Of a DNA stretch of 53,581 bases, positions 1 to 53,581 are shown piece by piece; the stretch's first letter is position 1; each line of letters begins with the position of its first letter. The stretch comes from Oscillospiraceae bacterium (lineage in GTDB: Bacteria > Bacillota > Clostridia > Oscillospirales > Oscillospiraceae): contig CACZDN010000018.1 of assembly GCA_902779945.1 (NCBI GenBank), positions 1 through 53,581 of the forward strand, in the 5' to 3' direction. The position numbers and the translations under genes are program-made. The notes beneath the pieces are model-generated. The model had not been told where the DNA came from, searched no databases, and worked only from the letters and a program-made list of their open reading frames with translations.

Positions 1-117
1 TCAAAAACGGATTTGATTTGTTTTTCGCCTTGCGAGGCGAAAAATCAGAGGCGTTCCCCCTCTGAACTCCCCCTACGAGGAATTTATGAAACGGCCGTGA
101 TGTTTAAGAAAAAGTCA

Positions 118-146
118 TTGATTTTACCGGAATTATCTGCTATCAT
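118..146 (+). promoter_or_regulatory. Predicted sigma-A promoter of tig
   Basis: A -35 box TTGATT (118-123) and a -10 box TATCAT (141-146) are separated by exactly 17 bases. They lie about 40 bases upstream of the trigger factor start, inside an AT-rich stretch that contrasts with the GC-rich coding DNA. No competing gene occupies bases 1-185. A T-first, A-last inverted repeat at 21-44 lies upstream and is not a standard terminator on either strand. Confidence 0.65.
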
Positions 147-185
147 AACCGAGTGCGTGCAAACATACAGAGGAGGAAATCAACA

Positions 186-1484
186 ATGATTCTGAAGAAT
201 GTCGAAAAGAAAGAAAAAAACACCGCTGCTTTTGTGGTGGAGTCTGACAAGGCCGAGTTTGCAAAGGCCGTGAATGACGCCTACCTCAAGAACAGATCTT
301 CGATAAGCATCCCCGGCTTCCGCAAGGGCAAGGCCCCGCGCGCCGTGATCGAGGGCATGTACGGGCCCGAGGTTTTCTATCAGGACGCCATGGACGAGCT
401 GGCCCCCGCGGCCTATGAGTTCGGCGTCAAGGAGTCCGGCCTGAAGATCGTCGGCGCTCCCGCCATCTCCGACGCGGACGTCACGGACGAGCGCACCGTT
501 GCCTTCACCTTCGCCGTGACCGTGTATCCCGAGGTCACGCTCGGCCAGTACAAGGGCCTTGAGGCGGAGAAGTCCGCCGTCGAGGTCAGCGACGCCGACG
601 TGGAGACGGAGCTCAACGCCACCCGCAAGCGCAATGCGCGTATGCTGGACATCGACGACCGCGAGGCGCAGACGGGCGACACCGCCAACATCGACTTCGA
701 CGGCTATCTCAACGGCGAGCGCTTCGAGGGCGGCAAGGCCGAGGGCTACGCGCTCGAGCTCGGCTCCAACAGCTTCGTTCCCGGCTTTGAGGACCAGGTC
801 GCCGGCATGAAGATCGGTGAGGAGAAGGAGATCCCCATCACCTTCCCCGAGGACTACACCCCGGAGCTTGCCGGTAAGGACGTCGTCTTCAAGGTAAAGC
901 TCAACAGCCTCACCACGCCCGAGCTGCCCGAGCTGGACGATGAGTTTGCCAAGGACGTGTCCGAGTTCGACACGCTCGAGGAGTATAAAAACAGCATCCG
1001 CGAAAACCTGCGGAAGACCCGTCAGGAGCGCGCCGATGCCGCGTTTAAAAACGAGATCATGCGTCAGGCCGCGGAGAACATCACCGCCGATATCCCCGAT
1101 GTCATGATCGAGGAGAAGCTGGAGGATATCCTCCGCAATTACGCCGGACAGTTCGGCCTGCGCGACCGCAGCGTCTCCCTTGACGACATCAAGAAGCTCC
1201 TCGGCGTCACCGACGAGATGATGGACGTCAGCTTCCGTCCCGCCGCCGTCGCCCAGGTCAGGACCGATCTGCTGCTCGACGCCGTCATGGAGGCGGAGGA
1301 GCTCCAGGAGAGCGACGAGGGCTTCGAAGCCTATGTCGCCAAAGTCGCCGGCGAGGTCAACGCCGGTGTCGATCAGCTCAAGCAGTACTTCGGCGAAGAG
1401 TTTATGAGACATGAATACCGCAGGGAGCTGGCCACGAATCTGATTCTGGACAGCGCCGTCGAAAAGGCGGCCGCCGCGGAATAA
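186..1484 (+). CDS. tig: Trigger factor, ribosome-associated chaperone and peptidyl-prolyl isomerase
   Basis: This is a 432-residue protein of the usual trigger factor length. The N-terminal ribosome-binding domain carries the signature GFRKGK at residues 44-49, which contacts the large subunit near the exit tunnel. A central FKBP-type isomerase domain follows (about 150-235, with GDTANIDFDGYLNGERF), then the helical C-terminal chaperone arms. It binds nascent chains in the cytoplasm before DnaK or GroEL. The ATG at 186 was chosen over the upstream in-frame start at 153 because GAGGAGG sits just before it and MILKNVEKKEKN matches family N-termini. The order tig-clpP-clpX-lon-ysxC is conserved in Gram-positive bacteria. 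Confidence 0.96.
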   Translation: MILKNVEKKEKNTAAFVVESDKAEFAKAVNDAYLKNRSSISIPGFRKGKAPRAVIEGMYGPEVFYQDAMDELAPAAYEFGVKESGLKIVGAPAISDADVTDERTVAFTFAVTVYPEVTLGQYKGLEAEKSAVEVSDADVETELNATRKRNARMLDIDDREAQTGDTANIDFDGYLNGERFEGGKAEGYALELGSNSFVPGFEDQVAGMKIGEEKEIPITFPEDYTPELAGKDVVFKVKLNSLTTPELPELDDEFAKDVSEFDTLEEYKNSIRENLRKTRQERADAAFKNEIMRQAAENITADIPDVMIEEKLEDILRNYAGQFGLRDRSVSLDDIKKLLGVTDEMMDVSFRPAAVAQVRTDLLLDAVMEAEELQESDEGFEAYVAKVAGEVNAGVDQLKQYFGEEFMRHEYRRELATNLILDSAVEKAAAAE

Positions 1485-1587
1485 AAACATCGGGATCAGG
1501 ATATGCTCTCCTGGATGCTGAATAAAAGACCATGCGGAAATCAGCACCACCATGAATGAAAGCAGAACAAGCATGGGATTTTTTGCG

Positions 1588-1630
1588 CATCCGTTCCGCT
1601 TGCCCCGACAGGGGTGAGGAACGGACGCTT
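1588..1630 (+). terminator. Stem-loop between tig and clpP
   Basis: An 11-base inverted repeat (GCATCCGTTCC paired with GGAACGGACGC, one mismatch) encloses a loop that itself contains CCCC and GGGG. A short T-rich stretch follows after a few bases. It could terminate tig transcription partly or stabilise its 3' end. The 206-base gap around it has no gene. A separate clpP promoter is likely, but I could not assign convincing boxes. Confidence 0.45.
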
Positions 1631-1690
1631 GAATCAAATCTTTTACTATGGAAACGAAGCTTTCATGGTAATATTTAGGAGCGTTTTCAA

Positions 1691-2272
1691 ATGAGTTTAG
1701 TACCCTATGTAGTCGAGCAGACCAGCCGCGGAGAGCGGTCCTACGACATCTTCTCCCGCCTGCTCAACGACCGTATCGTGATGCTGTCCGAGGAGGTCAA
1801 CGACACGACGGCGAGCCTTATCGTCGCCCAGCTTCTGTATCTGGAGGCACAGGACCCCGACAAGGACATCCAGTTTTACATCAACAGCCCCGGCGGCGTC
1901 GTATCCGCGGGTCTCGCGATCTACGACACCATGCAGTATATCAAGCCGGACGTCTCGACCATCTGCATCGGCATGGCGGCCTCCATGGGCGCGTTCCTGC
2001 TCTCCTCCGGCGCGAAGGGCAAGCGTATCGCCCTTCCCAACGCGGAGATCATGATCCACCAGCCCTCCGGCGGCAGCCGCGGCCAGGCCACCGACATTCA
2101 GATCCAGGCCGAGCAGATCCTGAAGACCAAGAAAAGGCTCAACGCGATCCTTGCGGAGAACACCGGCAAGCCGGTGGAGCAGATCACGGCGGACTGCGAG
2201 CGCGACTACTTCATGTCGGCGGAAGAGGCAAAGGAATACGGCCTGATCGACAAGGTTATCTACAAGCGCTGA
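1691..2272 (+). CDS. clpP: ATP-dependent Clp protease proteolytic subunit ClpP
   Basis: This 193-residue serine protease has the full length and order of ClpP. The catalytic triad is visible: Ser98 in GMAASMGAF, His123 in MIHQPSGG and Asp172 in [10 protein letters not shown]. ClpP forms a double heptameric barrel that degrades proteins unfolded by ClpX (next gene) or ClpC. The ATG at 1691 follows TTAGGAG and gives the short N-terminal [20 protein letters not shown], which aligns with processed ClpP N-termini. The adjacent clpX supports the assignment. Confidence 0.98.
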
Positions 2273-2281
2273 TATCTGCGG

Positions 2282-2317
2282 AAGAGGGGACCGTCAAGCG
2301 TTCCCTCTTTCTTTTTA
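2282..2317 (+). terminator. Attenuator or terminator between clpP and clpX
   Basis: The arms AGAGGGGA and TTCCCTCT enclose about ten bases and are followed by TTCTTTTT. The structure ends about ten bases before clpX. It probably lowers read-through from clpP into clpX rather than stopping it, because no separate promoter fits in the 55-base gap. Confidence 0.6.
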
Positions 2318-2327
2318 AGGAGTAACT

Positions 2328-3674
2328 ATGGCAAGAAATGAAGACAGACGCAGCATCCGCTGCTCCTTCTGCGGGAAACCGCAGTCTCTGGTCGAGCATC
2401 TGATCGCCGGCAACAACTGCTACATCTGCGACGACTGCGTGCGCATGTGCGCCAGCATCATCGGCGAGGAAGAGGAGATCGACGTCCCGAAGGTCATGGG
2501 TGACGACGGCCTCCCCCTGGAGCTGAGCAGGCTCCCCAAGCCCATGCAGATCAAGGCGCGGCTCGACGAGTACGTCGTCGGCCAGGAGAGGGCCAAGATC
2601 GTCCTGTCCGTCGCGGTGTACAACCACTACAAGCGCATCCTCCACGGCGGCAGGAACGACGTGGAGCTGCAAAAGAGCAACATCCTGCTCATCGGCCCCA
2701 CCGGCAGCGGCAAGACCCTCTTTGCCCAGACCATGGCCAAAATGCTCGACGTGCCCTTCGCCATCGCGGACGCCACCACGCTGACCGAGGCCGGCTATGT
2801 GGGCGAAGATGTGGAGAACGTGATCCTCAAGCTCCTGCAGGCCGCGGACTTCGACGTGGAGCGCGCGCAGAAGGGCATCATCTACATCGACGAGATCGAC
2901 AAGATCGCCCGCAAGAGCGAGAATACATCCATCACCCGCGACGTGTCCGGCGAGGGCGTGCAGCAGGCCATGCTCAAGCTCCTGGAGGGTACGATCGCGA
3001 ACGTCCCGCCCAACGGCGGCAGAAAGCACCCGCAGCAGGAGTTCATCCACGTTGACACGACGAACATCCTCTTCATCTGCGGCGGCGCGTTCGACGGGCT
3101 CGACAAGATCATCGAGAAGCGCACGGACAGAAAGTCCATGGGCTTCGGCGCGGACATCACCAGCAAGGCCGAGCGCGACGTGGGCCAGATCATGGCCGAG
3201 GTGCAGCAGCACGACCTTCTGCAGTTCGGCATCATCCCCGAGCTCATCGGCAGGCTTCCGGTGGTCGCGACGCTGGAAAGCCTCAAGCGCGACGACCTCG
3301 TGCGCATCCTGACCGAGCCGAAGAACGCCATCACGCGGCAGTATCAGGCTCTCATGTCCTACGACGGCGTCGAGCTGGAATACGACCCGGCCGCGCTTGA
3401 GGCCATCGCCGACAAGGCGGTCAAAATGAAGATCGGCGCGCGCGGCCTGCGCAGCGTCATTGAGGGCGTCATGACCGACATCATGTACACCGTGCCCTCC
3501 GACAAGAGCGCCAAAAAGGTCATCGTGACCGAAAAGTGCGTGAAAGAGGGCACCACTCCGCTGGTCCTGCACCGGGAGGAGTCTCTCCCCGACATGGGTG
3601 AGGCCGCCCCGCAGAAGGCCCTGAACGCCCCCGCGGAGAAGAAGACAAAAACGCACAAAAAGCTGGAAGCCTGA
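2328..3674 (+). CDS. clpX: ATP-dependent Clp protease ATP-binding subunit ClpX
   Basis: This 448-residue AAA+ unfoldase feeds substrates to ClpP. The N-terminal zinc-binding domain has cysteines at 12, 15, 34 and 37 (CSFC ... CDDC). The AAA module has Walker A GPTGSGKT at about 123-130, the pore loop GYVG, and Walker B IIYIDEID near 184. A sensor region and small AAA subdomain follow. The C-terminus is a lysine/alanine-rich tail that ends [11 protein letters not shown]. An extra cysteine at 31 lies beside the zinc ligands. AAGGAG precedes the ATG at 2328. Confidence 0.98.
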
Positions 3675-3705
3675 AAGTACGTTTTCACGGAAGGGAGGAT
3701 AGAGA

Positions 3706-6093
3706 ATGCCTCAGTACGAAAAGGAAACAATCAAAATGCCGATGCTCGCCCTGCGCGGCCTGCATGTGTTCCCGGGCATGCTGCTCACCTTTGACGTGGA
3801 GCGCCCGGCCTCCATCGCGGCGCTGAACAACGCCGTGCGCGCGGATCAGCTCATCTTCCTGACGGCGCAGCGGGACCTCGGCGCGGATATGCCGAAGGAG
3901 GAGGAGATCTACGCCGTCGGCACCGTCTGCCGCATCCGGCAGCAGCTGAGACAGCCGCGGGGCAACATCTGCCGCGTGATGGTCGAGGGGCTGTACCGCG
4001 CAAGGGCGGAGAGCATGAACTGCGACCCCAAGGGCTATTCCGCGTTTATCGAGGACCTTCCGGACAAGGCAGAGCGCGTCAGCTCCGAACGGCGGGAGGC
4101 CCTGCTCCGGAGCTGCCTGTCCCAGTTTGAGGAGTACGTTCAGTTTAACAGCGACATGATCGGCGAGCAGATCATCAACCTGCTGGCAAATCCCGACCCC
4201 GCCTATGTCTCCAACTATTTGGCCCAGAACGTGCGCCTGAGCATCGAGGACCGCCAGCTTCTCCTGGAGGAGCGCTACCCGACGCGTCGCCTCGCCCTCA
4301 TCAACCGTATGCTGACGCGGGAGCTGTCCATCCTCAGCATCGAGAAGGAGCTGTCCGACCAGACGCAGGAGGCCATGAACCGCAACCAGCGCGACTACTA
4401 TCTGCGCGAGGAGATGAAGATCATCCAGGCGGAGCTCGGCGAGGACGACGATATCGAGCTCTACCGCGAAAAGCTCGCCGCCCTGCCGGTGAGCGAGGAG
4501 ATCCGCGAAAAGCTCATGAAGGAGCTGGGCCGCCTTGCCAAGCAGCCCTTCGGCTCCTCGGAGGCCGCCGTGCTGCGAAACTATCTGGACGTGTGTCTCG
4601 AGATCCCCTGGGGCGTCACGACGAAGGAGACCATTCAGATCGCGCGCGCCCGCAAAAAGCTGGACGACGACCACTACGGGCTTGAAAAAGTCAAGGAGCG
4701 CATTCTCGAATACCTTGCGGTCAAGCAGCTCAGCCCCGATATCAAGGGCGGGCTCCTGTGCCTTGTCGGCCCTCCGGGGACCGGCAAGACCAGCATCGCG
4801 CAGAGCATCGCGGCGGCCACGAACCGCAAGCTCGTGCGCATCTCCCTCGGCGGCGTGCACGACGAGGCGGAGATACGCGGCCACCGCCGTACATACATCG
4901 GCTCCATGCCGGGCAGGATCATCAGCGGCGTCATTCAGGCCGGCTCCTGCAACCCGCTCATGGTGCTCGACGAGATCGACAAGCTGGGCTCCGACTACCG
5001 GGGCGATCCGGCGGCGGCCCTTCTGGAGGCGCTGGACGGGGAGCAGAACAGCTCCTTCCGCGACAACTTCCTCGAGCTGCCCTTCGACCTGTCCGGCGTG
5101 TTCTTCATCACCACGGCCAACACCACCTCCACCATCCCGCGCGCCCTTCTCGACCGCATGGAGGTGATCGAGCTCTCAAGCTATACCGACGAGGAGAAGC
5201 TGCAGATCGCAAAGCGCCACCTGATCCCCAAGCAGCGCAGAAAGCACGGTCTCAAGCCAGCCCAGCTCAAGATCCAGGATGACGCGATCCGGGAGATCAT
5301 ACGCGCCTACACCAGAGAATCCGGCGTCCGCAGTCTCGAGCGCGAGATCGCAAACGTCTGCCGCAAGGCGGCAAGCGGCGTTGCGGAGGAGAAGTTCAAA
5401 AGCCTCAATCTCCATGCCGCCGCCGTTCAGGACCTGCTGGGGCCGGCGAAGTTCAAACCTGACACGCAGCATCCCCGCGATGAGATCGGCCTTGTGCGCG
5501 GCCTCGCCTGGACCCAGGTCGGCGGGGAGGTCCTGGACGTGGAGGCCGCCGTCGTCAGCGGGACCGGCAAGCTGGAGCTGACCGGCAACCTCGGCGACGT
5601 GATGAAGGAGTCTGCCAAGGCGGCCATCACCTACATCCGCAGCCGCAGCTCCCTGCTCGGCATCGACCCCGATTTTTACCGGAACCGGGATATCCACATC
5701 CACTTCCCGGAGGGCGCCGTGCCGAAGGACGGCCCCTCGGCCGGCATTACCATGACCGTCGCGCTGATCTCCGCACTGACCGGCACTCCGGTCCGCCGCG
5801 ACGTCGCCATGACCGGCGAGGTCACGCTGCGCGGCCGCGTGCTGCCCATCGGCGGCCTGCGGGAGAAGACCATGGGCGCGCTGCGCGCCGGTGTCAGGAC
5901 CGTCATCATCCCGGCCGACAACGTGCCGGATCTCGAGGACATCGACCAGACGGTGCGCGCAAAGCTCGCGTTCGTGAGCGCCGAGAACATCGACGACATC
6001 CTGGACGTCGCCCTCGTGCGCAAGACGGCGGACACGGCGGCCGCCGCCGCGATCCCCATACCGGGCCAGGACCATCTGGCCGTGAGACAGTGA
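3706..6093 (+). CDS. lon: ATP-dependent protease La (Lon)
   Basis: This 795-residue protein has the complete LonA architecture. The N-terminal substrate-binding domain covers about 1-200 and is followed by a helical linker. The AAA+ module has Walker A GPPGTGKT at 355-362 and Walker B MVLDEIDKLGSDYRGD. The C-terminal S16 protease domain has the catalytic dyad Ser678 (PKDGPSAG) and Lys721 (GGLREKTMGA), close to the numbering of Bacillus LonA. It degrades misfolded and short-lived regulatory proteins in the cytoplasm. The start follows AAGGGAGG and the stop is one base from the ysxC start, so the two are probably cotranscribed. Confidence 0.97.
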   Translation: MPQYEKETIKMPMLALRGLHVFPGMLLTFDVERPASIAALNNAVRADQLIFLTAQRDLGADMPKEEEIYAVGTVCRIRQQLRQPRGNICRVMVEGLYRARAESMNCDPKGYSAFIEDLPDKAERVSSERREALLRSCLSQFEEYVQFNSDMIGEQIINLLANPDPAYVSNYLAQNVRLSIEDRQLLLEERYPTRRLALINRMLTRELSILSIEKELSDQTQEAMNRNQRDYYLREEMKIIQAELGEDDDIELYREKLAALPVSEEIREKLMKELGRLAKQPFGSSEAAVLRNYLDVCLEIPWGVTTKETIQIARARKKLDDDHYGLEKVKERILEYLAVKQLSPDIKGGLLCLVGPPGTGKTSIAQSIAAATNRKLVRISLGGVHDEAEIRGHRRTYIGSMPGRIISGVIQAGSCNPLMVLDEIDKLGSDYRGDPAAALLEALDGEQNSSFRDNFLELPFDLSGVFFITTANTTSTIPRALLDRMEVIELSSYTDEEKLQIAKRHLIPKQRRKHGLKPAQLKIQDDAIREIIRAYTRESGVRSLEREIANVCRKAASGVAEEKFKSLNLHAAAVQDLLGPAKFKPDTQHPRDEIGLVRGLAWTQVGGEVLDVEAAVVSGTGKLELTGNLGDVMKESAKAAITYIRSRSSLLGIDPDFYRNRDIHIHFPEGAVPKDGPSAGITMTVALISALTGTPVRRDVAMTGEVTLRGRVLPIGGLREKTMGALRAGVRTVIIPADNVPDLEDIDQTVRAKLAFVSAENIDDILDVALVRKTADTAAAAAIPIPGQDHLAVRQ

Positions 6094-6094
6094 T

Positions 6095-6682
6095 ATGAAA
6101 GCTTTGAACGTCCAAAAGGCGGAGTTTGTGAAATCCGCCGCGGCTCCCGCGCAGTTTGTGAACAGCAGCCTGCCGGCGGCGGCCTTCGCGGGGAAATCCA
6201 ACGTCGGCAAGTCCTCGGTCATCAACCGCCTGCTCAACCGCAAAAACTTCGCCCGCGTCGGCGCGGAGCCCGGGAAGACGATACACGTCAACTATTTTCT
6301 GATCGACGGGCGGCTCTACCTCATCGACCTGCCGGGCTACGGCTACGCGAAGGTCTCGCAGGCGGAGCGCGAGCGCTGGGGAAGGCTGATGGAGGATTTC
6401 TTCGCCGCGGGGCTTTTCAGCCTCGGCGTCATGATCGTCGACGCGCGCCACAGGCCCACCGCGGACGACGAGACGATGGCTGCGTGGTTCAAGAATTCCG
6501 GCCGCGCCTTCGTGGTGGTGGCGAACAAGCTCGACAAGCTCAGAAAGAGCGAGATCGAGCCGAATCTTGCCCTCATCCGTGAGACGCTCGGTCTGCCGGA
6601 GGAGGTCCCGATCATCCCGTTTTCCGCGGAAAAGGGCCAGGGCCGGGACGCGCTGCTGGCGGAGATCAACAAACTCATATGA
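6095..6682 (+). CDS. ysxC: Ribosome biogenesis GTP-binding protein YsxC/EngB
   Basis: This 195-residue small GTPase of the EngB family acts in assembly of the 50S subunit. The motifs are complete: G1 GKSNVGKS at 33-40, G3 DLPGYG, G4 NKLDK and G5 SAEKGQG. The lon-ysxC adjacency is conserved in Bacillus and Clostridia. The gene is followed directly by a terminator, which marks the end of the quality-control cluster. Confidence 0.96.
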   Translation: MKALNVQKAEFVKSAAAPAQFVNSSLPAAAFAGKSNVGKSSVINRLLNRKNFARVGAEPGKTIHVNYFLIDGRLYLIDLPGYGYAKVSQAERERWGRLMEDFFAAGLFSLGVMIVDARHRPTADDETMAAWFKNSGRAFVVVANKLDKLRKSEIEPNLALIRETLGLPEEVPIIPFSAEKGQGRDALLAEINKLI

Positions 6683-6688
6683 AAGAAT

Positions 6689-6727
6689 GCGGTTCGGGTA
6701 TACTTTTTCCCGGACCGCTCTTGTATT
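6689..6727 (+). terminator. Rho-independent terminator after ysxC
   Basis: The arms GCGGTTCGGG and CCCGGACCGC (one G-T pair) enclose a short loop and are followed by TCTTGTATTTTG. The T tract overlaps the -35 box of the next promoter. Confidence 0.8.
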
Positions 6728-6749
6728 TTGTTGAGAATTTTGGTAAAAT
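6721..6749 (+). promoter_or_regulatory. Predicted promoter of the M50 protease-scp run
   Basis: A -35 box TTGTAT (6721-6726) and a -10 box TAAAAT (6744-6749) have a 17-base spacer. The transcript would begin near 6756, only a few bases before the candidate start codons of the next gene, so the mRNA would be nearly leaderless. The boxes come directly after the ysxC terminator, which fits a new transcription unit. Confidence 0.6.
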
Positions 6750-6764
6750 ACCAATATCTTGGGG

Positions 6765-7463
6765 GTGAATACGATCAGCGACTGGGAAATCATCAAAAAC
6801 GGCTTCGATTTCAGCTATATCCTGGAGCTCCTGAGCGGCGTGATCCCGTCTCTCATCTGCATCACACTCCATGAGCTGAGCCATGGTTTTGTTGCCTATA
6901 AGCTCGGGGACGATACGGCAAAGCGCGCCGGACGGCTCACGCTCAACCCCCTGAAGCACCTGGACCCCATCGGCCTTCTCATGATGCTGACGGTGCACTT
7001 CGGCTGGGCAAAGCCCGTGCCGGTGAACATGTACCGCTTCAAAAACCCAAAGCGCGGCATGGCTGTCACAGCCCTCGCGGGACCGGTCAGCAATGTGCTT
7101 ATCACGATCGTGTTTCTGCTTTTGTACGGGGTCCTGCTCCCGTTTCTGGACGGCGGCCCCGCGGCCGGGGAATATGTGCTGGAAATGATCCTGCTCACCG
7201 CGTATATGAGCCTGGGTCTCGCCATCTTCAACATGCTCCCCATCCCGCCTCTGGACGGGTCAAAGGTCCTCTTCTCCGTGATGGACGAGGGGAGCTACCG
7301 CGGTCTCATGCGCTATGAGCGCTACGGCGGCATCGCCCTGATGGCGCTGAGCTGGTCGGGCCTGCTTTCAAGGCCGCTGTCGGCGGCGATCCAGTGGGCC
7401 TTCAGGCAGCTTGTCCCCATCGCATGGTGGGCCTATGACGCGGTCACAAAACTGTTTGCTTAA
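6765..7463 (+). CDS. Site-2 protease family (M50) membrane metalloprotease
   Basis: This small integral membrane protein of about 232 residues belongs to the minimal M50B group (YwhC/Rip-like). The zinc motif HELSH lies in the first hydrophobic helix (about residues 36-40), and the second metal motif NMLPIPPLDG lies in a later helix. No PDZ or CBS domain is present. Such proteases cut substrates within the membrane; the substrate is unknown. It precedes scpA in many Firmicutes. The start is uncertain. TTG 6759 and GTG 6765 are in frame, but the only SD-like stretch (GGGGGTGA) overlaps them and points to an ATC codon at 6774. Confidence 0.9.
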   Translation: MNTISDWEIIKNGFDFSYILELLSGVIPSLICITLHELSHGFVAYKLGDDTAKRAGRLTLNPLKHLDPIGLLMMLTVHFGWAKPVPVNMYRFKNPKRGMAVTALAGPVSNVLITIVFLLLYGVLLPFLDGGPAAGEYVLEMILLTAYMSLGLAIFNMLPIPPLDGSKVLFSVMDEGSYRGLMRYERYGGIALMALSWSGLLSRPLSAAIQWAFRQLVPIAWWAYDAVTKLFA

Positions 7464-7473
7464 GGGAAACTCC

Positions 7474-8253
7474 ATGGAAAATCCCAATTTTTATCTGGAA
7501 GGCGTCATCCACGACAAGGATGAGATGCAGGACTTTGAGGGCCCGCTGAGCCTGATTTTGCAGCTGCTCTCCAAAAACAAGATCGAGATCCGGGACATCA
7601 GCATCTCCGAGATCCTGGACCAGTACCTTGCGTGGCTGGATGAGATGCAGAGCATGGACCTTGAGATCGCAAGCGAATTTGTCCAGATGGCAGCCCATCT
7701 GCTGTATATCAAGACCCGCACCCTCCTCGCCGGAGACGAGGAGGTGTCCGAGCTCGAGCTTCTGATGAGCTCGCTCGAGCAGCTCAAGGCGCGCGACGTG
7801 TTCGCGTCCGTGCAGAAGATCGTGCCGGAGCTGAAAAAAGCGTCGGAGCGCGGGCTCCTCTACGGCGTCAAGCCCCCGGAGCCGCTGCCGAAGACCTCGA
7901 AGGAATATGAATACCGGCACGAGCCGGTCGATCTCCTGCGCGCCATGTACCGCATCTATTCGCGCGGCGGCAAGCCCTCGCCGCCGGACATGCTCGAAAA
8001 GGTCCCTAGACGCATCGTCTACAGCGTCCGGGACAAGAGCCTGCAGATCCTGAACCGCCTCCGCGAGGGGACGGTGACGCTCGCGCAGCTCTACCGGGAG
8101 TGCGGCTCCCGCTCCGAGATCGTGGCGACCTTTGTGTCCGTGCTCGAGCTGTGCAGCATCGGCAGCGTCCATATCGAGCAGTCGGAGGACAGCTATACCA
8201 TCCGCTTTATCGGCGGCAATGTGGATGAGATTATGGAAAAGATCGTGGAATGA
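7474..8253 (+). CDS. scpA: Segregation and condensation protein A
   Basis: This 259-residue kleisin subunit of the SMC-ScpAB condensin bridges the SMC heads and binds ScpB. The N-terminal signature DFEGPLSLILQLLSKNKIEI matches the family motif FEGPLDLLL. The C-terminal winged-helix part covers about 180-255. The start ATG 7474 gives MENPNFYLEGV, and the longer upstream reading frame lies inside the M50 gene. The stop overlaps the scpB start (ATGA), which implies translational coupling and 1:2 complex production. Confidence 0.96.
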   Translation: MENPNFYLEGVIHDKDEMQDFEGPLSLILQLLSKNKIEIRDISISEILDQYLAWLDEMQSMDLEIASEFVQMAAHLLYIKTRTLLAGDEEVSELELLMSSLEQLKARDVFASVQKIVPELKKASERGLLYGVKPPEPLPKTSKEYEYRHEPVDLLRAMYRIYSRGGKPSPPDMLEKVPRRIVYSVRDKSLQILNRLREGTVTLAQLYRECGSRSEIVATFVSVLELCSIGSVHIEQSEDSYTIRFIGGNVDEIMEKIVE

Positions 8254-8876
8254 GTATGGAAGCTTTTACTCCGGCCATCGAGGCCATACTGTTCGCCGCG
8301 GGCGAGAGCGTGCCGCTGGCGCGCCTGTCCCTCATCCTCGGCGTGGACGAGAAGCGCATATCCGACGCGGTGGACGCACTTGCCGCGCTTTACGAATCCG
8401 AGGGCCGCGGGATGCGCATCCTCCGTCTGGACGACAAGGTGCAGATGTGCTCCGCGCCCGAATACGCCGGCGAGATCAGCCGCTGCCTGGAGCAGCGCAA
8501 GCCGCCCATGCTCTCCCAGTCCGCGCTGGAGACACTCGCGGTGGTGGCCTATTTCCAGCCCGTGACCCGCGCGTATATCGAGCAGGTGCGCGGCGTGGAC
8601 AGCTCCTACACGGTGAGCGTTCTCACGGAGCGCGGCCTGATCAAGGAATGCGGCAGACTGGAGGCGCCCGGCCGCCCGGCCATCTTCCGCACGACGGACG
8701 CGTTTTTGCGCGTCATGGGCGTGCACGCGCTGTCCGAGCTTCCGGTCCTGCCGGAGGTCAGCGGCGGCGAGGGGCTTGAAAAGCTCCAGAGCGCCATCGA
8801 CCGCCTGAGCGGAAAAACGCAGCCCGAGCAGATCAGCATCGGCGAGATCACCGATGAAAACCGCGGGGAGGGATGA
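8250..8876 (+). CDS. scpB: Segregation and condensation protein B
   Basis: This 208-residue protein has two tandem winged-helix domains (about 1-85 and 90-170) and is the dimeric kite partner of ScpA in the SMC complex. Typical motifs are AIEAILFAAGESVPL at the N-terminus and QSALETLAVVAYFQPVTRAYIEQVRGVDS in the middle. A second in-frame ATG at 8256 is possible. It overlaps scpA by four bases and the DUF2953 gene by four bases, so it lies inside a tightly coupled operon. Confidence 0.96.
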   Translation: MSMEAFTPAIEAILFAAGESVPLARLSLILGVDEKRISDAVDALAALYESEGRGMRILRLDDKVQMCSAPEYAGEISRCLEQRKPPMLSQSALETLAVVAYFQPVTRAYIEQVRGVDSSYTVSVLTERGLIKECGRLEAPGRPAIFRTTDAFLRVMGVHALSELPVLPEVSGGEGLEKLQSAIDRLSGKTQPEQISIGEITDENRGEG

Positions 8877-9682
8877 GCTTGATCAAATGGATAGCCCTCG
8901 GCGCGCTTGCCGCCCTGGTGCTGCTCTTTGTCTTCCTGCCCGTCGTGGCCTGGATTCTGGTCGGGCTCGTGGTGCTGATCCTCGCGGTGGTTCTGCTTGT
9001 CCCCGTCGGCGCGGACGTCGCCTATATCGCAGGGGAGTTTCGCCTTGCCGCGCGGGTGGACGGCTTTGCCGTGCAGCTCATCCCGAGAAAGCCGCCGGAC
9101 CCGGACAAAAAGCCCAGGGAGAAAAAGCCCCGGAAGGAAAAAGAGAAAAAGGAAGCGTCCGGGGAGCCCCAACAGGAGGCAAAGCCCAGACGAAGGCTGC
9201 ATTTCAGCTTTACGAAGGAAGAGCTTTTTGAGCTTGTCAAAAAGGCGCTGAACGGACTCGGGAAGTTCGGAAAGATCACGGTACGCAGCTTTATGCTCCA
9301 CTATGCGGCGGCGGGGGAGGACCCCTGCAACACCGCCATGACCTTCAACTATGTGAACGCGGCGCTCAGCTCCCTGGCCCCTGTCTGCGCGCGGAAATTC
9401 CGCGTCACCGGCAGTGTGGATGTGCGGACGGAGGTGGACTTCACGACCGACAAAACGCGCATCGACGCCGAGGCGAGCCTGACGATCCGCCTTATCCAGG
9501 TGGTGCATGCGGCCCTCGCCGTGGCGGTGGGCGCTCTCGGCGTGCTGATCAAAAACAGGCTCAGGCTGCGCAGAGAGGCGCGCCTTGCCGGAAAGAACGG
9601 CGCTGCCCCCGATGAACGGGAGACAACGGACTCCATGGATATCGAAATACAGGCTGAGGAAAGGAATGACTTGCATGGATAA
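8873..9682 (+). CDS. DUF2953 domain membrane protein
   Basis: This 269-residue protein has two N-terminal hydrophobic stretches (about 5-45), a highly charged Lys/Glu/Pro linker (about 75-110), then a soluble domain. The domain and position match DUF2953 proteins, which sit between scpB (or dac genes) and gerW in spore formers and are often sporulation-linked. Its biochemical role is unknown. The start overlaps the scpB stop, and the last bases overlap the gerW start, which argues that all are made from one message. Confidence 0.85.
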   Translation: MSLIKWIALGALAALVLLFVFLPVVAWILVGLVVLILAVVLLVPVGADVAYIAGEFRLAARVDGFAVQLIPRKPPDPDKKPREKKPRKEKEKKEASGEPQQEAKPRRRLHFSFTKEELFELVKKALNGLGKFGKITVRSFMLHYAAAGEDPCNTAMTFNYVNAALSSLAPVCARKFRVTGSVDVRTEVDFTTDKTRIDAEASLTIRLIQVVHAALAVAVGALGVLIKNRLRLRREARLAGKNGAAPDERETTDSMDIEIQAEERNDLHG

Positions 9683-10058
9683 GAATCCGATCGGCGAACT
9701 GATGCAGAACACGATGGAGAATGTGAAGAACATTCTCAAGGTTGACACGGTTGTGGGAGATCCCATCTACACGCCCGACGGGATCACGCTCGTGCCCATC
9801 TCCAAAATCAGCGTTGGCTTCGGCGGAGGCGGCGTCGAGTTTGGCGACAAGAAGGGCGGCGACGTGCGGCCCTACGGCGGCGGCAATGCCACCGGCGTGA
9901 AGATCGAGCCCATCGGCTTTCTCGTCATCAAGGACGGGACCGTGCGCATGGTCAACGTCACCCCGCCCGCAAACAACACCGTCGACCGCGTGATCGAGCT
10001 GGTCCCGCAGGTGCTGGACCGGGTGGACGCCTTTATCGACAAGCAGAAGAGCAAATAA
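9675..10058 (+). CDS. gerW: GerW/YtfJ family sporulation protein
   Basis: This 127-residue protein has the YtfJ/GerW hallmarks. The N-terminus is MDKNPIGELMQNTMENVKN, the core reads VVGDPIYTPDGITLVPISK, and a Gly-rich stretch FGGGGVEFG follows. The C-terminus has the motif EPIGFLVI and a terminal amphipathic helix. GerW in Bacillus is a spore protein needed for normal germination with some germinants; here the role is inferred by family. The ATG at 9675 was chosen because AAAGGA precedes it and the longer frame overlaps DUF2953. This is evidence that the organism forms spores. Confidence 0.93.
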   Translation: MDKNPIGELMQNTMENVKNILKVDTVVGDPIYTPDGITLVPISKISVGFGGGGVEFGDKKGGDVRPYGGGNATGVKIEPIGFLVIKDGTVRMVNVTPPANNTVDRVIELVPQVLDRVDAFIDKQKSK

Positions 10059-10076
10059 TCGCAGCCGGAACGGACC

Positions 10077-10120
10077 ATAATAAGCACTGCCCAGATTGTT
10101 TGCGGGGTGGTGCTTATTAT
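10077..10120 (+). promoter_or_regulatory. Perfect 11-bp hairpin over the dacF translation start
   Basis: ATAATAAGCAC (10077-10087) pairs perfectly with GTGCTTATTAT (10110-10120). The loop holds GCGGGG and the GTG at 10107, and the right arm holds the second GTG at 10110. The hairpin may end gerW transcription, or it may hide the ribosome site of the next gene. No clean T tract follows, so a pure terminator role is doubtful. Confidence 0.5.
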
Positions 10121-11201
10121 TCGGTCTGCTCTTTTGACCATATCGCTGGCGGTCCTGTTCCTGTTCCGCGCCTGTCCCGCCTGTGCGGAGACCGCGGTCG
10201 ACACGCAGGCGGAGGCCGTTGTCCTGCTCTGTGAGGACGGCACGGTCCTCTGTGAGAAAAACGCGGACAGGCGCTGTCTCATCGCCAGCACGACCAAGCT
10301 CATGACGGCTCTCGTCTGCCTCGAACATGCGGGACTTGACGAAACCGTGACCGCGCAGGAGAGTCACTGCGCGGTGGAGGGCTCCTCCATGTATCTCCGT
10401 CCGGGGGAGCGCTACACGGTGCGCGAGCTGCTGCTGGGGCTGCTCCTGGCCTCCGGGAACGACGCGGCCCTCGCCCTTGCCGGGCATACGGCCGGCAGCG
10501 AGGAGGCCTTCGTGCGCCTCATGAACCGGAAGGCGGAGGAGCTTGGCCTTGAAAATACCCATTTTGAGAACCCCCACGGGCTGGACGCCGCCGCGCACTA
10601 CGGCAGCGCCCGCGATCTGGCGCGGCTCATGCTGTGCTGCATGGAGAACCCGGCCTTCCGCGAGCTGGACAGCCGGCGCACGGCCGAGGCAGGGGGTCTC
10701 ACGCTGCTGAACCACAACAGGCTTCTCACGAGCTGCCCCGGCTGCGTCGGCGGCAAGACCGGCTATACCGCGGCGGCGGGCCGCTGTCTCGTGAGCTGCT
10801 GCGAGAGGGACGGCCTGCGCACCGTCTGCGTGACGCTCTCGGACCCGGACGACTGGAACGACCACATGCGCCTGTACGACTGGGCTTATGATCGCTTCGC
10901 CCTGCACGACCTGTCCGCGGAGCTGTCGTTCGAGGTCCCGGCCGTATCGGGCAGCGCCCTGACGCTGCGTGTGGTCCCGGAACAGGGCGCGCGCGTGGTG
11001 CTGCCGCGCCGTGAGGAGGCGCGCTTCGAGGCGGAGCTGCCGCCCTTCGTGTTCGCGCCCGTGGACAGGGGCGGGCAGGCGGGCGTCCTCCGGGGGACGC
11101 GCGCGGACGGCGTGCCGGTCTCTTTCCCGCTGGTCTACGCGGAGGGGGCCGCCCTCGCCGAGCCTGTCTATTCTGATGAAACCGAGGTTGCAATCCCATG
11201 A
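10107..11201 (+). CDS. dacF: D-alanyl-D-alanine carboxypeptidase (DacF-like PBP)
   Basis: This 364-residue low-molecular-weight penicillin-binding protein of peptidase family S11 trims the terminal D-Ala of peptidoglycan stem peptides outside the membrane. A signal peptide of about 27 residues ends CPACA. The catalytic motifs are S61-T-T-K64, S116-G-N and K217-T-G. A C-terminal PBP5-type beta domain follows. The neighbouring gerW and DUF2953 suggest a sporulation-linked paralogue such as DacF/DacB, but the exact subtype is inference. The start is GTG at 10107 or 10110, both inside a hairpin. Its stop overlaps the next gene (ATGA). Confidence 0.9.
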   Translation: MVLIIRSALLTISLAVLFLFRACPACAETAVDTQAEAVVLLCEDGTVLCEKNADRRCLIASTTKLMTALVCLEHAGLDETVTAQESHCAVEGSSMYLRPGERYTVRELLLGLLLASGNDAALALAGHTAGSEEAFVRLMNRKAEELGLENTHFENPHGLDAAAHYGSARDLARLMLCCMENPAFRELDSRRTAEAGGLTLLNHNRLLTSCPGCVGGKTGYTAAAGRCLVSCCERDGLRTVCVTLSDPDDWNDHMRLYDWAYDRFALHDLSAELSFEVPAVSGSALTLRVVPEQGARVVLPRREEARFEAELPPFVFAPVDRGGQAGVLRGTRADGVPVSFPLVYAEGAALAEPVYSDETEVAIP

Positions 11202-11917
11202 GCGAAAGGATACAAAAGCTGATCTCCGGCGCGGGGCTCATGTCCCGCAGGGATGCGGAGGAGGCGATCAGGTCCGGGCGCGTTCTCGTCAACGGCGAGA
11301 GAGCCGGACTCGGCGACCGGGCGGACCCGGCGCAGGACACGATCACCGTCGACGGGCGGAAGCTGTCGCGCGGGACGGAGAAGCGCTATCTCATGCTCAA
11401 CAAGCCCCGCGGCTACGTCACCACCCTGCACGACGAGAAGGGGCGCAAAAACGTGACAGAGCTTGTCGATCTGCCGGAAGAGCGCGTCTACCCGGTCGGG
11501 CGGCTGGATATGTATTCGGAGGGCCTGCTGCTTCTGACCAACGACGGGGACTTTGCAAACCGCGTCATGCACCCCCGGCATGAGGTCAGCAAGGTCTACC
11601 ACACCTGGGTCACGGGCGCGGAGATCGAGAAGGCCGTCCGCACCCTGCGCCGCCCGATGGAGCTCGACGGCTGCACGGTCTGCGCAAAGGGAGTCGACAT
11701 CGTCCAGTGCTTTCCGGGCGGGGCGCTGCTGTCCGTCACCATCGGCGAGGGGCGCAACCGCCAGGTCCGCAAGATGTGCGAGCGGGCCGGTCTCAGAGTG
11801 ACGCGCCTTGTGCGCGTGGAGGAGGGCGGCGTACAGCTCGGCAGCCTGAAAACGGGCTGCTGGCGCAAGCTCACAAAGGATGAGATCAGAAGACTTCTCG
11901 GAGAAGAGGAGAAGTGA
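11198..11917 (+). CDS. rluB: RluB-type rRNA pseudouridine synthase
   Basis: This 239-residue protein has an N-terminal S4 RNA-binding domain (about 1-60) and the RsuA/RluB catalytic domain. The catalytic aspartate is D104 in VGRLDMYSEGLLLLTNDG. Family members isomerise a uridine of 23S rRNA (RluB) or 16S rRNA (RsuA); the RluB type is preferred from length and the Firmicutes scp-dac-rluB gene order. It overlaps dacF by four bases and the following flavoprotein by a few bases. Confidence 0.93.
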   Translation: MSERIQKLISGAGLMSRRDAEEAIRSGRVLVNGERAGLGDRADPAQDTITVDGRKLSRGTEKRYLMLNKPRGYVTTLHDEKGRKNVTELVDLPEERVYPVGRLDMYSEGLLLLTNDGDFANRVMHPRHEVSKVYHTWVTGAEIEKAVRTLRRPMELDGCTVCAKGVDIVQCFPGGALLSVTIGEGRNRQVRKMCERAGLRVTRLVRVEEGGVQLGSLKTGCWRKLTKDEIRRLLGEEEK

Positions 11918-13152
11918 TACATATGCTGTTTCAGGAGACCGGACTGGTCGTGATCGGCGGCGGCCCGGCGGGCATGATGTGTGCGATCCAGGCGGCGTCG
12001 CGGGGCGTAAAGACGGTCCTGCTGGAGCCGAACGAAAAGCTGGGCCGCAAGCTGCGCATCACGGGCAAGGGCCGCTGCAACCTGACGAACAACTGCGACG
12101 TCAAAACCATCATGGACAACATCCCGGGAGACGGGCGCTTTCTCTACAGCGCCCTCAGCCGCTTCCCGCCGGCCGAAACGATGGCCTTTTTCGAGGGCAG
12201 CGGCCTGCCGCTCAAGACCGAGCGCGGCAATCGCGTCTTCCCGCAGTCGGACAACGCCAACGACGTGGCGCAGCTTCTGACAAGGCTCTGCCGCAGCGCC
12301 GGCGTGAACGTGGTGAAGACCGGGGCAAAGCAGATCGTCACGGAGGACGGGGCGGTCGCCGGCGTCGCCACGGGGGAGGGCTATATCCCGTGCAGCGCCG
12401 CCGCTGTGTGTACGGGCGGCCTCTCCTATCCGCTGACCGGCTCGACCGGCGCGGGCTTTCGCTTTGCCGAACAGCTCGGGCATACGCTCGTCCCGTTCAG
12501 ACCCTCGCTCGTCCCGCTGGAAAGCCCGGACGCATACTGTGCCGAGATGCAGGGCTTCAGCCTGAAAAATGTGACGCTCTCGGCCTACGAGGACGGAAAG
12601 CTCCTCTATCGGGAGCTGGGGGAGATGCTGTTCACCCACTTCGGCGTCTCGGGCCCGCTGGTGCTCTCCGCCAGCGCCCACATGCGCAGGATGGGCAGCG
12701 CCGACTACAGGCTTTCGATCGACCTCAAGCCGGGGCTCGATGAGAAAAAGCTCGACGCCCGCGTCCTGCGGGACTTCGCAAAATACGCAAACCGCGAATA
12801 CAAAAACGCCCTCGGCGATCTGCTCGGCCGCTCCATGATCCCCGTGGTGCTGCGCCTGTCCGAAATCCCGGAGGACAAGCCCGTCCGGGAGATCACGCGC
12901 GAGGAGCGGCGGCGCCTCGTGAGTCTTTTGAAAGCTTTCCCGGTCTCGGTCTCCGGCTTCCGGCCCATCGACGAGGCCATCGTCACCGCCGGCGGCGTCT
13001 CCACAAAGGAGGTCAACCCGCGCACGATGGAATCCAGGCTCGTGCATGGCCTGTATTTCGCGGGGGAGGTTCTGGACCTGGACGCCTATACCGGCGGCTT
13101 CAATCTGCAGATCGCCTGGTCAACCGGCTTCGTGGCCGGAAATTCTGTCTGA
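11914..13152 (+). CDS. HI0933-family NAD(P)/FAD-dependent flavoprotein
   Basis: This 412-residue protein has an N-terminal dinucleotide-binding motif VIGGGPAGMMCAIQAA and the family block EKLGRKLRITGKGRCNLTN. A late AGEVLDLDAYTGGFNLQIAW completes the FAD site. This is the HI0933/YhiN family, often annotated as aminoacetone oxidase family; the physiological substrate is unknown. Two starts are possible: GTG 11914, which overlaps the rluB stop and is well spaced from GAGGAG, and ATG 11923. In many Clostridia it precedes cmk and ispH, as here. Confidence 0.9.
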   Translation: MIHMLFQETGLVVIGGGPAGMMCAIQAASRGVKTVLLEPNEKLGRKLRITGKGRCNLTNNCDVKTIMDNIPGDGRFLYSALSRFPPAETMAFFEGSGLPLKTERGNRVFPQSDNANDVAQLLTRLCRSAGVNVVKTGAKQIVTEDGAVAGVATGEGYIPCSAAAVCTGGLSYPLTGSTGAGFRFAEQLGHTLVPFRPSLVPLESPDAYCAEMQGFSLKNVTLSAYEDGKLLYRELGEMLFTHFGVSGPLVLSASAHMRRMGSADYRLSIDLKPGLDEKKLDARVLRDFAKYANREYKNALGDLLGRSMIPVVLRLSEIPEDKPVREITREERRRLVSLLKAFPVSVSGFRPIDEAIVTAGGVSTKEVNPRTMESRLVHGLYFAGEVLDLDAYTGGFNLQIAWSTGFVAGNSV

Positions 13153-13165
13153 AAGGTGTAAAAAT

Positions 13166-13864
13166 ATGAACGGATTTAACGCCATCGCCATCGACGGCCC
13201 CAGCGGAGCGGGCAAGAGCTCCATGGCAAAACGGCTCGCCGGGGCCTTCTCCTTCCTCTATGTGGACACGGGCGCGATCTACCGCACCCTGGGCCTGGCC
13301 TGCTGCCGCGCCGGGATCGACCGGCGGGACGTCTCCGCGGTCATGGCGCTGCTTGAGACGCTCGACATTTCGATCCGCTACAACGAACAGGGCGTGCAGT
13401 GCATGATCCTGAACGGAGAGGACGTTTCCCGGGAAATCCGCCTGCCGGAGATCTCCCTCTGCGCGTCCGACGTGTCCGCGCTGCCCGAGGTACGGCGCTT
13501 CCTGCTGGAGATGCAGCGGAAATTTGCGCGCGAAAACAACGTTGTCATGGACGGGCGCGACATCGGGACCGTGGTCTTGCCGGACGCGGAGCTCAAGATC
13601 TTCCTCACCGCGAGCCCCGAGGCCCGGGCAGCACGGCGCCTCGCGGAGCTTCGGGAGAAAGGGAGCAATGTGGACTACGAGGAGGTCCTGCGGGATATCA
13701 GCTACCGCGACGAGCAGGACATCAACCGCGCGGCGGCCCCGCTGAGAAAGGCCGCGGACGCGGTGGAGCTGGATTCGAGCGAGCTGAGCGAGGAGGAGAC
13801 CTTCGCCCTGCTGTGCGAGATCGTGATCACGAGACTGGCCCTGAGCCCGGAGGAGAGCGTGTGA
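13166..13864 (+). CDS. cmk: Cytidylate kinase
   Basis: This 232-residue kinase phosphorylates CMP and dCMP with ATP. The P-loop GPSGAGKS is at residues 11-18, followed by the VDTGAIYRTLGLAC nucleoside site, and RDIGTVVLPDAELKIFLTAS in the core. The ATG at 13166 follows GAAAGGTG, and the longer frame lies inside the upstream flavoprotein. The cmk stop overlaps the GTG start of the IspH-S1 gene, a cmk-ispH-rpsA order typical of Clostridia. Confidence 0.96.
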   Translation: MNGFNAIAIDGPSGAGKSSMAKRLAGAFSFLYVDTGAIYRTLGLACCRAGIDRRDVSAVMALLETLDISIRYNEQGVQCMILNGEDVSREIRLPEISLCASDVSALPEVRRFLLEMQRKFARENNVVMDGRDIGTVVLPDAELKIFLTASPEARAARRLAELREKGSNVDYEEVLRDISYRDEQDINRAAAPLRKAADAVELDSSELSEEETFALLCEIVITRLALSPEESV

Positions 13865-15921
13865 AAAAGCTGATCGTCGCCCAGAGCGCCGGGTTCTGCT
13901 TCGGCGTCAGGCGCTCCGTCGATATGGCGGAAGAGCTCCTGCGGGAGCACGGAAGCTGTGCAAGCCTCGGCGAGCTCATTCATAACGAGGATGTCATCAG
14001 GACGCTGACGAAGAGGGGAATGCGCGTCATCCAGAGCCCCGATGAGCTCAAAGCGGGCGAGCATGTCCTTGTCCGCGCCCACGGGGAGGCGCCGGAGGTC
14101 TACGCCGCGCTGGAAAAGACCGGGGCCGAGATCGCGGACGCGACCTGCCCGAAGGTCCGCGCGATCCACAGGATCGTCGCCAACGCGAAGCAGGAGGGCC
14201 GCTTCACCGTCGTGATCGGGATGCGCAATCACCCGGAGGTCCTTGCCATCTGCGGCTGGTGCGGGGAACATGCCGTGTTCGAAAACGCGGGAGAATTGGA
14301 AAAATGGCTCGAAGACAAGCCGTCTCCTTGGGAAAAGCCTATAACAGTGGTAGTACAGACGACGCAGACACACAGTAATTTTCACGAATGTTGTGATTTC
14401 ATAAAAAAAAGATGTACAAATCTAAAAATATCTGATACAATATGTCTTGCTACGTCCACGCGGCAGGAAGAAGCGGCGAAGATTGCTTCGGAGTGTGACG
14501 CAATGGTCGTCATCGGCGGAAAGCACAGCGCGAACAGCGTGCATCTGGCGGAGATCTGTCGGATGCATTGCTCCAACGTACAGTTCATTGAGAGGACGCA
14601 GGAACTTGATTTGGACAGGCTTAAGGCCGCAGACACGGTTGGCCTCACCGCCGGCGCATCGACCCCGGCGTGGATAATTAAGGAGGTAAGAAACAAAATG
14701 AGCGACGAGATCAAAGTTGAAGAAACCACAGTTGACAAGGAGATGTCCTTCGATGAAATGTTGGAGGAAACTCTGAAAACAATATATAACGGAGATAAGG
14801 TAACCGGCCTTGTGGTTGCGATCACCGGCACGGAAATCAGTGTCGACCTCGGCACCAAGTATTCCGGCTTTATCCCCACGTCCGAGTTTACCGACGACGG
14901 CATCAAGGTTGAGGACGCCGTCAAGGTCGGCGATACCATCGAAGCCGTCGTGGTCCGCGTGAACGACGTGGAGGGCACCGCGATGCTCTCCAAGAAGCGC
15001 CTTGACGCCGCCAAGATGTGGAACGATATCGAAGAGGCCGTCGAGAGCGGCGCCATCCTTGAGGGCGTTGTCACCGAGGAGAACAAGGGCGGCATCGTCG
15101 TCAACGTCAAGGGCGTGCGCGTCTTCGTCCCCGCCTCCCAGACTGATCTGCCCCGCGAGGCTGAGCTTTCGCAGCTTCTGAAGCAGACCGTCCGCCTCAA
15201 GATCACCGAGGTCAACAAGGCCCGCAAGCGCGTCGTCGGCTCCATCCGCCGCGTCGCCCAGGCCGAGCGCCGCGAGCGCATCGAAAACATCTGGAACGAG
15301 ATCGAGGTCGGCAAGAAGTACAAGGGCGTTGTCAAGTCCCTCACCAGCTACGGCGCCTTCGTCGACATCGGCGGCATCGACGGCATGGTCCATGTCTCCG
15401 AGCTGAGCTGGGGCCGCATCCACCAGCCCTCCGAGGTCGTCGCGGTCGGCGACGAGATCGAGGTCTATGTCATCTCCTTCGACAAGGAGAAGCGCAAGAT
15501 CTCCCTCGGCTACAAGGACCCGGACGGCAACCCCTGGACCCAGTTCACCAACCGCTACCAGGTGGGCGACGTGGCCTCCGTCAAGATCGTCAAGCTCATG
15601 CCCTTCGGCGCCTTCGCCGAGGTTCTGCCCGGCGTGGACGGCCTGATCCATATCTCCCAGATCGCGAACCGCCGCATCGGCAAGCCCGAGGACGTGCTCA
15701 CCGTGGGTGATGTGGTCGACGCCAAGATCACCGCTGTGGACGAAGAGAAGCACAAGATCTCCCTCTCCATCCGCGCCATGAGCGAGCCCGCCCCCGTCAA
15801 GGCGGACGAGCCCGAGGAGTACGAGGAAGAGCCCGCCGCCGAGGAGGACGCCCTCGTCTACGAGGTCTCCGCAGACGGCGTAGCCTCCGGCATAGCTCCC
15901 GAGGAGAACGAAGAGGCGTAA
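13861..15921 (+). CDS. ispH: Bifunctional HMBPP reductase (IspH) / ribosomal protein S1
   Basis: This is a 686-residue in-frame fusion. Residues 1-~280 are IspH, the last enzyme of the MEP isoprenoid pathway, with the three [4Fe-4S] ligands Cys13 (AGFCFGV), Cys96 (DATCPKV) and Cys195 (TICLATSTRQ). Residues ~300-665 carry four S1 RNA-binding repeats with blocks such as YKGVVKSLTSYGAFVDIGG and VDGLIHISQIANRRI. The tail is acidic. Such fusions are known in Clostridia. The GTG start at 13861 overlaps the cmk stop. A strong SD plus ATG inside the gene (14680-14700) could also give free S1. Confidence 0.93.
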   Translation: MKKLIVAQSAGFCFGVRRSVDMAEELLREHGSCASLGELIHNEDVIRTLTKRGMRVIQSPDELKAGEHVLVRAHGEAPEVYAALEKTGAEIADATCPKVRAIHRIVANAKQEGRFTVVIGMRNHPEVLAICGWCGEHAVFENAGELEKWLEDKPSPWEKPITVVVQTTQTHSNFHECCDFIKKRCTNLKISDTICLATSTRQEEAAKIASECDAMVVIGGKHSANSVHLAEICRMHCSNVQFIERTQELDLDRLKAADTVGLTAGASTPAWIIKEVRNKMSDEIKVEETTVDKEMSFDEMLEETLKTIYNGDKVTGLVVAITGTEISVDLGTKYSGFIPTSEFTDDGIKVEDAVKVGDTIEAVVVRVNDVEGTAMLSKKRLDAAKMWNDIEEAVESGAILEGVVTEENKGGIVVNVKGVRVFVPASQTDLPREAELSQLLKQTVRLKITEVNKARKRVVGSIRRVAQAERRERIENIWNEIEVGKKYKGVVKSLTSYGAFVDIGGIDGMVHVSELSWGRIHQPSEVVAVGDEIEVYVISFDKEKRKISLGYKDPDGNPWTQFTNRYQVGDVASVKIVKLMPFGAFAEVLPGVDGLIHISQIANRRIGKPEDVLTVGDVVDAKITAVDEEKHKISLSIRAMSEPAPVKADEPEEYEEEPAAEEDALVYEVSADGVASGIAPEENEEA
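14413..14441 (+). promoter_or_regulatory. Candidate internal promoter upstream of the S1 moiety
   Basis: TGTACA (14413-14418) and TACAAT (14436-14441) are spaced by 17 bases. They lie in a strikingly AT-rich patch (about 14390-14445) within an otherwise GC-rich gene, about 260 bases before the internal SD and ATG of the S1 part. The -10 box is good and the -35 box is moderate. Confidence 0.45.
14680..14700 (+). promoter_or_regulatory. Internal ribosome binding site and start for free S1
   Basis: AAGGAGG (14680-14686), a near-perfect Shine-Dalgarno, is followed after 11 bases by ATG (14698), in frame with the fusion, at the exact boundary of IspH and the S1 repeats. It would give an S1 protein of about 407 residues beginning MSDEIKVEE. 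Confidence 0.65.
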
Positions 15922-15935
15922 TCCCATCCATCCAA

Positions 15936-15965
15936 AAAAACACCCGCCGTCAGGCGGGTGTTTTT
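15936..15965. terminator. Bidirectional rho-independent terminator
   Basis: AAAAACACCCGCC (15936-15948) and GGCGGGTGTTTTT (15953-15965) form a perfect 13-bp stem with a four-base loop. A runs on one side and T runs on the other make it work for both the IspH-S1 gene and the convergent hydrolase gene ending at 15974. Confidence 0.93.
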
Positions 15966-15973
15966 GGCGTTCG

Positions 15974-16906
15974 TCAGCCGATCTTTTCCCTGAGCCAGTT
16001 GAGGATGTCCTGAAAGACTGTCTCCTTGTTGGTCTCGTTGAGCATTTCGTGCCGGCCGCCGGGGTAGAGGCGGAGGGTCACGTCGTGCAGGCCGGCCCTG
16101 CAGAAGGCCTTGTAGGCGCGTGTGACGCCCCTGCCGTTTTCGCCGACGGGGTCGGCGTCGCCGGACATGAAGTAAATCGGCTTCTCCTTGTTCATGCGCT
16201 CGATATTCTTCTGATCGGTGATGAACCTGATACCGTACATCATGTCGCGGAACAGGCCGTTCGTCGCGATGAAGCCGCAGAGAGGATCGGCGGCGTAGGC
16301 GTCTGCAACGGCGGGATCGCGGCTGAGCCAGTCGTAGATCGTGCGGGGGTTTTCGTAGCCCTTGTTGTAGGAGCCGAAGGCGATGTTGTTGAGCGTGGTG
16401 CCGACGGCGTGCGCGCCCTCCTTCTTCACAAAGAAGCTCGCCGCGGCGCAGCCGCCGAGGACCATGGCCCGCGCCTGGTGGCCGGTGCCGCTGATGATGG
16501 CGGCGTCATACTTGTCGGGGTGCTCGATCAGATAGGTGCGGGTGAGAAAGCTCCCCATGCTGTGGCCGAAAAACACATAGGGCACAGCGGGGTACTGCTC
16601 CCGCATGAGATCATGCAGCCTGTCCATGTCGGTGACCACGCAGTCCCAGCCGTCCTTCTCGGCAAAGAAGCCCTGTTCGGCGGGGGAGGCGATGGATTTG
16701 CCGTGGCCCAGGTGGTCGTTGCCGACGGCAAGACAGCCGTTTTCCGCGAGGAAGGCCATGAAGGGGCGGTAGCGTTCGATATGCTCGGCGATGCCGTGGG
16801 CGATCTGGACGATGGCCTTCGGCTCCCCCTCGGGCTGACACCGCAGGGCGTGAATGGTATTTTTCCCGGTACTGGATGCAAAGCTGAAATCCTCAAAAAC
16901 GGGCAT
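15974..16906 (-). CDS. Alpha/beta hydrolase, monoacylglycerol lipase / lysophospholipase-like
   Basis: This 310-residue cytoplasmic hydrolase belongs to the Hydrolase_4 (serine aminopeptidase S33) family. The nucleophile elbow is GHSMG in FFGHSMGSFL, the acid is in GDADPVGENG, and the histidine is in GGRHEMLNE. It likely splits monoglycerides or lysophospholipids, with the substrate inferred only from the family. The start at 16906 has AAGGAGG upstream. It lies downstream of acetate kinase on the same strand but beyond a terminator, so expression may be partly independent. Confidence 0.85.
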   Translation of the reverse strand: MPVFEDFSFASSTGKNTIHALRCQPEGEPKAIVQIAHGIAEHIERYRPFMAFLAENGCLAVGNDHLGHGKSIASPAEQGFFAEKDGWDCVVTDMDRLHDLMREQYPAVPYVFFGHSMGSFLTRTYLIEHPDKYDAAIISGTGHQARAMVLGGCAAASFFVKKEGAHAVGTTLNNIAFGSYNKGYENPRTIYDWLSRDPAVADAYAADPLCGFIATNGLFRDMMYGIRFITDQKNIERMNKEKPIYFMSGDADPVGENGRGVTRAYKAFCRAGLHDVTLRLYPGGRHEMLNETNKETVFQDILNWLREKIG

Positions 16907-16924
16907 GTCAAAACCTCCTTTTCA

Positions 16925-16952
16925 GAAAAGGCCGCACCGATCCGGTGCGGCC
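16925..16952 (-). terminator. Terminator after acetate kinase
   Basis: GGCCGCACCG (16930-16939) and CGGTGCGGCC (16943-16952) form a perfect 10-bp stem. On the - strand it is followed by TTTTCT. It separates ackA from the downstream hydrolase gene. Confidence 0.78.
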
Positions 16953-16967
16953 TGCGTGTTGTGAAAA

Positions 16968-18164
16968 TCAGCCGACGATGGCCTTGGTGTCCCTGGCGAT
17001 GACAAGCTCCTCGTTCGTGGGGATGACGAAGACCTTGACCCTGGAGTCGGGGGTGGAGATCATGATGTCTTCGCCGCGCCTGGAATTGGCCTGCTCGTCG
17101 ATTTTGACGCCGAGGTAGCCGAAGTATTTGGCGATGGCGGCGCGGGTCAGCGCGTCGTTTTCGCCGACGCCGGCGGTGAAGATGATGGCGTCGACACCGT
17201 TCATCGCGGCGACGTAGGAGCCGGCGACCTTGGCGACCCAGTAGCTGAACATGTCGAGAGCGAGCTGCGCGCGTTCGTTGCCCTCCTCGGCGGCGGTCGT
17301 CAGATCGCGGAAGTCGGAGGAGACGCCGGACACGCCGAGCACGCCGGACTTCTTGTTGAGGATGTTCAGCATCTCGTCAATACTGAAGCCGTACTTGTTC
17401 ATGAGAAACTGGATGACGCCCGCGTCGAGATCGCCGCAGCGGGTGCCCATGGGCAGGCCGACCAGAGGCGTGAAGCCCATGGAGGTGTCCACACACTTGC
17501 CGCCGTCGATGGCGCAGATGGAGGAGCCGTTGCCCATGTGGCAGGAGACCAGCTTGAGCTCCTCGATGGGCCTGCCCATGATCTCGGCGCAGCGGCCGGA
17601 GACGTAGCGGTGGGAGGTGCCGTGGAAGCCGTAGCGGCGGATGCCGTCGTTCTTGTAGTACTCATAGGGGACGGCGTACATGAAGGCCTTGCCGGGCATG
17701 GTCTGGTGGAAGGCGGTGTCGAACACGGCGACCATGGGCACATCGCCCATCACGTCGCGGCAGGCCTTGATGCCGGTGATGTTGGCGGGGTTGTGCAGGG
17801 GCGCGAAGGGGATGCACTCCTCAATGGCGGCCATGACGCTGTCGTCGATCTTCACGGAGCTTGCAAACTTCTCGCCGCCGTGGACGACACGGTGACCCAC
17901 CGCGTCGATCTCCTTCATGGAGCCGACGACGCCGTATTCCGCGCTGGTGAGCTTCTCAATGACCGCCGCGATCGCCTCGGAGTGCGTGGGCATGGCGACG
18001 TCCTCATTGAAGACGGGCTTGCCGCCGACGAGGGGGCTGTGCTTGAGGTGGCCGTCGATGCCGATCCTCTCGCAGAGGCCCTTTGCGAGGACCTGTTCGG
18101 TCTCCATGTCGATGAGCTGGTACTTGAGAGAGGAGCTGCCGGCGTTGATGACTAAAATTTTCAT
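16968..18164 (-). CDS. ackA: Acetate kinase
   Basis: This 398-residue enzyme interconverts acetyl phosphate + ADP and acetate + ATP, which yields ATP in fermentation. The ASKHA-fold signatures are all present: NAGSSSLK near the N-terminus, HRVVHGGEKF, GFHGTSHRYVSGR and the late TAGVGENDALTRA. The ATG at 18164 gives MKILVINAGSSSLK, and a purine-rich SD (GGAAGGGAAAG) precedes it. No phosphotransacetylase gene is nearby. It is divergent from tmcAL and probably monocistronic, given the terminator behind it. Confidence 0.97.
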   Translation of the reverse strand: MKILVINAGSSSLKYQLIDMETEQVLAKGLCERIGIDGHLKHSPLVGGKPVFNEDVAMPTHSEAIAAVIEKLTSAEYGVVGSMKEIDAVGHRVVHGGEKFASSVKIDDSVMAAIEECIPFAPLHNPANITGIKACRDVMGDVPMVAVFDTAFHQTMPGKAFMYAVPYEYYKNDGIRRYGFHGTSHRYVSGRCAEIMGRPIEELKLVSCHMGNGSSICAIDGGKCVDTSMGFTPLVGLPMGTRCGDLDAGVIQFLMNKYGFSIDEMLNILNKKSGVLGVSGVSSDFRDLTTAAEEGNERAQLALDMFSYWVAKVAGSYVAAMNGVDAIIFTAGVGENDALTRAAIAKYFGYLGVKIDEQANSRRGEDIMISTPDSRVKVFVIPTNEELVIARDTKAIVG

Positions 18165-18222
18165 GTTTCTTTCCCTTCCTATTGTAATTACTGCGTTTGT
18201 CAACTAAAATATGCCTGTAGCT

Positions 18223-18250
18223 ATTCTAATACATTTGCGGGAAAAAGCAA
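18223..18250 (-). promoter_or_regulatory. Predicted ackA promoter
   Basis: On the - strand TTGCTT (18245-18250) and TAGAAT (18223-18228) are spaced by 16 bases, about 60 bases before the ackA start. The region also has to hold the divergent tmcAL promoter, for which TTGTCA (18197-18202) is only a weak candidate. Confidence 0.5.
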
Positions 18251-18275
18251 GGCTTTTTTAAGGAGCGTGATTGCG

Positions 18276-19478
18276 TTGCGTGCAGTCGGCGTCGTCTGTG
18301 AATATAACCCCTTTCACCGGGGGCATCAGTATCTGCTCAAAACGTGCAGGGAGCTGCTCGGCGCGGATACCGCCGTCGTCTGCGCCCTGTCCGGCGACTT
18401 TGTCCAGCGCGGGGAGGCGGCTGTGTTCGACAAGTTTGCCCGTGCGGAGGCCGCCTGCCGCTGCGGTGCGGATCTCGTGCTCGAACTGCCTATGCCCTGG
18501 TGCCTGAGCTCCGCGGAGGGCTTTGCCCGCGGCGGCGTCGGCCTGCTGGGCGCGCTGGGGGTATCGGAGCTCTGCTTCGGCAGCGAGACGGGAGAGCTCG
18601 AGCCCCTGCAGGCGCTTGCGGCCCTGCTGACGGATCCGGCCTTTCAGGAGCGCGTCAGGGCCCGCCTGACCCGTGAACCGAAGCTCTCCTACGCCTCCGC
18701 CAGGCAGGCGGAGGCGGCATGTATCTGCGGCGACCGGGCCGCGCTGCTGGGACAGCCGAACAACATCCTTGCCGTCGAATACCTCAAGGCGATCCGGACG
18801 CTGGGGCTTGACGTGCAGCCCGTCGCGATCAGGCGGCAGGGGAGCGCCCACGACCGGGACGCGGAGCAGGGCGAGCTGCGCTCGGCGTCCGAGATCCGAC
18901 GCCGCATGGCCGCGGGCGGGCGGGTGGAGAACGACATCCCGCCCGAGGCCTTCGCCGTATATGAGACGGAGAGCGCGCGCGGGCGCGGAATGACGGACAG
19001 GCGCGCTCTGGAGACCGCCATGCTCGCAAGGCTCCGGCTGCTGCATGAGGAGGACTGCCTGCTTCTCCCCGACGCCGCCGACGGTCTGGGGAGACGCCTG
19101 TACCGCGCCATACGGGAGAACGGCAGCCCGGATGAAATCTGCGCCGCCGCGGCGACCAGGCGCTACGCCCTCGCCCGCATCCGCCGTATGCTGCTGTGCG
19201 CCTGTCTCGAGGTCAGGGAGGGGATGAGCGCGGGCCTGCCGCCCTATGCGCGCGTGCTCGCCCTCAACGCGCGCGGGAGAGCGTTTCTGCGCGCGGCGGG
19301 GGAGCGGAGCACGGTCCCGATCCTGACAAAGCCCGCCGCTGTGCGTGAGCTGGATACACGGGCCGCGGAGATTTTCACGCTGGGTGCACGCGCCCACGAT
19401 TTTGCCTGCCTCGCCATGCCCGGCGGAGCGCAAATCAGGCCGGACGAGGACTGGCGAAAGGCTCCGGCCATTGTCTAA
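18276..19478 (+). CDS. tmcAL: tRNA(Met) cytidine acetate ligase TmcAL
   Basis: This 400-residue nucleotidyltransferase-fold enzyme (formerly YlbM) uses ATP and acetate to make N4-acetylcytidine at the wobble position of elongator tRNA-Met. The N-terminus RAVGVVCEYNPFHRGHQYLL has the HxGH motif, followed by ALSGDFVQRGE. TTG 18276 was chosen because AAGGAG lies ten bases upstream and the protein then begins directly with the family start; GTG 18267 would be too close to the SD. Its use of acetate, next to ackA, is noteworthy but may be chance. Confidence 0.92.
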   Translation: MRAVGVVCEYNPFHRGHQYLLKTCRELLGADTAVVCALSGDFVQRGEAAVFDKFARAEAACRCGADLVLELPMPWCLSSAEGFARGGVGLLGALGVSELCFGSETGELEPLQALAALLTDPAFQERVRARLTREPKLSYASARQAEAACICGDRAALLGQPNNILAVEYLKAIRTLGLDVQPVAIRRQGSAHDRDAEQGELRSASEIRRRMAAGGRVENDIPPEAFAVYETESARGRGMTDRRALETAMLARLRLLHEEDCLLLPDAADGLGRRLYRAIRENGSPDEICAAAATRRYALARIRRMLLCACLEVREGMSAGLPPYARVLALNARGRAFLRAAGERSTVPILTKPAAVRELDTRAAEIFTLGARAHDFACLAMPGGAQIRPDEDWRKAPAIV

Positions 19479-19528
19479 AATGCCGAAAGCGATTTCAATA
19501 TGCTTCTTTTTTTTCAAAAAATCCACAA

Positions 19529-19557
19529 TTGCAATTTAGCTTGTGACAGTACATAAT
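19529..19557 (+). promoter_or_regulatory. Predicted promoter of the liv operon
   Basis: TTGCAA (19529-19534) and CATAAT (19552-19557) are spaced by 17 bases in an AT-rich gap. Transcription would start near 19564, directly before a 20-base palindrome. Confidence 0.6.
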
Positions 19558-19570
19558 AAAGCTATCTAAA

Positions 19571-19590
19571 TCAAGGACAGTTGTCCTTGA
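19571..19590. promoter_or_regulatory. Palindromic operator candidate upstream of livJ
   Basis: TCAAGGACA and TGTCCTTGA are perfect 9-base inverted arms around a two-base centre. The palindrome sits at about +7 to +26 of the predicted transcript and 30 bases before livJ. It looks like a dimeric repressor site that would act as a roadblock, but the short loop argues against an RNA hairpin. The regulator is unknown. Confidence 0.5.
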
Positions 19591-19620
19591 AATACGGACG
19601 CGAAACAGGAGGAAATCCAA

Positions 19621-20781
19621 ATGAAAAAGCTTGTATCCCTGGCACTGGTCCTCGTTATGGCCTTTGCCCTCTGCTCTGTCGGCGTCGCCTATGCCGATAA
19701 TCCGGTTGTCAAAATCGGTGTGTTTGAGCCCCAGTCCGGCGACAACGGCGCCGGCGGCAAGCAGGAGGTCCTCGGTATGCAGTACGCCAACAGCCTGACC
19801 CCGACCGTCGAGATCGGCGGCACCGTCTATGATGTTGAGCTCGTCTATGCCGACAACGCCTCCTCCAACGACAAGGCTCCCACCGCCGCCCAGACCCTGA
19901 TCTCCAGCGGCGTCTCCGTGGTCCTCGGCTCCTACGGCTCCGGCGTCTCCATCGCGGCGAGCGATACCTTCGATGCGGCCGGCGTGCCCGCCATCGGCGT
20001 GACCTGCACCAACCCCCAGGTGACTGCGGGCTGCGACGTGTACTTCCGCATCTGCTTCCTCGACCCGTTCCAGGGCACCGTCCTGGCGAACTTCGCCAAG
20101 AATGAGCTCGGCGCCTCCAAGGCCTACTGCCTTGCCAAGCAGGGCGACGACTATTCCGGCGGTCTCTGCAACTACTTCATCGAAGCCTTCGGCAAGGACA
20201 ACTGCGTGTACGAGCAGTTCCCGGAAGGCACCTCCGACTACTCCACCTACATCACCAACGCCCAGAATCAGGGCTGCGACGTGTTCTTCTCCCCCGTGTC
20301 CACCGAGGCTGCCGCCCAGATCATCGCCAAGGCTGACACCCAGGCTCTGGGCATGCCCATCCTGGCCGGCGACACCTGGGACTCCAACGTCATCCTCCAG
20401 GCCGCCAAGGGCACCGGCGTGAATATCAACGTGACCACCTTCTACCAGGAAGGCGCTGACGCCGACTTCGACTACGGCATCAAGTCCTGGATCAACAACA
20501 ATCCCACCGCTCTTGCGAACAACGGCGGCAATGACGAGCTGGCTGCCGTCACCGTCATGGGCTTCGACGCCTACTACGTCGCCCTCGAGGCTCTGAAGGC
20601 CGCGGGCTCCACCGATCCTGCCGACGTGCTCGAGGTTCTGCCGAGCGTCACCTATGAGGGCGTGACCGGCGCGATCGCCTTCGACGACATCGGCGACGCC
20701 CTGCGCGACAGCGCGTTTGTCAAGTCCTGCAACACCGAGACCGGCACTTGGGACTTCGTGGCCGTGGCCACCGTCGGCTGA
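19621..20781 (+). CDS. livJ: Branched-chain amino acid ABC transporter substrate-binding protein
   Basis: This 386-residue periplasmic-binding-fold protein of the LivJ type (Peripla_BP_6) captures Leu/Ile/Val or related ligands. A Sec signal peptide covers about residues 1-25 and ends GVAYA before DNPVVKIG. The sequence VVKIGVFEPQSGDNGAGG and the later blocks match the family. There is no clear lipobox: the only cysteine in the signal (C18) follows Ala-Leu, not Gly/Ala/Ser. A secreted or otherwise anchored form is therefore possible. The codon use is strongly biased, which suggests high expression. It is the first gene of livJHMGF. Confidence 0.93.
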   Translation: MKKLVSLALVLVMAFALCSVGVAYADNPVVKIGVFEPQSGDNGAGGKQEVLGMQYANSLTPTVEIGGTVYDVELVYADNASSNDKAPTAAQTLISSGVSVVLGSYGSGVSIAASDTFDAAGVPAIGVTCTNPQVTAGCDVYFRICFLDPFQGTVLANFAKNELGASKAYCLAKQGDDYSGGLCNYFIEAFGKDNCVYEQFPEGTSDYSTYITNAQNQGCDVFFSPVSTEAAAQIIAKADTQALGMPILAGDTWDSNVILQAAKGTGVNINVTTFYQEGADADFDYGIKSWINNNPTALANNGGNDELAAVTVMGFDAYYVALEALKAAGSTDPADVLEVLPSVTYEGVTGAIAFDDIGDALRDSAFVKSCNTETGTWDFVAVATVG

Positions 20782-20805
20782 GAATTCCAATAAGCCAAAA
20801 TTTCG

Positions 20806-20837
20806 TTGCTGGCGGGGGCCACAGCTCCCGCCAGCAA
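20806..20837 (+). other. Stable mRNA stem-loop between livJ and livH
   Basis: TTGCTGGCGGG (20806-20816) pairs with CCCGCCAGCAA (20827-20837), an 11-bp perfect stem with no T tract. Such hairpins after the binding-protein gene commonly protect the upstream mRNA and give more binding protein than permease. That function is inferred. Confidence 0.7.
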
Positions 20838-20878
20838 TTGGTATGTTCCGATAATTCCTGCAGGAAGGAAGCCTCTAT

Positions 20879-21805
20879 ATGGATGTTTTGAAAACGACCC
20901 TGCCGTATATTATCTCCGGAATCTCAGTCGGCGGCCAGTACGCGCTCATTGCTATCGGCTACACCATGGTATACGGCATCCTCCGCCTCATCAACTTCGC
21001 GCACGGCGACGTCTTCATGGTCGCCGGTCTGATCATGGTCTATCTTGCGGCGTCCCTGCCGCTTTATCTTGCGATCCCCCTGGTCATCATCCTGACGGTC
21101 CTGCTCGGCTTCACGATCGAGCGCGTCGCCTATAAGCCGCTGCGCACCGCGCCGCGCATGTCCGTCATGATCTCGGCCATCGGCGTGAGCTATCTTCTGC
21201 AGAACCTTGCCCTTTACATCACCGGCGGTCTGAACAAGAACTATCCGCAGATCCCCTGGATCTCGGACCGGATCACCCTGTTCGGCATGGAGACCTCGCG
21301 GGTCACGGTCATCACCCCGTTTCTGACCATCCTGCTGGTCTTCGCCCTTGTCCAGCTCATCAACCACACCAGGATCGGCATGGCGATGCGCGCGGTCTCC
21401 CGCGATTTTGAGACGTCGCAGCTCATGGGCATCCAGATCAACCGCGTGATCTCCGCCACCTTTATCATCGGAACCTTCCTCGCCGCGGTCGGCTCCATCC
21501 TCTTCTTCACGAACTACCCCGGCGTCGTGCCCACCTCGGGCGCCATGCCCGGCCTCAAGGCCTTCGTCGCGGCGGTGTTCGGCGGCATCGGCTCCATCCC
21601 CGGCGCGGTGATCGGCGCGTTCATCATCGGCATCGCGGAGAGCGTCATCAAGGGCCTTGACACGATCCTGATCGTCAACGGCGCCATCGGTGAGCAGATC
21701 GGTCTCGCCACCTTCTCCGACGCCTTCACCTTCGTGCTGCTGATTGTCATACTGGTCTTCAAGCCCACGGGTCTCTTCGGCGAGAAGAGCACCGACAAGG
21801 TCTGA
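20879..21805 (+). CDS. livH: Branched-chain amino acid ABC transporter permease LivH
   Basis: This 308-residue polytopic permease has about eight hydrophobic helices. Family motifs include the N-terminal GGQYALIAIGYTMVYGILRLINFAHGD and the C-terminal GLKAFVAAVFGGIGSIPGAVIGA, the EAA-like contact loop for the ATPases. It pairs with LivM to form the channel. AGGAAGG precedes the ATG. Confidence 0.96.
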   Translation: MDVLKTTLPYIISGISVGGQYALIAIGYTMVYGILRLINFAHGDVFMVAGLIMVYLAASLPLYLAIPLVIILTVLLGFTIERVAYKPLRTAPRMSVMISAIGVSYLLQNLALYITGGLNKNYPQIPWISDRITLFGMETSRVTVITPFLTILLVFALVQLINHTRIGMAMRAVSRDFETSQLMGIQINRVISATFIIGTFLAAVGSILFFTNYPGVVPTSGAMPGLKAFVAAVFGGIGSIPGAVIGAFIIGIAESVIKGLDTILIVNGAIGEQIGLATFSDAFTFVLLIVILVFKPTGLFGEKSTDKV

Positions 21806-21818
21806 GAGGAGGACGGAC

Positions 21819-22973
21819 ATGAGCGAAACAAAAAACAAAAAGGGCGCGTGGATCGCCTTTATCGCGGTCCTGGCCTTCCTCGGACTGGTCTTCGCCCTCG
21901 ATCAGCTCATCAAGCCGACCGACAGGCTGGGTATGCTGCTCATCGTGCTGCAGAAGGGCTCCGTATATGCCCTGGCTGCCGTGTCCATGAACCTGCTCAA
22001 CGGCTACACGGGCCTCTTCTCCCTGGGCCACGCGGGCTTCATGCTCCTCGGCGCGTATACCTACGCGATCTTCACCATCCCCGACAAATCCCGCGACGCG
22101 GTCTATCAGTATTTTGACGCCGCGATCCGCTTCTCCATCCCCGAGCAGCTTTCAAACCACATGGGCGGCTTCGGTACGGCCCTGGGCATCCTCATCGCGC
22201 TGCTGCTGGCGGGGCTTGTGGCCGCGCTCCTCGCGTGGCTGATCGGCCTGCCGGTCCTGCGCCTCAAGTCCGACTATCTCGCCATCGCGACCCTGGGCTT
22301 TGCGGAGATCATCCGCGCCCTCTTCCAGTGGAGCAAGCTTGGCCCCGTCACAAACGGCTCGAACCTGCTGAAAAACTTTGCCCGCGCCAGCAAATTCAAG
22401 GTGGAGCTCGCCGGCATGAAGCTGAGTCTTTCGACCTTTGTCCCGGTGCTGATCGCCACGGTCTCGATCACCCTGATCGTGCTGATCGTGAATTCCACCT
22501 ACGGCCGCGCCTTCAAGTCCATCCGCGACGATGAGATCGCGGCGGAGGCCATGGGCATCAACCTCGCAAAGCACAAGATGATCGCCTTCGTGACAAGCTC
22601 GTTCTTCGCCGGCGTGGCGGGGGCGACGCTTGCGATGGTCCTCTCCATCGCGCAGGCCAACAACTTCAAATCCGCCATGACCTATGAGATCCTGCTCATG
22701 GTGGTCCTGGGCGGCATCGGGTCCATCACAGGCTCGGTCATCGGCTCGCTGCTGTTCGTGGCCGCCTCGGAGTGGTGGCTGCGCGGTCTGGACTCCGGCA
22801 AGTTCCTCGGCATCGAGGCGCCGAACATCTTTCGCAACGGCTTCCGTCTGGTGGTCTTCTCAGTCATCATCATGATCGTGGTCCTCTTCTTCCGCAAGGG
22901 CATCATGGGCGAGAAGGAGCTGCCTGACCTGTTCCGGAAGAAAAAGGCCCCGGCAAAGGAGGCGCAGTCATGA
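21819..22973 (+). CDS. livM: Branched-chain amino acid ABC transporter permease LivM
   Basis: This 384-residue second permease subunit has multiple membrane helices. Signatures are LNGYTGLFSLGHAGFMLLGAYTYA, LRLKSDYLAIATLGFAEIIR, and AAEAMGINLAKHKMIAFVTSSFFAGVAGA. The ATG at 21819 follows GAGAGGAGG; the longer frame lies in livH. It overlaps livG by four bases, so translation is coupled. Confidence 0.96.
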   Translation: MSETKNKKGAWIAFIAVLAFLGLVFALDQLIKPTDRLGMLLIVLQKGSVYALAAVSMNLLNGYTGLFSLGHAGFMLLGAYTYAIFTIPDKSRDAVYQYFDAAIRFSIPEQLSNHMGGFGTALGILIALLLAGLVAALLAWLIGLPVLRLKSDYLAIATLGFAEIIRALFQWSKLGPVTNGSNLLKNFARASKFKVELAGMKLSLSTFVPVLIATVSITLIVLIVNSTYGRAFKSIRDDEIAAEAMGINLAKHKMIAFVTSSFFAGVAGATLAMVLSIAQANNFKSAMTYEILLMVVLGGIGSITGSVIGSLLFVAASEWWLRGLDSGKFLGIEAPNIFRNGFRLVVFSVIIMIVVLFFRKGIMGEKELPDLFRKKKAPAKEAQS

Positions 22974-23824
22974 GTGAACGGAAGGTCATCCTGCAGGTGG
23001 AGAACGTCACCATGCAGTTCGGCGGCGTCGTGGCTGTCAACAACCTGAGCATGGAGGTCCGCGAGGGCGAGATCGTCGCCATCATCGGACCGAACGGCGC
23101 GGGCAAGACCACCGCCTTCAACGTCATCACCGGCGTGTACGCGCCGACAAACGGCCGCGTCAGCTTCGACGGGGTGTGCGTCGTGGAAAACTACCCCCGC
23201 GGCAAAATGAAAAAAGCCTACCAGGGCGAAAATGCGGGTCTCTACAAACAGAGCAAGGAGCCTACGCCCGACGAGCTGACGAAGCTCGGCATGGCGCGCA
23301 CCTTCCAGAACATCCGCCTGTGGAAGAGCATGACGGTGTTCGACAACATCCTGGTGGCAAAGCACCTCAAGCGCAGCAGCAATCTCTTCTCCGCCGCCTT
23401 CCGCCTCAACCGCGAGGAGGAGCAGCGCCAGCGCGGCGAGACCATGGAGCTTCTGGAGATCGTGGGACTCGGCGACGTGAAGGACGAGCCTGCGACCTCG
23501 CTGCCCTACGGCAAGCAGCGCAGACTCGAGATCGCCAGGGCGCTTGCGACGAAACCGAAGCTTCTCCTGCTCGACGAGCCCGCCGCGGGCATGAACCCGC
23601 AGGAGACGCAGGAGCTGACCCAGTTTATCGGGCAGATCCGCAAGGACTTCGGCGTGACCATCCTGCTCATCGAGCACCACATGGATCTGGTCATGGACAT
23701 CTCCGACCGCATCTATGTTCTGGACTTCGGCCGCCTGATCGCCCACGGCACACCGGACGAGATCCAGAAGAACGAGAAGGTCATCGACGCCTATCTGGGG
23801 GTGGTAGACGATGCTGAAAATTGA
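22970..23824 (+). CDS. livG: Branched-chain amino acid ABC transporter ATP-binding protein LivG
   Basis: This 284-residue ABC ATPase has Walker A GPNGAGKT and signature LPYGKQRRLEIARALA. Walker B is KLLLLDEPAAGMNP, and the switch histidine is in LIEHHMD. The C-terminal LivG extension is present. An insertion of about 35 residues between Walker A and the Q-loop (around GKMKKAYQGENAGLYKQSK) is longer than in proteobacterial LivG but usual in Clostridia. It overlaps livF by 14 bases. Confidence 0.96.
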   Translation: MSERKVILQVENVTMQFGGVVAVNNLSMEVREGEIVAIIGPNGAGKTTAFNVITGVYAPTNGRVSFDGVCVVENYPRGKMKKAYQGENAGLYKQSKEPTPDELTKLGMARTFQNIRLWKSMTVFDNILVAKHLKRSSNLFSAAFRLNREEEQRQRGETMELLEIVGLGDVKDEPATSLPYGKQRRLEIARALATKPKLLLLDEPAAGMNPQETQELTQFIGQIRKDFGVTILLIEHHMDLVMDISDRIYVLDFGRLIAHGTPDEIQKNEKVIDAYLGVVDDAEN

Positions 23825-24515
23825 AAACCTGCATGTGTCCTACGGCGGCATCCACGCGCTGCGCGGCATCAGTCTCGAGGTGCCGGACGGCAAGATCGTG
23901 ACCCTGATCGGCGCCAACGGCGCGGGCAAGTCCACCACGCTGCGCACGATCTCCGGTCTCATCAAGGCCGACAGCGGCTCCATCACCTACGACGGCGAGG
24001 AGCTTCTGGGCCAGCCGATCTACAAGATCCTCGAAAAGGGCATCGCCCAGGTGCCCGAGGGGCGGCGCGTCTTCACAAACCTCACCGTGCGCGAAAATCT
24101 CAAGATCGGCGCGTATCTTCGCAAGGACAAGGCGGAGATCGAAAAGGACCTCAACTGGGTCTACTCCCTCTTCCCGCGCCTCAAGGAGCGCGACTGGCAG
24201 CTCGCCGGCACGCTCTCCGGCGGCGAGCAGCAGATGCTGGCCGTGGGCCGCGCACTCATGAGCCGCCCGCGCCTGATGATGATGGACGAGCCCTCGCTGG
24301 GGCTTGCGCCGCTGGTCGTCAAGGGCATCTTTGAGATCATCCGTGAGATCAACGCCCAGGGCGTCACGGTCCTGCTGATCGAGCAGAACGCCAACATGGC
24401 CCTCAAGACCGCGGACTACGCCTATGTGCTCGAGACCGGCCTCATCACCCTCTCCGGCACCGGCAGGGAGCTGCTGGTCAACGAGGACGTCAAGAGAGCG
24501 TACCTCGGAAGCTGA
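23811..24515 (+). CDS. livF: Branched-chain amino acid ABC transporter ATP-binding protein LivF
   Basis: This 234-residue ABC ATPase is the partner of LivG. Walker A is GANGAGKST, the Q-loop region reads GIAQVPEGRRVF, the signature is TLSGGEQQMLAVGRALM, and Walker B is LMMMDEPSLGLAP. It is the last gene of the operon and is followed by a strong terminator. Confidence 0.96.
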   Translation: MLKIENLHVSYGGIHALRGISLEVPDGKIVTLIGANGAGKSTTLRTISGLIKADSGSITYDGEELLGQPIYKILEKGIAQVPEGRRVFTNLTVRENLKIGAYLRKDKAEIEKDLNWVYSLFPRLKERDWQLAGTLSGGEQQMLAVGRALMSRPRLMMMDEPSLGLAPLVVKGIFEIIREINAQGVTVLLIEQNANMALKTADYAYVLETGLITLSGTGRELLVNEDVKRAYLGS

Positions 24516-24545
24516 AAGCGCCGTACCGCCCCGCGTATAATCCCG

Positions 24546-24573
24546 AAAGGAGCCGCCCTGCGGCTCCTTTTGC
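24546..24573 (+). terminator. Terminator of the liv operon
   Basis: AAAGGAGCCGC (24546-24556) and GCGGCTCCTTT (24560-24570) form a perfect 11-bp stem with a three-base loop, followed by TTG. Confidence 0.9.
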
Positions 24574-24614
24574 ATGTTTACGATAAAAGTTGACGCTTAT
24601 ATAGTCATTTATGC

Positions 24615-24757
24615 GTATCGGCTTAACTCAGCTATCTTTGCAAAATCAACAATGACAGCTTAAAAGTGTGCTCCGTAGGGGCTGATGCCCTCATCAGCCC
24701 GAAACCTCTGGGGATCGACCCCTACGAAATGGGCGGTTTGCTGATTAAAGCCGATAC
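24615..24757. repeat. Fold-back element with nested inverted repeats
   Basis: The 365-base gap between livF and prfA holds no credible gene. Its centre is a nested fold-back. The outer arms are 24615-24632 and 24740-24757 (18 bases each, 16 matching). The inner arms are GTAGGGG (24675-24681) and CCCCTAC (24719-24725). A hairpin GGGCTGATG/CATCAGCCC lies between 24679 and 24700. The motif TAGTCATTT occurs on both flanks. This resembles a small non-autonomous transposable unit, but no second copy is seen in the window. Confidence 0.5.
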
Positions 24758-24825
24758 CCATTTAGTCATTTTTGAGCGTACGAAATCCCCATGTAGTTAT
24801 TATGAGCAGGCTTGCCGCATGGGGA

Positions 24826-24854
24826 TTTACTTTCCGGCCGCCGCGTGGTATAAT
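24826..24854 (+). promoter_or_regulatory. Predicted prfA promoter with extended -10
   Basis: TTTACT (24826-24831) and the consensus TATAAT (24849-24854) are spaced by 17 bases. TG one base before the -10 makes it an extended -10 promoter. Transcription would begin about 20 bases before the prfA start. Confidence 0.75.
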
Positions 24855-24880
24855 GTCCCATCGTTTTGAGGGAGATCATC

Positions 24881-25951
24881 ATGTTTGACAAACTCCGACA
24901 GCTTGAAAAGAAATACGAGCTTCTCTGCGCCCGGATGGAGGAGCCTGCGACCTATTCCGACCCCGCCGTCTACGCGAAGTACGAGCGCGAGGCGCGGGAG
25001 CTGGAGCCGCTGATCACCGCCTGGCGCAGCTACAGACGCGCCTGCGAAAGCATGGACGAGGCCCTGGCCCTCATGTCCGACAGCGAGATGAAGGAGCTTG
25101 CCCAGGAGGAATACGCCTCCGCAAAGGCCGACAGGGAGCGCCTGGAGCAGGAAATCAGGATCCTGCTTCTGCCCAGGGACCCGAACGACGGGAAGAACGT
25201 CATCATGGAGATACGCGGCGGCGTCGGCGGGGAAGAGGGGATGCTCTTCGCGGCCGACCTCTTCCGCATGTACTCCATGTACGCCGAGTCGAAGGGCTGG
25301 AAGATCGACGTCGCCAACGTCAGCGAGACGGAGCTCGGCGGCATCAAGGAGATCAGCTTCGTCATTGAGGGCGAAGGGGCATATTCCCGCCTGAAATTCG
25401 AGGCCGGCGGGCACCGCGTCCAGCGCGTCCCGGTCACGGAGTCCGGCGGCCGCATCCACACCTCGGCCGCAACGGTGGCGGTTCTGCCGGAGGTGGAGGA
25501 GATCGACTTCCGCCTCGACCCCGGCGATTTGAAGATCGACACCTACCGCTCCTCGGGCGCGGGCGGCCAGCACGTCAACAAGACGGAGAGCGCCATCCGC
25601 ATCACCCACCTGCCCACGGGCCTTGTCGTCGAATGCCAGGACGAGCGCAGCCAGTACAAAAACAAGGACCGCGCCATGCAGATCCTGCGCGCCAAGCTCT
25701 ACGAGGCGGAGCGCGCCAGACAGCACGCCGCCATCGCCAGCGAGCGCCGCAGTCAGATCGGCTCCGGCGACAGGAGCGAGCGCGTGCGCACCTATAACTT
25801 TCCGCAAAACCGCGTGACGGATCACCGCCTCAGCGGCGAGGTGAAAAACTTCAACCTCCAGCCCATCCTGAACGGTGATCTCGACGCACTGATCGACAGC
25901 CTTGTCACCGCCGATCAGGCGGCGCTTTTGCAGGCGCAGACGGAGGCCTGA
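24881..25951 (+). CDS. prfA: Peptide chain release factor 1
   Basis: This 356-residue release factor reads UAA and UAG stop codons. The GGQ motif that triggers peptidyl-tRNA hydrolysis is at 228-230 in SSGAGGQHVNKTESAIR. The anticodon-like domain precedes it (EMEIRGGVGGEEGMLFA region). The ATG at 24881 follows GAGGGAG. The usual downstream partner prmC, the GGQ glutamine methyltransferase, is absent; the TsaC-CoaE fusion starts at the next base instead. Confidence 0.97.
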   Translation: MFDKLRQLEKKYELLCARMEEPATYSDPAVYAKYEREARELEPLITAWRSYRRACESMDEALALMSDSEMKELAQEEYASAKADRERLEQEIRILLLPRDPNDGKNVIMEIRGGVGGEEGMLFAADLFRMYSMYAESKGWKIDVANVSETELGGIKEISFVIEGEGAYSRLKFEAGGHRVQRVPVTESGGRIHTSAATVAVLPEVEEIDFRLDPGDLKIDTYRSSGAGGQHVNKTESAIRITHLPTGLVVECQDERSQYKNKDRAMQILRAKLYEAERARQHAAIASERRSQIGSGDRSERVRTYNFPQNRVTDHRLSGEVKNFNLQPILNGDLDALIDSLVTADQAALLQAQTEA

Positions 25952-27160
25952 ATGGAGACGCTTCTGCTTACAGAAAATATGGACGCGGCGGCCCGCATCC
26001 TGCAAAACGGCGGCCTCGTTGCCGTCCCGACAGAGACGGTCTACGGCCTCGCCGGGAACGGACTGGACGAGGCCGCGGTCACGCAGATCTATGAGATCAA
26101 GGGCCGCCCTTCGGTCAAGCCACTCTCGCTCATGGTACCGGATGAGGGCGCGATGGAGCGCTATTGTCTCGAAGTGCCTGCGCAGGCCCACGCCCTTGCG
26201 CGGCGCTTCTGGCCGGGGCCGCTCACGATCGTGCTGAAAGCCGGGGCGGAGATCCCGTCTATTGTCCTCGCGGGCGGCGAGACCGTCGGCCTGCGCTGCC
26301 CGGACCATCCGCTGACGCTCGAGCTGCTGCGCTCCTGCGGGCTGCCGCTGGCTGCCCCGTCGGCAAACCCCTCGGGGGAGGCCAGTCCCAAAACGGCGGA
26401 GCAGGTCATGGGCTACTTTGACGGCAGGATCGACGCGGTGATCGACGGCGGCCCCTGCGGCATCGGCAGGGAGTCGACCCTGATCGACCTGACGCGGCGG
26501 CCTTACCGCATTCTGCGCGAGGGGGCGCTGCCCGGGGAGACGATACGCGAGGCTCTCGCGGAGGAGCTCACGCTCATCGGCATCACGGGCGGCTCCGGCG
26601 TCGGCAAGACCACCGCGCTCGCGGAGCTTGAGAAGCTGGGCGCGCTGGTCATCGACTGCGACGCGCTGTATCATGCGCTCCTGGAGACGGACCGGGTGCT
26701 GCTGGACGAATTGGACGCGGCCTTCCCCGGCACTGTCCGGGACGGCGTTCTCGACCGGAAGGCTCTCGGCAGGCTGGTCTTCGCGTCGGCGGAAAAGCTC
26801 TCGCTTCTGAACCGCATCACGCACCGCCATGTCTGCCTCGCCGTGGAGGAGCGGCTGCGGGATTTCGCGATGGAGGGCGGGACCCTCGCCGCGGTCGACG
26901 CGGTGGAGCTCATCTCCGCGGGGCTCTCGCGGCGCTGTACCGCAACCGTCGGCGTACTGGCCGACAGAGAGCGGCGCATCGCCCGCATCATGGCGCGGGA
27001 CGCGCTCGGCGCAGAGGACGCAGAGAGAAGACTCCGGGCCCAGAGACCGGACGAATACTACAGAGAGCGCTGCACCCACATTCTTGTGAATAACGCTGAC
27101 CGGGAGAGCTTTGAAAAGGCCTGCCGCCAGCTTTTTAAGGAGATATTGAACCATGGATGA
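25952..27160 (+). CDS. Fusion: threonylcarbamoyl-AMP synthase (TsaC/Sua5) + dephospho-CoA kinase
   Basis: This 402-residue protein has two complete modules. Residues 1-~205 are a YrdC/TsaC domain with VPTETVYGLAGNG, KGRPSVKPL and APSANPSGEASP. It makes threonylcarbamoyl-AMP for the t6A37 modification of ANN-decoding tRNAs. Residues ~208-402 are CoaE, with P-loop GITGGSGVGKTT, VIDCDALYH and the lid ITHRHV. CoaE phosphorylates dephospho-CoA in the last step of CoA synthesis. The reading frame runs through without a stop, and no SD and start are evident at the joint. The Sua5-specific C-terminal domain is missing. It starts right after prfA and overlaps the next gene by eight bases. Confidence 0.9.
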   Translation: METLLLTENMDAAARILQNGGLVAVPTETVYGLAGNGLDEAAVTQIYEIKGRPSVKPLSLMVPDEGAMERYCLEVPAQAHALARRFWPGPLTIVLKAGAEIPSIVLAGGETVGLRCPDHPLTLELLRSCGLPLAAPSANPSGEASPKTAEQVMGYFDGRIDAVIDGGPCGIGRESTLIDLTRRPYRILREGALPGETIREALAEELTLIGITGGSGVGKTTALAELEKLGALVIDCDALYHALLETDRVLLDELDAAFPGTVRDGVLDRKALGRLVFASAEKLSLLNRITHRHVCLAVEERLRDFAMEGGTLAAVDAVELISAGLSRRCTATVGVLADRERRIARIMARDALGAEDAERRLRAQRPDEYYRERCTHILVNNADRESFEKACRQLFKEILNHG

Positions 27161-28535
27161 ACTGAGAAAGAACCTCTTTTATGAACAGAAAAACGGCTAT
27201 GACTGCATCGACCGGGACGAGCATATCGCGGCCGAGGAGTACTGCCGGGGCTACATGTCCTTCCTGAACGACTCCCGCACCGAGCGCGAGGCCGTGATCA
27301 ACGCCATCGGGCTTGCCCGCGAGCAGGGCTTTATCGAATACCGGCCCGGGATGGAGCTCCACCCGGGCATGAAGCTCTACAGCTGCAACCGCGGCAAGGC
27401 GCTGATGCTTGCGGTCATCGGACAGAGAAGTCTCGAGGACGGCGTCGTCATCGCCGGCGCGCACATCGACTCCCCGCGCCTCGATCTCAAACAGATCCCG
27501 GTGTACGAGAGCGACGAGCTCTGCTACTTCCGCACCCACTACTACGGCGGCATCAAGAAGTACCAGTGGGTCACGATCCCGCTGGAGCTGCACGGCGTCG
27601 TCATGTTGAAAAACGGGGAGCGGGTCGACGTCTGCATCGGGCGCGAGGCCGGCGATCCCCGCTTTGTCATCACCGACCTGCTGCCGCATCTGGCGAAGGA
27701 CCAGATGAAGAAGACCATGGCCGAGGGTATCACCGGCGAGGCGCTGAACATCCTCATCGGCTCCGTCCCCTACGCGGACGAGGGCAAGGACCGCGTGAAG
27801 CTCGCCGTGCTCAGTGTGCTGAACGACATGTACGGCATCACCGAGGAGGACTTTCTCTCGGCGGAGCTGACCGCGGTGCCGGCCTTCGACGTGTGCGAGA
27901 TCGGCCTTGACCGCAGCATGATCGGCGGCTACGGCCACGACGACCGGGTCTGCGCCTACGCGGAGCTCAAGGCCATCTTCGACGTGAAGGACCCCGTCCG
28001 CACCTGCGTCTGCATCCTGGCGGACAAGGAGGAGACCGGCTCCGACGGTGTGAGCGGGATGCAGAGCCACGCCTTCGATACCTTCATGCAGGATCTCTGC
28101 GCCGCCCAGGGGGTCGAGCTCAGGCGCTGCTTTGAAAAGAGCTTCTGCCTCTCCGCGGATGTGACCGCGGCGTTTGACCCGCTGTACCCGGACGTGTCCG
28201 AGAAGCGCAGCGAGGCCAAGCTGAACTACGGCATGGGCATCAGCAAGTTCACCGGCGCCCGCGGCAAGTCCGGCACCAGCGACGCCTCGGCCGAGGTCGT
28301 GTCCTATCTCCGCCGCCTCTTTGACAAGGCGGGCGTTGTCTGGCAGATGGCCGAGCTCGGCAAGGTCGACCAGGGGGGCGGCGGCACCATCGCACTCTAC
28401 ATGGCAAACCGCAACATCGACACCATCGACGCCGGCGTTCCGGTTTTGAGCATGCACGCCCCCTTCGAGCTGGTGGCCAAGCTCGACTGCTACATGACCT
28501 ACAAGGGCGTCCTGGCGGCCTACAGCGACGACTGA
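27153..28535 (+). CDS. apeB: M18 family aminopeptidase
   Basis: This 460-residue dizinc aminopeptidase of the aspartyl aminopeptidase clan is cytoplasmic. Metal-site blocks are AGAHIDSPRLDLK, LADKEETGSDGV, GYGHDDRVCAYAE and the C-terminal SMHAPFELVAKLDCY. It releases N-terminal residues, often acidic ones, from peptides. The start overlaps the end of the TsaC-CoaE gene by eight bases, so both are on one message. After its stop come repeats and no gene until 28845. Confidence 0.93.
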   Translation: MDELRKNLFYEQKNGYDCIDRDEHIAAEEYCRGYMSFLNDSRTEREAVINAIGLAREQGFIEYRPGMELHPGMKLYSCNRGKALMLAVIGQRSLEDGVVIAGAHIDSPRLDLKQIPVYESDELCYFRTHYYGGIKKYQWVTIPLELHGVVMLKNGERVDVCIGREAGDPRFVITDLLPHLAKDQMKKTMAEGITGEALNILIGSVPYADEGKDRVKLAVLSVLNDMYGITEEDFLSAELTAVPAFDVCEIGLDRSMIGGYGHDDRVCAYAELKAIFDVKDPVRTCVCILADKEETGSDGVSGMQSHAFDTFMQDLCAAQGVELRRCFEKSFCLSADVTAAFDPLYPDVSEKRSEAKLNYGMGISKFTGARGKSGTSDASAEVVSYLRRLFDKAGVVWQMAELGKVDQGGGGTIALYMANRNIDTIDAGVPVLSMHAPFELVAKLDCYMTYKGVLAAYSDD

Positions 28536-28564
28536 ACGACGCCCGCAAAACAGAAAACCCGCTT

Positions 28565-28771
28565 GTCATCCTGAGGAGCGAAGCGACGAAGGATCTTTCT
28601 TTCAGGCAACACCGCACAATTCGCCTGCGGCATCTCCTGGAAAATTTGCGTCCTGATTTCGAGCCTTTTTCTTGAGGTACACAAAGTACATCTGCGAAAA
28701 AGTGCCTTTATCAGAACCCAATTTTTCTCAGGATCTGCTCTTGCCGAATTGATCCTTCGCTTTCGCTCGGG
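28565..28771. repeat. GTCATCCTGAG palindrome (copy 1), split by a MITE copy
   Basis: The left half (28565-28604) contains GTCATCCTGAG and GAAGGATC. The right half (about 28750-28771) contains GATCCTTCGCTTTCGCTC. The GGCAACACC repeat (28605-28745) lies between them, as if inserted. The other copies at 33287, 35531 and 49875 are uninterrupted. The whole 309-base gap between the aminopeptidase and TepA is explained by these repeats. Confidence 0.7.
28605..28745 (+). repeat. MITE-like repeat GGCAACACC, copy 1
   Basis: This 141-base unit starts GGCAACACCGCACAA and ends CTGCTCTTGCC, so the ends share a short inverted GGCAA. Conserved internal blocks are CTCCTGGAAAAT, TTTTTCTTG, ACACAAAGTA and GCCTT.ATCAGAACCC. 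The same unit occurs at 36315 and 44902 in the same orientation. It encodes no transposase. Confidence 0.75.
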
Positions 28772-28844
28772 GGGGCTGGCCCCCTTCTCCGGGCGGTTAT
28801 TCCGTCCCGCTTCCGTCAAGAATAGGGGACAGGGGGTGATCCGT

Positions 28845-29489
28845 GTGGAGGAAATCAGAGAGCTCGGACAGGCAAGGCCGGGGAGCATCCACTGCCTGAC
28901 CATCATCGGACAGATCGAGGGGCACCAGATCCTGCCGGACGACGTGAAGGCCACAAAGTATGAGCATATCCTGCCCACCATCGCGGCCATTGAGGAGTCG
29001 CCGGAGGTGACGGCGCTGCTGATCCTGCTCAACACGGCCGGCGGCGACGTGGAGGCGGGCCTTGCCATCGCGGAGATGATCGCGGGCATGAGAAAGCCAA
29101 CGGCCTCCCTCGTCCTGGGCGGGGGACATTCGATCGGCGTCCCGCTCGCCGTCAGCGCGGACAGGAGCTTCATCGCGGCCTCCGCCTCTATGACCATCCA
29201 TCCCGTGCGCATCAGCGGCGTCGTGATCGGCGCCGCCCAGACCTACGACTATCTCGCGCGGATGCAGGAGCGCATCACGGCCTTTGTGACGGCCCACTCC
29301 CGCATCCCGGAGGGGCGCTTCCTGCGCCTCATGTCCGACACCACGCAGCTTGCAAACGACGTGGGCAGCATCCTCTCGGGCCAGGAGGCGGTGAAGGAGG
29401 GCCTGATCGACGGCATCGGCACCCTGTCCGACGCCCTGCGCTATCTGCACGGGCGTGCGTGCGAACTGCCGCGACAAGCGCAAGAGTAA
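28845..29489 (+). CDS. tepA: ClpP-class translocation-enhancing protease TepA
   Basis: This 214-residue ClpP/crotonase-fold serine protease is of the TepA type. It has the N-terminal LTIIGQIEGHQILP, TKYEHILPTIAAIEES and LLNTAGGDVEAGLAIAEMI. The catalytic serine is probable in GGGHSIGVPLAVSADRSF and the histidine in MTIHPVR. TepA has been linked to protein secretion and spore peptide degradation in Bacillus. The GTG at 28845 was chosen because AGGGGG lies eight bases upstream and the protein then starts MEEIRELGQ; the longer frame runs into the repeat. In many Clostridia it lies next to ftsK, as here. Confidence 0.88.
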   Translation: MEEIRELGQARPGSIHCLTIIGQIEGHQILPDDVKATKYEHILPTIAAIEESPEVTALLILLNTAGGDVEAGLAIAEMIAGMRKPTASLVLGGGHSIGVPLAVSADRSFIAASASMTIHPVRISGVVIGAAQTYDYLARMQERITAFVTAHSRIPEGRFLRLMSDTTQLANDVGSILSGQEAVKEGLIDGIGTLSDALRYLHGRACELPRQAQE

Positions 29490-29520
29490 ACAATTTGTAA
29501 AACAAGCCGGTTTTTTCGCT

Positions 29521-29660
29521 TGGCTCCCCCTCCGGGGGAGCTGTCATGGCCAATCTCACGCGAGGCCGTGACTGAGAGGGCATCTATGGCGGCAAAGACC
29601 CTCTCCGCCCCAGGGTGCGCACTGGGGCACATCTCCCCGGAGGGAGAGACAAGGACCCTT
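29521..29660. repeat. GC-rich intergenic repeat with stem-loops
   Basis: The gap between tepA and uppP contains a hairpin of GCTCCCCC and GGGGGAGC (29523-29541), a second hairpin of GCCCCAG and CTGGGGC (29607-29628), and the tract GACTGAGAGGGC. Such cassettes are common in gut Clostridia genomes and may terminate tepA transcription. No gene is supported here. Confidence 0.5.
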
Positions 29661-29711
29661 GCCTGCGCTTTCTCCATACATGCATTTGCCGCGGAGATCT
29701 GCGTTAATCCC

Positions 29712-29740
29712 TTGTTTTTATGGCGAACTTGTGCTATAAT
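29712..29740 (+). promoter_or_regulatory. Predicted uppP-ftsK promoter with extended -10
   Basis: TTGTTT (29712-29717) and the consensus TATAAT (29735-29740) are spaced by 17 bases, with TG before the -10. The sites lie about 30 bases upstream of uppP. Confidence 0.8.
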
Positions 29741-29771
29741 TTAGTTTACGATAATTGTGGAGGTCATGGCA

Positions 29772-30605
29772 ATGTCGATTTGGAACGCTGTCTTGCTGGG
29801 CCTGATTCAGGGGATTGCCGAGTTCTTGCCGATCTCCAGCTCGGGGCACTTCTCCGTTGTCAACAACCTGTTCAAGCTCTCGGACATCTCGGAGGGGCAC
29901 GCGCTTTTCCAGTCGCTGCTGTATCTGGCGTCGCTGCTCTCCGTCTGCATCGTCTACTGGCCGGAGATACGCGCCATGGTGTTTGAGGTGCTGTCCTTTG
30001 CCGATCTCGGCCCGCTGGCCGGGCAGGAGCGTGCGCGCTATCCCGCGGCCCGCTGCTTTTTCATGCTCGTGCTGGGCACGCTGCCGCTGCTTCTGGCCCT
30101 GCCCTTCAACAGCCGCATCGAGGCGCTGAACGACCGGGACATCTTCATCGGCGTCATGCTGATTCTGACAGGCTGCCTCCTCTACGTCTCCGACAGGATG
30201 ATCCCCGGAAAGAAGAACGCGAACACCATGACGGTGACGGACGCGCTGCTCGTCGGCCTGTGCCAGAGCGTTTCGACGATACCGGGGCTGTCCCGCTCGG
30301 CCGTGACCATCACAGCCGGCGTCGCGGTGGGCCTGCGGCGGGATTTCGCGGTGAACTACTCGTTTCTGCTGTGCATCCCGGCGATCTTCGGCGCGGCGGT
30401 CCTGTCCTTCGGCAAGGCCGTGCGGGACGGGATCGACTGGCACAGCGTCCCCGCGTATCTGGTCGGCATGGCGGTCGCCCTGCTCACAAGCGTCGCCATC
30501 ATCCACATCATGCGATACATAAGCAAAAAGGCCAGGTTCGGCGGCTTCGCGTACTACTGCTGGGTCGTCGGCGTCCTGTCCGTCATCCTGCATCTGATAT
30601 TCTGA
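29772..30605 (+). CDS. uppP: Undecaprenyl-diphosphate phosphatase (UppP/BacA)
   Basis: This 277-residue polytopic membrane enzyme recycles undecaprenyl pyrophosphate to the monophosphate carrier used for cell-wall synthesis. The two active-site loops are present: EFLPISSSGH near the N-terminus and STIPGLSRSAVTITAG in the second half. The ATG at 29772 is eight bases after GGAGG; the ATG at 29766 is too close. The gene is followed after 22 bases by ftsK. Confidence 0.95.
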   Translation: MSIWNAVLLGLIQGIAEFLPISSSGHFSVVNNLFKLSDISEGHALFQSLLYLASLLSVCIVYWPEIRAMVFEVLSFADLGPLAGQERARYPAARCFFMLVLGTLPLLLALPFNSRIEALNDRDIFIGVMLILTGCLLYVSDRMIPGKKNANTMTVTDALLVGLCQSVSTIPGLSRSAVTITAGVAVGLRRDFAVNYSFLLCIPAIFGAAVLSFGKAVRDGIDWHSVPAYLVGMAVALLTSVAIIHIMRYISKKARFGGFAYYCWVVGVLSVILHLIF

Positions 30606-30627
30606 GCTCCTGAAAGGAACAATACTC

Positions 30628-33276
30628 ATGGCACAAAAAAGTACCGCAAAAAAGACAGGCAAGTCCAAAAGCGCGCCCGCGAAGAGAAAAAGCGCAAGAC
30701 AGCAGCCCATGATGCCGCCGGAGCCCGTGGTCCCGATCCGGCGCGAGCTCGGCGGCGTGTTTTTCCTCTTCCTCACGCTCGTCATCGCGATCAGCTATTT
30801 CCGGGACGAGGGGGCCTTTGTGCAGTTCTTCTCCGGGCTTGTGAAGGGCTTCGCGGGCTGGGGCTACTGGATCACCGCGCCCGTGTTTCTGCTGATCTCC
30901 TACATTCTGCTGTTTCACCGGGGCAGACCGGTGGCGCTGCGCAGCTTCTGCGCGTTCATGATCCCGATCTTCGTCGCCGCCATCGTCAGCATTTTTGAAA
31001 AGAGCTATGTTTTCAGCGACAGAGACCTCGCGGAGATGGCGGATCTGCTCTTTGAGCACGGCAAGTCCCTGGACAGCGCCGGCGTCTTCGGCGGCTTTCT
31101 CGCCATCGGGCTGGAGAGCGCACTGAGCATCTGGGGCGCGATCCCTGTGCTCGTCGTCCTGATTCTGGCCTGCGCGATCTACGCCTTCAGCGGCAGCGTC
31201 AAGAAGACCGCCGACCGGGTGAAGATCCAGATGCAGGCGCAGTACGATCCCTCCCTGTACGAAAACGCACTCACGCCCATCGAGGCGGTCACGCAGAATC
31301 TTGCGCAGACCAAGGCGAGAAAGATCGAGCGCGTGGAGCGCTCCGCCTACAGCACGGACATCCCCCTCGGGGATGACGACGCGATGAGCCTTCTGGGGAA
31401 GAACGACATCCCCCTCGGCACGGACCTGCCGGAGAGCAAACCGCGCCGCAAGCCGAAGATCACCGTCGTCAACGAGAAGAAGACGGCAAACGTCGCCCCG
31501 CTGAGCGAGGAGGAGGCCGCCGCCATCGCCGGCGTCGACATCAAGAGCTTCGACGAGGCTAAATCGGCGGGACGCGCGAAGAAGCCGGAAAAGCCCGTCA
31601 GCGTGAAGCCCTCTGCGCGGGGGACGACGGTCTCGGCGGAGATCTCCGATCCCCCCAAAATCCAGCGCCTCAGCCGGGACGAGCTGCATGCCGAGACCCA
31701 GGCGGTCGCCGCGGCGATCAATGCCACCGAGGACGCGCCCGACTACGTTTTCCCGCCGGTCGAAATGCTCCGCAGCGGTACCGCCGCAACGGGCGACAGC
31801 CGGGAAGAGATCCTGGTCAACAAGGAGCGGCTCGAGGGGGCGCTCCACAGCTTCGGCATCGCCGCCTCCATCGTCGGCGTGATCCGCGGCCCCACGGTCA
31901 CGCGCTACGACATTGAGCTCGAGCAGGGCGTCAAGCTCTCGCGGGTGACCAATCTGGCGGGCGACCTGGCGCTGGCTCTCGGCGTCGTGAATGTCCGCAT
32001 CGCCCCGATCCCGGAGAAGATTTCGACCGTGGGCATCGAGGTTCCGAACAAGATCGTCAGCACCGTCTGCCTGCGCGACATCATCGACACGCCGAAGTTT
32101 GCAAGCGCAAAATCGAAGCTCAGCTTCGCTCTCGGCAAGGACATCAGCGGCGAGGGCATCATCGGCAACATCGCGAAGCTCCCGCACCTGCTGATCGCCG
32201 GCACCACCGGCTCCGGCAAATCGGTGTGCATGAATTCGCTGATCCTGTCCCTGCTCTACAAGGCGGGACCGGACGAGGTCAAGCTCATCATGATCGACCC
32301 GAAGATGGTGGAGCTCGGCATCTACAACGGCATCCCGCACCTCTATGTACCCGTGGTGACCGACCCGAAGAAGGCCGCCGGCGCGCTGCAGTGGTCCGTG
32401 GTCGAAATGCTCAAGCGCTACCGCCTCTTCTCCGAGATCGGCGTGCGAGACCTGGAAAACTACAACCGCCACTGCCGCACAAAGGGGGAGCCGACGCTGC
32501 CCCAGGTCGTCATCGTGATCGACGAGCTGGCCGACCTCATGATGATCGCCTCCAAGGAGGTGGAGGAGAGCATCTGCCGCGTCGCCCAGATGGGCCGCGC
32601 GGCCGGTATGCATCTCGTCATCGCGACGCAGCGCCCCTCAGCGGACGTCATCACCGGTCTCATGAAGGCGAACATCCCCTCCCGCATCGCCTTCGCCGTC
32701 TCGTCCACGCTTGAAAGCCGTATCATCCTCGACCAGGGCGGCGCGGAAAAGCTCATCGGCATGGGCGACATGCTGTTCTCTCCCGTCGGCGTGGGCAAGC
32801 CCATTCGCATCCAGGGCGCCTATGTCTCGGACGAGGAGAGGGAAGACGTCATCCAGTTCATCAAGGAGAACACGGGCGAGTCCCAGCGCAATTCCGAAAT
32901 CGAGGACTTCATGAACAAGGCCGCCGAGGACAAGAACGGGAGCGACTCCGGCGCCTCCCCCAAGGAGGAGAAGGGCGGCGGCTCCGGCTATGACGAGATG
33001 CTGCCCCAGGCGGTGGAGGTCGTGCTGGAGACCAAATCCTGCTCCGTGTCCATGCTGCAAAGACGCATCAAGCTCGGCTACTCGCGGGCCGCCCGTATCG
33101 TGGACCAGATGGAGGAGCTGGGCGTCGTCGGCCCCTACGAGGGGGCAAAGCCCCGCTCCGTCGTCGTGGACCGCGAGGGCTGGGAGGCCATCCGCGCCCA
33201 GTACGGCCTCGGCGGGGACGATATGGCCCTCGCCGCCGAGATGAGCGAGGACGCGGCGAACGACTGCGACAACTGA
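30628..33276 (+). CDS. ftsK: DNA translocase FtsK/SpoIIIE
   Basis: This 882-residue DNA pump acts at division or sporulation septa. A basic N-terminus and about four membrane helices (about 40-195) are followed by a charged linker (about 200-370). The motor has Walker A GTTGSGKS at 525-532 and Walker B VIVIDELADLMM. The C-terminal gamma winged helix (about 790-850, with SMLQRRIKLGYSRAARIVDQME) reads KOPS/SRS sequences. In a spore former it moves the chromosome into the forespore. It is followed by a palindromic repeat and no classical terminator. Confidence 0.96.
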   Translation: MAQKSTAKKTGKSKSAPAKRKSARQQPMMPPEPVVPIRRELGGVFFLFLTLVIAISYFRDEGAFVQFFSGLVKGFAGWGYWITAPVFLLISYILLFHRGRPVALRSFCAFMIPIFVAAIVSIFEKSYVFSDRDLAEMADLLFEHGKSLDSAGVFGGFLAIGLESALSIWGAIPVLVVLILACAIYAFSGSVKKTADRVKIQMQAQYDPSLYENALTPIEAVTQNLAQTKARKIERVERSAYSTDIPLGDDDAMSLLGKNDIPLGTDLPESKPRRKPKITVVNEKKTANVAPLSEEEAAAIAGVDIKSFDEAKSAGRAKKPEKPVSVKPSARGTTVSAEISDPPKIQRLSRDELHAETQAVAAAINATEDAPDYVFPPVEMLRSGTAATGDSREEILVNKERLEGALHSFGIAASIVGVIRGPTVTRYDIELEQGVKLSRVTNLAGDLALALGVVNVRIAPIPEKISTVGIEVPNKIVSTVCLRDIIDTPKFASAKSKLSFALGKDISGEGIIGNIAKLPHLLIAGTTGSGKSVCMNSLILSLLYKAGPDEVKLIMIDPKMVELGIYNGIPHLYVPVVTDPKKAAGALQWSVVEMLKRYRLFSEIGVRDLENYNRHCRTKGEPTLPQVVIVIDELADLMMIASKEVEESICRVAQMGRAAGMHLVIATQRPSADVITGLMKANIPSRIAFAVSSTLESRIILDQGGAEKLIGMGDMLFSPVGVGKPIRIQGAYVSDEEREDVIQFIKENTGESQRNSEIEDFMNKAAEDKNGSDSGASPKEEKGGGSGYDEMLPQAVEVVLETKSCSVSMLQRRIKLGYSRAARIVDQMEELGVVGPYEGAKPRSVVVDREGWEAIRAQYGLGGDDMALAAEMSEDAANDCDN

Positions 33277-33286
33277 CTTCTGCCTT

Positions 33287-33343
33287 GTCATCCTGAGAAA
33301 CGAAGCGGCGGAGGAGTCTTCCTTCCGCTTCGCTCAGGATGAC
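33287..33343. repeat. GTCATCCTGAG palindrome, copy 2
   Basis: This 57-base inverted repeat starts GTCATCCTGAG and ends CTCAGGATGAC with further pairing of GAAGCGG/CCGCTTC inside. It lies between ftsK and mrnC and could end the ftsK message. Confidence 0.8.
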
Positions 33344-33381
33344 GCCGCATTTTTGAGAACGATCCCGATGGAGGGTTTTTT

Positions 33382-33780
33382 ATGGACATACTCGCTCCCC
33401 GGCTGTCGGAGAGAGAAGTGAATCAGATGAACATGCTCGCCCTCGCCCATGTCGGAGACGCAGTGTATGAGCTGCTGGTGCGCGGTATGCTCTGCTGCCG
33501 GAAAAACGCCCCGGTCATGCAGCTGCACAGGCTGACGGTTGAGAGAGTCAGAGCGGAGGCCCAGGCGCAGGCGGTCGAAAAGCTCCTGCCGTGTTTTACC
33601 GAGGACGAGCTTGCCGTCTACAGGCGCGGGCGCAACGCCAAGGTCAACTCTGTGCCCCACCATGCCGACGTCTCCCAGTACCACGCGGCGACGGGGCTCG
33701 AGGCCCTGTTCGGCTGGCTGTACCTGCAGGGGAGAACGGAGAGGATCGCGGAGCTTTTTGCCGCTGTCACGGAGGACTGA
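33382..33780 (+). CDS. mrnC: Mini-ribonuclease III
   Basis: This 132-residue protein is a lone RNase III catalytic domain without a dsRNA-binding domain. The signature is NMLALAHVGDAVYELLVRGML, with the acidic catalytic cluster, and later KVNSVPHHADVSQYHAA. Mini-III matures the 23S rRNA ends in Gram-positive bacteria. In most Firmicutes mrnC lies next to cysS; here it is followed after three bases by rqcH, which suggests an operon of ribosome-related functions. Confidence 0.93.
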   Translation: MDILAPRLSEREVNQMNMLALAHVGDAVYELLVRGMLCCRKNAPVMQLHRLTVERVRAEAQAQAVEKLLPCFTEDELAVYRRGRNAKVNSVPHHADVSQYHAATGLEALFGWLYLQGRTERIAELFAAVTED

Positions 33781-33783
33781 GCC

Positions 33784-35511
33784 ATGCCGCTTGACGCCAT
33801 CTTTTTGTCCGCGCTGCGCGACGAGCTTGCCGAGAGGCTCGAGGGCGCAAAGATCGACAGGGTCCAACAGCCGGAGCGCGACATGGTCCTGCTCTCCCTG
33901 CGGGCGAAGCGGGAGAATGTGAAGCTCCTGCTCTCCGCCGGGACCGGCAGCGCCCGCGTCCACATCACGGCCTCGGCCTTTGAAAACCCCGCAGAGCCGC
34001 CCATGTTCTGTATGCTGCTGCGAAAGCACCTTCTCGGCGCGCGCATCCTTTCGGTCACACAGCCCGCCTTCGAGCGCGTGTTGAAGCTCAAACTCGAGAC
34101 GCGGGACGAGCTGGGGCTTGAAGGCCGCAAGACCCTGATCGCCGAGCTCATCGGCCGCAGCGCCAATCTGATCCTGGTGGACGCCGACGGCCGCATCCTC
34201 GACTGTATGCGGCGCACGGACTTTGCCGGGGACGAGCTGCGGCGGATGCTGCCGGGCATGTATTACCGCGACCCGCCGCCTCAGGCGAAGCCGGCTTTTC
34301 TGGCCTGCGGCTCTGAAAAGCGCCGCGCCATGCTCGAGAGCGCGGACCGCAGCAGACCCGTCGATAAATGGCTGCTCGAGAGCTTTGCGGGCCTGTCTCC
34401 CGTCGTGTGCCGGGAGCTCGCGTATCGCTGCGGAGGAGACTGGGGCCTGCTTCCGGCGCTGCTGGACGCCTTTCAGGAGAGCGTCGAGGCCGGCGAGCTG
34501 CGGCCCTGCCTCTTCTTCGACGGCAAAAAGCCGCAGGATTTCAGCTTCCTGCGGCTGACCCAATACGGGGACGCGCTGCGCTGCGAGGAGGCGGAGAGCT
34601 TCTCCGGGCTGCTCGACCGCTTCTATTCCGGACGCGACAGGCTCGAACAGCAGCGGCGGCGCAGCCACGAGCTCATGAAGACGGTCCGTACCCTGCGTGA
34701 CCGCCAGCAGCGCAAGCTCATCTCCCAGCGCGCAGAGCTCGAAAAGAGCGAGGACCGGGAGAGTCTGCGCAAAACGGCGGAGCTCATCACGGCCAATCTC
34801 TACCGGCTCAGGAAAGGGGACAGCGTTCTGCGCTGCCAGGACTACTATCAGGACGAATGCCCCGAGATCGAGATCGCCCTCGACCCGCTCAAAACCCCGC
34901 AGCAGAACGCGGCGGCAATGTTCAGGGATTACAACAAGCGCAAGGCTGCGTCCGAGCATCTGACAAAGCTCATCGCGGAGGGGGAGGCCCGGCTCGACTA
35001 TCTCAACAGCGTGCTCGAGCTCATCGGCGCGGCGGAGTCCGAGAAGGACGTGAGCGACCTGCGGCGGGAGCTTGCGGATACCGGTTATCTCAAAAGCGGC
35101 GGCGGCAGAAAAAAGGAGAAGCTCAGGCCGCAGGCGCCGCTCCGCTTCCGCTCCTCCGACGGGAGGGAGATCCTGGTCGGCCGCAGCAACCTGCAAAACG
35201 ACGAGCTCAGCACCAGACTCGGCCGGCGCAGCGACCTCTGGCTCCATACCCAGAAGATCCACGGCAGCCACGTCCTGATCCGCTGCGAGGGGGAGACGCC
35301 GGACGAGCGCTGCATCGAGGAGGCGGCGATCATCGCGGCCTACTACTCCCAGGGCCGCGGCGCGGGGAAAATCCCGGTGGACTATACCATTCTGAAAAAT
35401 GTCCGCAAGCCCTCCGGCGCCCTGCCGGGCAAGGTGATCTATACGGACTACAAAACCGTCACGGTCCAGAGCGACGAGGAGCTTGTCAACCGCCTGCGCG
35501 TAAAAGGATAA
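33784..35511 (+). CDS. rqcH: Ribosome quality control protein RqcH (NFACT / FbpA family)
   Basis: This 575-residue NFACT-domain protein has an NFACT-N part (about 1-170), a helix-hairpin-helix and a long coiled coil (about 270-430). The C-terminal NFACT-R domain contains RLGRRSDLWLHTQKIHGSHVLIR, with the characteristic D-W-H cluster. In Bacillus RqcH binds stalled 50S subunits and adds C-terminal alanine tails with tRNA-Ala. Older annotations call it fibronectin-binding protein. The nearby mrnC and the ribosome theme support the quality-control reading. Confidence 0.93.
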   Translation: MPLDAIFLSALRDELAERLEGAKIDRVQQPERDMVLLSLRAKRENVKLLLSAGTGSARVHITASAFENPAEPPMFCMLLRKHLLGARILSVTQPAFERVLKLKLETRDELGLEGRKTLIAELIGRSANLILVDADGRILDCMRRTDFAGDELRRMLPGMYYRDPPPQAKPAFLACGSEKRRAMLESADRSRPVDKWLLESFAGLSPVVCRELAYRCGGDWGLLPALLDAFQESVEAGELRPCLFFDGKKPQDFSFLRLTQYGDALRCEEAESFSGLLDRFYSGRDRLEQQRRRSHELMKTVRTLRDRQQRKLISQRAELEKSEDRESLRKTAELITANLYRLRKGDSVLRCQDYYQDECPEIEIALDPLKTPQQNAAAMFRDYNKRKAASEHLTKLIAEGEARLDYLNSVLELIGAAESEKDVSDLRRELADTGYLKSGGGRKKEKLRPQAPLRFRSSDGREILVGRSNLQNDELSTRLGRRSDLWLHTQKIHGSHVLIRCEGETPDERCIEEAAIIAAYYSQGRGAGKIPVDYTILKNVRKPSGALPGKVIYTDYKTVTVQSDEELVNRLRVKG

Positions 35512-35530
35512 AACCCTCGTCCCAAAATAA

Positions 35531-35618
35531 ACATCCTGAGCAAAGCGAAGGATCTTTCCCCGAAGGCTATGGAAGCCCGAAAGGAAAGATCCTTCGTCAC
35601 TTTGTTCCTCAGGATGAC
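35531..35618. repeat. GTCATCCTGAG palindrome, copy 3
   Basis: A long inverted repeat starts near ACATCCTGAG and ends CTCAGGATGAC. The inner arms AAGGATCTTTCC and GGAAAGATCCTT make a very stable stem. It lies between convergent rqcH and the PAP2 gene and may end both transcripts. Confidence 0.8.
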
Positions 35619-35651
35619 AGGGGAGTCTCAGGATACGAAGGGCGTATGAAT

Positions 35652-36290
35652 TCAGCCGATCTCGTGCCGCCCGGTGTTCGTTTTCCGGAGGTCCCAGCGG
35701 TACCATTTCCGCGGAAGCTTCGAGGCGATCAGCGTGCCGAGGCAGCCCGCGGCGATGCCGATGACGATGCCGCCCAGCACGTCGCTCGGATAATGGACGC
35801 AGAGGTAGATGCGGGCGACGCACATGCACAGGCAGAACAGCACGGCGACCGTTTTCAAACGCCGGTTGCCGAGGATGAACATCGGCGTCATGCTGTCAAA
35901 GGCGGCGGTAACGTGCCCGGAGGGAAAGCTCATATCGCTCTCCACATTCTGCCCGACAGTGAGCCAGTACTGGTAGAATATACCGGCCTGATCGGCATAA
36001 GGGCGGGGCCGGGCAATGTAGACCTTCAAGAAGAGGTTGGTGAACGCAAAGCCGATCGCAAGGCCCAGCAGCATTGCGGTGCCGAAGCGCCGGGTCGGGC
36101 GCACGAACAGCAGGACCAGACCCAGCAGAATCAGAAAGATGCCGCCCTTCCCGAAAAGGGAGACCCCCTCAAAAAACGGGGTGAAGAAGCCGCCCGCCAC
36201 CTCATACAGGGAGTGAACGGCGGTGGTGATGCTCTCGTCAAAGCCGGCGAAGGTCTGGTTGATCCACGCCGCGGACGCAGTAAGTTCCAT
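35652..36290 (-). CDS. PAP2-superfamily phosphatase
   Basis: This 212-residue integral membrane phosphatase has the three PAP2 motifs: KVYIARPRPY (C1), MSFPSGHVTAAF (C2) and ARIYLCVHYPSDVLGG (C3). It likely acts on phosphatidic acid, phosphatidylglycerol phosphate or undecaprenyl pyrophosphate; which one cannot be told from the sequence. The ATG at 36290 is preceded by GAGGGAA on the - strand; the longer frame runs into the MITE copy and was rejected. Confidence 0.88.
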   Translation of the reverse strand: MELTASAAWINQTFAGFDESITTAVHSLYEVAGGFFTPFFEGVSLFGKGGIFLILLGLVLLFVRPTRRFGTAMLLGLAIGFAFTNLFLKVYIARPRPYADQAGIFYQYWLTVGQNVESDMSFPSGHVTAAFDSMTPMFILGNRRLKTVAVLFCLCMCVARIYLCVHYPSDVLGGIVIGIAAGCLGTLIASKLPRKWYRWDLRKTNTGRHEIG

Positions 36291-36314
36291 GACAGTTCCC
36301 TCTGTTTTCTTTAT

Positions 36315-36437
36315 GGCAACACCGCACAACCCGCCATCGGCGCCTCCTGGAAAATTCGCGCTCTGATTTTGAGCCTTTTTCTTGAAATACACAAAGTATT
36401 CCTGCAAAAAAATGCCTTCATCAGAACCCGTGTTGCC
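36315..36437 (+). repeat. MITE-like repeat GGCAACACC, copy 2
   Basis: This 123-base unit starts GGCAACACC and ends CGTGTTGCC, with clear terminal inverted repeats of 8-9 bases. The inner blocks match copies 1 and 3. It sits upstream of the PAP2 gene in the 247-base gap and may affect its promoter. Confidence 0.8.
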
Positions 36438-36537
36438 TTATTTTTCTTTATTCTAACACAAGATTCACCGGATTGCCAGCGTTAATTGCATATCGGGCAA
36501 AAAAGCGCAGAAGATACGACAAAAGGGGGGAATCATC

Positions 36538-36903
36538 GTGAGAGAGAAAACCCGGAACGCCGCGGCGCGCTGCCTTGCGCTGGCTGTCTTATGCGGAATC
36601 GGCGCCGCGGCGTACGCAGGCCCGGCGGTCCCGGTCGGCGAAAACCTGGAGCTCACGACGCAGATCAACACGCCGCTCGAGGGCTTCCTGAACGCGCGCG
36701 CCGGGGAGGACGCAGAGCTGACTTTTTATCTGACCACAAAGCCGATCCGGGGAGAGCTCCTTCTTTCCGCGGACGGGCGCTTCGTGTACACGCCGAAAGA
36801 GAACCGGAAGGGAAGAGACTATTTCGGCTACCGGGTACGCGACGACCGGGGCGGCACGTCCGAGGAGGCGACGGTGCTGATCCGCATAACAAAAAGTGCA
36901 TAA
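36538..36903 (+). CDS. Small secreted Ig/cadherin-like domain protein
   Basis: This 121-residue protein has a signal peptide (about 1-28, ending AAAYA) and one compact beta domain. The pattern GELLLSADGRFVYTPKENRKGRDYFGYRVRDD is typical of cadherin-like or Big_9/VCBS repeats (G..L...DG.F.YTP......D.F.Y.V.D). Such repeats usually occur in large adhesins, so a single-domain protein is unusual. GTG at 36538 follows AGGGGGG. There is no anchor motif. Function is not known. Confidence 0.75.
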   Translation: MREKTRNAAARCLALAVLCGIGAAAYAGPAVPVGENLELTTQINTPLEGFLNARAGEDAELTFYLTTKPIRGELLLSADGRFVYTPKENRKGRDYFGYRVRDDRGGTSEEATVLIRITKSA

Positions 36904-36907
36904 AACA

Positions 36908-36943
36908 TATGGCAAATCCACTTCCGATTTGCCATACGTTTTT
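36908..36943 (+). terminator. Terminator after the small secreted protein
   Basis: TATGGCAAATC (36908-36918) and GATTTGCCATA (36926-36936) form a perfect 11-bp stem with a 7-base loop, followed by CGTTTTTC. The 222 bases from here to iscU are AT-rich and show no gene or clear signal. Confidence 0.85.
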
Positions 36944-37165
36944 CTTATCTGCATCCTGCCGCGCGGGCCGGACATATGCTGCAAACAGGCAGCGTTTTGT
37001 TTTGAGACAGAGCGTGTCTATTGCTCCCCCAATCAATTCCCGAAGCTGTTGAGGTGCAGTTTTGCCATGTTTCGCTTCCCGTCAAGGGGCGAGTGAAACG
37101 GCAATCAAATCAGGATTGATGCGCGGGCATCGGGCCGCATCTTGATTCAAGAATTCATTGGCACT

Positions 37166-37552
37166 TCAAGGAATAGTCTTCCCGGTCCGCTTCTGGTAGT
37201 CGTCCAGCGCGGCCTGAATGGCCTCCTCGGCCAGAACGCTGCAGTGCATCTTATGGGCGGGCAGTCCGTCCAGCGCCTCGGCGACGGCCTGATTGGTCAG
37301 CTTTTTCACCTCGCTGACCGGCTGGCCCTTGATGAGCTCCGTCGCCATGGAGCTGGACGCGATCGCACTGCCGCAGCCGAAGGTCTCGAACTTCACGTCC
37401 TGTACGACGTCGTCCTCGATTTTGAGGTACATCTTCATAATATCGCCGCACTTGGCGTTGCCGACCTCGCCGACGCCGTTTGCGTCCTCGAGCACGCCGA
37501 CATTGCGCGGGTTGCGGAAATGATCCATCACTTTTTCGCTGTATAAAGCCAT
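37166..37552 (-). CDS. iscU: Iron-sulfur cluster scaffold protein IscU/NifU-like
   Basis: This 128-residue U-type scaffold assembles [2Fe-2S] and [4Fe-4S] clusters with sulfur from IscS. The three conserved cysteines are C35 (NAKCGD), C60 (TFGCGSAIASSS) and C104 (MHCSVLAEEA). The ATG at 37552 follows GAGGAGG on the - strand. It lies 13 bases downstream of iscS, in one operon. Confidence 0.95.
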   Translation of the reverse strand: MALYSEKVMDHFRNPRNVGVLEDANGVGEVGNAKCGDIMKMYLKIEDDVVQDVKFETFGCGSAIASSSMATELIKGQPVSEVKKLTNQAVAEALDGLPAHKMHCSVLAEEAIQAALDDYQKRTGKTIP

Positions 37553-37565
37553 GCCGATTGCCTCC

Positions 37566-38750
<1,185 letters not shown>

Positions 38751-38783
38751 GGCAAGTTGCTCCTTTCCTGCTTTTTCACGGAG

Positions 38784-38812
38784 ATTATAAACCTATCGAC
38801 CTACATAGTCAA
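38784..38812 (-). promoter_or_regulatory. iscS-iscU promoter
   Basis: On the - strand TTGACT (38807-38812) and TATAAT (38784-38789) are spaced by exactly 17 bases. This is near-consensus sigma-A and about 35 bases before the iscS start. Confidence 0.88.
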
Positions 38813-38817
38813 TAGGT
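38791..38817. promoter_or_regulatory. Palindromic operator over the iscS promoter (IscR/Rrf2-like)
   Basis: ACCTATCGAC (38791-38800) and GTCAATAGGT (38808-38817) are inverted arms with one mismatch and a 7-base centre. The palindrome covers the -35 box and spacer, so bound protein would block RNA polymerase. IscR-type Rrf2 regulators bind sites of similar size and often control isc genes; the identity is inferred. Confidence 0.6.
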
Positions 38818-38833
38818 AAAAAACGCACAGGGT

Positions 38834-38862
38834 TTGCATTTCGCGTCGGAATGTGGTAAGAT
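38834..38862 (+). promoter_or_regulatory. Predicted promoter of the Dabb protein gene
   Basis: TTGCAT (38834-38839) and TAAGAT (38857-38862) are spaced by 17 bases, with TG before the -10. It is divergent from the iscS promoter, whose operator ends 17 bases upstream. Confidence 0.6.
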
Positions 38863-38893
38863 TTTTAAAACAGAAAAACAGGGAGGCATAAGC

Positions 38894-39178
38894 ATGAAAC
38901 ACTATATTATCGTCAAATTCGCGGAAGGGACGGACGGCCGCGCTCTGGAGGGCCCGGTGCGCAGCATCTTTGAGAAGACGCTGGCGATCCCGGGCGTGCA
39001 CGGCGTGGAGCTCAGGCTCTCCAACTCGGACAGGCCGAACCGCTATGACATGATGATCGTCATGGATATGGACAAGGAGGCGCTGCCCGCCTACGACGTG
39101 TCCGAGCCGCATCTGCGCTGGAAGACCGAGTACGGTCCTTTCATCGCGGCGAAGGCGATCTTCGACTGCGACGGCTGA
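38894..39178 (+). CDS. Dabb family (stress-responsive alpha/beta barrel) protein
   Basis: This 94-residue ferredoxin-like dimeric barrel protein has the Dabb pattern: KHYIIVKFAEG, the middle helix, VHGVELRLSN, YDMMIVMDMD and a C-terminal YDVSEPHLRW. Function of the family is mostly unknown. The ATG at 38894 follows GGGAGG. It is divergent from iscS, so the two may share regulatory DNA. Confidence 0.85.
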   Translation: MKHYIIVKFAEGTDGRALEGPVRSIFEKTLAIPGVHGVELRLSNSDRPNRYDMMIVMDMDKEALPAYDVSEPHLRWKTEYGPFIAAKAIFDCDG

Positions 39179-39203
39179 GCGCGCCGGAAAAGGGAGGATG
39201 GAC

Positions 39204-39560
39204 ATGAGAAAAACGACGATCGCGCTGTGCCTGCTGCTCAGCGTATTCCTGGCGGCCTGCGGGAAAAAAGCGCTGACGGAGGAACAGGCGCTCTCCGCAG
39301 TCAAACGCTATTGCCTGAGCAATGATCCCGCGCTGCAGAGCATTGTGGACGCCGGAGAGTACCCGGTCTATTGGGAGCTCTCAGACGGCGGCGGGCGTGA
39401 GCTTGTGGTGCTGTACAGGTCCTATACCGGGGCGATGCTCCGCTATTACATCGACCCGGATTCGGGGGAGACCTATGTCACCGAGTTTGTCCCCGGGATA
39501 ACCCCCGAGGAGGAGCGGACGGACGAGCGTCTGAACGTGCGGGACTATCTCGGCCGGTAG
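39204..39560 (+). CDS. Small predicted lipoprotein
   Basis: This 118-residue protein has a lipoprotein signal with lipobox LAAC (cysteine near residue 19), then a compact domain with no family I recognise. It contains YWELSDGGGRELVVLYRSYTG and a DPDSGE turn. That strand-turn pattern vaguely resembles PepSY-like or YpmB-like small extracytoplasmic domains. The ATG at 39204 is six bases after GGGAGG; ATG 39198 is too close. Probably cotranscribed with the upstream Dabb gene. Confidence 0.75.
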   Translation: MRKTTIALCLLLSVFLAACGKKALTEEQALSAVKRYCLSNDPALQSIVDAGEYPVYWELSDGGGRELVVLYRSYTGAMLRYYIDPDSGETYVTEFVPGITPEEERTDERLNVRDYLGR

Positions 39561-39623
39561 ACACCGACGGCGCGGAGCACGGCGCCGCCTGAATCAAAAA
39601 ATCTTACAAAAGGTGTGATCTTT

Positions 39624-40814
39624 ATGTTATTCAACGAATTCCGGAACGAAAAGCTCTCCGCCCTCGGCTTCGGCGCGATGCGTCTGCCGCTGCTCTCCGA
39701 CGGCACGATCGACCAGGACGAGCTCGACCGCATGGTAGATGCGGCGATCGCGGCCGGCGTCAACTACTTCGACACCGCCCACCCCTATCACGGCGGGAAG
39801 TCGGAGGTCTGCCTCGGCAAATCCCTGAGCCGCTATCCGCGCGAGCGCTGGAACCTGGCGGACAAGTTCCCCGGGCACCAGAATGTAAAGGGCGTGCGGC
39901 CGCTTGTGCCCGCGGAGGTATTTGAAGAACAGCTCCGCCGCTGCGGCGTGGAGTACTTCGATTTTTACCTCCTGCACAACGTGAACGAAAACTCCCTTGC
40001 ATCCTACTACGGAAACCCGGAGAACCGCTTTCTCGAGTATTTTCTGGAGCAGAAGGAGAAGGGCCGCATTCGCCATCTGGGCTTCTCCTGTCACGCCGCG
40101 CCCGAGGGGCTGAAGCAGTTTCTCGCGCTGTACGGGGGGCATATGGAGTTTTGCCAGATCCAGCTCAACTACGTCGACTGGACGCTGCAGGACGCGAAGA
40201 CCAAGGTGGACATACTGAGGCAGGCCGGCATCCCCGTCTGGGTCATGGAGCCGGTGCGCGGCGGCAGGCTCGCCGCCTTTGACGGGGAGACCGAGGCGCG
40301 CCTTCGCACTCTGCGCCCGCACGACAGCATCCCGGCCTGGGCCTTCCGCTGGCTGCGCACGGTGCCGCAGCCGACCATGATCCTCAGCGGCATGTCCAGT
40401 CTCGCCCAGATGGAGGATAACCTCAAAACCTTCTCGACGCACGAGCCGCTGAACGGCGAAGAGCTCCGCGAGCTCGAGAAGATCGCCGCCCGTCTCTGCA
40501 GCATGATCCCCTGCACCGGCTGCCGTTACTGCTGCGCGGGCTGCCCGATGGGGCTGGACATCCCGCTGCTTTTGAGCATGGCGAACGACATGGCCGTCTC
40601 CGACAGCTTCAATACCGTCGCCCGCTACACGGCGCTCGGCCCCGGGAAGGGCGCCGGGGCCTGCATCGGCTGCGGTCAGTGCAGCGCCGCCTGTCCTCAG
40701 AAGATCGACGTGCCGGAGCAGATGAAAAAGCTCGACGCGCTCATGTCCGCCCACAAGAGCTGGGAGGAAATCTGCCGGGAGCGCGCCGCCGAGATAGAGA
40801 AAAAGCAGGCGTAA
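39624..40814 (+). CDS. Aldo/keto reductase with C-terminal 4Fe-4S ferredoxin domain
   Basis: This 396-residue protein has an AKR barrel (about 1-285) with LGFGAMRLPLL, NYFDTAHPYHGGKSE (catalytic Tyr region) and LADKFPG (Lys). A C-terminal dicluster-type region follows, with CTGCRYCCAGCPMGLDIP and CIGCGQCSAACPQKIDVPEQ. The design fits AKR-ferredoxin enzymes of anaerobes; its electron partner and substrate are unknown. ATG 39624 was chosen, with AAAGGTG well placed; GTG 39615 overlaps the SD. Confidence 0.93.
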   Translation: MLFNEFRNEKLSALGFGAMRLPLLSDGTIDQDELDRMVDAAIAAGVNYFDTAHPYHGGKSEVCLGKSLSRYPRERWNLADKFPGHQNVKGVRPLVPAEVFEEQLRRCGVEYFDFYLLHNVNENSLASYYGNPENRFLEYFLEQKEKGRIRHLGFSCHAAPEGLKQFLALYGGHMEFCQIQLNYVDWTLQDAKTKVDILRQAGIPVWVMEPVRGGRLAAFDGETEARLRTLRPHDSIPAWAFRWLRTVPQPTMILSGMSSLAQMEDNLKTFSTHEPLNGEELRELEKIAARLCSMIPCTGCRYCCAGCPMGLDIPLLLSMANDMAVSDSFNTVARYTALGPGKGAGACIGCGQCSAACPQKIDVPEQMKKLDALMSAHKSWEEICRERAAEIEKKQA

Positions 40815-40878
40815 AGACAGGCAGAACGCCGGACAAAAAGGCGCTTTTCACTTTCTCGCAAACGGATAAGCTTGCCAC

Positions 40879-40907
40879 TTGCGGTATCCGCAAAGAGATG
40901 GTATAAT
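40879..40907 (+). promoter_or_regulatory. Predicted rbfA operon promoter with extended -10
   Basis: TTGCGG (40879-40884) and the consensus TATAAT (40902-40907) are spaced by 17 bases, with TG before the -10. The leader to rbfA is about 95 bases. Confidence 0.8.
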
Positions 40908-40959
40908 CACCTCGCTTGCAAGAACACGCCGCCACATGGGGCGTCGAGCGATATGGCAT

Positions 40960-40987
40960 GGGCGCCGATCCCATTGATGCGGCGCCC
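40960..40987 (+). promoter_or_regulatory. Leader stem-loop before rbfA
   Basis: GGGCGCCG (40960-40967) pairs with CGGCGCCC (40980-40987), a perfect 8-bp stem with a 12-base loop, followed by GTTTAT. It lies in the 5' untranslated leader, 20 bases before the rbfA start, and could be an attenuator. Confidence 0.55.
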
Positions 40988-41007
40988 GTTTATATGGAGA
41001 AAAGACA

Positions 41008-41382
41008 ATGGCTTCCAACAAAATCGCAAGAATCAACGATGATATTCAGCGCGTCCTCTCGGCCAGGCTCCGGGACATCAAGGACCCGCGGGTACAGCAG
41101 GGCATGATCAGCGTCACCCGCGTGGAGACCACGGGGGATCTGCGCTACTGCAAGGTCTGGCTCTCGGTGATGGGGCTCCGGAACGAGAAGGAATTTCGCC
41201 GGGGCATCAAATCCGCCGGCGGCTGGCTGCGCAGGGAGCTCGGCTCCGTGCTGAATCTGCGCTATACGCCGGAGCTTGTGTTCGAGCTGGACCACAGCAT
41301 CGAATACGGCGCGCATATCAACGAGGTCATCAATTCCCTGGACATCAGGAGAGATATGGAGCCGGAAGATGGACACGAATAG
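41008..41382 (+). CDS. rbfA: 30S ribosome-binding factor RbfA
   Basis: This 124-residue KH-fold protein helps mature the 16S rRNA 5' end, especially in the cold. It begins NKIARINDDIQRVLSARLRDIKDPRVQ and has the type-II KH pattern. The downstream nrnA-truB-ribF order is typical, but the usual nusA-ylxR-infB genes do not precede it, and it has its own promoter. The stop lies inside the nrnA start region. Confidence 0.95.
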   Translation: MASNKIARINDDIQRVLSARLRDIKDPRVQQGMISVTRVETTGDLRYCKVWLSVMGLRNEKEFRRGIKSAGGWLRRELGSVLNLRYTPELVFELDHSIEYGAHINEVINSLDIRRDMEPEDGHE

Positions 41383-42304
41383 CTGCGCAAAGCTCCTGCT
41401 GACGCATGAGAACATCCTGATCCTGACCCACAAAAACCCGGACGGGGACACCGCCGGCAGCGCCGCCGCCCTGTGCAGCGCGCTGAGACGGGGCGGGCGT
41501 ACGGCCTGGCTCTTTCCGAACCGCGAGATGGGCCGCAAGCTGCTCCCTTACTGCGGGCAGTATTTTGCGCCGGCGGACTTCAGGCCGCGCTACGTCGTCT
41601 CCGTAGACATCGCGGACGACAGGCTCTTCTGCCAGGGCTACGAGGGGAAGGCGGATCTCTGCATCGACCACCACCCGTCCAACACGCATTTCGCGGCGGA
41701 GTCCTATATCCGCGGCGAGAAGGCCTCGTGCGCCGAGATCGTGCTGGAGCTCATTCAGAGCATCAACGCGGACCTGACGCCCGAGGAGGCGACGCTGCTG
41801 TACATCGGCCTCTCGACGGACACGGGCTGCTTTCAGTACGGCAACACCAACGCCGCAGCCTTTGAGGCGGCGGCGGAGCTCGTGCGCTGCGGCGCGGACG
41901 TCATGACCGTCAACACGGTGTTTTTCCGCAAGGTCACACCCGCGAGGCTGCGGCTTGAGAGCATGATCTATAACGGGCTGCGCTTCTACCGGGACGGGAA
42001 AATCGCCGTCGCCGTGGTGACGCAGGAGATGCTCAGACAGGCCGGCGCGAAGGAGGACGATCTTGACGATCTCGCGGGTCTCGCCGGGCGCTGCGAGGGC
42101 AGCGTCGTAAACATCACCGTCCGCGAGAAGGAGGACGGGAGCTGCCGCGTCTCCGTGCGCTCCACGCCGGAGGTGGACAGCAGCGCGATCTGTGCGGTCT
42201 TCGGCGGCGGCGGCCACGCCATGGCGGCGGGCTGTACGGTGGAGGGCGCGCCGGAGCATGTGAGCAGGCTCCTGGCAGGCGTGGCGGAAGAGGTCTGGAA
42301 GTGA
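41369..42304 (+). CDS. nrnA: DHH/DHHA1 phosphoesterase, oligoribonuclease NrnA
   Basis: This 311-residue enzyme has the DHH domain with NPDGDTAGSAAAL, VSVDIAD and DLCIDHHPSN, and a C-terminal DHHA1 domain with FGGGGHAMAAGCTV. It degrades 2- to 5-nucleotide RNAs and may dephosphorylate pAp. The ATG at 41369 overlaps rbfA by 14 bases and follows GGAGCCGGAAG. The stop overlaps truB. Confidence 0.94.
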   Translation: MDTNSCAKLLLTHENILILTHKNPDGDTAGSAAALCSALRRGGRTAWLFPNREMGRKLLPYCGQYFAPADFRPRYVVSVDIADDRLFCQGYEGKADLCIDHHPSNTHFAAESYIRGEKASCAEIVLELIQSINADLTPEEATLLYIGLSTDTGCFQYGNTNAAAFEAAAELVRCGADVMTVNTVFFRKVTPARLRLESMIYNGLRFYRDGKIAVAVVTQEMLRQAGAKEDDLDDLAGLAGRCEGSVVNITVREKEDGSCRVSVRSTPEVDSSAICAVFGGGGHAMAAGCTVEGAPEHVSRLLAGVAEEVWK

Positions 42305-43170
42305 ACGGCATCCTGCTGATCGACAAGGCAGCCGGCTGGACGAGCAGCGACGTTGTCGTCAAGCTCAAGGGCATCCTGCATGAGCGGCGCATCGGCCACT
42401 CCGGGACCCTGGACCCCATGGCGACCGGGCTGCTGGTGGTGTTCGTCGGCCGGGCGACCCGCGCGGTCGAGTTTGCCGAGCACGACAAAAAGCGCTACCG
42501 CGCTTCTCTGCGCCTGGGCCTGACCACCGACACCCAGGATATCACCGGGAACATCCTGGAGACGAAATCCGTCCAGATCACCGAGGAGCAATTGGAGGAT
42601 ACGCTCACCCGCTTTCGGGGAGAGCAGATGCAGCTTCCCCCCATGTACTCCGCGATCCGTGTACAGGGAAAGCGCCTGTACGACATCGCCCGCAAGGGCG
42701 GCGAGGTGGAGCGCGCGCCGCGCCCCGTCACGATCCATGCGCTTGCGCTGGCGGGGCGGGAAGGGGAGGACTGGCTTCTGGACGTGACGTGCTCCAAGGG
42801 CACCTATATCCGCACCCTCTGCCACGACATCGGGCAGAGCCTCGGCTGCGGCGGCTGCATGAGCGCGCTGCGGCGGACAGGTGCAGGCGGCTTCTCACTC
42901 GAGGATGCGTACACGCTTGAGACTGTACAGCGCCTGAGAGACGAGGGAACCGTCGAGAGCTGCCTGCTCCCGGTCGACAGTCTCTTCTCCCGGGAGATGC
43001 GCTGCACCGCCTCGGACAGAGAGGAGGCGCGCATCCGCTGCGGCGCGGATTACGGGACCGCACTCCCGGACGGGACCTACCGGGTATACAATGAAAAAAG
43101 CGCCTTTCTCATGCTCGGGAGAGCGGAGAACGGCGTGATGCATACGATAAAAAGCTTTTTCGAGGTATGA
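42301..43170 (+). CDS. truB: tRNA pseudouridine(55) synthase TruB
   Basis: This 289-residue enzyme makes pseudouridine 55 in the T loop of tRNAs. It starts NGILLIDKAAGWTSSDVV and has the catalytic aspartate D38 in GHSGTLDPMATG. The GTG start at 42301 overlaps the nrnA stop. A small C-terminal domain is present. Confidence 0.96.
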   Translation: MNGILLIDKAAGWTSSDVVVKLKGILHERRIGHSGTLDPMATGLLVVFVGRATRAVEFAEHDKKRYRASLRLGLTTDTQDITGNILETKSVQITEEQLEDTLTRFRGEQMQLPPMYSAIRVQGKRLYDIARKGGEVERAPRPVTIHALALAGREGEDWLLDVTCSKGTYIRTLCHDIGQSLGCGGCMSALRRTGAGGFSLEDAYTLETVQRLRDEGTVESCLLPVDSLFSREMRCTASDREEARIRCGADYGTALPDGTYRVYNEKSAFLMLGRAENGVMHTIKSFFEV

Positions 43171-43176
43171 GACGAT

Positions 43177-44097
43177 ATGGCTGAAATCAGGCGCGCCATC
43201 GCCCTCGGTTTTTTCGACGGCGTACATATCGGTCACGGCGCGCTGCTCCGCAAGACGCAGGAGCGCGCTGCGGAGACCGGAGCTGAGCCGTCCGTATTAT
43301 CCTTTGACGTGCATCCCGACAAGCTCGTGTTCGGGAAGGACGTCCCCCTGATCAACAGCGCTCTCGGCCGCGAGGAAATCATACGCCGCTGCTACGGGAT
43401 CGAGGACGTGGTCTTCATCCACTTCAACCGCCACACGATGCAGATGCCGTGGCAGAGCTTTGCGGATACCATCATCCGGGAGCTGGGCCTCGTCTGGATC
43501 GTGGTGGGGCACGATTTCTGCTTCGGCTACCGGGGCGAGGGTACGGCGGAAAAGCTCAAGGCATACTGTGAGGAGAGGGGCATCGGCTGCGACGTCATCG
43601 AGGCCGTGCGCCTGAACGGCAGGATCGTGAGCTCCACCTATATCCGCACCCTCATCGCCGACGGGGACATGGAGGAGGCCGCCCGCTATCTGGGCCACCC
43701 GCACACCCTGCAGGACACCGTGCACTCCGGCTATCACCTCGGCACCAAGCTCGGCGCGCCGACCATCAACATGCGCTTTCCGGACGGGGTCATCGTGCCA
43801 CGCCACGGCGTATACGCGGCAAAGGTGTTCCTGGAGGACGGGTCCGGGCATATCGCGGTCGCAAACGTCGGCGTCCGCCCCACCGTGAGCGACGGGGAGC
43901 GCGTGAACGTGGAGACCCACCTGCTCTCGTTCTCCGGCAATCTCTACGGCCGCCAGGCCCGGGTGGAGTTTTTCAGATTCCTCAGACCCGAGAGGAAATT
44001 CACGGATTATGAGGCGCTTTCCGCACAGATCCGGCATGACGCCGACGAGGCCAGAGAGTATTTCCGGCACGCGGCGGAAAAAGAGAATTTGTCTTGA
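43177..44097 (+). CDS. ribF: Bifunctional riboflavin kinase/FAD synthetase
   Basis: This 306-residue enzyme makes FMN and then FAD. The N-terminal nucleotidyltransferase domain (about 1-180) has GFFDGVHIGH and SSTYIRTLI. The C-terminal kinase domain (about 185-300) has LGAPTINMRFPDG, HGVYAAKVFLEDG and ETHLLSFSGNLYG. It is the last gene of the rbfA-truB operon block. Confidence 0.95.
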   Translation: MAEIRRAIALGFFDGVHIGHGALLRKTQERAAETGAEPSVLSFDVHPDKLVFGKDVPLINSALGREEIIRRCYGIEDVVFIHFNRHTMQMPWQSFADTIIRELGLVWIVVGHDFCFGYRGEGTAEKLKAYCEERGIGCDVIEAVRLNGRIVSSTYIRTLIADGDMEEAARYLGHPHTLQDTVHSGYHLGTKLGAPTINMRFPDGVIVPRHGVYAAKVFLEDGSGHIAVANVGVRPTVSDGERVNVETHLLSFSGNLYGRQARVEFFRFLRPERKFTDYEALSAQIRHDADEAREYFRHAAEKENLS

Positions 44098-44115
44098 TTC
44101 AGAGAGGAGAAAACC

Positions 44116-44844
44116 ATGAACGAAGTGAATCCTGCCGCGCGTGCCCCCAGAAAACGGCGCTCTTTTTTGTGGCTCTGGATACTGATGATCCTGGCCGCCT
44201 TCACAGCCGGCATCGTGCTGGGACTGAAGCTGAACACCCTGCCGCTGCCCAATGATGTGCAGAACAGGCTGTATCCGGTACTCGAGGCCATCATCCCCGG
44301 TTCCACCACAGCCCGCCCGCAGCAGGCGGCGCCCGCCCCTGTCGTGACGCCCGCGCCCGCGCCCGCGGAGACACCTGCGCCTGTCGAGACGCCCGCGCCC
44401 GCTGCCGAGACGCCCGCACCCGCTGCGATGCCCGCGGCATTGGACCTGCCGCCCATCCCGGCGGATGAGCTCACGCAGCCGGAGGCGGAGCCCGAGGTCG
44501 AAATCGTCGAGTCCGTCGGACCCGCGGTCAGCGACACCGCGCGCTTTGAGAGCGCGCCCGCGAAGAGCATCGGCGTTGACGCCGCGCTCGACGCTGCGCT
44601 CAGCTATGCAAAGGTCGAGAAGAAGGACGCGGAGGTCACAGGCGTATACCGCCTGAAGGACGAGGACGGGCAAAACGTCTATGAGGTCGCCTTCAAGGTC
44701 GGAGAGATCAGCTACGAGTATATCGTCAGCGCCGCCGACGGCGAGATCCTGGGCTGGAAGATGTCCGGCTTCCATGTGGAGGACCTGGAGACCTTCGGAG
44801 ACGATGTGATCCCGCCGACTCCGGTCGCGGCCGAGACGAAGTGA
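44116..44844 (+). CDS. PepSY domain membrane-anchored protein
   Basis: This 242-residue protein has a basic N-terminus, one membrane helix (about 17-38) and a Pro/Ala-rich extracellular linker (about 73-115, repeats of APAETPAP type). A C-terminal PepSY-like domain (about 150-225) has the DAALSYAKVEKKDAEVTGVYRLKDEDG and YEVAFKV parts. PepSY domains act as protease inhibitors or regulators of cell-wall enzymes; here the role is unknown. The linker codons are strongly repetitive. Confidence 0.85.
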   Translation: MNEVNPAARAPRKRRSFLWLWILMILAAFTAGIVLGLKLNTLPLPNDVQNRLYPVLEAIIPGSTTARPQQAAPAPVVTPAPAPAETPAPVETPAPAAETPAPAAMPAALDLPPIPADELTQPEAEPEVEIVESVGPAVSDTARFESAPAKSIGVDAALDAALSYAKVEKKDAEVTGVYRLKDEDGQNVYEVAFKVGEISYEYIVSAADGEILGWKMSGFHVEDLETFGDDVIPPTPVAAETK

Positions 44845-44901
44845 GCACGAGCTCTGCCGGACGGCGCTGTACCCCACAGATCCGCAGGGTCGTGAATCAA
44901 A

Positions 44902-45042
44902 GGCAACACCGCACAATCCGCCTTCGGCGCCTCCTGGAAAATTAGCGCTCTGATTTTGTCACTTTTTCTTGCAATACACAAAGTATTCCTGCAAAAAACT
45001 GCCTTCATCAGAACCCAAATTTTCTCAGGATTCGCTCTCGCC
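44902..45042 (+). repeat. MITE-like repeat GGCAACACC, copy 3
   Basis: This 141-base unit starts GGCAACACCGCACAA and ends GCTCTCGCC; it is the same length as copy 1. It fills most of the gap between the convergent PepSY and exonuclease genes. Confidence 0.78.
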
Positions 45043-45097
45043 GGCACGTTTTTCGTGCTCCGTATCCTGACGCTGCCGGGCGGGCAGGCCCCGCGCG

Positions 45098-46072
45098 TCA
45101 CTGGCCTCTCCTGCGGCCATGGCCGCGGCTGCGCCTTCTCGACTGCGCGGCCTTGGTCTTGTAGAAGGAGAGCATGTCCTCATCCGCCTCATAGACCAGG
45201 CGGTTGGCAAGCCAGGTGTTCTCATCCTTGTCCTTGCGGAATTTTGCGCGCACGAGATAGCTGCCGTGCTCCGGGCAGGAATAGATGTTCATATAGCGCT
45301 GGTCGCCCTGATTGACCCATTTGAGCGCCGTCATCTCCGTCCCGCAGGCGGGGCAGCGCAGCACGCGCATCCGCTCGTCGGCGAAAGCATCGGCCTTGCT
45401 GTCAAAGCCGTCAAAGCTGTCGTGGCACAGCGCCTCGGGCCCGTCGGATTCCGCGGGAGCCTTGTAGTTCGGCATACGGGAGGCGAGGATACCGGCCGCC
45501 TCGTCATACATGCGCAGCCCCTCGCCCATGTCGAGACGGCTTGCGACAATGGCGGTGTTGTAGGCGTCTCCCAGCGCGTCATGGGCGACGCGGGTCTGCT
45601 CAATCTCAAAGTGCTCCATAGCGCTGGCGAGGGACTTCTGATTCTTGTCGCCTCCGGTCTGCAGGTTGTAGATGAGCTGGAGGTTGATCCACCCCGCGAT
45701 CCAGTCCCAGTCCAGATCGTGGATGATGATGTTCTGCTCCAGGATACGCTGGTCGTCACAGCCCCAGGTGATGAAGGTGACGTCCTCGCCGCAGAACTCG
45801 CGGAATTTGTCCAGCGCGTCCGGGAAGGAGAGCCCGTGGGACAGCCGCTCCTTGTCGAAGCCGGTGATCTTCTTTACCTTATAATGCATACGGCGGAAGT
45901 ACACGGGCTTGACGTCGACGGTGAACTCCTCGCCGGGGCGCATGTCCTCCGTGAGCCTGACCGCGCCGATTTCAATAATTTCGCCGCCGAGATGGATCGG
46001 CAGCTTGTTGAATACGGAGGATTTGGAACTCATCGCCTGATTCCATTCCAGATCCACCACCACATAGTTCAT
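45098..46072 (-). CDS. DEDDh 3'-5' exonuclease with C-terminal zinc-ribbon-like tail
   Basis: This 324-residue protein has a DnaQ-like exonuclease fold. The acidic motifs are YVVVDLEWNQ (Exo I), TFITWGCDDQRIL (Exo II) and RVAHDALGDAYNTA (Exo III). The tail has two cysteine pairs or triads, LRCPACGTEM and YSCPEHG, suggesting a zinc ribbon, and an arginine-rich end RRRSRGHGRRRG that could bind nucleic acid. It resembles KapD-type/ERI-1-like exonucleases. The biological substrate is unknown. Confidence 0.85.
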   Translation of the reverse strand: MNYVVVDLEWNQAMSSKSSVFNKLPIHLGGEIIEIGAVRLTEDMRPGEEFTVDVKPVYFRRMHYKVKKITGFDKERLSHGLSFPDALDKFREFCGEDVTFITWGCDDQRILEQNIIIHDLDWDWIAGWINLQLIYNLQTGGDKNQKSLASAMEHFEIEQTRVAHDALGDAYNTAIVASRLDMGEGLRMYDEAAGILASRMPNYKAPAESDGPEALCHDSFDGFDSKADAFADERMRVLRCPACGTEMTALKWVNQGDQRYMNIYSCPEHGSYLVRAKFRKDKDENTWLANRLVYEADEDMLSFYKTKAAQSRRRSRGHGRRRGQ

Positions 46073-46156
46073 AGCAATAATCCTTTGTCTAAAAAATAAG
46101 CTTTATTATTATAGCATATCTTTTTCCGGTGTGCACTACTTTTTTATAAGAATTTC

Positions 46157-46185
46157 TTTCGCTCCGCTCCGTTTTGTGATATACT
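46157..46185 (+). promoter_or_regulatory. Predicted murF promoter
   Basis: TATACT (46180-46185) preceded by TG is an extended -10. TTTCGC (46157-46162) is a weak -35 at 17 bases. It lies 26 bases before the murF start, and the region is shared with the divergent exonuclease gene. Confidence 0.5.
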
Positions 46186-46211
46186 GTGGGGCGACAGAGG
46201 AGTTGGTCAAC

Positions 46212-47567
46212 ATGAAAACTTTGACAATCAGAGATATCTGCACGCTCTGCGGGGGGAAACTGACCGGCTGCGGGGATGAAACGCTGCCTGCAGGCCGGGC
46301 TGTGGTCGACAGCCGGGAGGTCCGGGAGGGCGATCTCTTCGTCGCCTATCGCGGCGAGAAGACGGACGGTCACCTCTATATCCGGACCGCCTTTGAAAAG
46401 GGCGCGGTCTGCGCGCTGGCGCAGTACCGGCCGGAGGATGCGGCGGGCCCGGTCATTCTTGTCCCGGACGTACAGCGCGCCCTGGAGGAGATCTGTGCCG
46501 CCTACCGCCACACGCTCGACATCCCCGTCGTCGGCGTCACGGGCAGCGTCGGCAAGACGACGGCGAAGGAGATGATCGCGGCCGTCCTGTCCCGGCGCCT
46601 GCGCGTGTGGAAGACGGAGGGCAACCACAACAACCTGATCGGCGTCCCCATGACGGTCTCCGGCATTGAGAAGGAGCATGAGGCCGCGGTCGTGGAGATG
46701 GGCATTTCAAACTTCGGCGAGATGACGGCGCTCGCCGGGATCGCAAGGCCGACGGTCGCGGTCTTCACCGTGATCGGCAGGGCGCACCTGGAATTCTTGC
46801 ACGACCTTGAGGGCGTCTTCCGCGCGAAGACGGAGATGCTGGACTTTCTGCCGGAGGACGGCGTCGTCATCTGCAACGGGGACGACGCGATGCTCGCAAA
46901 GCTGCGCTGCTCCCGGCGCGTCCTGCGCTTCGGCACCGGGGAAAACTGCGAGGTCCGCGCAAGCAGGATCGAGCTGCTGCCGGAGGGCCGCACCCGCTGC
47001 CGCATCGACTACGACGGCCGTGTGGTCCGGGCGGACATCCCGGCCTTCGGGCGCCAGATGGTCTATGCCGCGCTGGAGGGGGCCGCGGTCGGATTTGTCC
47101 TGGGGCTCACGGACAGGGAGATCGAGGAGGGCATTGCCGACTTTGCCACCGTCGGCAGGCGCAACGCCGTCACGAACACCGGCAGCGTCACCCTGATCGA
47201 CGACTGCTATAACGCCAATCCCGAGTCCATGCGCTGCGCGGTGGACTCTCTTGTCAGACTGGACGGCAGGCGTGTCTGCGTACTCGCGGATATGCTGGAG
47301 CTGGGCCCGGATTCGCCGCGGCTCCACCGGGAGCTCGGCGCGTACTGCCGGGAGCAGGGCGTGGACCTTGTCGTCGCCTGCGGCCCGCACGGCAGGCTGA
47401 TCGCCGAGGGCGCGGGGGACATCGGGCGGTGGTTCCCCGATAAGCAGGCGCTCATCGAAGCGCTGCCGTCCGTCCTGAAGCGCGGCGACAACGTGCTTGT
47501 CAAAGCCTCGCTCGGCATGAAAATGGGCGAGACGGCGGACGCGATCAAGGAGCTGAAACTGCCATGA
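46212..47567 (+). CDS. murF: UDP-N-acetylmuramoyl-tripeptide--D-alanyl-D-alanine ligase
   Basis: This 451-residue Mur ligase adds D-Ala-D-Ala to UDP-MurNAc-tripeptide in the cytoplasm. It has an N-terminal substrate domain (DSREVREGDLFVAYRGEKTDGH), P-loop GVTGSVGKTTAKE, EGNHNNLIGVP, and a late NANPESMR. ATG 46212 follows GAGGAG; the longer frame begins upstream of the promoter. It overlaps the HAD gene by four bases. It is separate from the division and cell-wall cluster. Confidence 0.95.
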   Translation: MKTLTIRDICTLCGGKLTGCGDETLPAGRAVVDSREVREGDLFVAYRGEKTDGHLYIRTAFEKGAVCALAQYRPEDAAGPVILVPDVQRALEEICAAYRHTLDIPVVGVTGSVGKTTAKEMIAAVLSRRLRVWKTEGNHNNLIGVPMTVSGIEKEHEAAVVEMGISNFGEMTALAGIARPTVAVFTVIGRAHLEFLHDLEGVFRAKTEMLDFLPEDGVVICNGDDAMLAKLRCSRRVLRFGTGENCEVRASRIELLPEGRTRCRIDYDGRVVRADIPAFGRQMVYAALEGAAVGFVLGLTDREIEEGIADFATVGRRNAVTNTGSVTLIDDCYNANPESMRCAVDSLVRLDGRRVCVLADMLELGPDSPRLHRELGAYCREQGVDLVVACGPHGRLIAEGAGDIGRWFPDKQALIEALPSVLKRGDNVLVKASLGMKMGETADAIKELKLP

Positions 47568-48277
47568 AAACAGAACAGAGAGACACAAGGCCGATCATCC
47601 TCCTCGATCTCGACAACACGATCCTCGACTTCAACACCGCGGAGCGCAGCGCACTCGGCCGCGCCTTCGCGGAGCTGGGCCTGCCCTTCGACGCAGAGAT
47701 CGCGGCGCGCTACAACCGGATCAACATCCAGCACTGGGAAATGCTGGAGGACGGCCTGCTCACGCGCGAGGAGGTCCTGGTAAAGCGCTTTGAGGCCCTG
47801 TTCGGCGCCCTCGGCATCGAGGGGGACGCGGACCGGACGCAGGCGCTGTATGAGAGTATGCTTGCCGAGGGGCACTGGTTCATGCCCGGGGCGGAGGCAA
47901 TGCTCGAAGCGCTCAGCCGGGATTGCCGCCTCTTCATCTGCTCCAACGGCAGCCAGCGCGTGCAGGACGGGCGGATCGCGAGCGCCGGGATCGCGCATTA
48001 TTTTGAGAGGATCTTCATTTCGGAGCACATGGGCTGCAACAAGCCGGACGCGCGCTATTTCGAGCTCTGCTTTGCCGCAATCCCGGATTTTGACCGGTCG
48101 CGCGCCATCCTCCTGGGCGACAGCCTGAGCTCCGACATCCGCGGCGGCAGGAACGCGGGGATACGCACCTGCTGGTATAACCCCGGGAAAAAGCCGAATC
48201 CCGGCCCCGTCTTTCCGGATGACGAGATCGAGACGCTTGCGGAGTTTGAACCCCTGCTTCGCCGCGTATTCGGATAA
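47564..48277 (+). CDS. HAD-family hydrolase, YjjG-like
   Basis: This 237-residue haloacid dehalogenase phosphatase has motif I LLDLDNTILDF, a helical cap, motif II in FICSNGS and motif III/IV in ILLGDSLSSDIRGGRNAG. The YjjG/noncanonical pyrimidine nucleotide phosphatase subgroup is the best fit. It overlaps murF by four bases; any functional link to cell-wall synthesis is unclear. Confidence 0.88.
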   Translation: MKTEQRDTRPIILLDLDNTILDFNTAERSALGRAFAELGLPFDAEIAARYNRINIQHWEMLEDGLLTREEVLVKRFEALFGALGIEGDADRTQALYESMLAEGHWFMPGAEAMLEALSRDCRLFICSNGSQRVQDGRIASAGIAHYFERIFISEHMGCNKPDARYFELCFAAIPDFDRSRAILLGDSLSSDIRGGRNAGIRTCWYNPGKKPNPGPVFPDDEIETLAEFEPLLRRVFG

Positions 48278-48327
48278 AAAGCACAAAAACGGGGCGTCCT
48301 TTTTGGCGTTTTGGCCCCTTGCTTTTT
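48276..48327 (+). terminator. Likely terminator after the HAD gene
   Basis: AAAAAGC (48276-48282) pairs with GCTTTTT (48321-48327), and GGGGC (48291-48295) pairs with GCCCC (48314-48318). The loop is long, so it is a weaker structure. Confidence 0.5.
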
Positions 48328-48346
48328 AGCTTTCAAATGTTATAAT
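48319..48346 (+). promoter_or_regulatory. Predicted promoter of the tandem mgtC genes
   Basis: TTGCTT (48319-48324) and the consensus TATAAT (48341-48346) are spaced by 16 bases, with an extended TG. The -35 overlaps the end of the HAD terminator. Confidence 0.65.
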
Positions 48347-48360
48347 TTTTTCAAATAATT

Positions 48361-48389
48361 ACGGAGCGTTGATCAGTTCGACGCTCCGT
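48361..48389 (+). promoter_or_regulatory. Leader hairpin before mgtC
   Basis: ACGGAGCGT (48361-48369) and ACGCTCCGT (48381-48389) form a perfect 9-bp stem with an 11-base loop. It lies in the 5' leader right after the promoter, a place where MgtC genes are often controlled; the leader is too short to be a known Mg riboswitch. Confidence 0.55.
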
Positions 48390-48412
48390 CTGTCTTATCC
48401 GGGGGGATGAAT

Positions 48413-49138
48413 ATGGACGGAACCTTTCAGCTTTTTCGTGAGCTGAACTTTTTCTCCATGATCATGCGCATCGTCCTGGCCATGGCGATGGGGGGCGTGA
48501 TCGGCCTGGAGCGCGAACGCAAGGGCAGGGCCGCGGGCTTTCGCACCTATATGCTGGTGGCGCTCGGCGCGGCCGTGACCATGATCGTGAGCCAGTATCT
48601 CGACATCATGCTTGACACCTTCATGGCGGACGCACTGAAGACCATGGGCAACCGGACGGACGTGGTGCGCCTCGGCACGCAGGTCATCAGCGGCACGGGC
48701 TTTCTCGCCGCCGGCACCATCCTCGTCACTGGCAAGCAGGAGGTCAAGGGCCTGACCACGGCGGCGGGCCTCTGGGCCTCGGCCTGCATGGGGCTTGCCT
48801 GCGGCGCGGGCTTTCTGGAATGCGTGGTGGTGAGCTTTTTGCTGGTCGTGCTCTGTATGCGCGTTTTTCCCAGCATCCAGACGGCTATCCTCAACCGCTC
48901 GCGCAACATGATCGTCTACCTGGAGACGGAGAACATCCTCCAGCTCTCCAGCGTCGTCAACTTCATCAAGCGCGAGGACATCCGCGTCTACTCGCTGGAG
49001 ATCGACAAGGAGACGCCCGAGCATATGGACTGCATCGCCGCCATCATCGACATGCGCCTGCCGATGCAGCTCTATCACGCGGAGCTGATCGCGGCGCTCT
49101 CGACGCTCGACGGCGTCATCAGCATCGACGAGGTCTGA
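48413..49138 (+). CDS. MgtC/SapB family membrane protein (first copy)
   Basis: This 241-residue protein has five hydrophobic segments (about 17-150) and a C-terminal cytoplasmic ACT-like domain. The MgtC core has GGVIGLERERKGRAAGFRTYMLV, TQVISGTGFLAAGTIL and KGLTTAAGLWASACMGLACG. MgtC-like proteins are linked to low-Mg survival and acid/phosphate homeostasis. ATG 48413 is six bases after GGGGGG; ATG 48407 is too close. It is followed after 17 bases by a paralogue. Confidence 0.9.
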   Translation: MDGTFQLFRELNFFSMIMRIVLAMAMGGVIGLERERKGRAAGFRTYMLVALGAAVTMIVSQYLDIMLDTFMADALKTMGNRTDVVRLGTQVISGTGFLAAGTILVTGKQEVKGLTTAAGLWASACMGLACGAGFLECVVVSFLLVVLCMRVFPSIQTAILNRSRNMIVYLETENILQLSSVVNFIKREDIRVYSLEIDKETPEHMDCIAAIIDMRLPMQLYHAELIAALSTLDGVISIDEV

Positions 49139-49155
49139 GAGGGGAGGGACGGATC

Positions 49156-49851
49156 ATGCTGCATTGCTTTGACTTTTTCCGCCAGATGAATCTGCTCGCC
49201 ATCACCTGCCGCCTGGTGCTGGCGGTACTCTGCGGCGGCATCATCGGCATCGAGCGCGAGATAAAGCGCAGGCCCGCGGGCTTTCGCACGCACATCCTGA
49301 TCTGCATGGGTGCGGCCATTACCATTCTCACAAACCTCTATCTTTATCAGGTCATGCACCTGTATACCGATATTGCGCGTATGGGCGCGCAGGTCATCGC
49401 GGGCGTCAGCTTCGTGGGCGCGGGCACGATCATCGTCACGCGCCGCCAGCACATCAAGGGCCTGACCACGGCGGCGGGCCTCTGGACCGCCGCGATCATC
49501 GGTCTTGCCTGCGGGGCGGGCTATGCCGAGTGCGCCATCTTCGCAACGCTGCTCGTCATGCTGTCCGAGGTCTTCCTGGTCCGGCTGGAGTACCGCCTGG
49601 TCGACCGAACCAGTGACGTGAACATCTACATCGAGTATACCAAGCCCTCCACGATCCAGCTTCTGGTACGTATCCTGCGCACGCTCAAGGTCCCGATGAA
49701 CGACATGGAGGTCAACCGCATCGCAGAGGGCGACGACAAATTCCGCTACAGCGCCATCCTCACCATCCGCGTCAGCCAGCAGACCATGGAAAAGGAGATC
49801 ATTGAGCGCTTCGACAAGATCGAAGACGTGCTCACGGTCGAAGAGCTGTAA
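49156..49851 (+). CDS. MgtC/SapB family membrane protein (second copy)
   Basis: This 231-residue paralogue of the preceding gene shares CGGIIGIEREIKRRPAGFRTHILICMGAA, AQVIAGVSFVGAGTIIVT and HIKGLTTAAGLWTAAIIGLACGAGY. It also has a C-terminal ACT-like part. ATG 49156 follows GGGAGGG. The pair looks like a tandem duplication that has diverged; they might act as a heteromer. Confidence 0.9.
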   Translation: MLHCFDFFRQMNLLAITCRLVLAVLCGGIIGIEREIKRRPAGFRTHILICMGAAITILTNLYLYQVMHLYTDIARMGAQVIAGVSFVGAGTIIVTRRQHIKGLTTAAGLWTAAIIGLACGAGYAECAIFATLLVMLSEVFLVRLEYRLVDRTSDVNIYIEYTKPSTIQLLVRILRTLKVPMNDMEVNRIAEGDDKFRYSAILTIRVSQQTMEKEIIERFDKIEDVLTVEEL

Positions 49852-49874
49852 GACAGAAACAGCGCTTCCCCCAT

Positions 49875-49947
49875 GTCATCCTGAACAAGACAAAGGATCT
49901 CTCCCGTTGAGCTTGCGGGGGAGATCCTTCGCTTTGCTCATGGTGAC
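49875..49947. repeat. GTCATCCTGAG palindrome, copy 4
   Basis: GTCATCCTGA at the left, TGGTGAC at the right, and arms AAGGATCTCTCCC and GGGGGAGATCCTT inside make a stable hairpin. It lies between the mgtC pair and the cotJ operon and may end the mgtC message. Confidence 0.78.
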
Positions 49948-50014
49948 CTTTTTTCACATCCGGGCGGTCTGTGAATAGAATGGATCGAAGCGAACGCTTC
50001 AAGGAGGAATTCAT

Positions 50015-50461
50015 TTGAGCTGCAACAAACCGGATCAATCCTATCGCGACGGCAGTCTGCCCGGGGCATTTGCGCCGCTGGCCGTGTCCTACGTGCCGAT
50101 GCAGGTCTCGTCCGCGCCGAGCTATGAGGCGTCGGAGGCGCTGGCGCGGGGGACGCTGTTCCCCGGGCTGGACCTGCCGTTTATGAATATCGTCAACGAG
50201 AAGGCGCCGGATGTGCCGACGGCGGAGCTGATGGCGATCGACTTCGTCACGGACGAACTGGAGCTGTACCTCGACACCCATGCCGGAGACCGGGAAGCCT
50301 TCGCGCTCTATCAGAGCTTCCTCGCCCTGCGCAGGGAGGCGCGCGAGCGCTATACCGCGCGCTACGGCCCCGTCACTCAGTGCGACCAGCTCGGCGGGGA
50401 GAGCTTCACCTGGCTCAGAGACCCGTGGCCCTGGGAGTTTCAGACAAGGAGGGAGCGCTGA
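50015..50461 (+). CDS. cotJA-cotJB: Fused spore coat proteins CotJA-CotJB
   Basis: This 148-residue protein joins two spore coat proteins usually encoded separately. Residues ~20-70 are CotJA-like (LAVSYVPMQ, EALARGTLFPGLDLPF). Residues ~73-148 are CotJB-like (LMAIDFVTDELELYLDTHAGDREAF, ARYGPVTQ, FTWLRDPWPWE). The frame is continuous, and there is no stop or new SD at the joint. TTG at 50015 is eight bases after AAGGAGG. The proteins are part of the inner coat made in the mother cell and act with CotJC, whose gene starts next. No clear SigE or SigK promoter was found. Confidence 0.85.
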   Translation: MSCNKPDQSYRDGSLPGAFAPLAVSYVPMQVSSAPSYEASEALARGTLFPGLDLPFMNIVNEKAPDVPTAELMAIDFVTDELELYLDTHAGDREAFALYQSFLALRREARERYTARYGPVTQCDQLGGESFTWLRDPWPWEFQTRRER

Positions 50462-50463
50462 AG

Positions 50464-50697
50464 ATGTTTGTCTATGAAAAGAAGCTGCAATATCCCGTCC
50501 GCATCCGCAACACGAACCCCGCCCTGGCGAAGTTCATTATCAGCCAGTACGGCGGCCCGGACGGCGAGCTCGGCGCATCCCTGCGCTATCTGAGTCAGCG
50601 CTATTCCATGCCGTACCCCGAGCTCAAGGGGCTTTTGACCGACATCGGTACGGAAGCATCTAAAATGCTCCGCTTGCCCTCAGAACTGGCAAAATAG
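50464..50697 (+). pseudogene. cotJC: cotJC 5' part, interrupted by a mobile element
   Basis: The frame starts with MFVYEKKLQYPVRI and follows the CotJC manganese-catalase-like family to LKGLLTDIGTE (codon 64, 50653-50655). It then switches to an unrelated tail (ASKMLRLPSELAK, stop at 50697). The intact family protein is about 190-220 residues, and the part lost begins with the metal-binding helices (family ...TEE.AH.E...). The rest is expected at the far end of the element beyond this window. If the element can be excised, cotJC is restored; if not, this is a disrupted gene. It begins three bases after cotJA-cotJB. Confidence 0.88.
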
Positions 50698-52292
50698 CCT
50701 TTTGAAACGGTGTAACGCCAACGCATTGGGAGCAAATTCAGGAATACATCGATCGTATCATCATCTACAATGACCATTTTATCCAGAAGCATACTGTAAA
50801 ACGCTTCATCGTAAACAGCGCCGTCCAGGATCTCCTGAATCGCTTTCCCAATATCGAAGATCAATTGTTGCTGTTTTTCTTTGATCTCTTTTTGTTTGTC
50901 CAAATTTACGATCGCGTTCTGTATAGATGTCAAGTCTTTATCATACCGCGCTCTGGCTTCATAGAACTCATCTTTGGAAATAGCAGAAGAAGTATAAAGA
51001 TCGATCAGTTTTTTCTGCTTTTCTTGAACGCCCAGCATTTGCTCGCGAAGGTCGCTGACGCTTGCTGAACCGTTGTCCGATGCAATGATGGACTGGACGA
51101 CAGAAACCAGGTTTTTCTTTACCTCGCTGCGATTGTAGTTGAGTTCATTGGTGACAAGGGACATGATGTGTTCCGCTGCCTCGTTACGAATACTGCGTGA
51201 GGTGCAGCCAACGGTCTCGCCGGTCTGATCCTTGTGCTCGCTTCCATATTTGGCGGCATTATAACAGCGCCACGACTTATACCGAGTGCCGTCCTGACGG
51301 GTCTTGTATCGCGAAACATAGCTTGCGCCGCAGCGCCCGCATTTGATTTTACCCGAAAATGGATAGCGGTTGCTATGCTTCGCTTTTCCTTCCGGGGAGA
51401 GAGATTTAGCGTCGAGAATTCGATTTGCCTCATCAAACAGTTCGCGGGAAATGATGGGCGCATGATGGTTTTTTAGGATAACAAATTCTTCCTGGCCGCG
51501 GTTGTATTTCTTCTCGTGTGAAAGAAAATCCGGCGTATAAGTTTTCTTTTGAACAAGGTCGCCACAGTATTTTTCGTTCCGAATAATTCTCAGAATAACG
51601 GTGTTGCTCCATTTTTTCACACGCATAGGGTGGATCCCTTCTTCTTTGAGCTCACGGGCTATAACGTGGGTGCCTTTATTCTCAGTGACAAATTTTTGGA
51701 AGATGAGTCTGACTATTTTGGCGCCTTCTTCATTGATGGTCATTTGTCCATCTTTGACGTCATACCCGAGCATGCTTCGCCCAAAGACGACTCCCTGCTC
51801 CATTTGCCTTTTCTGGCCCCATTTTACGCGTTCCGAAGTCTTCCGGCTTTCCTCCTGCGCAATGGATGCCATAATCGCCAGTCGAAGCTCTGCATCGCCA
51901 TCTAACGTGTTGATACCGTCGTTCATAAAGATGACGCCAATACCTATACGCTTTAACTCCCTTGTATAGAAGATGCTATCCAGCGTGTTGCGTGCAAAGC
52001 GTGAGATTTCCTTTGTAATGATCAGATCGAAGGCGCCTTGCCTTGCACAATCGATCATACGGTTAAACTCTTTGCGCTTCTTGGTGTTTGTACCCGAGAG
52101 GCCTTCGTCTGCAAAAATACCAAACAACTCCCAGTCGGGGTGATGTTCAATGAACTGCCGGAAGTAGCGCTGTTGGCTTTCAAATGAATTAGCCTGGTCA
52201 TCCTTATCCGTTGATACTCTGCAGTACGCGGCCACACGTTTTCTCGTTTCAATGATTTTTCGGTCCTGATTCATCTGCTCGTATCTGTTCAT
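50601..52292 (-). CDS. Large serine recombinase (site-specific integrase/excisionase)
   Basis: This 563-residue protein has an N-terminal resolvase domain with the catalytic serine S27 in AAYCRVSTDKDDQ. The block GIFADEGLSGTNTKKRKEFNRM and ITKEISRFARNTLD follow. A recombinase domain comes next, then a zinc ribbon (CGRCGASYVSRYK ... GETVGC) and a long coiled coil (about 400-500). It integrates or removes the element at cotJC. Its last ~17 codons (below about 50656) lie in cotJC sequence, antisense, so the C-terminus changes on excision. GAGGAG precedes the ATG at 52292. Confidence 0.93.
   Translation of the reverse strand: MNRYEQMNQDRKIIETRKRVAAYCRVSTDKDDQANSFESQQRYFRQFIEHHPDWELFGIFADEGLSGTNTKKRKEFNRMIDCARQGAFDLIITKEISRFARNTLDSIFYTRELKRIGIGVIFMNDGINTLDGDAELRLAIMASIAQEESRKTSERVKWGQKRQMEQGVVFGRSMLGYDVKDGQMTINEEGAKIVRLIFQKFVTENKGTHVIARELKEEGIHPMRVKKWSNTVILRIIRNEKYCGDLVQKKTYTPDFLSHEKKYNRGQEEFVILKNHHAPIISRELFDEANRILDAKSLSPEGKAKHSNRYPFSGKIKCGRCGASYVSRYKTRQDGTRYKSWRCYNAAKYGSEHKDQTGETVGCTSRSIRNEAAEHIMSLVTNELNYNRSEVKKNLVSVVQSIIASDNGSASVSDLREQMLGVQEKQKKLIDLYTSSAISKDEFYEARARYDKDLTSIQNAIVNLDKQKEIKEKQQQLIFDIGKAIQEILDGAVYDEAFYSMLLDKMVIVDDDTIDVFLNLLPMRWRYTVSKGYFASSEGKRSILDASVPMSVKSPLSSGYGME
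50641..50660. other. Left attachment-site region (cotJC/element junction)
   Basis: The cotJC similarity ends near GACATCGGTACGGA. Typical cotJC would continue with codons for Glu-Leu/Phe-Ala-His, and here it continues with GCATCTAAAATG. The crossover therefore lies at about 50646-50657. Large serine recombinases use a two-base core and cut in short imperfect palindromes; the exact core cannot be set without the right end. Confidence 0.65.
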
Positions 52293-52395
52293 ATCACATA
52301 CTCCTCGCTGTCTTACCTTAACCTCTTATGATGGATAATCAGATTATAATCAACTATAAAACAGGCGTTCGGTTTTCAACACTCAAAACATGAAG

Positions 52396-52602
52396 CTATA
52401 TTGGCTTATTACCGAAGGATGCTTCGCGATACTGGCGCTCGAGTCTCTCAATACACAGGTCACACTGCGAATCTGTGAGCAGATTCCTCTTTTTTAATGA
52501 ATATATCACGGCCTTCTGAAAAATCAGAAAAAAATCCGGGTTGTCTTTCATAGAAAGCTGCGGAATTTGATCACCGACATATGAATAGTCCTTATGGGAC
52601 AA
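52396..52602 (-). CDS. Small protein next to the recombinase, function unknown
   Basis: This 68-residue protein contains FFLIFQKAVIYSLKKRNLLTDSQCDLCIERLERQ, a helical motif seen in small proteins near ICE recombinases. I know no assigned function. It starts with TTG at 52602, eight bases after GGAGGTG on the - strand, a good ribosome site. It lies upstream of the recombinase by about 100 bases, so it may be cotranscribed. A role as a recombination directionality factor is possible but has no direct support. Confidence 0.6.
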   Translation of the reverse strand: MSHKDYSYVGDQIPQLSMKDNPDFFLIFQKAVIYSLKKRNLLTDSQCDLCIERLERQYREASFGNKPI

Positions 52603-52868
52603 TGGGCAACACCTCCGTGTTTATCAAGCTATGTTTGTAAGCTTGACTGATATACGTAGAAGCTTTATCCATCCCAAAAAGGGAGCCCATTGTTCTTTAT
52701 CCCAAGATAGAAGGCTGTTGAGAAAAAAAGATATGTAGTTTATTTAATTATTGTTCTGCGGTGGGCCTAAATAGATCGTATGTAATTTGCATTATGGATA
52801 ATGATTAAATTACAAATCGGACTGTTTTTACCCTCATCACCAACATGCAAAGACAAGGTGAAAAGAGT

Positions 52869-52906
52869 GATAGCAAAGAAATCATAAAGTGTAATTCTTT
52901 GCTATC
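52869..52906. other. Strong hairpin in a gene-free part of the element
   Basis: GATAGCAAAGAA (52869-52880) and TTCTTTGCTATC (52895-52906) form a perfect 12-bp stem with a 14-base loop. The 699 bases from 52603 to 53301 contain no convincing gene. The hairpin may be a terminator or a structured site used in transfer or regulation. Confidence 0.5.
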
Positions 52907-53009
52907 CTCATTACACCATTTTACGACAAGAAACGAAACATAAAGAGCAAATTATTTTGATTTCACCTCCGCCTGTGGCTGCAGGTCCATAGATTTTCAT
53001 CTCCCCGCC

Positions 53010-53160
53010 TTCTTTATGGCCGGGCCGCGAGTTACGGAAGTCTCATTGTCCCCGGAGAGGTCATCGCGGAGGGCAGGTGCCGTCTGCCCATTTTTGCCGT
53101 CTTCTCGCTTGCCGGACGAAAGGAGTGGCCGCTGTCAGATCCGGGACTGTGGAGGTGAGT
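53010..53160. other. GC-rich island inside the AT-rich element
   Basis: About 150 bases are much richer in G+C than the flanking element. They contain a terminator-like GGGCAG(N7)CTGCCC followed by ATTTTTG (53073-53097). The short reading frames here (53016-53210, 53077-53286) do not look like real proteins. It could be a leader of a resistance or regulatory gene, a structured RNA, or a remnant. No function can be assigned. Confidence 0.35.
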
Positions 53161-53262
53161 TCATATTTGATTGGCAAGGTTCAGGCGCATGGGAGGTCTT
53201 CATTAAATAAAGAGCCGAGGAGATATGACTTTTTCTTAAATAGAAGGAATAATTTTATCGAC

Positions 53263-53297
53263 AAAATCCGCCATTATGAAGAATAATGACGGATTTT
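53263..53297. terminator. Terminator-like hairpin behind the HTH gene
   Basis: AAAATCCGCCATTAT (53263-53277) pairs with ATAATGACGGATTTT (53283-53297) with one mismatch and a five-base loop. A and T runs lie at both ends. It starts four bases past the stop of the - strand HTH gene. Confidence 0.65.
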
Positions 53298-53301
53298 AGA
53301 A

Positions 53302-53493
53302 CTATATGGGAAATTTGGATATGTTCTGCGCTATATGTATCAGTATATACTGCCGGAGATCCTCATCCAACTGACCGTCCACAATGCTGTTTCGATCTAT
53401 AAGAGGAGCATAGAGCTCCAAAATGATCTCCAGAGCATCGTGATTGCCGGCGATGGCGGCAGTAAGGGCAATCCTGAAATCCTCACGGTTCAT
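53302..53493 (-). CDS. HTH_16-like regulatory protein of conjugative transposons
   Basis: This 63-residue protein reads MNREDFRIALTAAIAGNHD, then ALEIILELYAPLIDRNSIVDGQ and DEDLRQYILIHIAQNISKFP. The pattern fits the helix-turn-helix (HTH_16) proteins next to sigma-like factors in Tn916 and Tn1549 elements. The ATG at 53493 follows AGGAGG by nine bases and overlaps the stop of the upstream gene by 11 bases, so translation is coupled. The longer frame (to 53556) lies in the sigma-like gene and was rejected. Confidence 0.82.
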   Translation of the reverse strand: MNREDFRIALTAAIAGNHDALEIILELYAPLIDRNSIVDGQLDEDLRQYILIHIAQNISKFPI

Positions 53494-53581
53494 GAGTAGC
53501 AGCCTCCTCTTCCTTAAGGATCTCGCGGAGCTTTTTAATTGCCTGGTATTTTGCATTATAGAAATCTTTTACTTGAAAATG
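53483..53581 (-). CDS. C-terminal end of a sigma-70-like factor (partial)
   Basis: The frame enters from the right edge and reads FYNAKYQAIKKLREILKEEE near its end, with the stop at 53483-53485. The pattern YNARYRAIKKLRELLK is the end of the region-4-like helix-turn-helix of Tn916 ORF7-type sigma factors. It overlaps the HTH_16-like gene by 11 bases. Only 32 codons are visible. Confidence 0.65.
   Translation of the reverse strand, partial: HFQVKDFYNAKYQAIKKLREILKEEEAATHEP

Follow-up and report, generated by a model that had tools for sequence, protein, structure and literature searches.

Is the spore coat gene cotJC merely broken by a mobile element at this locus, or could the element be removed again so that an intact coat protein is made? 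The window, by which we mean the whole analysed stretch of 53,581 nucleotides, ends at the end of contig C18 (53581 bases), and interruption of cotJC by a recombinase element was confirmed within it. The cotJ side of the locus and the visible part of the element contain the following features.

49973 to 49983, plus strand: GAATAGAATGG, a -10-like element of the cotJ operon (family consensus CATAG(A/G)ATGG)
50015 to 50461, plus strand: cotJA and cotJB domains in a single 148-aa ORF with a TTG start (PF11007 at 21-56, PF12652 at 71-141)
50464 to 50646, plus strand: 5' part of cotJC, codons 1-61, up to the crossover (PF05067 match and sequence comparison)
50647 to 50648, no strand: putative GG crossover dinucleotide and attL centre in codon 62, midpoint of the inverted repeat formed when the element ends are joined
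50649 to 50671, no strand: element-side half of the attP inverted repeat (sequence comparison)
50649 to 53581, no strand: left part of the element, up to the contig end; the right end is C30:1-571 and the middle is unassembled
53302 to 53556, minus strand: HTH_16 protein of the element (PF12645)

The PF05067 match of the window cotJC covers residues 1-64 (profile positions 1-65 of 284) and the sequence departs from the family thereafter. A sequence-only reading of this DNA had placed the break after codon 64. The departure is real, and the crossover is most simply assigned to the GG in codon 62 (50647-50648); codons 62-64 would still resemble cotJC because the recombination core is common to gene and element. 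Past the crossover the G+C content falls from 0.616 (45001-50646) to 0.444 (50649-53581), in agreement with the AT-richer element described earlier. The missing remainder of cotJC had been predicted to continue in frame from Glu/His codons and to carry a repeat of the core. Both predictions were borne out on contig C30 of the same genome, where the far end of the element and the rest of cotJC occupy positions 1-985; this 3' part is in frame and has GTEELGH as its first residues. Both parts score over the PF05067 cut-off (71 bits for the 5' part and 102.7 bits for the 3' part), and joining them gives a CotJC of 198 aa.

The attR centre lies at C30:572-573. The attP inverted repeat of the window matches at 19 of 22 positions, compared with a mean of 5.7 and a maximum of 12 in 2000 shuffles. 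Among 16 other elements at the same site (site B), the repeat matches at 9-21 of 22 positions in attP and 5-11 in attB, and attP lies above all of its own 500 shuffles in 11 of the 16. The element combines a serine recombinase with matching att sites at both ends, one of the marks of a skin-type element. In a check for the relaxase and conjugation genes of an integrative conjugative element, no protein but the HTH_16 one was recognised in the visible element ends, the middle being unassembled.

Next to the broken gene, the element carries a cassette on the opposite strand.

50601 to 52292, minus strand: large serine recombinase, 563 aa, with a YCRVST motif containing Ser27 (domain profiles, PHROG 95 integrase)
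52396 to 52602, minus strand: small ORF, 68 aa, candidate recombination directionality factor (RDF), predicted two-helix hairpin
52626 to 52655, minus strand: sigma-E-type promoter, GTATATC, 15 nt, CATAGCTT (consensus motifs)

The convergent large serine recombinase reported beside cotJC is present as a facing ORF, with Resolvase, Recombinase and zinc-ribbon domains at 108.4, 86.3, and 43.4 bits, all over cut-off. Ser27 is presumably the catalytic residue. All 39 split loci examined retain a recombinase ORF of 379 aa or more, among them elements of 3.0-3.5 kb, which have kept the att sites as well. The final 14 codons of the window ORF are antisense within cotJC (43 nt plus the stop). Of 21 further site-B loci tested, 7 share with the window an ORF that passes attL and stops in antisense cotJC. 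Among 58 named loci with a cotJC 5' part facing the recombinase, the recombinase ends inside cotJC in 39 when counted mechanically, a procedure open to frame slips, and a window-type tail was recognisable by eye in 27 of these 39. The window tail is SVPMSVKSPLSSGYGME; after excision the frame would continue into the opposite end of the element, so that the circle form would carry a different, longer tail, extending the protein from 563 to 618 aa. It is a speculative and rather unlikely idea that integration itself sets the state of the recombinase, the host gene supplying a C-terminal piece that switches between integrated and excised forms. If true, cotJC would provide the C-terminal piece of the very enzyme that restores it.

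The 68-aa protein has no match in Pfam, NCBIfam or PHROGs, and is probably the RDF. Its ORF usually lies immediately upstream of the recombinase, behind a sigma-E-type promoter and often with a SpoIIID-like motif. The family is present at 20 of 27 site-B loci, at none of 13 other loci, and was absent from 29 further recombinase loci within the genus. CATAnnnT occurs upstream of the small ORF at 14 of 20 loci versus 9 of 279 in the background, a comparison that is not blind, as anchoring on the small ORF was chosen after looking at the sequences. CATA is found 27-31 nt before the ORF in 15 of the 20 loci; the test window is 4 nt wider than the background window, and all 15 positives fall at 27-31 nt. 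With the anchoring already chosen, CATA was scored at 24-36 nt in 49 of 62 named cotJC loci with a small ORF. Among 47 small-ORF upstream regions, a -35 ATA and an ACAA in the spacer were each found in 21 (shuffle means 1.1 and 3.1, respectively). The window spacer contains GTCAAG, which is not a clear SpoIIID site. A first PWM-like sigma-E score gave p < 0.05 in only 4 of 15 upstream regions. A first automatic scan of operon starts found CATA in 12/27 recombinases at site B, 2/6 at A, 1/7 at C, and 1/1 at D (only 4/14 at A, C, and D together); its definition of the operon start missed the small ORF at many loci and weakened the promoter signal. The 5 small-ORF cassettes for which no adjacent cotJC was seen all have CATA too, and the promoter may thus be a feature of the cassette and not of the gene that is targeted. 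By eye, no other split spore gene was recognised in the flanks of seven cassettes away from cotJC. These promoter assignments, made from consensus motifs, suggest mother-cell control of the excision cassette. The genes for SpoIIID and SpoIVA are present in the host genome, the cotJ consensus CATAG(A/G)ATGG is one that we take to be sigma-K-like, and CotJC is presumably a mother-cell coat protein.

Relatives with an uninterrupted cotJC exist: within the genus, 64 genomes have a match and, by hand count, the gene is uninterrupted in 47 of them. Among 400 family genomes, cotJC was found in 318, of which 115 have no full-length match. Two or more pieces occur in 89 of these 115 (hand count), some of which (G356) may be two gene copies truncated where contigs end, and a single piece, which may reflect assembly loss, in the other 26. 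A control gene was split in 1 of 103. The cuts in cotJC concentrate at three codons, and in some cases the gene is interrupted twice. Split cotJC was tabulated in 80 genomes from 38 genera; some rows have an internal stop (e.g., G107, G120, G175, and G298). A cotJC fragment adjoins 73 of the best 80 recombinase relatives kept by the genome scan. Both cotJC parts are under strong purifying selection, with omega values of 0-0.13 for the 3' halves of 8 split pairs versus 0.04-0.24 for 28 intact pairs. The proposal of an excisable, skin-like element is supported by the in-frame 3' part, the cotJC-tied recombinase clade, selection, and the promoter motifs.

We considered whether the elements carry essential cargo. 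In the genomes G032, G033, and G088, TIGR02651 matches a single gene, the RNase-Z-like one within the element. The idea of RNase Z as "addiction" cargo was rejected, since at 1e-10 it was missing from 4 of 10 genomes searched and the curated cut-off was never passed.

The strongest alternative, which we regard as improbable, is an ordinary mobile element that uses conserved cotJC codons as attB, leaves a dispensable gene broken, and is excised at random or at transfer. Serine integrases often insert in conserved genes, and cotJC is not known to be essential in B. subtilis. The site-A element of G093 is phage-like, with terminase, portal, and tail genes, and recombinase and cotJC distances correlate at only 0.32 (Mantel test, p 6e-4, 23 loci), indicating much lateral movement. 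However, constraint on 3' halves severed from their promoter matches that on intact genes, the recombinase and att sites persist even in elements of 3.0-3.5 kb, the cassette carries a mother-cell-type promoter, and the 80 genomes with a split gene span 38 genera. Highly improbable, in our view, is excision that restores cotJC independently of sporulation, the element leaving some vegetative cells so that populations are mixed. In G080, the contig bearing the 5' part breaks off precisely at the core and shares a 99-base overlap with a contig of intact continuation, which resembles an assembly fork between both states, and a contig of G006 also stops at the core. Yet no third, element-side contig is listed for G080, a strain mixture would give the same picture, and the promoter evidence favours the mother cell. 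An assembly or binning artefact, to which the separate contigs of the window and the 3' part might point, is extremely improbable, as the split lies inside single contigs of many genomes with in-frame ends, including the one-contig G198 and G463, and the attP inverted repeat of G198 is above all shuffles.

The best reading is a new and unusually widespread relative of skin elements, and we hold the following course of events to be likely. An element driven by a large serine recombinase occupies cotJC, which encodes a coat protein of the manganese-catalase family, at codon 62. Its edge cassette of two genes, the 68-aa protein and then the recombinase, would be transcribed in the mother cell from the sigma-E-type promoter, with a SpoIIID-like site added in many relatives. 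Recombination of attL with attR would remove the element and restore the frame, and the later sigma-K-type cotJ promoter would then express intact CotJC. The element would be kept on the spore's own chromosome, and therefore nothing would be lost to the lineage. From the split, the restorable frame, the att sites, the cassette, the promoter motifs, the recurrence, and the selection, all present in the sequences, we infer excision itself, the role of the small protein, and the sigma factors used. The rearrangement would be sporulation-controlled: given its recurrence in many related gut bacteria, together with the recombinase and a spore-stage-type promoter, cotJC is probably rejoined only during spore formation. 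No excised junction or circle was seen when public viral contigs were searched with the 18-nt attP string. Viral contig L205 was considered as an excised form and rejected; its 18-nt match lies within a coding region, it is otherwise dissimilar to the element at the thresholds used, and the match is attributed to chance.

Split sporulation genes named so far in the available portions of PMC4191935, PMC10747680, and PMC5595907 are a handful: sigK, spsM, spoVFB, spoVR, gerE, and yabG. The C. difficile skin element in sigK (CD1231 recombinase, CD1234 RDF) likewise has a large serine recombinase within a split sporulation gene, but the target there is a sigma factor and here a coat gene. According to the accessible part of PMC5025042, its RDF has 72 aa, similar to the 68-aa candidate here, is controlled by sigma-E and SpoIIID, and has a transcription start 14 bp before the start codon, which compares with the CATA located 27-31 nt ahead of the small ORF in 15 of 20 loci here. 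CD1231 has its own sigma-A promoter, whereas the small ORF here usually lies just before the recombinase. SP-beta in spsM (Bacillus subtilis), vfbin in spoVFB, vrin in spoVR, and yin in yabG (C. botulinum) are, in the available sections of PMC4191935 and PMC10747680, prophages or prophage-like elements whose recombinase-mediated excision restores a sporulation gene. The phage-like G093 element resembles them, whereas cotJC is a single gene in which different codons serve different groups of recombinases. The non-phage gin in gerE of Bacillus cereus (GirC, GirX) also has a serine recombinase and a small excision factor (42 aa), but spans 28.6 kb with three recombinases, compared with cotJC elements down to 3.0 kb with one (PMC5595907, available part). 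The term "cotJ" is absent from the main text of PMC4191935 and PMC10747680 and from the available part of PMC5595907. A cotJC homologue adjoins the C. difficile phi027 prophage in the accessible part of PMC11222575, and no paper on an interrupted cotJC was found among titles and abstract starts in open-access PMC.

If this reading is true, mother cells across a large group of gut Clostridia would routinely carry out programmed gene repair, with a single coat gene targeted at three main codons by recombinases of several groups and elements trimmed to about 3 kb. cotJC will often appear broken in annotation. The family would offer many natural replicates for studying the persistence of these elements, and it includes named isolates, among them Flavonifractor sp. 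An10 (L163), that are open to direct tests.

Matches to the PF05067 profile in the window's genome (2.87 Mb in 39 contigs, 85.79% complete) fall into two pieces, one near the right end of contig C18, which is the window itself, and one on a second contig, C30:

C18:50015-50461, one TTG-initiated ORF with both CotJA and CotJB domains, near the right end of the contig
C18:50464-50655, cotJC 5' piece, profile positions 1-65, from the profile search of the genome
C30:563-940, cotJC 3' piece, profile positions 60-198, from the same search

On C18, codons 1-64 of cotJC are readable and lower-G+C DNA then begins (0.444 on the element side vs 0.616 on the host side). The first element gene encodes a 563-aa large serine recombinase pointing toward cotJC, in agreement with the sequence-only reading. 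C30 starts within the element, cotJC takes up again at C30:572, and yebC follows. Fusing the two pieces at a GG dinucleotide yields an open frame of 198 codons, and the 3' part that this reading had predicted is thus at hand. Its claim that cotJC continues up to codon 64 holds for the profile match, but the crossover is best placed in codon 62 (site B). In the joined element ends (attP), an inverted repeat around the GG matches at 19 of 22 positions, compared with 9 in the joined cotJC (attB); 2000 shuffles gave a mean of 5.7 and a maximum of 12. Under the same scoring, 16 other site-B elements reached 9-21 of 22 in attP, above all 500 shuffles in 11 of the 16, and 5-11 in attB. Because the attP repeat centres there, beyond shuffles, the GG in codon 62 is the best-supported candidate for the crossover.

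Within the genus, cotJC was matched in 64 of 102 genomes (hand count): 47 have it full-length, the uninterrupted relatives anticipated earlier, 14 in at least two pieces and 3 as a single partial piece. The 14 include genome G036, with a short insertion bearing in-frame stops and no large element, and G080, with an assembly fork of 99-base overlap. No excised form of the element was observed; this fork hints at a mixed population, although a strain mixture would give an identical picture. The G036 insertion (L038, C53:41000-44500, reverse strand, site A) consists of two tandem ~45-nt units in an otherwise whole cotJC; at its beginning the unit is similar to the left end of an IMG/VR site-A provirus (L051), and the units may be a scar, a remnant or an assembly product.

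Across the family, cotJC was matched in 318 of 400 genomes, and 115 had no match better than 1e-46 (hand count; 114 besides the window's were re-counted); 89 of these, the window's included, had at least two partial matches and 26 had one. Some two-piece genomes may hold two gene copies broken by contig ends, and in G356 the pieces overlap and are different. Of 120 family genomes, 103 gave a match to the control gene yebC, and a single one of them has this gene split, with the break at contig ends. The one-contig genomes G198 and G463 also carry a split cotJC. Piece positions were determined for 80 of the 88 two-or-more-piece family genomes besides the window's. Among the matches listed, pieces join near positions 32, 64 and 150 of the profile, and cotJC is cut twice, into three pieces, in G088, G210, G242 and G307; G129, G249 and G489 have three matches each, two of them visible among the matches listed. 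In 39 loci read wholly or partly, breaks lie at codons 32-34, 61-65 and 134-137 (window CotJC numbering); one locus, in G483, is broken near codon 50, outside these main sites. From ligand assignments, we take the three main sites to be metal-ligand motifs. At the level of sequence, the anatomy of the split and its recurrence across genomes are established.

In G088, two different serine-recombinase elements (L028, L029) at codons ~33 and ~64 leave cotJC in three pieces. In G087 (C1:141152-141379 (+) and 188098-188508 (-)) and G242 (C1:129685-129852 (+) vs 71980-72309 (-)), the last piece, which starts at profile position 147, is found on the opposite strand tens of kb off; this suggests either an inversion at the third site or a misassembly there.

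A scan of a collection of species genomes with an alignment of 20 site-B recombinases confirmed at least 564 relatives. Among the best 80 of these at least 564, 73 are flanked by a cotJC fragment and the other 7 are not, and a small ORF (68 aa in the window) precedes the recombinase in 67 (E up to 1). This ORF is present at 20/27 site-B loci vs 0/13 loci at other sites, and at none of 29 further loci in the genus that encode large serine recombinases (three truncated upstream), which remained of 33 loci scored from a larger match set after exclusion of one without a recombinase match and three cotJC loci. The protein is predicted to form a two-helix hairpin (mean pLDDT 88.5), and its position and size make it a candidate directionality factor. 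In Intestinibacillus massiliensis (L135, 3810-5626), small ORF, CATA and recombinase occur together, with no cotJC in the available stretch.

CATA lies 27-31 nt before the small-ORF start in 15/20 loci vs 33/279 background upstream regions, and CATAnnnT in 14/20 vs 9/279. In the named set, 62 cotJC loci have the small ORF, and 49 of these carry CATA at 24-36 nt (CATAnnnT in 42), as do 5/5 small-ORF cassettes without cotJC beside them, and a loose form occurs in 3/29 other recombinases of the genus; these promoter counts overstate independence because the sequences are related to one another. For the -35 region, 87 upstreams gave 70 aligned on CATA and 47 after near-duplicates were dropped, with the -35 unused in the alignment. 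A at -18 was found in 40/47 (2000 shuffles averaged 14.0 and reached at most 25) and ATA at -20 to -18 in 21/47 (average 1.1, at most 5), while the spacer contains ACAA in 21/47 (average 3.1, at most 11). We take ATA-N14-CATA to be a sigma-E pattern, and (G/T)(G/T)ACAA presumably resembles B. subtilis SpoIIID sites. The window carries:

52655-52626, (-) strand, small-ORF promoter motif, GTATATC-N15-CATAGCTT

SpoIIID and SpoIVA are present in the host genome. PMC5025042 describes a 72-aa C. difficile skin RDF controlled by sigma-E and SpoIIID, and a SpoIIID consensus of KRTAACARK in that species. Upstream of the cotJ operon, 36/37 loci could be aligned on (C/A)ATAnnnT; the consensus is CATAG(A/G)ATGG, with C at -18 in 29/36 and A at -19 in 17/36, presumably a sigma-K pattern. 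Of 54 loci tried, 17 contributed no operon start: no CotJA motif was recognised in 15, one was startless, and in G357 the start is doubtful. Excision genes of sigma-E type would come on first and the coat gene, of sigma-K type, later, the order required by the mechanism.

Decay would be the expected fate of a 3' half that stayed permanently apart from its promoter. Omega (proportions, Nei-Gojobori) was calculated for 8 site-B species pairs, three of which compare G032, G033 and G088 with one another, and for 28 pairs from 8 uninterrupted genes. The 5' half gave 0-0.10 in split vs 0.03-0.14 in intact pairs, the 3' half 0-0.13 vs 0.04-0.24, and the recombinase 0.12-0.38 in the site-B pairs. Recent independent insertions could mimic such low values; however, G033 and G088 have cargo genes in common in identical order, G032 has its recombinase in place along with the nucleotidyltransferase and the RNase-Z-like gene, and dS values for the recombinase are 0.88-1.14 (computable in 7/8 pairs). 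Distances between recombinases track those between cotJC genes only to a moderate degree (Mantel r 0.32, p 6e-4, 23 loci), and therefore lateral movement also occurs.

All 39 split loci keep a serine-recombinase ORF of at least 379 aa, two of them (G357, G117) below 450. The smallest site-B element measures 3.05 kb (G265) and the largest about 39 kb (G042), and cargo includes:

G033, DJ-1/PfpI, RNase-Z-like protein, nucleotidyltransferase and VanZ
G265, pyrimidine-nucleoside phosphorylase
G191, endonuclease
G093, site-A element, terminase, portal and tail proteins

The RNase-Z-like gene within the element (L023, L024, L029) is the sole TIGR02651 match in G032, G033 and G088. In IMG/VR, cotJC pieces occur at 15 loci; two of these loci are opposite ends of one 44-kb provirus, in which both cotJC parts are readable.

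By features checkable from sequence the cotJC element belongs to the skin kind, and through regulated excision it would work like a skin element; gene identity, selection, promoter sequence and the C. difficile skin precedent together point to a link with sporulation. No description of an interrupted cotJC was found in the open-access literature searched. What sets the cotJC element apart from known elements as new is that one gene is targeted at several codons by several recombinase groups, that element size goes down to about 3 kb, and that the recombinase may switch tails between its integrated and excised forms.
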